Shown here piece after piece: positions 1-32,211 of a DNA stretch of 32,211 bases. Positions within the stretch are counted from its first letter, which is position 1; each line of letters opens with the position of its first letter. The notes under the pieces are model-generated. The model had not been told where the DNA came from. It ran no database searches and was given only the letters and a program-made list of their open reading frames with translations. Both the position numbers and the translations under genes were made by a program. The stretch comes from Planctomycetaceae bacterium (lineage in GTDB: Bacteria; Planctomycetota; Planctomycetia; Pirellulales; UBA1268). The stretch spans positions 1 through 32,211 of the forward strand of contig CANGGT010000025.1 in the NCBI GenBank assembly GCA_947453375.1, given 5' to 3'.

Positions 1-976
1 CGTCGTGGCCGCCATCCTTCGTCCGCCGCGTGAAGAGGATGTTGAGCGTCCGCAGGAAGGTGTGGAGCCCGGCATCCTGGATCGGGAGGATGTGGGCCGG
101 CTGGCCCGACTCGTTGTGGTGGGAGTGCCACAATCCTGGCGGCGTGACGAAGGCCGAGTGGGGCTTCCAATCGACCCGGATACCGTCCTTGATGCTGCCG
201 TCGCGGTCGAGGGTCCGCCCGACCATCGTGTAGCAGCCCGGGCGGGCGTCGACGACGAGGTCGAGGGCCACCGACTGGTGACGGTGCGGGGCCTGGAGGG
301 CGCCGACCGGCAGCAGCCCGAACATCGCCCAGATGACGTGCGTGACGGTCATCGTCTGGGGAAAGAGCCGGTTGCCGAGGAGGACGCTGAGACGGTTGGC
401 CGTGGCGCTCGAGGGATCGCGGAGCACCCCGTCGAGGGCCTCGAGGATCGCCTCACGGCGGTAGAGCGTCGGCGTGAACTGCCGCTGCGTCGCCTCGGCG
501 CCGAGGTAGCGGAGGAGCGGCTCGTCGTTCACCCAGTAGAGGGCCGCATCCTCGCTCGCCTCGTGGAGCATGCGGTTGCGGGCCGGGAGGATGAAGAGAT
601 CCCCGGCCTTCCACGGGATCGTGGTCTGGTCCGTCGCCCCTTCGGCGGGGCTGCTCGCTCCGCTCCCGCGCATCACGAAGAACAGATGGCTCGTGGCGTT
701 GGCATCGGTGAGCACCGCCTCGCCGGCTCGAACGCGAACGAAGCTCGCGCACAGCCCCGGGCTCGTTGCCGGGCCGGCACAGCCGAGGGCGGCCGAATTG
801 TCGAGCGGCAGCACGCGAGAACCACCGCGCTCGTGGAGCTCGGCGTCAAACCGGGCCAGCGGCACCTCGCCGGTGGCGCCCTCGGCGAGGGGATTGGAGG
901 CGTAGCGGTAGTCGTGATACCGGGCCGACGCGGTCAGGTGCCCGAGGGCGTGCGGATCGGGGGTGTGATTGGCCAT
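1..976 (-). CDS. Bicupin, gentisate 1,2-dioxygenase-like (C-terminal end outside window)
   Basis: The reading frame stays open to the window edge, giving 325 visible residues and no stop. The ATG at 976 has an AGGAGG ribosome site whose first bases overlap the TAG stop of the upstream ThuA-like gene, so the two are almost certainly translationally coupled. Two cupin folds are visible. The first (about residues 75-160) contains the GDLFILP turn but no HxH pair. The second (about 215-305) has HRH at 231-233 and WHSHHNES at 283-290, which look like the metal ligands. The layout and the PHRHxS and WHxHxNES motifs recall gentisate 1,2-dioxygenase and related bicupins. No signal peptide is seen, so it should be cytoplasmic, unlike its operon partners. 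The true substrate is unknown, and a sugar- or keto-acid-related role would fit the operon equally well. Confidence 0.75.
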   Translation of the reverse strand, partial: MANHTPDPHALGHLTASARYHDYRYASNPLAEGATGEVPLARFDAELHERGGSRVLPLDNSAALGCAGPATSPGLCASFVRVRAGEAVLTDANATSHLFFVMRGSGASSPAEGATDQTTIPWKAGDLFILPARNRMLHEASEDAALYWVNDEPLLRYLGAEATQRQFTPTLYRREAILEALDGVLRDPSSATANRLSVLLGNRLFPQTMTVTHVIWAMFGLLPVGALQAPHRHQSVALDLVVDARPGCYTMVGRTLDRDGSIKDGIRVDWKPHSAFVTPPGLWHSHHNESGQPAHILPIQDAGLHTFLRTLNILFTRRTKDGGHD

Positions 977-986
977 GGAAAACCTC

Positions 987-2009
987 CTAGCGGTAATCGG
1001 CGGGGGTCAGCCCCTTCTTCGCGCCGTTGAATCCGAACGGCGTCGGCTCGAAGCTGCCGACGATGTCGACCTTCGACTTCTCCGGGATCTTCGCCTCGAG
1101 GCCCGCCGCCCAGTAGCAGGCGTTCACGAGCATCCGCCGCGTTCCCTCGGCGGTCATGTCGGTGGCGGCCCCCATCGTCGTCGTGAAGGATCGCCCCTTG
1201 GGGCCCCCTTCGACGGAATAGCTCTTCGTCCAGGCGACCGGCATCATCGGCTCGTTCTTCTCCCCCGTCACCGGCGGCGAATCGGGCTTCATGCCGGCAA
1301 GGACGGCCCCGAGGACGAGCGGCTTGGAATCGCCGGGGAGCGGCAGGCGGACGCCGTAGACGTCGGTCGGCCCCCAGATCTCGCCATCCTTGATGCCGCG
1401 AAGGATGGGGTGATCCTTGGCGTCGGGGGCCAAAAGCCCGCGCGTGCTCTCGCTGCCGTGGCCGCCGTGATGGCTGATCCAGGTCTCGCCGAGCACCTGC
1501 CGGCCGAAGCCCTGAGCGAAGCCCTCGCCGGGGAAGTCCCAGCTGTAGCGGCGATAGGTGCGCCCCTCGGGGATATTGAAGGCGTGGGTCGCCGTCCGCA
1601 TCGCCACGACCGGCTTGCCCGCCTTCAGAAACGCATCGACGTGCTTCATCTGCTCGTCAGGCAGGTTGCGAAAGCGCGTGGCGATCACCATCAAGTCGGC
1701 GTTCCCGAGCTTCTCGAGGCCGGGGATGTTGTCGTTCGTGTTGGGGTTGATCGTGCCGGTGGCCGGGTCGATCGCGAACACGACGGTGCAATCGAAGCCA
1801 TGGTGGCGGGCGAGGATCTTCGCCAACTGCGGGAGGGCTTCCTCGCTGCGGTACTCCTCGTCACCACTGACGAGGACGACCTTCTTCCCCTTCCCGGGCC
1901 CGTCGCCGCCGGCGACCTCGAGCCACGGATCGGCGGCCTTCACAGGCAGCGCCAAGAAGATCGGAACCAAGAGGATCAGAACGCAGCAAGCCGACAGCAA
2001 CCGTCGCAT
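987..2009 (-). CDS. Secreted ThuA-like domain protein
   Basis: This is a 340-residue protein with a clear Sec signal peptide (hydrophobic residues 5-22, cleavage near VKA-AD at 25-26). The mature part is a ThuA-like domain, a glutamine-amidotransferase-like fold. It opens with KKVVLVSGDEEYRSEEALPQ, continues with LMVIATRFRNLPDEQM and KPVVAMRTATHAF, and ends with GRSFTTTMGAATD, the usual pattern of planctomycete ThuA paralogues. The family takes its name from trehalose utilisation in rhizobia, where ThuA acts on keto-sugars. In planctomycetes such proteins are exported and their reactions are mostly unassigned. It lies 51 nt after the DUF1501 gene and 10 nt before the bicupin gene, and so belongs to the same operon. 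The family is fairly certain and the function is not. Confidence 0.85.
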   Translation of the reverse strand: MRRLLSACCVLILLVPIFLALPVKAADPWLEVAGGDGPGKGKKVVLVSGDEEYRSEEALPQLAKILARHHGFDCTVVFAIDPATGTINPNTNDNIPGLEKLGNADLMVIATRFRNLPDEQMKHVDAFLKAGKPVVAMRTATHAFNIPEGRTYRRYSWDFPGEGFAQGFGRQVLGETWISHHGGHGSESTRGLLAPDAKDHPILRGIKDGEIWGPTDVYGVRLPLPGDSKPLVLGAVLAGMKPDSPPVTGEKNEPMMPVAWTKSYSVEGGPKGRSFTTTMGAATDMTAEGTRRMLVNACYWAAGLEAKIPEKSKVDIVGSFEPTPFGFNGAKKGLTPADYR

Positions 2010-2060
2010 GGAGAGCCCCCTGTTCGAGACACCGCGCCGCCAAAAAGGGCGGACGGCAAG

Positions 2061-3488
2061 TCACGACAGGATAGCGTTCACGACGCGGCCATGCACATCG
2101 GTGAGGCGGAAGTCGCGCCCGGCGTGCCGGAACGTGAGCCGCTCGTGGTCGAGCCCCAGGCAGTGGAGGACCGTCGCCTGGAGGTCGTGGACATGGACCT
2201 CGTCGCTGGCGACGTGGAAGCCGAGCTCGTCGGTCGCCCCGTGCGTGACGCCGGGGCGGATCCCACCGCCGGCGAGCCACATCGAGAAGGCATTGGGGTG
2301 GTGGTCGCGCCCCTTCGAGCGGCCGAGGACGGCACTCGCCTCGACCATCGGCGTCCGGCCGAACTCCCCCCCCCAGACGACGAGCGTCGAATCGAGCATG
2401 CCGCGGCGGCGGAGATCGGTGACGAGTGCCGCCGAGGCCCGGTCGGTCTTCTCGCAGTTGCCCCGGACGTTGCCAGCGACGTCGGAATGGCCGTCCCAGC
2501 CCTCGTGATAGATCGTCACGAACCGCACGCCGCGCTCGACGAGCCGGCGGGCGAGGAGGCAGGCCCGGGCAAAACTCGCTTCGGCTGGCGTGCAGCCGTA
2601 GAGGGCGAGCGTCTCGGGCGTCTCTTGGGAGAGATCCATCAGTTCCGGCGCCGAGGTCTGGAGGCGGTGGGCCATCTCGTAGCTGGCGATCCGGGTGGCG
2701 ATCTCCGGATCGCCGTCGGCAGCCAGGCGCGTGCGGTTGAGCGCCCCGACGACGCCGAGGGTGTCGGCGGCGAGCCGGCCGTCGGCACCATCCGGCTGGC
2801 CGACATTGAGGATCGGGTCGCCGGCATTGCGGAACCGCGTGCCGGTATGCATCGACGGGAGGAACCCGCTCGACCAGTTGGCACTGCCGCCGCTGATCCC
2901 GCCGCCGGTGCTCATGACGACGAAGGCCGGCAGCTCGTCGCTCTCGCTCCCCAGGCCATAGGTGACCCACGATCCCAGGCTCGGCCGGCCAGGCTGCCCG
3001 AAGCCGCAGTTCATGAAGATCTGCGCTGGGGCGTGGTTGAATTGATCGGTCCGGCAGCTCCGCACGATAGCGATCTCGTCGACGACGCCGGCAAGCCAGG
3101 GGAGCATCTCGGAGATCTCCGCCCCGCTCTGGCCGTGGCGGGCAAACTTGAACTGCGGCCCGAGGACCGCCGCGTCGGGGCGGATGAAGGCATAGCGCTG
3201 GCCGCCGATGACCTCCGGCGGAATCGGCTTCCCCTCGATCTCGGCAAGCTTCGGCTTGTGGTCGAAAAGCTCGAGCTGGCTCGGCGCGCCGGCCATGAAC
3301 AGCTGGATCACCGCCTTGGCCTTCGCCGGGAAGTGGGGCGGCTTCGGAGCGAGGGGCCCGGTGACGGCCCGCGGCCCTTCGGCGGCGAGGGCATCACGGG
3401 CGAGCAATCCGGCCAGCGCCATCTTGCCGACCCCGAGCCCGCAATCAGAAAAGAAATGACGCCGCGTGGCATGGAGGAGGCCATTCAT
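2061..3488 (-). CDS. DUF1501 family protein, Tat-exported, sulfatase-like fold
   Basis: This 475-residue protein carries the N-terminal pattern of planctomycete DUF1501 proteins: RRHFFSDCGLGVGKMALAGL at 9-28, a twin-arginine type signal. Family landmarks follow in order: AVIQLFMAGAPSQLELFDHK near 60-78, the IVRSCRTDQFNHAPAQ segment, GRPSLGSWVTYGLGS, RFVTIYHEGWDGHS, VVWGGEFGRTPM, GRDHHPNAFSMWLAGGGI and the terminal LGLDHERLTF. DUF1501 belongs to the alkaline phosphatase/sulfatase-like superfamily, but its substrates are not established. Its ATG overlaps the stop of the upstream DUF1549/DUF1553 gene by ATGA, the standard pairing of these two families in Planctomycetes. The pairing suggests joint work on an extracellular or periplasmic polymer. 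Confidence 0.93.
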   Translation of the reverse strand: MNGLLHATRRHFFSDCGLGVGKMALAGLLARDALAAEGPRAVTGPLAPKPPHFPAKAKAVIQLFMAGAPSQLELFDHKPKLAEIEGKPIPPEVIGGQRYAFIRPDAAVLGPQFKFARHGQSGAEISEMLPWLAGVVDEIAIVRSCRTDQFNHAPAQIFMNCGFGQPGRPSLGSWVTYGLGSESDELPAFVVMSTGGGISGGSANWSSGFLPSMHTGTRFRNAGDPILNVGQPDGADGRLAADTLGVVGALNRTRLAADGDPEIATRIASYEMAHRLQTSAPELMDLSQETPETLALYGCTPAEASFARACLLARRLVERGVRFVTIYHEGWDGHSDVAGNVRGNCEKTDRASAALVTDLRRRGMLDSTLVVWGGEFGRTPMVEASAVLGRSKGRDHHPNAFSMWLAGGGIRPGVTHGATDELGFHVASDEVHVHDLQATVLHCLGLDHERLTFRHAGRDFRLTDVHGRVVNAILS

Positions 3489-6400
3489 CGCTTCACCACC
3501 GTTTCATCGAGGTTCATCACGGCTCTCGCCACGAGCATCCAGGCGGCCCGGTCGATCTGATCGCCGGCGCCGTCGCCGCCGAGCTTCGCGGCATCGAGCT
3601 CACCGGCAGCGAGCCGCTCCCGCTGGACGCGGAGAAATCCCAGGAGCGTCTCCCGTTCGTCGGCCGCGAAGGGGCGCGAGAGGACGCGGCGGCCGAGGTC
3701 ATCGAGCCGGACCGCGTCGTCGCCGTGGCTCGCGAGCGCCGCGGCCCCGAGCGCCCGGGCCACCTCGACGAACATCGGGTCGTTCATGAGGGTGAGGGCC
3801 TGAAGGGCGGAATTGGAGACGTCGCGGCGGGCGAGGCAACTGTCGCCGGAGGGGCCGTCGAAGGTGGTCACGAACGCGAACGGCGCCGTCCGCTTTTGAA
3901 ACGTGTAGAGGCTGCGGCGGTGGCGATCCTCTCCCGGGCTCGGCTCCCAGGCGCCGCCGCCATAGGCCGTCTCGGTCACGCCGGCCGGCTGCGGCGGCCG
4001 CACCCCCGGGCCATACATCTTCTCCGAAAGGAGCCCCGCTGCCCGGAGGAGGCCGTCGCGGATCTGCTCCGCCTCGAGTCGCACCCGTGGCCCGCGGGCG
4101 AGGAGGATGTTGGCCGGATCGGCCGCGAGCTGTTCGGCATTTGCCGCCGAGTCCTGCCGGTAGGTGGCACTCGTGACGATCAGCCGGTGGAGTTTCTTGA
4201 GCGACCAGTGCAAGTCTTCCACAAACGTCACGGCAAGCCAGTCGAGCAAGTCGGGGTGCGACGGAGGCGTTCCCTGGAATCCAAAGTCCTCGAGCGTCGG
4301 CACGATGCCGCGGCCGAAGAAGGCCTGCCACTGCCGGTTGACCGTCACCCGGGCGGTGAGCGGATGACTTCCCGACACGAGCCACTCGGCGAGCGCCAGC
4401 CGATTGGCGGGAGTGCCGGCAGGCAGGCCGGGGAGAAACGCCGGCACGGCCGGAGCGATCTCCTGGCGGACTTGCGTGTACTCGCCTCGGTGCCGCAGAA
4501 ACGTCTTCCGTGGGTTGTCGGCCGGGCGCTCCTTGAGCACGAGCGTCGTCGGCCCACCGCGGAGCTGCGCCTCGAGCCCACGGATCTCCTTCATCGGCTC
4601 GGCAAGCTCCGGGGCCGCGGCAAGAAACCGGCGGCGCAAGGCCTTCGTTTCCTCCTCGGTTCGCTCGGCGGTCGGCTTCCGCAACGCCGCCTCTTCAGAG
4701 GCCGTGAGCCCGCGGGCCTCGGCGCCTCCTGTCCCCGTGACCGAAAGTCGGAAGCAGCCAAGCGGGCAGGCGTAGTGGCGTTCGAACTTCATCACCACCG
4801 TGATCGGCGTCCCGGGGGCCACCGGCTCGGCGAACGTGAACACCGCCGCATGCGGTCGCCCCTGATCGCCATTGGTGCTCCACCCGCTCGACATGTCGCC
4901 GTCGAGGGCGAGCGACGCGGTGCTCTTCCCTCCGGAGAAGGCCGCAGTGCCATTGAAGGAATCGCTCGCCGCGGCCACTGCCACCCGCGCTCCGCCCGCC
5001 GTGATCTCAAGCTCCGAGAGGAAAAAATCCCCTTTCGGCCCCTCGTACCAGGCCATGCCCGGGCCATGAGCCGGCAGGCTCGGATCGGGGAGGACCTCGA
5101 GGCGGATCGCCTGCACGGGAAGATCGCTGGGAGGCAGAACGATCTCGTAGCGGTCGCTCTTGGTGACATCGCCGCTTGCGAGGATCGAGCCGTCGTCGCG
5201 GACCTTCAAGTGCGGCATGGAGGTCTGCCACGACTGCGGCGTCACGACCTGCCAGTCGATCGCCTTGGCCGCTTCCTCGCGCTCCCAGCCGGCGAAGCGT
5301 TCCTCGAGCGGCACAGGGGCCGGCTGCCCTTCGGCGGCGGGGACATGAGGCCACTTGGCCGGCAGCTCGTTCCACGCCGCCTCGAGCCGTGTAGTCGCCT
5401 CGGCCACGGCCTTCGTCTGCTCGGCGTCGGGGATCACCCACTCCGGCTCGTCGGCGTTGTCGAGGCAGGCGAAGAGCCCGTAGTAATCGGCCTGGGTGAG
5501 GGGATCGTATTTATGGTTGTGGCACTGCGCGCAGCCGGTCGTCAGCCCGAGCCAGGTGACGCCGGTGGTGCTCACCCGATCGACCATCGCCAGGTAGCGG
5601 AACTCGAGCGGATCGATCCCCCCCTCCTCGTTGATCATCGTGTTGCGATGGAATCCGGTGGCGACGATGTCGTCGGCCGTGTCGCCGGGAAGGAGATCGC
5701 CGGCGATTTGGCGGCGCGTGAAATCATCGAACGGCATGTCGTCGTTGAGGGCCCGGATCACCCAGTCGCGATAGGGCCAGATCCGCCGCTCGCGATCCTT
5801 CTCATAGCCGTTGGTGTCGGCATAGCGGGCCAGGTCGAGCCACCGCCGCGCCCAGCGCTCGCCGTAGCGCGGGCTGGCAAGCAATCGATCGACGAGTTTT
5901 TCATACGCATCGGGGCTCGTGTCGGCGACGAAGGCGTCGAGCTCGGCGGGCGTCGGCGGCAGGCCGACCAGATCGAGGTGGACGCGTCGGCAGAGCGTGG
6001 CCCGATCGGCCTCGACTCCGGGCCGCAGCCCTTCGCGGGCGAGCCGGTCGCGGACGAAGAAATCGATCGGATTCTCTGGCGCCGCGGCCCCGGCCGAGTC
6101 TGCCACCTTCGGCACGGCCGGCCGCGCCGGCTTTCCAAACGCCCAGTGCTCGGCATAGGGGGCGCCGGCGGCGATCCATGCCGTGAGGATCCGCTTTTCG
6201 TCGGCCGTGAGCTCCGCCTTCGTGTGGGGCGGGGGCATGACGACGTCGGCGTCAACGCTGTTGATCCGAGCCACGAACTCGCTGTCGTCGGTGTGCCCCG
6301 GCACGATCGCCCGGTTCCCCGAATCGGCCTCGGCGAGGGCGTCGTCGCGCCGGTCGAGGCGTAGGCCCCCGGCCCGCGTGCCGTCGTCGGGGCCGTGGCA

Positions 6401-6535
6401 CTTGAAGCAGCGGTTGGCGAGGATCGGCCGGACCTCGCGGCCGAAGTCGGGCCCCTCGGCGCGGGCGAGCCCCACGGCGGCAACGACGGCAAACAGGGCA
6501 ACGGCCGGAACGAGCAAGCGGCATGTGGTGATCAT
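3485..6535 (-). CDS. PSCyt1 / DUF1549 / DUF1553 (PSD1) secreted cytochrome-like protein
   Basis: This is a 1016-residue exported protein with a signal peptide at 1-26. Domains in order: a PSCyt1 cytochrome-c-like domain with the heme-binding motif CFKCH at 43-47 and a distal MPPP loop near 100; a DUF1549 (PSCyt2) domain at about 155-360 with a second heme-type motif, CAQCH at 335-339; a central beta-rich region at about 430-620 resembling a carbohydrate-binding or discoidin-like module; and the DUF1553 (PSD1) domain in the last 300 residues, with [23 protein letters not shown] and TYRQDS. It is the first gene of the operon and shares ATGA with DUF1501. The start is upstream-limited: the next in-frame Met would remove the signal. 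A redox or sugar-oxidising role is often assumed for this family but not proven here. Confidence 0.93.
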
Positions 6536-6755
6536 GCCTCAATTGTTTCACATCGCCCCCCCGTGGCCAACTCCAGCGCCGCCGGGCCTTCAATCCGGGC
6601 AGAAGCTCCGTGGCAGGAAGCCGGGTGACGGCGTCGCGCCCGCCCCTGCGTCCGATGGATCGAAGCAATCCGCTCGCGTCACGTCGGATTGGCCTTCACA
6701 TGAACAAAGGGAGGATTCCCGCCGAGGCCACGAAAACGTGCTTCCGCCCTCGACC
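6536..6755. other. Intergenic stretch upstream of the PSD1 operon
   Basis: This 220-nt gap lies between the start of the PSD1 operon and the stop of the 113-residue gene, both on the minus strand. It must carry the operon promoter, but I do not see a convincing pair of -35 and -10 boxes. The only ribosome-site-like bases, GAGG, lie within 1 nt of the ATG at 6535. No structured repeat is seen. Confidence 0.4.
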
Positions 6756-7097
6756 TCATCCTTCGACGATCTCGACGCTTTGGCACTCGATGGTCAACTT
6801 GCCTCCGGGAGAAAGCATCAGACTCGAGGCGTAGGTGGCGGGCTCCTTGCTCGCAATCGTCCAGTCGTAGACCATCAGCCCGGCTACCGTGAGGTTGGCA
6901 TTCACCTCGAGGTGCGTAACTTCTGAAAATACGAGCGTCGCGCTCCGCGGCCCCGGGTCTTCGGGAAGTCCGAAGGTGTTGGAGTTGACGTTGTCGATGA
7001 CGATCCGCAAGCGGCGCTCTTCGGCACTCCAGGCGAGCGACAGGATGATCGCATCGTGAAGGCCACCGAGCGACTCGATGCGGTCTTGAATGGTCAT
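6756..7097 (-). CDS. Hypothetical protein, 113 aa
   Basis: I do not recognise this gene with confidence. It encodes a small soluble protein, MTIQDRIESLGGLHDAIILS and onward, with alternating hydrophobic residues that suggest a mostly beta structure. It has no signal peptide and no membrane segment. The LHDAxIL opening and the DNVNSNTFGLPEDPGP segment recall a family of small uncharacterised proteins in which an N-terminal His-Asp pair is followed by a beta-sandwich; Imm50-like immunity proteins start similarly, but this is only a hint. Codon use is GC-rich like its neighbours. It is transcribed divergently from the hydrolase gene, with 190 nt between them, and is 220 nt upstream of the PSD1 operon on the same strand. 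Confidence 0.65.
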   Translation of the reverse strand: MTIQDRIESLGGLHDAIILSLAWSAEERRLRIVIDNVNSNTFGLPEDPGPRSATLVFSEVTHLEVNANLTVAGLMVYDWTIASKEPATYASSLMLSPGGKLTIECQSVEIVEG

Positions 7098-7287
7098 GGA
7101 GATCGCCTGCCCGGGATAGAGTGGCCCACTTGGACGCCAGCCACACGCGGCGGCAACGCCCTAAACGACAGCGGCCGCCAGTGCCGAAGCTATGCCCCCC
7201 GCCCATCGATTGCGTCATTCATGCAAATGTAGCCCTCGGGATCAAGAGTCCGGTGGCGCCGGGCGGCGCCCGGTTTAGAATGCCGGT

Positions 7288-8217
7288 ATGAACACCAACA
7301 CACCTCCACGCGTTGCCCCCCTCCCCTTCCTCGCGCACTCCGCCGCGGCGACGATCGTTGTCGCGGCTGTGATTGTGGCGGGCGTTGTCACGACGCGTGA
7401 TCGCGCGAGGGCTCAGGAGCCCACGGCTGCCGCCGCCGCGGCGCCTCCCACGAAAAACCTCATCGTTCCCGGCGAGGTTTTCGACGTCGATGGCCACACG
7501 GCGTTTCTGTTCACGCCGGCTGAGGTCAACGCCCTCCCTGCCGGCGCCCCGCGCCCCTGGATCCTCTATGGCCCGACGCTCGCGGCCTATCCCGATGAGG
7601 CAGAGAAGTGGATGCACGAGCGCTTCACGGAGGCAGGCGTGGCCGTGGCGGGGATCGATACCGGCGAGTCGTACGGCAGCCCGGCGGCGGTGAAGGCCAC
7701 CGAACAGCTCCATGCCGAAATGGTGAAGCGTGGCTACGCTGCCAAGCCGGCCCTTCTCGGCCGTAGCCGCGGGGGCCTTTGGGCTTCGGCCTGGGCGATC
7801 GCTCATCCCGACCTCACCGCCGGCCTCGGCGGGATCTATCCGGTCTATGACTGGCGGACGTATCCGGGCGCCGAGAGCGCCGCGGGCGCCTATGGACTCA
7901 CCCCCGCCGACCTCCTCGCGAAGGTCGACGAGCTTTGCCCGGTAGAAAAGATCGACGTCGCCGCCCAGGCCGGGATCCCGGTCTGCATCATCCATGGCGA
8001 CATCGACGTCGTCGTGCCGATCGAGCCCAACTCTGCTCGCTTGAAGGCCCGCTACGAGGCGCTTGGCAAGGGGGATCTCGTGGAGCTGATCGTGGCCGAT
8101 GGGCAGGGGCACAGCTTCTGGGAGGGTTTTTTCCACTGCCAAAAGCTCGTCGATTTCCTCATTGAAAAGGCCCGGGCCGGGGCCATCGGGGGCGAAGCGA
8201 CGGCCGCTGGGGACTGA
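7288..8217 (+). CDS. Secreted or membrane-anchored alpha/beta hydrolase
   Basis: This is a 309-residue alpha/beta-hydrolase-fold protein. A hydrophobic segment at about 17-35 followed by an Ala/Pro-rich stretch suggests a signal peptide or an N-terminal anchor, so the enzyme should act outside the cytoplasm. The nucleophile elbow is GRSRG at 158-162 (Ser160), in the order expected after the LLG strand. The acid is probably Asp238 or Asp240 in IHGDIDVVVP, and the base His275 in GQGHSFWEG. The substrate cannot be told from sequence. A lipase, esterase or dipeptidyl-peptidase-like enzyme are all possible. It stands as a single gene, with 99 nt before hflK. A GC-rich perfect inverted repeat, CCGGGC-GGC-GCCCGG, lies about 20 nt upstream of its ATG. 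Confidence 0.85.
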   Translation: MNTNTPPRVAPLPFLAHSAAATIVVAAVIVAGVVTTRDRARAQEPTAAAAAAPPTKNLIVPGEVFDVDGHTAFLFTPAEVNALPAGAPRPWILYGPTLAAYPDEAEKWMHERFTEAGVAVAGIDTGESYGSPAAVKATEQLHAEMVKRGYAAKPALLGRSRGGLWASAWAIAHPDLTAGLGGIYPVYDWRTYPGAESAAGAYGLTPADLLAKVDELCPVEKIDVAAQAGIPVCIIHGDIDVVVPIEPNSARLKARYEALGKGDLVELIVADGQGHSFWEGFFHCQKLVDFLIEKARAGAIGGEATAAGD

Positions 8218-8316
8218 CGCCCGGGAAATCGTCGCGCCACCGGCAGCGAAAAGGTTTGCATCGGCGGCAATTCCGATCAGGATGAAGGGATATCCTTCCC
8301 CCGGAAAACGCCCCGC

Positions 8317-9366
8317 ATGGCTCGTTCGTCCGATTTTCCAGGCCTGCCTCCATCGTTCCCCCGCCTCCCGGCGGGGGGCGCGTGGCTGGCGCCGCTGGCT
8401 GTGGTCCTCCTTTTCGCGCTGGTCAGTGGCCTGTTCGGGATGGTCTACACCGTCGGCCCGGAGAGCGTCGGCGTCGTCCAGCGCTTCGGCAAGGCGATCA
8501 AGACGGTCGATCCGGGGCTGCGATTCAAGCTCCCCTTCGGGATCGATCGCGTCACGATCGTACCGGTGAAGCGGCAGTTGAAGATGGAGTTTGGCTTCGG
8601 CACCGTCGGCGGGAGCAACCCCGATCAGGTGTCGAGCGAGCAGGCCCGCGAGAGCGACATGGTGACCGGCGATCTCAATGCCGCCCATGTCGAGTGGGTC
8701 GTGCAGTACGAGATCAGCGATCCAGCCCAGTGGCTGTTCAACAACCGCGAGCCGGGCCCGACGCTCCGCGATCTCTCCGAAAGCGTGATGCGCGAGGTGA
8801 TCGGCGACAGGACCGTCGACGAAGTCCTCACCGTCGGTCGGCAGGGGATCGAGAACGAATCAATTCTCAAGCTCACCGAACTCGTCCGCGAACTCGAGAT
8901 GGGGCTCCGTGTCCAGCAGGTGCAGCTCAAGAGCGTCCACCCGCCGGCTCGCGTCCAGGCAGCCTTCGAGGAGGTCAATCGCGCCCAGCAGGAGCGCGAG
9001 CAAACGATCAATCAGGCCAACGGTGAATACAACAAGGTCGTCCCCCGGGCCAGCGGTGAGGCGACGCGGAAGGTGAGCGAGGCGGAGGGCTATGCCCTCA
9101 AGCGTGTCAACGAGGCGGAGGGAGACGTCGCCCGCTTCCGCAAGCAGCTCGCCGAATACGAAAAGGCCCCCGAAGTGACGCGGCAGCGGCTCTACCTCGA
9201 GGCTCTCTCGGAGGTGATCCCGCGGCTGGGAGGAAAGATCATCCTCGACGCCGACGCGCGGCAATTCCTCCCCCTGATGAACCTCCGCCAGCCCGAAGCC
9301 GATCCGGCCCGTCCACTCCCGGCCCGCCGGCGCCAGGGCACCACGACGGGGAACGACACACCATGA
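8317..9366 (+). CDS. hflK: HflK, SPFH-domain FtsH-modulator subunit
   Basis: This is a 349-residue SPFH (band 7) protein. A short N-terminal tail is followed by one membrane segment at about 23-42, then the SPFH domain, which opens with YTVGPESVGVVQRFGKAIK and DPGLRFKLPFGIDRV. A long helical region rich in Glu, Gln and Arg (ARVQAAFEEVNRAQQEREQT) follows. HflK and HflC form a membrane cage around the FtsH protease and restrain its degradation of membrane proteins. The next gene, hflC, starts within the stop codon of this one (ATGA), which fits equimolar production of the two subunits. The start at 8317 has no strong ribosome site. Length and order are as usual for the family. Confidence 0.93.
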   Translation: MARSSDFPGLPPSFPRLPAGGAWLAPLAVVLLFALVSGLFGMVYTVGPESVGVVQRFGKAIKTVDPGLRFKLPFGIDRVTIVPVKRQLKMEFGFGTVGGSNPDQVSSEQARESDMVTGDLNAAHVEWVVQYEISDPAQWLFNNREPGPTLRDLSESVMREVIGDRTVDEVLTVGRQGIENESILKLTELVRELEMGLRVQQVQLKSVHPPARVQAAFEEVNRAQQEREQTINQANGEYNKVVPRASGEATRKVSEAEGYALKRVNEAEGDVARFRKQLAEYEKAPEVTRQRLYLEALSEVIPRLGGKIILDADARQFLPLMNLRQPEADPARPLPARRRQGTTTGNDTP

Positions 9367-10493
9367 GCCCGCTCCCGATCAATCATCCGCTCCTCCAAGT
9401 GGGCCGTTGGCTCTCCGGCTTGGTCTTGTCGCCGCTGGGGCTGATCGCGCTGTTGGCGATCGGCGCGGTGTTCCTCGGCGGCGCCTATACCGTCGACCAG
9501 ACCGAGCAGGTGATCGTCACGCAGTTCGGCAGACCGGTCGGCACGGCGATCAACGCCCACGACGGCCCGAACGGCGCCGGCCTCCACTTCAAGTTGCCGA
9601 TGATCCAGACGGTGAACCGCTTCGAGAAGCGGATCCTCGAATGGGACGGCCCGCCGAGCGAGATGACGACCCGCGACAAGCTGTTCATCGTCGTCGACAC
9701 CTTCGCTCGCTGGCGGATCTCCGACCCACTCAAGTATTTCCAGAGCCTCCGCGACGAACGCAGCGCCGTCTCCCGGCTCGACGACATCCTCGGCAGCGAG
9801 ACGCGCAACGTCGTCGCCCGCCACGACCTCATCGAGGTGGTCCGCTCCGACCGGGATCGGGTCGCCGAGAAAGACGACACGATCGAGGAGACGGGCGTGT
9901 CGATCTCCTCGCTCCCGCCGATCCAGTTCGGCAGGCGGGCCCTCGAGAAGGAGATCCTCGCCGCCGCGCAGCCGAAGGTGACGCTGTGGGGGATCGAGCT
10001 CCTCGACGTTCGGATCAAGCGGCTCAACTACAAGACCGGCGTGATCGAGAAGATCTACGACCGGATGTCGTCGGAGCGGATGCAGATCGCCGAGCGGTTC
10101 CGCTCGCAGGGTGCCGGCGAGGCGGCGAAGATCGAGGGGAAGAAGGAGAAGGATCTGCAGAAGATCGAGTCAGAGGCCTACCTCAAGGTCCAGGAGATCA
10201 TGGGCGAGGCCGACGCGAAGGCCTCGGAGACCTATGCCTCGGCCTACGGATCGAGCCCCAAGGCCGCCGATTTCTACCGCTTCGTGAAGACCCTCGACAC
10301 CTACCGCGAAACCCTCGATCGCGATGCCACGCTCGTGCTCACGACCGACAGCGAGTTCTTCCGCTTGCTCAAGTCGATCGGCCCGGCTTCGGCGGGCGAG
10401 ACGCCGCCAGAGGGGACGCCGATCCCCGCGATGATTCCCCCGGCGATCCTCGAGAGCTCTCCCCCGGTGCCGGCAGCCGCACCGGCCCCGTGA
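9363..10493 (+). CDS. hflC: HflC, SPFH-domain FtsH-modulator subunit
   Basis: This 376-residue partner of HflK is translated from the overlapping ATGA. There is one membrane segment at about 20-40, then an SPFH domain starting YTVDQTEQVIVTQFGRPVG and continuing with HFKLPMIQTVNRFEKRI. The typical HflC stretch follows: LLDVRIKRLNYKTGVIEKIY, then DRMSSERMQIAERFRSQG and YASAYGSSPKAADFYRFVKT. The C-terminal tail, after LTTDSEFFRLLKSIG, is Pro/Ala-rich and longer than in proteobacterial HflC. Its predicted role is membrane-protein quality control together with FtsH, which is not in the window. Confidence 0.94.
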   Translation: MSPLPINHPLLQVGRWLSGLVLSPLGLIALLAIGAVFLGGAYTVDQTEQVIVTQFGRPVGTAINAHDGPNGAGLHFKLPMIQTVNRFEKRILEWDGPPSEMTTRDKLFIVVDTFARWRISDPLKYFQSLRDERSAVSRLDDILGSETRNVVARHDLIEVVRSDRDRVAEKDDTIEETGVSISSLPPIQFGRRALEKEILAAAQPKVTLWGIELLDVRIKRLNYKTGVIEKIYDRMSSERMQIAERFRSQGAGEAAKIEGKKEKDLQKIESEAYLKVQEIMGEADAKASETYASAYGSSPKAADFYRFVKTLDTYRETLDRDATLVLTTDSEFFRLLKSIGPASAGETPPEGTPIPAMIPPAILESSPPVPAAAPAP

Positions 10494-10800
10494 CGTCTGC
10501 CCTGAGATCTGCGACGCGGGGCTCGGGGCCGCTGATCATCGCCGGTGACGCTGCCTCATCCCGGCCGGGCGACCCGCGTTGCCCGCTTCTCTCCGGCGGC
10601 GCGGAGCACGGGAATAGAACCAACGCGAGGAACGGGGTACAACACCGAGAGCGGTGAAACATGCGCGTGGGTGGCCCGATAGGTGGCCGGCGTTCATGGG
10701 CACCTCTTCCGCGGGGCAATCGGGACGTCTGGTCGTCCCGGGGGAACGACGGACGGCAGCCTGACCGGAGAACCCGGTCGGGGATTTCAGGGGGATCATC
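10494..10800. other. Intergenic stretch after hflC
   Basis: This 307-nt gap holds no gene I can support. It contains small inverted repeats, such as GGGACG/CGTCCC around 10726 and ACCGG/CCGGT around 10766, which could form weak hairpins in the leader of the following gene. No convincing promoter boxes or U-tract terminator are visible. Confidence 0.4.
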
Positions 10801-11520
10801 ATGGTGGGTCGTAGCTCATCCTTCCAAGGTCTTTTCCTTCGGCACGGTGTCGCAGCCGGTTGGTGCGCGCTGGCCGTGCTCGTGGGGACAGCGGCCGCGC
10901 AGCCGGCTGCCAAGGGGCGGCCAAAAGCCAACCCGGAGGTCAAGAAGCTCGACTCCAAGATGGAGAAGGTGAAGGATTCGTTCCTCAAGGACACCGAGCA
11001 ACTGATCAAGTCGTACGAGGATGCCGGCTCCTACGACCGCGCCCGCACGATCCTCGAGGCGCTCCAGAAGCTCTATCCCCAGAACGAACCGATCAAGATG
11101 AAGCTCGAGCAGCTCGCCGCCCAGAGCCTCGATGCCAGCGAAATCGACTTCGACCTCGATGCCGGCAAGTCGTGGCAGGAAGTGGGCCCCGTGGGGAAGG
11201 ATCGCACGATCCGGATCCGGGTCAGCGGCGACTACAAGCTGACCACGGCCCCGCTCACCACCGGGCCCGATGGCTTGGCCGGCGAGAATCCCGAGAAGGA
11301 TCTCCTCGCCCATGTGCCGTTCGGCGCGGTGATGGGGGCGATCATCCCCGCCGCGGCCCCCAACGCCACCGAGAAGCCACCGAAGCCGTTCCTCGTCGGA
11401 TCGTCCTACGAACGCCCCGCCGACCGCGACGGCGTCCTCTACCTGAAGGTCAACGTCCCGCCGAACTCCAAGTGTGTCGGCAAGCTCCAGGTGAAGGTCG
11501 GGGGGACGATCCTGCCCTGA
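10801..11520 (+). CDS. Secreted protein with helical/TPR-like and lectin-like regions
   Basis: This is a 239-residue protein with an N-terminal signal peptide (hydrophobic 18-30, cleavage near AAA-QP at 33). Residues 40-115 are helical and lysine/glutamate-rich, with the segment DAGSYDRARTILEALQKLYP resembling one tetratricopeptide repeat. Residues 120-239 look like a beta-sandwich: SWQEVGPVGKDRTIRIRVSG, then PFLVGSSYERPADRDGVLYL and KVNVPPN. This spacing recalls PA-IL (LecA) type galactose-binding modules found at the C-termini of many planctomycete secreted proteins, although calcium ligands cannot be confirmed by eye. It converges on the histidine kinase gene with an 18-nt gap. The function is unknown; a cell-surface or envelope role is likely. 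Confidence 0.8.
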   Translation: MVGRSSSFQGLFLRHGVAAGWCALAVLVGTAAAQPAAKGRPKANPEVKKLDSKMEKVKDSFLKDTEQLIKSYEDAGSYDRARTILEALQKLYPQNEPIKMKLEQLAAQSLDASEIDFDLDAGKSWQEVGPVGKDRTIRIRVSGDYKLTTAPLTTGPDGLAGENPEKDLLAHVPFGAVMGAIIPAAAPNATEKPPKPFLVGSSYERPADRDGVLYLKVNVPPNSKCVGKLQVKVGGTILP

Positions 11521-11538
11521 AGGGGCCGGCAGAAGGGC

Positions 11539-12609
11539 TCACTGGCCTGGGACACTCGTCGGCAGCACGACGCGGACGCGCGTCCCCTGGCCGGCGACGC
11601 TCTCGATGAGCACCTCGCGCCCGAACAGCCTGGCACGCTGTCGGATCCCTTCGAGACCGAAGCTCCCTGCCGGGACGCGATCGGGCGCGAAGCCGACGCC
11701 ATCGTCGCTGACCTCGACGGCCAATTCCCCGGCACCCTGAGGCTCGATCGCCACGCGCACGTGGGTCGCGCCGGCGTGCTTGCGGATGTTGGAGAGCGAT
11801 TCCTGAACGATGCGGAACAGGGCCGTCGCCACATCGGGCCCCGGTTCGGTCACGCTCCCGGGGTGTTGATAGTCGACCACGAGCCCAATGGCCCGGGCTT
11901 CTTCGACGAGGGATTCGACGGCAGCGATGATCCCCAATTCGTCGAGCATCGGAGGGCGCAAGCCGTTGATGAGCCGGCGCGCCTCGTCGATCGCCATTCG
12001 GACCACGCGCCGTGCCTCGGCGAGGTCCTGGCGCACCGCTGGCGTCATCCCATTCCCGGAGTCGAGCGCATGGCCGCAGGCCTCGAGGTGCATCGAGGCG
12101 CTCGCGAGGTACTGCGCGAGGCCGTCGTGGATCTCGTAGGAGACGACGCGCCGCTCCCGCTCCTGGGTCTCGAGGAGCTTCTGGAGAACCTGCCGCTCGG
12201 CGTGGAGCGACGCCTCGGTGGCCAGGAGCGTCCGCTGATCGTGTGAGGTGAGGACGGCCGCCACCACCCGTCCGCCGTCGAACACCGGCGCGGCCCGCAC
12301 CGAATAGGGGATCCGCGTTCCATCCTCGGTGATCGCGATCAGATCGAAGGCGACGCTGCGTCCCTCCTGGAATACCTCGTCGTAGTACCGCCGCACCCGT
12401 TCCACCTCGAAGTCGGGCATGAAATCGAAGGCACTGCGGCCGATGAGCCCCGTCGGATCGAAGCCGGCCGCGATCTGATTGATCGAGCGGACGCGGCACT
12501 CGTCATCGATCACCGTGACGTAGCAATCGATGCTGCCGGAAAGTGAATCCCAGAGATGCCGGATGTCGGGCATCTGCCAGGCTTCGACGGTGGCATCGTC
12601 CGAGGGCAT
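11539..12609 (-). CDS. PAS-domain sensor histidine kinase, NarL/DegS type
   Basis: This is a 356-residue cytoplasmic kinase with no membrane segment. A PAS domain covers about 16-125 (ITEDGTRIPYSVRAAPVFD is its typical late part). The HisKA_3 dimerisation domain carries the phosphoacceptor in SYEIHDGLAQYL, His161, in the HD-containing motif of NarX/DegS kinases, followed by RRLINGLRPPMLDELGI. The HATPase domain at about 255-352 has the N box (QESLSNIRKHA, Asn274) and DDGVGF at 302-307. Kinases of this type phosphorylate NarL-family regulators, but none is encoded nearby, so it is an orphan here. It diverges from the GYF-domain gene across 194 nt. The start at 12609 was chosen because it gives the whole PAS domain; Met13 is an alternative. 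Confidence 0.92.
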   Translation of the reverse strand: MPSDDATVEAWQMPDIRHLWDSLSGSIDCYVTVIDDECRVRSINQIAAGFDPTGLIGRSAFDFMPDFEVERVRRYYDEVFQEGRSVAFDLIAITEDGTRIPYSVRAAPVFDGGRVVAAVLTSHDQRTLLATEASLHAERQVLQKLLETQERERRVVSYEIHDGLAQYLASASMHLEACGHALDSGNGMTPAVRQDLAEARRVVRMAIDEARRLINGLRPPMLDELGIIAAVESLVEEARAIGLVVDYQHPGSVTEPGPDVATALFRIVQESLSNIRKHAGATHVRVAIEPQGAGELAVEVSDDGVGFAPDRVPAGSFGLEGIRQRARLFGREVLIESVAGQGTRVRVVLPTSVPGQ

Positions 12610-12803
12610 CGATCGGGTCCTGGAGGAAAAGGGGGACGCTCTTCCCTGAGCCTACCATGGAGGGACAGTGCCCCCCCTTTCCCTTCTCTCGGTTCGGCTG
12701 ACGTCGTCCCTCCGGCGCCACGGGCGTCGGCACCGCGGCGGACGGTATCCTGAAGGGGACACCGCGTCGTTTCTCCACGCCTGAAGTTCTTCCGGAGCCT
12801 TTC

Positions 12804-13850
12804 GTGACCGAACGCTGGTATTACTCCCGCGATGGCCGACGGCAGGGACCGGTGCCGCGGGAGCGCCTGACCGACCTCGCCCGCGGCGGTTGGCTCTCCC
12901 CCGACGACCTCGTCTGGTCGGCAGGGAGCCCCGAGTGGATGCCGGCCCGGTCGCTCGACTGGCTGTGGGGGGGCACGATCACCCGCACGGTCAACGACCT
13001 CGTCGATGCCGCGCTCCATCCCGAAAAGTCATCGCGCGGGCCCTCGTCGCATCCGCTCTCCGAGCGGCCGCCGCTGATCGACTGGGAGCATCTCGCCCCG
13101 CGGCATCTCCTCGCCACGGTTGGGGCCTTCCTCGCTGCCCTCGGCATCGCGTTCACGGCGATCGCCCACTCCCGGCTTGCGCTCGGGCTGACCCTCGGTG
13201 GGCTTTTCCTGGCAGCGCTCGGGATGCACGTCGAGTGCGGGCGACTGCTCGCGCAGGTGAAGGAGAACCTCGACAAGCACGCCGCCGAGCGGGCGGCGCG
13301 GCGGCTCGAGGAGGAGCGCCTCGCCCTCGAGCGCAAAAAGCTCGACCTCGAAGTGGAGCGCCTCGCGGCCGAGCGGGCGTCGGCCAACCAAACGCCCGGC
13401 CCGGCAGAGGCTTCGCCCCCCGCTGCGCCCCCTCCCATCGAAGCGCCGCACTCGAGCCCTCCGGCCGACAGCGCACGCGACGACGAACCGCCGGCCGACG
13501 ACCGGATCGTGATCTATCACCTCCCCGTGCGGCGCTTCAGCCCGGGGGTGGCGGCGATCCTCAGCCTCTTCGTGCCCGGCTTGGGGCAGCTCTACAAGGG
13601 GCAGTTTTTCCGAGCGATCGTCTGGTTCGTGATCGTGGTTGCCGGCTACTGTGCGCTCGTCCTCCCGGGCGTGGTGCTCCATGCCTGCTGCATTCTTGGC
13701 GCGCTCAGTGGCAATCCCTGGACCGATCCGATGACGACCTACGAGCCCCGGCCGGCGCATTGGCCTGCCGTCAAACGGACTCCGCGGAAGCCGCGTAAGT
13801 CCGCAGACAAGCCCAGCTCCGACCGCCGCCGCGGGGAAGCCGGCCGGTGA
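12804..13850 (+). CDS. GYF_2 (DUF4339) / coiled-coil / TM2-like membrane protein
   Basis: This 348-residue protein starts with GTG. Residues 5-56 are a GYF_2 domain (WYYSRDGRRQGPV, then GGWLSPDDLVW and SPEWMPA), a module thought to bind proline-rich peptides. Two adjacent membrane helices follow at about 102-120 and 125-143, then a charged coiled coil at about 148-193 and a proline-rich linker at about 197-232. A TM2-like end at 245-305 starts with RFSPGVAAILSLFVPGLGQLY and has a further helix at 268-300. The proline-rich linker could be bound by the GYF domain of the same or another copy. The exact function is unknown. It is a single gene just before the tRNA, divergent from the kinase gene. 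Confidence 0.85.
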   Translation: MTERWYYSRDGRRQGPVPRERLTDLARGGWLSPDDLVWSAGSPEWMPARSLDWLWGGTITRTVNDLVDAALHPEKSSRGPSSHPLSERPPLIDWEHLAPRHLLATVGAFLAALGIAFTAIAHSRLALGLTLGGLFLAALGMHVECGRLLAQVKENLDKHAAERAARRLEEERLALERKKLDLEVERLAAERASANQTPGPAEASPPAAPPPIEAPHSSPPADSARDDEPPADDRIVIYHLPVRRFSPGVAAILSLFVPGLGQLYKGQFFRAIVWFVIVVAGYCALVLPGVVLHACCILGALSGNPWTDPMTTYEPRPAHWPAVKRTPRKPRKSADKPSSDRRRGEAGR

Positions 13851-13915
13851 CGGGCCGGGGCGTCTGCGGTTGCCCGCCCCACCACGCCACACGATAATCG
13901 CTCGGCTCCACCGAG

Positions 13916-13985
<70 letters not shown>

Positions 13986-13988
<3 letters not shown>

Positions 13989-14261
13989 TTCGCGTGCGTC
14001 CCTGTTTTTCAGGGACGCACGCTCCTCGGCGGGGGTCACCGTGACACCCCCGTCCCGAGCACTGTTCGCCACACTGCTCCCTTCCGCTGTCGATAACGCT
14101 CTCCGATGGGCGTCGGAGGCCGCCCAGACCGCTGCCAGGAACCAAAAGGCGGTCGCAGCAGCGCTCAGCGCGAGGACCGCGGCGACGACGCTCCAGCGGC
14201 CCAGGCCGATCGGTATGCGTCCCTCGCATAGTGGCGCCATCAGCGGTTCACGACCTTGCAC
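13986..14261 (-). CDS. Hypothetical small single-pass membrane protein
   Basis: This is a reading frame of 91 residues from a GTG at 14261, or 84 residues from an ATG at 14240, and I cannot choose between them because neither has a clear ribosome site. One membrane helix is predicted at about residues 23-47 (VVAAVLALSAAATAFWFLAA), followed by a polar tail. Codons in the membrane part are strongly GC-ending as in real genes of this genome; in the tail they are less so. Its stop codon overlaps the last three bases of the tRNA on the opposite strand, and its last codons form the right and left arms of a 13-bp inverted repeat. It resembles nothing I can name. The gene may be real but small, and its place within the island suggests an accessory function. 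Confidence 0.45.
13992..14022. repeat. Perfect 13-bp inverted repeat next to the tRNA
   Basis: GCGTGCGTCCCTG at 13992-14004 is the exact reverse complement of 14010-14022, separated by five T. It begins 4 nt after the tRNA. On the plus strand the RNA hairpin could act as a 3'-end signal for the tRNA transcript, but no U-tract follows. It is absent after the second tRNA fragment at 16506, so it belongs to the island side. Confidence 0.7.
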
Positions 14262-14348
14262 TCTCTATCAAGACCGACTTGATCGCGAGGCCGCTGCTTG
14301 GCTTGGTTCGCCCTTTTTGAGAGCCCGCCGGGCCTTGCCGTATCGCGG

Positions 14349-14795
14349 TCAGAATGGCGAGGTATGACCACCGGCGACTTTGACAACCATCTTGGTGCCT
14401 GGGTCGCTCAACGCAGCAGAAGGGGTCAAAATGGTCACCTTGAAATGTTCCTGCGCGTTGGCTGAAATATCTGATCGAAGATACTCCGTGGCCTCATCGA
14501 CAAAAGCTCCGGAGGCGTCGAAGAACTCGGCCTCGATCGTCACGCCGGACCACGTCCGATTTCCTTTGTTTGTGATGAGCCCCACGATCTCCACGCTTCG
14601 GTCAGAACTGCGCCTCTGAACGTCACTGACCGTCAGTTCTTTGGTGACGTCGCCCTTGAAGAAGGTCATTTGCAGCAGAGGAAGGAATCCCAACAGCATG
14701 ATTGGGATCATCACAAGATAATTCTTCCAACCCCACGACATATTGAAGTTCGACATCTCGGCGCCGCAATTGGAACACTTCATCTGTGCAAGCAT
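14349..14795 (-). CDS. Membrane protein with N-terminal zinc-ribbon half and FxLYD-like domain
   Basis: This is a 148-residue protein. MKCSNCGAEM near the start gives one CxxC knuckle (Cys7 and Cys10), a zinc-ribbon half. A membrane helix follows at about 29-49 (YLVMIPIMLLGFLPLLQMTF). The rest is a beta-rich domain with VEIVGLITNKGNRTWSGVTI and AEFFDASGAFVDEATEYL, the pattern of FxLYD-type extracytoplasmic domains. An internal Met at residue 5 (14783) is an equally plausible start, giving MKCSNCG as the N-terminus; neither start has a good ribosome site. It follows the HEAT-like gene by 64 nt on the same strand. Its base composition is clearly more AT-rich than the host genes, which points to transfer. 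The function is unknown. Confidence 0.75.
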   Translation of the reverse strand: MLAQMKCSNCGAEMSNFNMSWGWKNYLVMIPIMLLGFLPLLQMTFFKGDVTKELTVSDVQRRSSDRSVEIVGLITNKGNRTWSGVTIEAEFFDASGAFVDEATEYLRSDISANAQEHFKVTILTPSAALSDPGTKMVVKVAGGHTSPF

Positions 14796-14859
14796 GAGGA
14801 GAAAGCCTTTCTCGACGAACGGCCCCGATCACGGGGCGGCGACAATGAACTCTGTGTTG

Positions 14860-15315
14860 CTACTCTGCCCGATCTCGCCGCTCCCGTGCATCGGCTGGTT
14901 CGACAGCGATCTCCTCAAGCCGAGCCGCTGCCATTTCCCGGACTTTCCTTCCCCGATCAGCTACGAGTTGTTCGCCGATTTCCATCGCAAAGCCATGGGG
15001 CATGCTGTCCAAGCAGCAAGCAACGCGAAAGCGGACCGTTGAGTTTTTGTGCGACGCAAGCGACCGCCATTCGGAGAGCAGCTCCGTATGCTCGCGAGCA
15101 AGCTTCGTCATCCATGATGCGGCTTGCTCCCACACGCCAGAGCCGCCTTCGGAAAACGCCTTGGAAAATGAATTGCGGAAATCACCAATCGCACGTGTAC
15201 CGTCGAGGACGTCATGCACTGCGTCGATTACGCCCTCAATCAGGGCGACCTGTCGCTCGTCGCGCAAGTAGCGTAAGGCGCACTTCTTCTCATGCTCGCG
15301 ACCAAACGTGAACAT
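14860..15315 (-). CDS. Hypothetical helical protein, possible HEAT repeats
   Basis: This is a 151-residue all-helical, soluble protein that I do not recognise. The second half (STVRFRVACCLDSMPHGFAM, then RGRKVREMAAARLEEI) shows paired helices with the spacing and the R/K-V-R-x-x-A-A pattern of HEAT repeats, a protein-protein interaction scaffold. The N-terminus, MFTFGREHEKKCALRYL, is charged. A GAAGAG ribosome site lies about 9 nt before the ATG, and a palindrome overlapping a TATAAA box lies 34 nt upstream. It is probably the first gene of a two-gene transcript with the zinc-ribbon protein. Composition is AT-richer than the host. Small HEAT-like proteins in islands can be immunity or adaptor proteins, but nothing here proves that. 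Confidence 0.7.
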   Translation of the reverse strand: MFTFGREHEKKCALRYLRDERQVALIEGVIDAVHDVLDGTRAIGDFRNSFSKAFSEGGSGVWEQAASWMTKLAREHTELLSEWRSLASHKNSTVRFRVACCLDSMPHGFAMEIGEQLVADRGRKVREMAAARLEEIAVEPADARERRDRAE

Positions 15316-15348
15316 CGTGCGGAACTCTTCTTAAGCGCCGAACTCGTA

Positions 15349-15367
15349 TTTATACGGTCTGTATAAT
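15349..15367 (-). promoter_or_regulatory. Candidate promoter/operator of the HEAT-like gene
   Basis: TATAC-ggtct-GTATA (15351-15365) is a perfect 5-bp palindrome with a 5-nt spacer. Read on the minus strand it overlaps TATAAA (15354-15349), placed about 34 nt before the start codon at 15315 and so suited to be a -10 box. A TATAAT also occurs on the plus strand at 15362-15367. No good -35 box is visible on either strand, so activator control or a chance match are both possible. Confidence 0.35.
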
Positions 15368-15382
15368 CACCCGCGACTGCGT

Positions 15383-15478
15383 GTTAACGCACCATCGGCC
15401 GCAGGCTGAGTCCGGCCTCAACCGCTCTCCAGACAATGAGTTACGGTGATTTGGCACCCCAGTCGCCGGTGCGTTAAC
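15383..15478. repeat. 96-nt unit bounded by 11-bp perfect inverted repeats
   Basis: GTTAACGCACC at 15383-15393 is the exact reverse complement of GGTGCGTTAAC at 15468-15478. The 74 nt between them contain GGCCG/CGGCC and GGTG/CACC inner pairs but no reading frame. It could be a miniature inverted-repeat element or a recombination site. No flanking target duplication is evident. Confidence 0.55.
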
Positions 15479-15701
15479 AGGCGCACCATGCAGTATATCC
15501 ACCCTTGCCGAGCATGCCGCAAGCGGGGGGCAGCCCGGTGTCGGTCAACCGGAGCTGATCGCGGACGAGCAAGCCCTGTCCGGGATCGGATCTGATTCCC
15601 GGGCCTGACTGCCCGGCCCCGCCTTGCCTCTCTCCTGCCGCCCCGGCCCATCCCCGCGGGCGTTCGGGAAGCTGCTGTCCGCGCGGGCGCTTCGGACATC
15701 G

Positions 15702-16286
15702 CTACGCCAACGCCAAGCACAGACCCGCGAGCACCACCACTCCGCCGGCGACGCGCGTGACGATCTCGCGATCGTTGCCAGGGACGAGGGCTCCTAATCC
15801 GAGACCGGCCCCATGAAGCAGGGCTGTCGCTGCCACGAATCCCACCATGTATGGACCGGCTCCAATCGCCGCGGGCATTTCGACGCCGTGGGCATGGCCG
15901 TGCAAGCCCGCGAACAGCCCAACCGCCGGCACACTCCAGGAGAGTGGCAGCCGACACGCTCCGGCGGCGAGAAGCCCGAACACGAGCACCGACGCCAAGA
16001 TCCCCTCCTCGACGTACGGCACGGGCACGCCGGCAATTCCCAGGCCGCCACCCAAGACCATCGCGACCAGAAAGCCGCAGGGGATGGCCCACGTCGTTCT
16101 GCCCCGGGCCTGCGATGCCCACAGGCCGACCGCCACCATCGCCAGCAGGTGATCGGGGCCGCTGACCGGGTGGAGCAACCCCTGCGCGAAGCCGGCGGCC
16201 CCGGCGGGGCCGGGGTGCGCGAGGGCCATTTCGGGCTGCAGGGCGATCAAGACCGTAAGGGTCATGAGCCGCATGGCGTGGTTCAT
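15702..16286 (-). CDS. hupE: HupE/UreJ family membrane protein
   Basis: This 194-residue protein of the HupE/UreJ family (nickel/cobalt permease-like) has a signal-like N-terminus at 1-24 (LTVLIALQPEMALAHPG) and about six membrane helices. The diagnostic motifs are HPVSGPDHLLAMVAVGLWAS near the N-terminus, with His and Asp for metal, and GLHGHAHGVEMP in the middle. I chose ATG 16286 because the mature protein then starts right after a normal signal; the frame stays open upstream to 16466, but that extension has no family match. No hydrogenase, urease or other nickel or cobalt enzyme lies nearby, so this is an orphan transporter within the tRNA island. Its GC content equals that of the host. 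Confidence 0.88.
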   Translation of the reverse strand: MNHAMRLMTLTVLIALQPEMALAHPGPAGAAGFAQGLLHPVSGPDHLLAMVAVGLWASQARGRTTWAIPCGFLVAMVLGGGLGIAGVPVPYVEEGILASVLVFGLLAAGACRLPLSWSVPAVGLFAGLHGHAHGVEMPAAIGAGPYMVGFVAATALLHGAGLGLGALVPGNDREIVTRVAGGVVVLAGLCLALA

Positions 16287-16464
16287 GGTGCGCGCCGTCG
16301 GTAGCGGGGTGGCAAGTAACAGCCACCACGATACGGCCGGCTCGCCACGTTTCCCATCCGTGAAGTTCATCGTCGCCGAAATCCCGCGCTGGACGATGCG
16401 CGTCGTTCCCGAGTATTTTCCATCAGCGCGGGGTGACCACGAGGTGGCTTGGAGGCCGTTCTCC

Positions 16465-16506
16465 ACTCAGAATCCCTTGGTGGTGTGTTCGAATCACACC
16501 GGGCCT
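16465..16506 (+). repeat. Right attachment repeat (attR-like), displaced tRNA 3' half
   Basis: This is a copy of tRNA bases 13946-13987 with two substitutions, one in the anticodon (T to G at 16470) and one at 16482. No tRNA 5' half precedes it, so it cannot encode a tRNA. The changes fit loss of selection after an element displaced the original 3' end. It ends 46 nt before the start codon of the PQQ-propeller gene. Confidence 0.8.
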
Positions 16507-16552
16507 CGTTGTTGCTTTTCACTCCCGCCAGACAACCGCGAGATCCACTGCC

Positions 16553-17872
16553 ATGCCCCGCCCCTTCACGGCCGCCGTCGTCGCCGCGCTGATGGCGCTT
16601 TTCATCCAGCCCGTGTCGGCCCAGAACTGGCCCGATTGGCGTGGGCCGAACCATGACGGCACGGCGACGGCGACCGGCCTGCCGACCGACTGGTCAAAAG
16701 ACGGGAAGAACCTCCTCTGGCGGACCCCGCTCCCCGGCCGGGCCGGCGCTACCCCCTGCGTCTGGGACGAACGGATCTTTCTCACGAGTAACGAAGGAGA
16801 CGACCTCGTCGTCCTCGGGCTCTCGATGAAGGACGGGCAGATCCTCTGGAAGAAGCGCGTCGGGAGCGGCAACCAAGACGCGCGGGCCGGCGAGGGCAAC
16901 TCCGCCTCTCCTTCCCCGTCGACCGACGGGAAGCATGTCTGGAGCTTCTTCGGCACCGGCATCCTCGCCTGCCACACCGTCGACGGCGACGAGGTGTGGA
17001 CGACCGACATCAACGAGCGCTTCGGACGGATCGACATCCAATTCGGGATGACCTCGACGCCGGTCCTCGACGACGGTGCCCTCTATCTTCAGCTGATCCA
17101 TGGCCCGATGAAGCTCGACGACCAGACGCGGACCGGGAAGGTCGTCAAGCTCGATGCCGCGACCGGGAAGACGATCTGGGAGGTCGAGCGCCCCACTGAC
17201 GCCCAGTTCGAGTGCAAGCACGCCTACGCCTCGCCGGCCATCTATCGGGACGGCGAGCGGGAGTTCCTCGTCGTCCATGGCGCCGACTGCATCACCGGCC
17301 ACGCCCTCGGCGACGGCCGAGAGCTGTGGCGGTTCGCGAAGCTCAACGGCCCCACCGAAACCAATCCCAAGCCGCACGACCCGACGTTCCGCTTCGTCGC
17401 CTCCCCCGGCATCGTTCCGGGGCTGATCGTCGTCCCGACGGCCAAGGGGGGCCCGACGGTGGGGCTCAAGGTCTCGGACGCGCTCTCGGGCGACTGCTCC
17501 GACAAGCCGGAGGTGATCGCCTGGGTCCATCCGCGCACCCCCGACGTCAGCACCCCGCTGATCGCCGACGGCCTCGTCTACCTCCTCCACAACGACGGCA
17601 AGCTCCAGTGCCTCGACGCCGCCACCGGCGCGGAGCTGTGGTTTGAACGGACGCACACCGGCCAGCATCGCACGAGCCCCCTCCTCGTCGACGGCCGGCT
17701 GTGGTTCGGATCAAACGATGGCTGGGTGTCGATCGTGAATGCGGGTCGGTCGTTCGACCTCGTCAATTCGATCGAGCTCGGTGAGCCGGTGACCGCGTCG
17801 CTCCTGGTCGCCGAAGGTGTCCTTCTCGTCCGCTCCTACGATGCCCTCTACGCGATCGGTGGACCACGCTGA
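16553..17872 (+). CDS. Secreted PQQ-like beta-propeller protein
   Basis: This is a 439-residue protein from the ATG at 16553, chosen because it gives a normal signal peptide (hydrophobic 6-21, cleavage near VSA-QN at 23). A longer frame from 16433 would run through the tRNA fragment and is unlikely. The mature protein begins NWPDWRGPNHDG, the usual opening of planctomycete PQQ-binding-like propellers. It contains repeated blade motifs, such as GQILWKKRVG, DGDEVWTTDI, LDAATGKTIWEVERP, LGDGRELWRFAK and LDAATGAELWFERTH. The fold resembles BamB and the quinoprotein dehydrogenases. No catalytic residues for a dehydrogenase can be assigned, so a binding or scaffold role is equally possible. Its promoter region may have been altered by the island insertion. 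Confidence 0.9.
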   Translation: MPRPFTAAVVAALMALFIQPVSAQNWPDWRGPNHDGTATATGLPTDWSKDGKNLLWRTPLPGRAGATPCVWDERIFLTSNEGDDLVVLGLSMKDGQILWKKRVGSGNQDARAGEGNSASPSPSTDGKHVWSFFGTGILACHTVDGDEVWTTDINERFGRIDIQFGMTSTPVLDDGALYLQLIHGPMKLDDQTRTGKVVKLDAATGKTIWEVERPTDAQFECKHAYASPAIYRDGEREFLVVHGADCITGHALGDGRELWRFAKLNGPTETNPKPHDPTFRFVASPGIVPGLIVVPTAKGGPTVGLKVSDALSGDCSDKPEVIAWVHPRTPDVSTPLIADGLVYLLHNDGKLQCLDAATGAELWFERTHTGQHRTSPLLVDGRLWFGSNDGWVSIVNAGRSFDLVNSIELGEPVTASLLVAEGVLLVRSYDALYAIGGPR

Positions 17873-18051
17873 GCAGAACGGCCGCTGGTCGACCACGATG
17901 CTGCGTTTGCCTTTCCGGGGCATGAGGGGGATAATCGTCGGTTCCTCCCCACCGCCAACAGAGGCTTCCCGACCTTCGGGCTCGCCTTCCCGCCCGGCGG
18001 CAGCCAGTTCACCCCCTGGATCGGGCCACCGGTCTGCCCCAAGGTGCGACC

Positions 18052-18489
18052 ATGCACTTGATCTGCGAGCCGGCCGGGCGATCGGCTGTCGACAGAGCGG
18101 TTGATTTCGTCGCGGTGCAGGACTTCCTCTGCGACGAATCGGCCTGCCGGGCTGTCTGGGATCTCGTCACCGGCCAGTTCCGCACGCGGGGCAAGTTCCT
18201 CTCCATCTGGCCCGCGGTCCGTCATGTCGTCATGCACCGCGATCCGACCGGCGCCGTCGATGGATTTCTCCTCGTCAGCGAACTGGTGAACTGGCAGCTC
18301 GACTACGTCGTCGTCCGCGACGACGCCCGCGGCAAGGGGATCGCCTCGGTGCTGGTCTGCGGGGCGCTCGATGAGGCCTGCCGACGGCGCGTCCCCTACG
18401 TGATGCTCACCTGCCAGGACGACCTCGGCCCGCTCTACGAGCGATGCGGTTTCCGCGCCACGACCGCCCCGCCCCGCCCGCCGACCTGA
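18052..18489 (+). CDS. GNAT-family N-acetyltransferase
   Basis: This is a 145-residue protein. The core acetyl-CoA site is visible as QLDYVVVRDDARGKGIASVL at 82-101, in which RGKGIA (93-98) is the R/Q-x-x-G-x-A pyrophosphate loop. The C-terminal LYERCGF at 129-135 is the usual GNAT ending. The acceptor is unknown. AAGG lies 7 nt before the ATG at 18052, supporting this start. It is followed 64 nt later by glmS on the same strand. A link to amino-sugar acetylation is tempting because of that neighbour, but the protein is not GlmU or GNA1 by its motifs, so I leave the substrate open. Confidence 0.85.
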   Translation: MHLICEPAGRSAVDRAVDFVAVQDFLCDESACRAVWDLVTGQFRTRGKFLSIWPAVRHVVMHRDPTGAVDGFLLVSELVNWQLDYVVVRDDARGKGIASVLVCGALDEACRRRVPYVMLTCQDDLGPLYERCGFRATTAPPRPPT

Positions 18490-18553
18490 TCTCCCTTCCT
18501 GACCGCCAGTCCGCCCGCAGGATCGTGCCCTCCCCACCCCTGAGAATCCTGCC

Positions 18554-20386
<1,833 letters not shown>

Positions 20387-20396
20387 CCCGGGCCGT

Positions 20397-21308
20397 TCAC
20401 GCCAGCCGCCCGACGATCGCGTCGGCCAGTGCCGCCGCCGCCGGCGGGTGACGACGGAGCCAGAGCTCCGGCTCGATCAGTTCCAGTTCCATCACGGCCC
20501 ACGCCCCGTCGGCACGGCGCACGAGGTCGACCCGCCCGTAGGCCGGAGGACTTTCGCACGCCGCCATCGCCGCTTCGGCCAAGCTGATCTGCGTTGCAGT
20601 CGGCGTGCAGGGGTGGACCGTTCCGCCGTGGTCGTCCTGAACGCGGAAGTCCCCCGGTTTCGCCCGCTTTGTCAGGGCATGGGTGAATCGCCCTCCGACG
20701 ATGACCAGCGTGTCCTCGCCGTGGGCGACGATGTCGGGCTCGAACGGCTGGACGAGAAACGCCTCGGCCGCGAGGAGCGTGTTGATGGCCCCCTCGAGCG
20801 CGACGGCGCCCCCGGCATCGAAGCGGTGGGTGTGACGTGCTCCACCGGAGATCGCCGGCTTCACGACCCCCTCCTTCCAGCCTTCGGCCGCGAGGACCCC
20901 GGCGAGGTCGGCGGTGGCGCCACGCTCGAGGAACCGGGTTGGAACGATCGGCACGCCCCGCGACGCGAGGTCGGCGAGGTAATGCTTGTCGAGGTTCCAG
21001 CGCACCGTGGCGGTGTCGTTGATCAGCCTGGTCACCGGCCCGACCCGGTCGAGCCAGGCGGCAAACTCCGCTTGCCGATCGTAGTAGTCCCACGTCGTGC
21101 GGAACACGACCGCCCGGAACGCCCCCCAGTCGATCCGTTCGTCGGCCCAGTCGAGCCGAACGCTCGACAGCCCCCGTGCCGCGAGCGCCTCGGCGAGGAG
21201 CCGGTCATCGGCGAGGATGTTGCCGAGATACCAATCCCCCGGCTCGGCCGCGGAGGCCGTGTAGCGGCGGTCGGTGAGCAGGGCGATCTCGGCACGCGGT
21301 CCGGCCAT
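20397..21308 (-). CDS. ATP-grasp domain protein, glutathione-synthetase/RimK-like
   Basis: This is a 303-residue cytoplasmic protein. The N-terminal part (AEIALLTDRRY, then VRLDWADERIDWGAFRAVVF and RTTWDYYDR) looks like the pre-ATP-grasp domain of the RimK/DcsG type. The ATP-grasp core follows with NDTATVRWNLDKHYL, WKEGVVKPAISGGARHTHRF (the lysine of VVKP), QPFEPDIVAHGEDTLVIVGG, KPGDFRVQDDHGGTVHP, and YGRVDLVRRADGAWAVMELE with ELIEPELWL holding acidic magnesium ligands. Such enzymes join a carboxylate to an amine through an acyl phosphate, and the partners cannot be told here. AGGAG lies 8 nt before the ATG. It sits 43 nt after the DUF1559 gene on the same strand, so the two may share a transcript. 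Confidence 0.88.
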   Translation of the reverse strand: MAGPRAEIALLTDRRYTASAAEPGDWYLGNILADDRLLAEALAARGLSSVRLDWADERIDWGAFRAVVFRTTWDYYDRQAEFAAWLDRVGPVTRLINDTATVRWNLDKHYLADLASRGVPIVPTRFLERGATADLAGVLAAEGWKEGVVKPAISGGARHTHRFDAGGAVALEGAINTLLAAEAFLVQPFEPDIVAHGEDTLVIVGGRFTHALTKRAKPGDFRVQDDHGGTVHPCTPTATQISLAEAAMAACESPPAYGRVDLVRRADGAWAVMELELIEPELWLRRHPPAAAALADAIVGRLA

Positions 21309-21351
21309 TCACAGTCTCCTGGCGGTCGGCCGGACCGCGCGCGAAAAGAGA

Positions 21352-22347
21352 TCACCAATCGCCGACGGCTTGTCCGTCGGCCGGATGGCAGACGTTCGCC
21401 CAGGTCACCGGGTCGATGTCCCCTTGGACCGACCGGACGCTGGCGTCGCCGAGCGTGATACTCATCCCGCCGTAATGGGGCGTCTGAGCCCGGGCGGAAT
21501 CACACGCCTTGATCCAGTGCGGGGCGGCCTGAAACACCGCGCAGGCGGTGTAACCGGCGGTCGACGGCGTCTGCATCGTCTCATTCACACAGAACACCGG
21601 GCGCCAGCGGCTGTTGGAATCGCTCCACAGATTGCCGTTGGTGCTCGAATCGTTGACGTTGCCGCTGGAGCCACAGGTGCCGTACTTCTCGGCGATGAGC
21701 ACGGTGCTCGTGGTGCCGTCGGGCATCGACTGCGAGATCCGCGAGCTCCCCTGGATGCGGGCCTCGGGGGTGGCAGCGGTCGGATTTCCGAAGACGTTGT
21801 AATTGACGGCGTAGTTCCCCACCGCCCATTCCGTCGCCCCGCCGCTGGTGGTGGCCCCCATCCCGCTGGGGCTCGACATCTCCGAGGGGCAGAGGAAGGA
21901 CGGGATCGACACGGCGTAGATCGTGCCCGCTCCCGGAGCACCCGGGACCGGCGTGTAGACGGTGCGGTTGGCGAGATCGAAGAGATTCCCCTGCTCGATG
22001 TAGGGGAGGAGCCAGGTGAAGGCGGTGAAACCGGTGGAGCCGCGGTAGCCGTTGCCGGCGAGCGCGGTCAGATCCCGGCTCGACGGCGAAGCAACCGGCG
22101 GCAGGCCGCGCTTCGCGTCGTTGATCGACTGGCAGGCGATGCCGAGCTGCTTGAGCTGGTTTTTGCACGACATGCTCCGGGCGGCCTCGCGGGCAGCCTG
22201 AACCGCCGGCAGAAGGAGGCCGACGAGGGTGCCGATGATGGCGATGACGACGAGCAGCTCGACGAGCGTGAAGGCCGAACGACCGCGGCGGGTGACGGTC
22301 CGCATCGGCCGGATGGGGGAGGGCTGGAGGCTGGGAATGAGACCCAT
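21352..22347 (-). CDS. DUF1559 prepilin-like protein
   Basis: This is a 331-residue protein with the type IV prepilin-like start RRGRSAFTLVELLVVIAIIG: a positively charged leader, FTLVE processing site and long hydrophobic helix, followed by LLLPAVQAAREAARSMSCKN. The DUF1559 body continues with KRGLPPV, WLLPYIEQGNLF, FLCPSE and GTTSTVLIAEKYG, and it ends in the family signature SITLGDASVRSVQGDIDPVT and WANVCHPADGQAVGDW. The frame is open far upstream (to 23187), but that part has no match. The ATG at 22347 has AGGAG 10 nt before it; 22305 is an alternative giving a shorter leader. Planctomycetes carry many such genes, of unclear surface function. A strong hairpin sits in the leader. Confidence 0.93.
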   Translation of the reverse strand: MGLIPSLQPSPIRPMRTVTRRGRSAFTLVELLVVIAIIGTLVGLLLPAVQAAREAARSMSCKNQLKQLGIACQSINDAKRGLPPVASPSSRDLTALAGNGYRGSTGFTAFTWLLPYIEQGNLFDLANRTVYTPVPGAPGAGTIYAVSIPSFLCPSEMSSPSGMGATTSGGATEWAVGNYAVNYNVFGNPTAATPEARIQGSSRISQSMPDGTTSTVLIAEKYGTCGSSGNVNDSSTNGNLWSDSNSRWRPVFCVNETMQTPSTAGYTACAVFQAAPHWIKACDSARAQTPHYGGMSITLGDASVRSVQGDIDPVTWANVCHPADGQAVGDW

Positions 22348-22390
22348 GGTTCGGAGGCTCCTGGGGGGAGCAGCGTGCCTGAGTGGCTGA

Positions 22391-22406
22391 CGGGCCGCCT
22401 GGCCCG
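22391..22406 (-). promoter_or_regulatory. Small stem-loop in the DUF1559 leader
   Basis: CGGGCC at 22391-22396 pairs exactly with GGCCCG at 22401-22406, leaving a four-base loop. It lies 10 nt from the larger hairpin and about 44 nt before the start codon. In the leader RNA the two would stand side by side. Confidence 0.5.
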
Positions 22407-22416
22407 ACCGCTGCGA

Positions 22417-22478
22417 TGGAACGCCAACGGCGGCGCGGAGCCTGTGATGGATCCGTGCCGCCGTCTGCTGGCGTTCCA
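22417..22478 (-). promoter_or_regulatory. Long stem-loop in the DUF1559 leader
   Basis: The outer arms TGGAACGCCA (22417-22426) and TGGCGTTCCA (22469-22478) are exact complements. They continue directly on the left and after a 4-nt bulge (22465-22468) on the right into 13-base inner arms, 22427-22439 with 22452-22464, which differ by one base (G-T wobble). The loop is 12 nt. The result is a 23-pair stem about 70 nt upstream of the DUF1559 start codon. It has no U-tract on either strand, so it is not a simple terminator. Confidence 0.75.
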
Positions 22479-22667
22479 GCTCACGGAAGCCTATCCGGCC
22501 ACGAGAGGGGCTGCCATCCGGCGGTCCGCCAGCAGTTCCCGTGCCGAAGGCCGACAAAATCGCCTCCGACCAGGCCCCAAGACCATGGCACGGAAAGACT
22601 TGCGCCGAGAGGAAACCGCCCTGTCGGGCCCTGCCGAAGCGCCCGAAAAAATGCGATTCCGCCCGTG

Positions 22668-22955
22668 TCAGCTCGGCCGCGGTTCCGCCCAGAGCCGGGC
22701 CGTTCTCGGTGAGGGGACACCGTAACGGACTTCGATCGGCATGCCCGCCGCCCCCGCTGCGGCGGGCGATCCGCCGCCGCCAACGCGATCGTCCGCCTCG
22801 GGTTCGATCGGCTTCAGTGCCGTCACGGCCACCGGCCCATCCCCGTCCTCGGGTTGCCGGAATGCCAACGCACCCAGCACCATGCCGACTGCCACCAGGG
22901 GAATGAGCGCCCACTGGGGAGGAGGCCCCCAGAAACCGCTCGGAAGTGGGGACAT
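22668..22955 (-). CDS. Hypothetical small single-pass membrane protein
   Basis: This is a 95-residue frame starting MSPLPSGFWGPPPQWALIPL. GGGGAG lies about 8 nt before this ATG, which decides against the earlier in-frame ATG at 22982. There is one membrane helix at about 15-32 (WALIPLVAVGMVLGALAF), then an acidic and glycine-rich stretch, and a polar end, MPIEVRYGVPSPRTARLW. I know no family for it. Codon third positions are mostly G or C, as in its neighbours. It precedes the DUF1559 gene on the same strand by about 320 nt. It is probably a real gene, but comparison with relatives would be needed to be sure. Confidence 0.5.
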   Translation of the reverse strand: MSPLPSGFWGPPPQWALIPLVAVGMVLGALAFRQPEDGDGPVAVTALKPIEPEADDRVGGGGSPAAAGAAGMPIEVRYGVPSPRTARLWAEPRPS

Positions 22956-23141
22956 GACAGATTCTCCCCGGGACCGGACCATGGGACCCGACCGGGAAAC
23001 CTAGGCCACAAAAAGCCCGTCGGCAAACCCTCTCCGGGACTGTGGCCGGCAACCCTGCCCCGGTTTCGCCGGTACCACCCGCCGCGACGGCACCCGCGGA
23101 AAAACCGGCCCAGAGTCCATGAATCGTGGAAAGAGTCGGCA

Positions 23142-23147
23142 TATACT
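23142..23147 (+). promoter_or_regulatory. Candidate -10 box for the first STAS gene
   Basis: TATACT lies 39 nt before the start codon at 23186. The region 16-17 nt further upstream (around TGAAT at 23120-23124) only weakly resembles a -35 box. Confidence 0.35.
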
Positions 23148-23185
23148 CGGGCCACGTCCCCCCGTCCGCGTGATGAGCCTCCTCC

Positions 23186-23533
23186 ATGTTCCGCCATATT
23201 GAATCGACCCGTCACGGCACCGTGGAAGTCGTGAGGATTCTCGAACGTCGGTTGCTCGACGAACCTTCCCTCGACGACCTCCGCGAGGAGATCGGACAGG
23301 TGGTGGGGAGTCACCGGGGCGTGAACCTGCTCCTCGATCTCGGCGGAGTCGAGTTCCTCTCCAGTGCCATGCTCGACACGATGTGCCGGTTCTATCGGAA
23401 AATCCACGCTGCCGGCGGTCAACTCCGTCTGTGCGGCCTGAAGCCCTCGATCGCAGAGGTCTTCCGGACCACCAATCTCGACCGGCTGTTTCCGATCCAT
23501 GCCGACGTCGAGGAGGCGCTGGCCCAGTTCTGA
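23186..23533 (+). CDS. STAS-domain protein, anti-sigma-factor-antagonist type
   Basis: This is a 115-residue single STAS domain. The phosphorylation loop reads VEFLSSAMLD; aligned with DSSGLG of SpoIIAA/RsbV, the phosphoacceptor serine is kept (Ser60), but the preceding Asp is Ser and the following Ser is Ala. The rest is typical: GVNLLLDLGGVEF (strand), LRLCGLKPSIAEVFRTTNLD and RLFPIHADVEEAL. Proteins of this family switch partners with an anti-sigma kinase depending on phosphorylation. It is the first of two tandem STAS genes and is clearly similar to the second over its whole length, a tandem duplication. The downstream REC-PP2C protein is the obvious phosphatase. No sigma factor or kinase is in the window. 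Confidence 0.93.
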   Translation: MFRHIESTRHGTVEVVRILERRLLDEPSLDDLREEIGQVVGSHRGVNLLLDLGGVEFLSSAMLDTMCRFYRKIHAAGGQLRLCGLKPSIAEVFRTTNLDRLFPIHADVEEALAQF

Positions 23534-23576
23534 CCGTGGAGGGGGCGAACCGAACGGTTTTCCGCCTCCGCCGGGG

Positions 23577-23582
23577 TATAGT
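23577..23582 (+). promoter_or_regulatory. Candidate -10 box for the second STAS gene
   Basis: TATAGT lies 47 nt before the start codon at 23630, in the 96-nt gap between the STAS genes, so the second gene may have its own promoter. A -35 box is not clear. GAGG, 10 nt before the ATG, is a plausible ribosome site. Confidence 0.35.
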
Positions 23583-23629
23583 GTTTCTACCCATCCGATT
23601 TCTCTCTTCTCTTTCGAGGTTCATCGTCC

Positions 23630-23986
23630 ATGAGTGACGCCTTCCGCAGGATCGACGTTTCCAAGCAGGAAAAAGCCGAGATCGCCAAGTTCAAGGACAA
23701 GAAGATCCTCGACGAGACGGCCCTCGACGAACTGCGCGTCGAACTGCTCCGGCTGATCAACGACCGCCAGGGGCTGAACCTTCTCCTCGACTTCTCCAAC
23801 GTCGAGTTCATGTCGAGCGCTGTCCTCGGCCTCCTCGGCCAGATCCACCGCAAGATGGGAACGCTCAAGGGGAAGCTGAAGATGTGCAGCATCCATCCGC
23901 AGATTTACGAGGTCTTCAAGCTCACGAACCTCAACAAGCTGTTCTCGATCCACAAGGATCAGGCAGAGGCGCTGGCGAAGTTCTGA
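23630..23986 (+). CDS. STAS-domain protein, second copy
   Basis: This is a 118-residue STAS protein and a paralogue of the preceding gene; compare LLLDFSNVEFMSSAVLG with LLLDLGGVEFLSSAMLD, and the shared EVFxxTNLxxLFxIHxD ending. The predicted phosphoacceptor is Ser63 in FMSSAVLG. Compared with the first copy it is much richer in lysine (SKQEKAEIAKFKDKKILDET, MGTLKGKLKM) and thus has a different surface, which suggests a different partner. It is followed after 100 nt by the REC-PP2C gene. It is likely a component of a partner-switching pathway; the output (sigma factor, diguanylate cyclase or other) is unknown. Confidence 0.93.
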   Translation: MSDAFRRIDVSKQEKAEIAKFKDKKILDETALDELRVELLRLINDRQGLNLLLDFSNVEFMSSAVLGLLGQIHRKMGTLKGKLKMCSIHPQIYEVFKLTNLNKLFSIHKDQAEALAKF

Positions 23987-24086
23987 TTCCCCGGCGAGCG
24001 TCCTTCGGGCCGTCAGCCAATCAGCAGGGTTTCACTTCCAAACGGCCCCACACGCATCCCCGGGGTCGCCTCCTCCCCGTGGTGCC

Positions 24087-25520
24087 ATGAGCGAACTCCC
24101 GACCCCGGGCTCCGCCCCGAGTTACCGTCCTCGTCACCGTGTCGATGTCCTCATGGCCGAGGACAGCCGCATCCAGGCGAAGATGCTGGAAAAGCGGCTC
24201 GTCGATGCGGGCCACTCGGTCCGCTGGGCGATCAATGGCGTCAAGGCGGTCGAACTCCTCAAGGAGAAGCGGCCCGACCTGATCATCTCCGACATCGAAA
24301 TGCCGGAGATGAACGGCTACGAGTTCTGCAAGATCGCCAAGTCCGATCCGTCATGGCGGACGATCCCGCTGATTCTCTTGTCGTCCCTCTCCGACCCGGT
24401 CGACATCATCCGCGGTCTGGAGGCGGGGGCCGACAACTACGTCACGAAGCCCTACGACCCCGATTACCTCCTCGGCCGCATGGACTCCCTCCTCGACACG
24501 CCGCTCGAGGCGGAGTCGCCGAGCCCCGGCAGCGAGATGGAGGTGACGATCGCCGGGCAGAAGTTCAAGGTCCAGGCGGGCCGGCAGCAGGTGCTCAATC
24601 TCCTCGTCTCGATCTTCGAGAACGCGGTGACGAAGAACAAGGAACTGATCGTCACCAATCAGTCGCTCTCGGTGGCGCGTGATTCGCTCCAGAAGGCGAA
24701 CAGCGAACTGACGGCCGTCAACGAGCAGATCGAGCGCAGTAACAAGCGGATGACGCGCGACCTCCACGCCGCGGCGAAGGTGCAGCAGTCGCTGCTCCCG
24801 GCGAAGGCGATCGACGTCCCCTCTGCGACGGTCGCCTGGAAATACGTCCCCTGCAACGAACTCGCCGGCGACTTCCTCAACATCTTCCCGCTCGACGACG
24901 AGCATCTCGGGATGTTCGTCGTCGACGTCAGCGGCCACGGCGTGCCGTCGTCGCTCTTGGCAGTCACCGTCGGCGCCTTCCTCACCAACCGCGTCTCCGA
25001 CTCCTCGCTCCTGGTCCGCCCGGGCAAGGACGGCGGGCCGCCGGTCATCGTGCCGCCGGCCGAGGTGGTGACGCAGCTCAACAATCTCTTCCAAGCCGAC
25101 AACCAGGCCGGTCTCTACTTCACGATCCTCTACGGCGTGCTCCACGTCCCCACCGGCCTCCTCCGCTTCGCGTCGGGGGGGCATCCGCCCATGCTTCATG
25201 TCCCCAAGGAAGGCCCGTTGAAGCTCTTCGAGGTGGAGAGCTTCCCGGTCGGCTTCGTGCCCGACGTCGAGTTCACCGAGGAGACGCTCCAGTTGCTCCC
25301 CGGCGACCGCGTCTACTTCTACTCCGACGGCGTGCCGGAGGCGATGGACGAGAAGCTCGACCAGATGGGGAACGATCGGATGACGGCACTGGTCGAGTCA
25401 CTCCGCGACCAGCCGGTGGAGACCAACGTCACGAAGCTCCTCGAATCGGTGCAGGCGTGGTGCCAGCCGAAGGGCCCGCTCGACGACGTCTCGATCCTCG
25501 GCATCGAGTGGAAGGGCTAG
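24087..25520 (+). CDS. Response regulator with SpoIIE/PP2C serine phosphatase output
   Basis: This is a 477-residue cytoplasmic protein. The receiver domain at about 18-137 has all key residues: Glu25-Asp26, phosphoacceptor Asp69 in IISDIEMPEMNG, Ser99/Ser100 and Lys121 in VTKPYD. A linker at about 145-235 contains a coiled coil (ELIVTNQSLSVARDSLQKAN and onward) that ends in the KVQQSLLP motif typical of RsbU/SpoIIE regulators. The phosphatase at about 245-477 shows AGDFLNIFPLD (Asp262), FVVDVSGHGVPSSLL (Asp280), FASGGHPPML, FYSDGVPEAMD (Asp414) and PLDDVSILGIEW (Asp466/467). It should dephosphorylate the neighbouring STAS proteins when its receiver is phosphorylated. Its end is 6 nt from the cheR stop, so CheA of the adjoining operon is a natural kinase candidate. 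This last point is inference. Confidence 0.95.
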   Translation: MSELPTPGSAPSYRPRHRVDVLMAEDSRIQAKMLEKRLVDAGHSVRWAINGVKAVELLKEKRPDLIISDIEMPEMNGYEFCKIAKSDPSWRTIPLILLSSLSDPVDIIRGLEAGADNYVTKPYDPDYLLGRMDSLLDTPLEAESPSPGSEMEVTIAGQKFKVQAGRQQVLNLLVSIFENAVTKNKELIVTNQSLSVARDSLQKANSELTAVNEQIERSNKRMTRDLHAAAKVQQSLLPAKAIDVPSATVAWKYVPCNELAGDFLNIFPLDDEHLGMFVVDVSGHGVPSSLLAVTVGAFLTNRVSDSSLLVRPGKDGGPPVIVPPAEVVTQLNNLFQADNQAGLYFTILYGVLHVPTGLLRFASGGHPPMLHVPKEGPLKLFEVESFPVGFVPDVEFTEETLQLLPGDRVYFYSDGVPEAMDEKLDQMGNDRMTALVESLRDQPVETNVTKLLESVQAWCQPKGPLDDVSILGIEWKG

Positions 25521-25534
25521 CAGCCCTCAAGGGC
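25514..25534. terminator. Possible bidirectional terminator between REC-PP2C and cheR
   Basis: Two alternative short hairpins overlap the convergent stops: GGGCT-agc-AGCCC (25514-25526) and GCCCT-ca-AGGGC (25523-25534). They are small and have no U-tract, so this is only a weak candidate. Confidence 0.25.
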
Positions 25535-26393
25535 GCTTCGCGGCGGGGGCACTCCGCGGCCGGTAGTAGCTGCAGCCGACCCCCTCGACGCGTTCGTAGG
25601 TGTCGCAGACGCCGAGCATCGTTTCGGCCCCGCCGAGGAACAGCGCCCCGTCGGGGCGGACGGTGGATCGCATCTTCGCCAGGATCCCGGCGCGGGTCGG
25701 GACGTCGAAATAGATGAGGATGTTCCGGAGGAAGACGATGTCGCACGGCGGCACACCCTGCCAGACCTCGAGGAGATTCATCTTCCGGAACTCGACGTAT
25801 TTCCTGCACTCGTGCCCGATGCTCCACTTCCCCTGAAGCCGGACGAAGTATTTGTCGCGGAGTTCGACCGGCAGGCCGCGGGTCACCTCGAGATCGCTGT
25901 AGAGCCCGTCCCGGGCCCTGGCCAGCACCGGCTCGGAGATGTCGGTGGCGAGGATCCGCACCGACCAGCCGGCGAGCGCCTCGCGGAAGTGCTCGTTCAG
26001 GAGCATCGCCAGGCTGTAGGCCTCCTGACCCGACGATGCGGCCGCCGACCAGAGGACCAGATGCCTGGCGACGGCGCGGCGTTTGAGGAGATCGGGGAGC
26101 AGCCGCTTCACCGTCTCGAACGGCGACCGGTCGCGGAAGAATGACGTCTCGTGCGTCATCATCGCATTGAGGACGTCCTGCTCGAGCCCGGGATCGCGGG
26201 CGCTGCGGAGGCGCTCGACGAGGCCCTCGAAATCGGCAAGGCCCCGCTGCCGAAGCACCGGCAGGAGCCGCGCCTCGACGAGGTAGGCCTTCGAGGCGTC
26301 AACGACCACACCACTGCGCCGCTTGAGGAACGTCGCCAGGAAGGTGAGCTGCTGGGGATTGACCTTCAAGGGAACAGTCCTCTGCCGGGGCAC
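25527..26393 (-). CDS. cheR: CheR, chemoreceptor glutamate methyltransferase
   Basis: This is a 288-residue protein. The N-terminal CheR helical domain covers about 10-100 and includes MMTHETSFFRD (80-88), the standard pre-catalytic motif. The SAM-binding domain follows with LVLWSAAASSGQEAYSLAML at 112-131, a common variant of SAGCSTGEEPYSIAM. ILATDISEPVLARAR holds the acidic residue for the ribose, and CDIVFLRNILIYFD (217-230) the NxxIYF motif. CheR transfers methyl groups from S-adenosylmethionine to receptor glutamates to adapt the array. It is the last gene of the che operon, 20 nt after cheB. No TPR or other output domain is fused. There is no clear ribosome site at 26393, but all domains are included. 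Confidence 0.95.
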   Translation of the reverse strand: MPRQRTVPLKVNPQQLTFLATFLKRRSGVVVDASKAYLVEARLLPVLRQRGLADFEGLVERLRSARDPGLEQDVLNAMMTHETSFFRDRSPFETVKRLLPDLLKRRAVARHLVLWSAAASSGQEAYSLAMLLNEHFREALAGWSVRILATDISEPVLARARDGLYSDLEVTRGLPVELRDKYFVRLQGKWSIGHECRKYVEFRKMNLLEVWQGVPPCDIVFLRNILIYFDVPTRAGILAKMRSTVRPDGALFLGGAETMLGVCDTYERVEGVGCSYYRPRSAPAAKRP

Positions 26394-26413
26394 GCCCGGC
26401 CGTGGAGCGGCGT

Positions 26414-27871
26414 TCAGCCGCGCCGTCGTAATCGCATCCCAACCTCGACCCCGAGCTGACGGAGCGGGAGCACCGCCTCGGCCAGTCCCGCCCGGGCGAC
26501 ATGGCCGGGCATCCCCCAGACAACGCTCGTCATCTCATCCTGGGCGAGGATCGTGCCGCCCGCTGCGTGGATCGCCTCGCTCCCCTTGAGGCCGTCCTTT
26601 CCCATCCCGGTGAGGACGACGGCGAGCGTCGCCCCTCCCCACACCGCCGCGGCGCTGCGGAAGAGGACGTCCGCCGCCGGCCGACAGGCATTCTCCGGGG
26701 GGCCGTCGTCGATCTGCGAGATCACCTTGGTGCCGCTGCGCGCCACCTTGAGATGCCGGCCGCCCGGGGCGAGGAGGATGTCGCCGGCGCCGAGCTCGTG
26801 GCCGTCGGTCGCTTCGCGAACCGGCAGGCCGCACACCTTCGTGAGTTGCTCGGCGAGGTGGGCGGTGAACACGGCCGGCATGTGCTGGACGATAAGCACC
26901 GGCACCCCGGCCGACCGCACGAAGGCCGGGAGGAACTCGCTGAGCGCCACGGGCCCACCGGTCGACACTCCCACAACGACCGCGGCGACCGACTCGGTGC
27001 GTGGCCGGGAGGTGGCCTTCGGCACGAGGGAGGCAGGAGCGCTCCCCGGCGTAGTCACCGGCCGACGGAACTGCTTCAGCTTCGGGATCACGTCCTCCCG
27101 GATCCGCGCCGCAACTTCGTCGCTGCTCGCCCCCTTCGGCTTGGCAACGTAATCGTTGGCGCCCGCCACGAGGGCGTCGAGCGCCACCTTGGCGCCGCGT
27201 TCGGTGAGCGTCGAGAACATCACGACGGGCAAGCGCGGCTGGGTGCGACGGAGCTCACGGAGCATCGTCAGCCCGTCCATGACCGGCATCTCGACGTCGA
27301 GCAGGACGACGTCGGGACAGCATTCGGCAATCCGGGCGAGCCCCTGGACCCCGTCGGCCGCCGTCGCCGCGACGCGCAGGTCGGGATCGGCCGACAGCGT
27401 CGTCGAGACGACGCCCCGGATCGCCGCCGAATCGTCGACGACGAGAACCCGCAACGGCTGATGCGCGGCCGGCGCGGCGGCGCCGCGGGGCGCCGTCCGA
27501 GCGCCGACGGCGGCGACCGCCTCGCCGATCGCCGCCGGGGTGAACGGCTTGGCAACGAACACGCCAGCCCCTGCCCGCATCGCCCGCTCGACCACTTCCG
27601 GAGTGCTGTCGGAGGACATCGCTACGATCGGCAGGCGCTTCCAAAGCGCGTGGCCACGGAGCCTGTCGATGAAGGCAAACCCGTCCATGACCGGCATGTG
27701 GAGATTGACCGTCACAACGTCCGGCCTGACGCCGCGGGCGAGGATCGCAAGCGCCTCCTCTCCGTCGCCGGCCTGATCGCACTCGTATCCCAGATCGACG
27801 AGCATCCTTGCGAGGATGCTCCGCACCGGCTTGGAATCATCGACGATCAGGGCACGCAAGGAATCAGCCAT
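26414..27871 (-). CDS. cheB: CheB methylesterase with an extra N-terminal receiver
   Basis: This is a 485-residue fusion, whereas ordinary CheB is about 350 residues. Receiver 1 (about 5-122) keeps Asp11-Asp12 and Lys108, but the phosphoacceptor position in DVVTVNLHMPVMDG is Asn56, so it cannot be phosphorylated in the normal way. Receiver 2 (about 140-262) is intact: Asp146-Asp147, Asp192 in LLDVEMPVMDG, Lys244 in VAKPKG. The CheB_methylest domain (about 297-482) has Ser303 in VGVSTGGPVAL, His330 in LIVQHMPAVFT and Asp426 in LTGMGKDG, the complete triad. It removes receptor methyl esters or deamidates glutamines. It lies between mcp (34 nt gap) and cheR (20 nt gap). Confidence 0.95.
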   Translation of the reverse strand: MADSLRALIVDDSKPVRSILARMLVDLGYECDQAGDGEEALAILARGVRPDVVTVNLHMPVMDGFAFIDRLRGHALWKRLPIVAMSSDSTPEVVERAMRAGAGVFVAKPFTPAAIGEAVAAVGARTAPRGAAAPAAHQPLRVLVVDDSAAIRGVVSTTLSADPDLRVAATAADGVQGLARIAECCPDVVLLDVEMPVMDGLTMLRELRRTQPRLPVVMFSTLTERGAKVALDALVAGANDYVAKPKGASSDEVAARIREDVIPKLKQFRRPVTTPGSAPASLVPKATSRPRTESVAAVVVGVSTGGPVALSEFLPAFVRSAGVPVLIVQHMPAVFTAHLAEQLTKVCGLPVREATDGHELGAGDILLAPGGRHLKVARSGTKVISQIDDGPPENACRPAADVLFRSAAAVWGGATLAVVLTGMGKDGLKGSEAIHAAGGTILAQDEMTSVVWGMPGHVARAGLAEAVLPLRQLGVEVGMRLRRRG

Positions 27872-27905
27872 GGGATCAGCGTGGACCGGGGCACGGGCCC
27901 CGGAC

Positions 27906-30062
27906 TCACTTCTGGTATTCCTCCACGAGCCGCTGGAGATTCTGGGCCATCCGCGCCAGTTCCTGGCTCGAGAGTTGGGCGTTGCTCGCCCCCTCGGCGG
28001 TGTTCTGCGCGGCCTGCGCCACCTGGCCGATGTTCTGCGCGATCTCCGTCGAGCCGATTGTCGCCTCGCCGATGTTGCGGCTGATTTCGCTGGTGGTGAC
28101 GCTCTGCTCCTCGACCGCGGCGGCGATCTTCGTCTGCAGCCCGTCGATCTTCTCGATCACCGCCACGATCTCGCCGATCGCCCCGACGGCTTTCGAGGTA
28201 TCGGCCTGCATCGCCTCGATCTTCGACCCGATGTCCTCGGTGGCCTTGGCCGTCTCGCGGGCGAGGTCCTTGACCTCGTTGGCAACGACGGCGAAGCCCT
28301 TCCCCGCCTCGCCGGCCCGCGCCGCCTCGATCGTGGCGTTGAGGGCGAGGAGGTTGGTTTGCTCGGCGATCGAGGTGATCACCTTCACCACCTGGCCGAT
28401 CTCCGCGCTCGACGTGCCGAGCTTGTCCATCGTCTTCGAGGTCGCCCGGGCCATGTCCACCGACTGGCGGGCGACGCCGGCAGCATCCTGGGCCGAGCGG
28501 GCGATCTCGTAGATGCTCTGGACGAGGTTCTCAACCGAGCCCGACACCGTCTTCGTGTTGGCACTGACTTCCTCGGCGGCCGCAGAGACGAGGTTCGCCT
28601 GGGCGGTCGTCTCCTCTGCCGCGGCGCTCATCTGCTGGCTGACGCTCGTCAACTCCTCGGAGGCGCTGGCGAGGGTGTGGGTGTTGTCTTTGATGCCGTC
28701 GACGAGCGTTGCCTGCCGGCGCGCCGCCCGGCTGAACGAAGCCGCGATCCGCGCCGAAAGGAGGGCCACGCCGAGCGTCGTCAGGCCGAAGATCCAGCCG
28801 GCGAAACGCTTCAGGGCATCGACGGGGGCCGAAATCTCCGCCTGATCGATGTCCGACACGATCGCCCACCGCACCGCCTCGTTCCCCGGGCCATCGGCCG
28901 GATGGATGACCGCCGGCCCCCACGAAGAGAGGACAGGCTCGCCCCGGTAATCGAGGGCCGGGCCGGTGCCGCTTCCCCCCTGCTCAAAGACTTCCCTCAC
29001 CGGTGCGGTGTCGACCTTGTGCTTCGGATTGCAGATCGTCGTCTTTGCACCGAGCCGCTCGAGGAACCGGGAGTCGGTGCGGAACAGCTTGTCGGGACCG
29101 ATGGCATAGGTCTCGCCGGTAGCGCCCAGACCGAGCGTCTCACCGACGACCGCGTTGATCCGGTCGAGCGGCAACTGGAAGGCGAGCACGCCCACCACCT
29201 TCCGGCCGTCGAGGATCGGAGCGGCGATGAACCCGGCGGGCTTTTCGTAGGAGGGGAGATAGGGACCGAAATTGCCAAAATAGACGACATCCCCGCGCCC
29301 GGCGGCGGCGGCCTGGCGGAACACCTTCCCGAGGCTCGTCTCGGCAAAGGCGCCGTTGCGGAGCGACGTGGCGAAGTCGATCTCCTTGAAGACGGTGTAA
29401 ACGACTTCGCCGCTCTCGGCATCGATGAGGAAGATGTCGTAGAGGCCGTAGCTCCGCAGCACCTTGCGGAGCACCGGATGGTGGAGCGCATGAACCCGGC
29501 TGTAGGCAGAAGTATCGGGAGCGGAGTCGAGGACATCCTTCGACCCGGTCGGGTTCGGGTTGCGCGCCAGATAGAGATCCTGGAGCCAGGTCGAGACATC
29601 GCCGAGGACGGCAGTCAGCCCCTCGGTCTGGATATCCTTGCCATGCTCCGCCTTGTAGCGCGGGGCGAACTCGTTGGCATACCACGCCCCGAGGTCGCGC
29701 CGGGCCCGCGCCTGCTCCGGCTCGGTGACGGCGCTGTCCTGGAGAACCGTACGAAAGCCTTCGCGGAAATCGGTGAGCGCCTCGCGCGTGGAGGGATCGT
29801 CGGCGAGCACGCGGAGCTGGTCGTGGAGGCCGGCGAAGTAGCGCTCCACCTGCTTGACGGTGATCTCTCGGACGACCGTGAGCTTCCCCCGCGCCTCCGT
29901 TTCGAGCGCCTGCGAGGCGCTGCGGTAGGTGGCGTAGCCCATCAGGGCGAGAGGCACCAGCGACACCAGGAGAAGCGCGAGGAGGAGGGGATTGGTAGCA
30001 AACGCCAAGAGTTCCCGGAGCCACCCCCGCCCGTCATTCCGCAAGCCTGTCTGCACGCTCAT
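27906..30062 (-). CDS. Methyl-accepting chemotaxis protein with Cache-type sensor
   Basis: This is a 718-residue transmembrane receptor. Its membrane helices are at about 25-46 and 421-440, with about 370 extracytoplasmic residues between them that read as a dCache-type sensor ([77 protein letters not shown]). The cytoplasmic signalling domain has its conserved tip at about 560-605 ([37 protein letters not shown]). No HAMP domain is obvious after the second helix; a coiled-coil stretch follows directly. There is no C-terminal NWETF-type CheR tether. It shares ATGA with the upstream cheW and is probably the dedicated receptor of this array. The ligand is unknown. Confidence 0.95.
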
Positions 30063-30550
30063 CGCGTCTTCCTTTCAACGGTCGTTTCCGCCAATCCTGC
30101 CAGAATCGCCTCGATCCCGAGCAGATGCACCAGTCCATCGCGGGCGGCAACCACCCCCTCGATGCATTCCCCCACGGCCCCCTCCGCCCCGATCGTCGAT
30201 GTCTCGATCGATGCCACGGGGATGTCGACGACGTCGGTCAGCGCATCGACGATGAGGCTGTGCGTCTCGCCGCCCGCGGAGAGGACGACATGGATTCCCT
30301 CGCCCGCGATCGGCTCGAAGCCCATCCGGCGCCGCATGTCGATTGCCGGCACGATCCTCCCCCGGAGATTGAGGAGCCCGCGGATCGCCGCCGGCCCGCG
30401 CGGAACCGGCGTCGTCACGGTTCCCCGGAACACCTCCTGCACGGCGCTGGCATCGACCGCGAACGCCCGGCCGGCGACGACGAACGTGCAGAACCGGCGC
30501 GTCTCCGCCGCCGGATTCCCCGGTTCGATGTTCTCCGTGCCGCGGGTCAT
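30059..30550 (-). CDS. cheW: CheW adaptor protein
   Basis: This is a 163-residue single CheW domain that links receptors to CheA. Typical segments are [20 protein letters not shown], then the [20 protein letters not shown] loop with the conserved Arg, [11 protein letters not shown], and [20 protein letters not shown] with the late acidic/glycine strands. It overlaps cheA upstream and mcp downstream by ATGA on each side, so the three proteins are translated in tandem. The length is normal for CheW, with a short N-terminal tail. Confidence 0.95.
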
Positions 30551-32211
30551 ACGGTCACCCCGGTAGCTGTGGTGGAAGGGGCACCGGGGAGGGCGTGCCG
30601 GACGTCGATCACCTCGGTCGCCCGACCAGCCACGGCGATCGTGCCGAGCACACCGCGGGCGCGCAGATCGCGGTTGATCGGCGCCTCGGGGGTGACCACC
30701 TCGAGGATCCGGCGGACGCGGAGGGCCACCTCGCCGAGTGTCGCCGAGAGGATCACGGCGGTCACGGACGGAGTTTCGACCGGCTGCGGCGCACCGGTGA
30801 GGACGGCGTCGACGTCGGCGATCGCCGTCAGCCTTCCCTCACGATGCACCACCATATGGCCGGCGGCATGCTGGATCCGTTCGCAGGGGAACGTCTCGAG
30901 GCGGGCGACCTCCTCCAGCGGCACGGCGATGACGCGCCCCGCCGGCGATTCGCAGACGAGGTAGCGATCGAGCGGCACGGCCTCGGAAGCAGAGGCCTCC
31001 GCCAGGCGATCCGACGCCGGCCGCGAAGGCACCTTCGCGGCATGGGCGATGCCGCGGGTGTCGAGGATCAGCACCACCGCCCCGTCGCCGCGGACCGTCG
31101 CGCCGGCATAGAGCCCCAGCGCCACGAGGACCGCCACGATCGGCTTGACGACGATGTCCTCGCTGACGGTGACACCATCGACGACGAGGCCGTATTCGAC
31201 TTCGTCGCTGCGGAGGACGACAACCGTGCCCCGCGGCGGCCGGCCTGGGGCGGCCTCCGCCTCGAGGCCGAGAATCTCTCCGAGGAAGACCAGCGGCAGG
31301 AGTCGGCCACGAAGGCGCATCACTGGCGCCCCCTCGAGCCCCTCGACGGAGACCGCCGAGCCGTTGGTGCCGGCCCGCAGCGCGATCAGCTCGCGAACCG
31401 CCGCCTGGGGGATCGCGAAGCGGTGGCTGCCGGAGGAGACGATCAACGCCGGGATGATCGCCAGGGTGAGCGGGATCCGCACCCGGACGGTGGTTCCCGA
31501 GCCCGGAACGCTGCCGATGTCGACCGCACCCCCGATCGCCTCGATGTTGGTCCGCACGACATCCATGCCGACGCCCCGGCCCGACACGTCGGTGACCTTG
31601 GCGGCGGTCGAGAACCCCGGCTCGAAGATGTATTGGAGGACGCGTTCATCGGGAAGGATCGCAGCCTGTTCGGCGCTCACAAGTCCCTTCGCCACGGCCT
31701 TCTTCCGCACCGCGTCGACCGGGATCCCGCCGCCGTCGTCGCGGATCTCGACCATCACCTGACCGCTCTCATGGTAGGCCCGCAGCGACAGCCGGCCGGC
31801 CGCCGGCTTGCCCCGGGCGACGCGCACCTCCGGCGGCTCGATGCCGTGATCGACCGCGTTGCGGACGAGGTGCGTGAGCGGGTCGCGGATCGTCTCGATG
31901 AGCGAACGATCGAGTTCGGTGTCGGCCCCGTCGATCTCGAGGGTCACTTCCTTGCCGCAGGTCACGGCGAGGTCGCGGACGATCCGCGGAAACTTGCTGA
32001 ACACCTGCTCGATCGGCTGCATCCGCGTCTTCATCGCCGCCGCCTGGAGCGACGCGGTGACGGTGTCGATGCGGTGAACGACCTTGAGGAGCTCGGGGTG
32101 CTCGTCACCCCGGGAGGCCGTCTTGTGGCGGACGGTCGATTCGAGCTGGTTGCGGGCGAGGACGAGCTCGCCGACGAGATCGACGAGCGTGCCGAGCAGG
32201 CCGACGTCGAC
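30547..32211 (-). CDS. cheA: CheA histidine kinase, N-terminal part outside window
   Basis: There are 554 visible residues of a longer protein; the frame is open at the window edge and the HPt (P1) domain with the phosphoacceptor His is not seen. The visible part starts in the P3 dimerisation domain (LLGTLVDLVGELVLARNQLE). The ATP-binding domain follows with DPLTHLVRNAVDHGIEPPEV (N box), EIRDDGGGIPVDAV (G1) and FEPGFSTAAKVTDVSGRGVG (G2 region), then GMDVVRTNIEAIGG. Two CheW-like domains come after it: the first ordinary (FAIPQAAVRELIALRAG, VKPIVAVL), the second from about DRYLVCESPAGRVIAVPLEE to the end. Tandem CheW domains at the C-terminus are less common than a single one. No receiver is fused at the C-terminus. 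It is the likely kinase of the CheB receiver and possibly of the REC-PP2C protein. Confidence 0.96.
   Translation of the reverse strand, partial: VDVGLLGTLVDLVGELVLARNQLESTVRHKTASRGDEHPELLKVVHRIDTVTASLQAAAMKTRMQPIEQVFSKFPRIVRDLAVTCGKEVTLEIDGADTELDRSLIETIRDPLTHLVRNAVDHGIEPPEVRVARGKPAAGRLSLRAYHESGQVMVEIRDDGGGIPVDAVRKKAVAKGLVSAEQAAILPDERVLQYIFEPGFSTAAKVTDVSGRGVGMDVVRTNIEAIGGAVDIGSVPGSGTTVRVRIPLTLAIIPALIVSSGSHRFAIPQAAVRELIALRAGTNGSAVSVEGLEGAPVMRLRGRLLPLVFLGEILGLEAEAAPGRPPRGTVVVLRSDEVEYGLVVDGVTVSEDIVVKPIVAVLVALGLYAGATVRGDGAVVLILDTRGIAHAAKVPSRPASDRLAEASASEAVPLDRYLVCESPAGRVIAVPLEEVARLETFPCERIQHAAGHMVVHREGRLTAIADVDAVLTGAPQPVETPSVTAVILSATLGEVALRVRRILEVVTPEAPINRDLRARGVLGTIAVAGRATEVIDVRHALPGAPSTTATGVTV

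Follow-up and report, generated by a model that had tools for sequence, protein, structure and literature searches.

An RNA element upstream of one DUF1559 gene in a Planctomycetaceae bacterium is likely, at a probability of roughly 70%, to be the structured 5′ untranslated leader (some 170 nt) of a single pseudopilin-like mRNA, which would tune expression post-transcriptionally after sigma-54 has acted. A structured RNA leader was one of several readings offered in a first-pass annotation of this DNA, and it is the one upheld by an orthologous position in 12 of 12 congeners, by compensating changes in the long stem P1, by proximity to the Shine-Dalgarno sequence and start codon, and by a promoter-like box upstream. 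The window (the whole stretch analysed, 32,211 nt) corresponds to contig 25 of a genome of 4.5 Mb assembled in 334 contigs. The features on which the argument draws are as follows.

21352–22347, minus strand: DUF1559 (PF07596) gene of 331 aa with a prepilin N-terminal methylation motif
22358–22361, minus strand: Shine-Dalgarno sequence GGAG, predicted to pair with CUCC just upstream (weak hairpin P3)
22358–22501, minus strand: conserved structured RNA, scoring 159 bits in the window with its covariance model (R1), at this locus in 12/12 genomes of the genus
22370–22414, minus strand: element P2, a closing stem and two small hairpins (P2a, P2b)
22409–22414 with 22370–22375: P2 closing stem GCAGCG/CGCTGC, 98.6% of cells paired
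22391–22396 with 22401–22406 (hairpin 22391–22406): P2a, perfect 6-bp stem with a 4-nt loop
22377–22387: P2b, small 3-bp hairpin
22417–22478, minus strand: stem P1, long and bulged (outer 10 pairs, inner 8+4+2 pairs, variable loop)
22417–22426 with 22469–22478: outer P1 arms, 10 pairs
22427–22442 with 22449–22464: inner P1 arms
22465–22468: P1 bulge of 4 nt on the 5′ side
22517–22521, minus strand: predicted transcription start, placed about 12 nt past the −12 GC of the box
22531–22547, minus strand: sigma-54-like promoter box TCGGCACGGGAACTGCT (GG-N10-GC), top-scoring site of a 190-nt stretch in 12/12 genomes of the genus
22668–22982, minus strand: conserved small ORF whose product shows one apparent membrane segment (by eye)

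Architecture and conservation of the element

The conserved position, structure and box of the leader are established by computation. On the gene strand the order is P1, then P2, then the Shine-Dalgarno sequence, as given by the alignment of orthologous leaders from 12 genomes. The 3′ end of P2 lies 8 nt from the Shine-Dalgarno sequence in the window and 7–13 nt from it across the genus. The GGAG that follows P2 is replaced by GGAA in one genome (G007), and the first ATG stands 7–10 nt beyond the Shine-Dalgarno sequence in all twelve. Refolding bore out the positions originally described for the long hairpin and the adjacent 6-bp stem with its tetraloop. The description of the inner helix as 13 pairs with one wobble holds for the plus strand but fails on the gene strand, where the wobble becomes an A.C mismatch and the inner stem therefore consists of 8+4+2 pairs. 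Similarly, the 88 bases first delimited are real but incomplete, the conserved unit extending from 22358 to 22501 and including the additional P2 closing stem.

The 151-nt stretch 22380–22530 folds on the plus strand to −93.3 kcal/mol, against −70.2 ± 4.0 kcal/mol for shuffled sequences (z = −5.74; 0 of 200 shuffles as stable), and the hairpin spot is the most stable among 3213 overlapping 90-nt stretches of the window on that strand. Arm length alone is unexceptional, because the window's 16 perfect inverted arms of 10 bp fall inside the shuffled range (mean 6.2, maximum 18). The gene-strand leader of 144 nt gives z = −4.45, while other DUF1559 leaders of the same genome give values from −1.73 to +1.43 (24 leaders, 23 of them distinct, L103 being the same as L106). 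Across the genus the z of the R1 leader ranges from −0.82 to −4.97; G011 has an unremarkable value (−0.82), and those of G002 (−1.98) and G008 (−2.33) are modest.

DNA searches and the covariance model placed the element at the orthologous site before the same DUF1559 gene in 12 of 12 genomes of the genus, a conserved place directly upstream of one gene as is characteristic of a cis-regulatory leader. Under stricter filters, at which weak matches are lost, R1 found nothing in 60 genomes of other genera in the family, and its 12 positives among 396 genomes of the order all belong to this genus. With the filters off, no place in four loci of the sister genus scored above 10.4 bits, and none at the leaders exceeded 5.2 bits (L072 being without a leader); a homologous leader in the sister genus was rejected on these low scores. 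A different hairpin, GCAGUUC..GAACUGC, occurs at a similar place in L123, L124 and L125, and because its folding z is weak (only −0.40 to −1.67) no homology is claimed for it. The leader also differs in a possible orthologue from another genus (G033, L131), in which a box-like site without GGCA scores 14.5 of 17 about 250 nt before the ATG. In Rfam 15 no family reached the gathering threshold, tRNA being the only match in the whole window, and an E-value scan of 22300–22700 gave six weak matches far below threshold.

Further R1 matches inside the genus (E up to 1) comprise antisense self-matches and eight weak off-locus places. The four of these eight that were inspected proved to be other hairpins and not second copies: G004:C258 has another long stem, whose 3′ arm contains a T-run; G003:C121 and G001:C71 share a single hairpin located after an apparent stop codon; and G009:C104 has a different hairpin with no clear P1. 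The suggestion of a small mobile palindrome of the REP or MITE kind, for which copies at several loci would be expected, was abandoned, DNA and covariance searches of the genome itself and of the genus having found a single copy per genome, at the same locus. Separately, 21 bases of G007 (C24:24879–24899; L136 880–900) are identical to window positions 22459–22479 in the P1 region; the match lies, by eye, inside an EDRRLLAFQ coding stretch and is probably due to chance.

Evidence of compensating change comes from 479 scored cells in 12 sequences, of which 93.9% are standard pairs and 6.1% unpaired. Two-sided changes are found in 7 of 40 pairs, all of them in P1, and 0 of 500 shuffles reach this number. 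As shuffles ignore kinship, null columns were simulated on a tree built from DUF1559 coding sequences, some of them truncated by contig ends. Only 2 of 2000 tree simulations were as high for two-sided pairs (7 versus 2.1 expected), and the same holds for paired cells (93.9% versus 87.3% expected) and for pair types (18 versus 11.9 expected); two-sided cells are less striking, with 61 of 2000 simulations as high. Covariation beyond phylogeny is thus seen for P1 on three of four measures, for a structure derived in part from the tested sequences, which favours it on the paired percentage. In P2 there are zero two-sided changes among the 12 genomes, the variation being one-sided or pairing being lost in some sequences, and invariant pairs are no more frequent there (9 of 16) than in P1 (12 of 24). 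Since two-sided changes are confined to P1, P2 is backed by conservation and folding and not by covariation. One column pair (100/117) is unpaired in 10 of the 12 sequences.

Loss of the stem in close relatives, or arms changing without compensation, had been named in the first-pass annotation as grounds for giving the structure up. The stem is present in 12 of 12 genus genomes; its arms show two-sided changes in P1, and the structure largely withstands both conditions, although the unpaired cells mark some broken positions. One base is missing from the stem of G011 and the outer part of P1 carries two mismatches in G007. Wobble pairs provide a weak test of strand: G.U cells outnumber A.C cells by 18 to 4 among the scored pairs, a single position contributing 8 of the 18, and 7 sequences have A.C at position 48/71, which is omitted from the structure. 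The strand assignment therefore rests on position and on the box.

The promoter-like box and its locus

In the alignment the box occupies one and the same place in all 12 genomes of the genus, lying 29 nt upstream of the RNA in ten of them, 30 nt in G009 and 40 nt in G003. It was scored with a scheme devised for this analysis from a general sigma-54 consensus (maximum 17). Taken singly, the sequences are matched in box score by between 0.3% and 15% of their shuffles, so the case for sigma-54 lies in the place shared by all twelve. The GG-N10-GC spacing, the TGGCAC- and TTGC-like boxes and the one RpoN match in the window's genome are together those expected of a candidate sigma-54 promoter. 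Such a box is again the top-scoring site in L014 and L071, the two leaders tested from the sister genus, which lack the RNA; there it stands some 230 nt upstream of the start region. No sigma-70-like promoter was found on either strand of 22300–22700. An intrinsic terminator was considered for this region and rejected, with zero sites combining a GC-rich hairpin with a U-tract on either strand.

The genome has 39 DUF1559 matches, and the RNA precedes just one. Thirty of the 39 loci were fetched (nine were left out) and 28 were scored for the box, two being without the motif pattern; the scored set includes three truncated or overlong leaders (L095, L104 and L110) and the duplicate L103 = L106. 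The window's box is the best of these 28 at 15.0 of 17, the runner-up scoring 13.5 in an overlong stretch of 2533 nt. DUF1559 proteins are presumably classed in COG2165. The sigma-54 consensus is given as TGGCAC-N5-7-TTGCT in PMC12316311; among the targets predicted for sigma-54 in Planctomycetia, that paper also reports COG2165 as enriched to a lesser degree.

The usual order at the loci searched is a DcsG-like gene, DUF1559, the RNA, the small ORF, two STAS genes and a SpoIIE-type regulator. In the window a chemosensory cluster lies beside this partner-switching set, with STAS, STAS, a receiver–SpoIIE phosphatase, CheR, CheB, a chemoreceptor, CheW and a CheA-like kinase between 23186 and 32034. 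The small ORF has no Pfam or NCBIfam match; in relatives it is 39–92% identical over the matched parts, the G007 copy being 45% identical. G007 and G009 carry a chemoreceptor gene (PF00015, 4HB_MCP_1; L137 689–2725 and L138 2180–4186) between the small ORF and the DUF1559 leader, where the window has none, and despite this insertion the box and RNA remain directly before DUF1559. In the sister-genus loci searched, a box was found beside DUF1559 but no STAS or DcsG gene. Together this evidence indicates that the box and RNA belong with DUF1559 and not with its neighbours.

Proposed function and alternative explanations

We infer the transcription start, the strand of the transcript and every regulatory step of the leader model. 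Transcription probably begins at a sigma-54 promoter at about 22531–22547, and the nascent leader would fold the long stem P1 first and the three-way element P2 second. P1 and P2 may then shield the 5′ part of the message or be cut by RNase; a helix of about 24 pairs could serve as a substrate for RNase III. A processing site, another of the first-pass readings, is neither favoured nor disfavoured by these results. The fold around the Shine-Dalgarno sequence would restrict ribosome entry, so that expression of the DUF1559 surface protein might be tuned, at translation or stability, after sigma-54 has switched it on. In predicted ensembles of the 12 leaders the Shine-Dalgarno sequence is mostly paired in eight; in G008, G009 and G010 it is open in part, and in G007 for the most part, hairpin P3 being weak in the most divergent genomes.

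Some of the same features could suit a sensing switch, in which binding of a metabolite, second messenger or regulatory protein to P2 uncovers or masks the Shine-Dalgarno sequence. P2 is a three-way element close to that sequence. Judged by eye, the final two bases in the 3′ strand of P2 are also needed for the two outer pairs of an extended P3 (GCUCC/GGAGC), so that P2 and the extended P3 would compete; a T in G004 at the overlap preserves both pairings as wobbles. Furthermore, the gene adjoins the chemosensory and STAS/SpoIIE cluster. However, the element has no Rfam match and falls in no known riboswitch class, and it is confined to one genus, as most metabolite riboswitches are not. P3 is weak in G007, G009 and G010, and the pairs of P2, the supposed sensor, are no more conserved than those of P1. 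On balance such a switch is possible but unlikely. Its fullest form appears more doubtful again: a new genus-restricted regulatory RNA in which a P2 sensing domain opens and closes the Shine-Dalgarno sequence of one sigma-54-driven pseudopilin, coupling the chemosensory/STAS locus to a pilin-like surface output. Were sensing by P2 true, surface output would be controlled at two levels, promoter and leader.

The promoter-like box and compact fold would also suit a small RNA that is transcribed from the sigma-54 promoter and acts in trans, whether separate or processed out of the leader, and sigma-54-driven small RNAs such as GlmY/GlmZ and Qrr do exist. Such an RNA is nevertheless improbable here, as there is no terminator-like site between the RNA and the gene, the end of the P2 stem comes just 7–13 nt before the Shine-Dalgarno sequence in 12 genomes, and the upstream insertion of a gene leaves the element next to DUF1559. 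It is highly unlikely that the repeat acts at the level of DNA, as a mobile palindrome, a REP/MITE or a protein-binding site, and not as RNA. The inverted repeat is long, its plus strand folds well too and the strand test by wobbles is weak, but there is one copy at the same locus in 12 of 12 genomes, the off-locus matches inspected (four of eight) are other hairpins, and the structure is extended and asymmetric, with a bulge and a three-way element. Least probable of all is a 3′ end or attenuator of the conserved small ORF, which lies 166 nt away on the same strand but is followed by no terminator-like site and is separated from the RNA by the chemoreceptor gene in G009 and G007.

Related systems and the DUF1559 family

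As a structured leader of the DUF1559 message, R1 belongs among structured 5′ leaders but matches no Rfam family. A GG-N10-GC box before a gene with a prepilin methylation motif is shared with sigma-54-dependent type IV pilin genes (pilA-like); here, by contrast, the gene encodes a DUF1559 protein and has a long, structured leader. The ompA leader carries 5′ stem-loops that stabilise its mRNA, and the present element, judged from sequence alone, is like it in placing strong stem-loops in the potential 5′ UTR of a surface protein message, although its fold approaches the Shine-Dalgarno sequence. The Rhodopirellula-1 motif (PMC2864571, Table 1), one of the orphan cis-regulatory motifs from comparative surveys, is likewise a conserved RNA candidate located in a putative 5′ UTR. 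The table gives its distribution as Proteobacteria and Planctomycetes, rates it ambiguous as an RNA and probable for cis-regulation, and gives no Rfam accession. R1, for its part, gave no match outside its genus in the search of 396 genomes from the order.

DUF1559 genes number in the dozens in planctomycete genomes. Rhodopirellula baltica is credited with 74; cold and salt shock raised the expression of nine of them within the first hour, and heat shock lowered that of 16 (PMC2754498). In the literature collection searched, no paper joins DUF1559 and riboswitches. In the genome studied here one paralogue is set apart, as the sole DUF1559 gene with the RNA leader and the one with the best sigma-54-like box of those scored. 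A paralogue with dedicated control would offer a testable entry into the family.

Some minor observations concern the surroundings of the gene. Between DUF1559 and the DcsG-like gene lies a second long hairpin (21286–21356, minus strand) of 16 predicted pairs, whose 3′ arm covers part of the ATG and the first DcsG-like codons and whose interior contains AGGAG. The same position holds a hairpin of 10–15 pairs in L064, L065, L066, L067, L073 and L074 and folds otherwise in L068, L069, L070 and L013; such a hairpin could couple or restrain translation of the DcsG-like gene. L065, L067, L068, L075 and L076 come from metagenome-assembled genomes (MAGs) titled ‘Candidatus Kuenenia stuttgartiensis’, with a gene 88–97% identical to that of Planctomycetaceae MAGs, and these titles look wrong. 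Elsewhere in the window, a 13-bp stem with a T-rich loop (13992–14022) stands right after the tRNA gene at 13916–13988.
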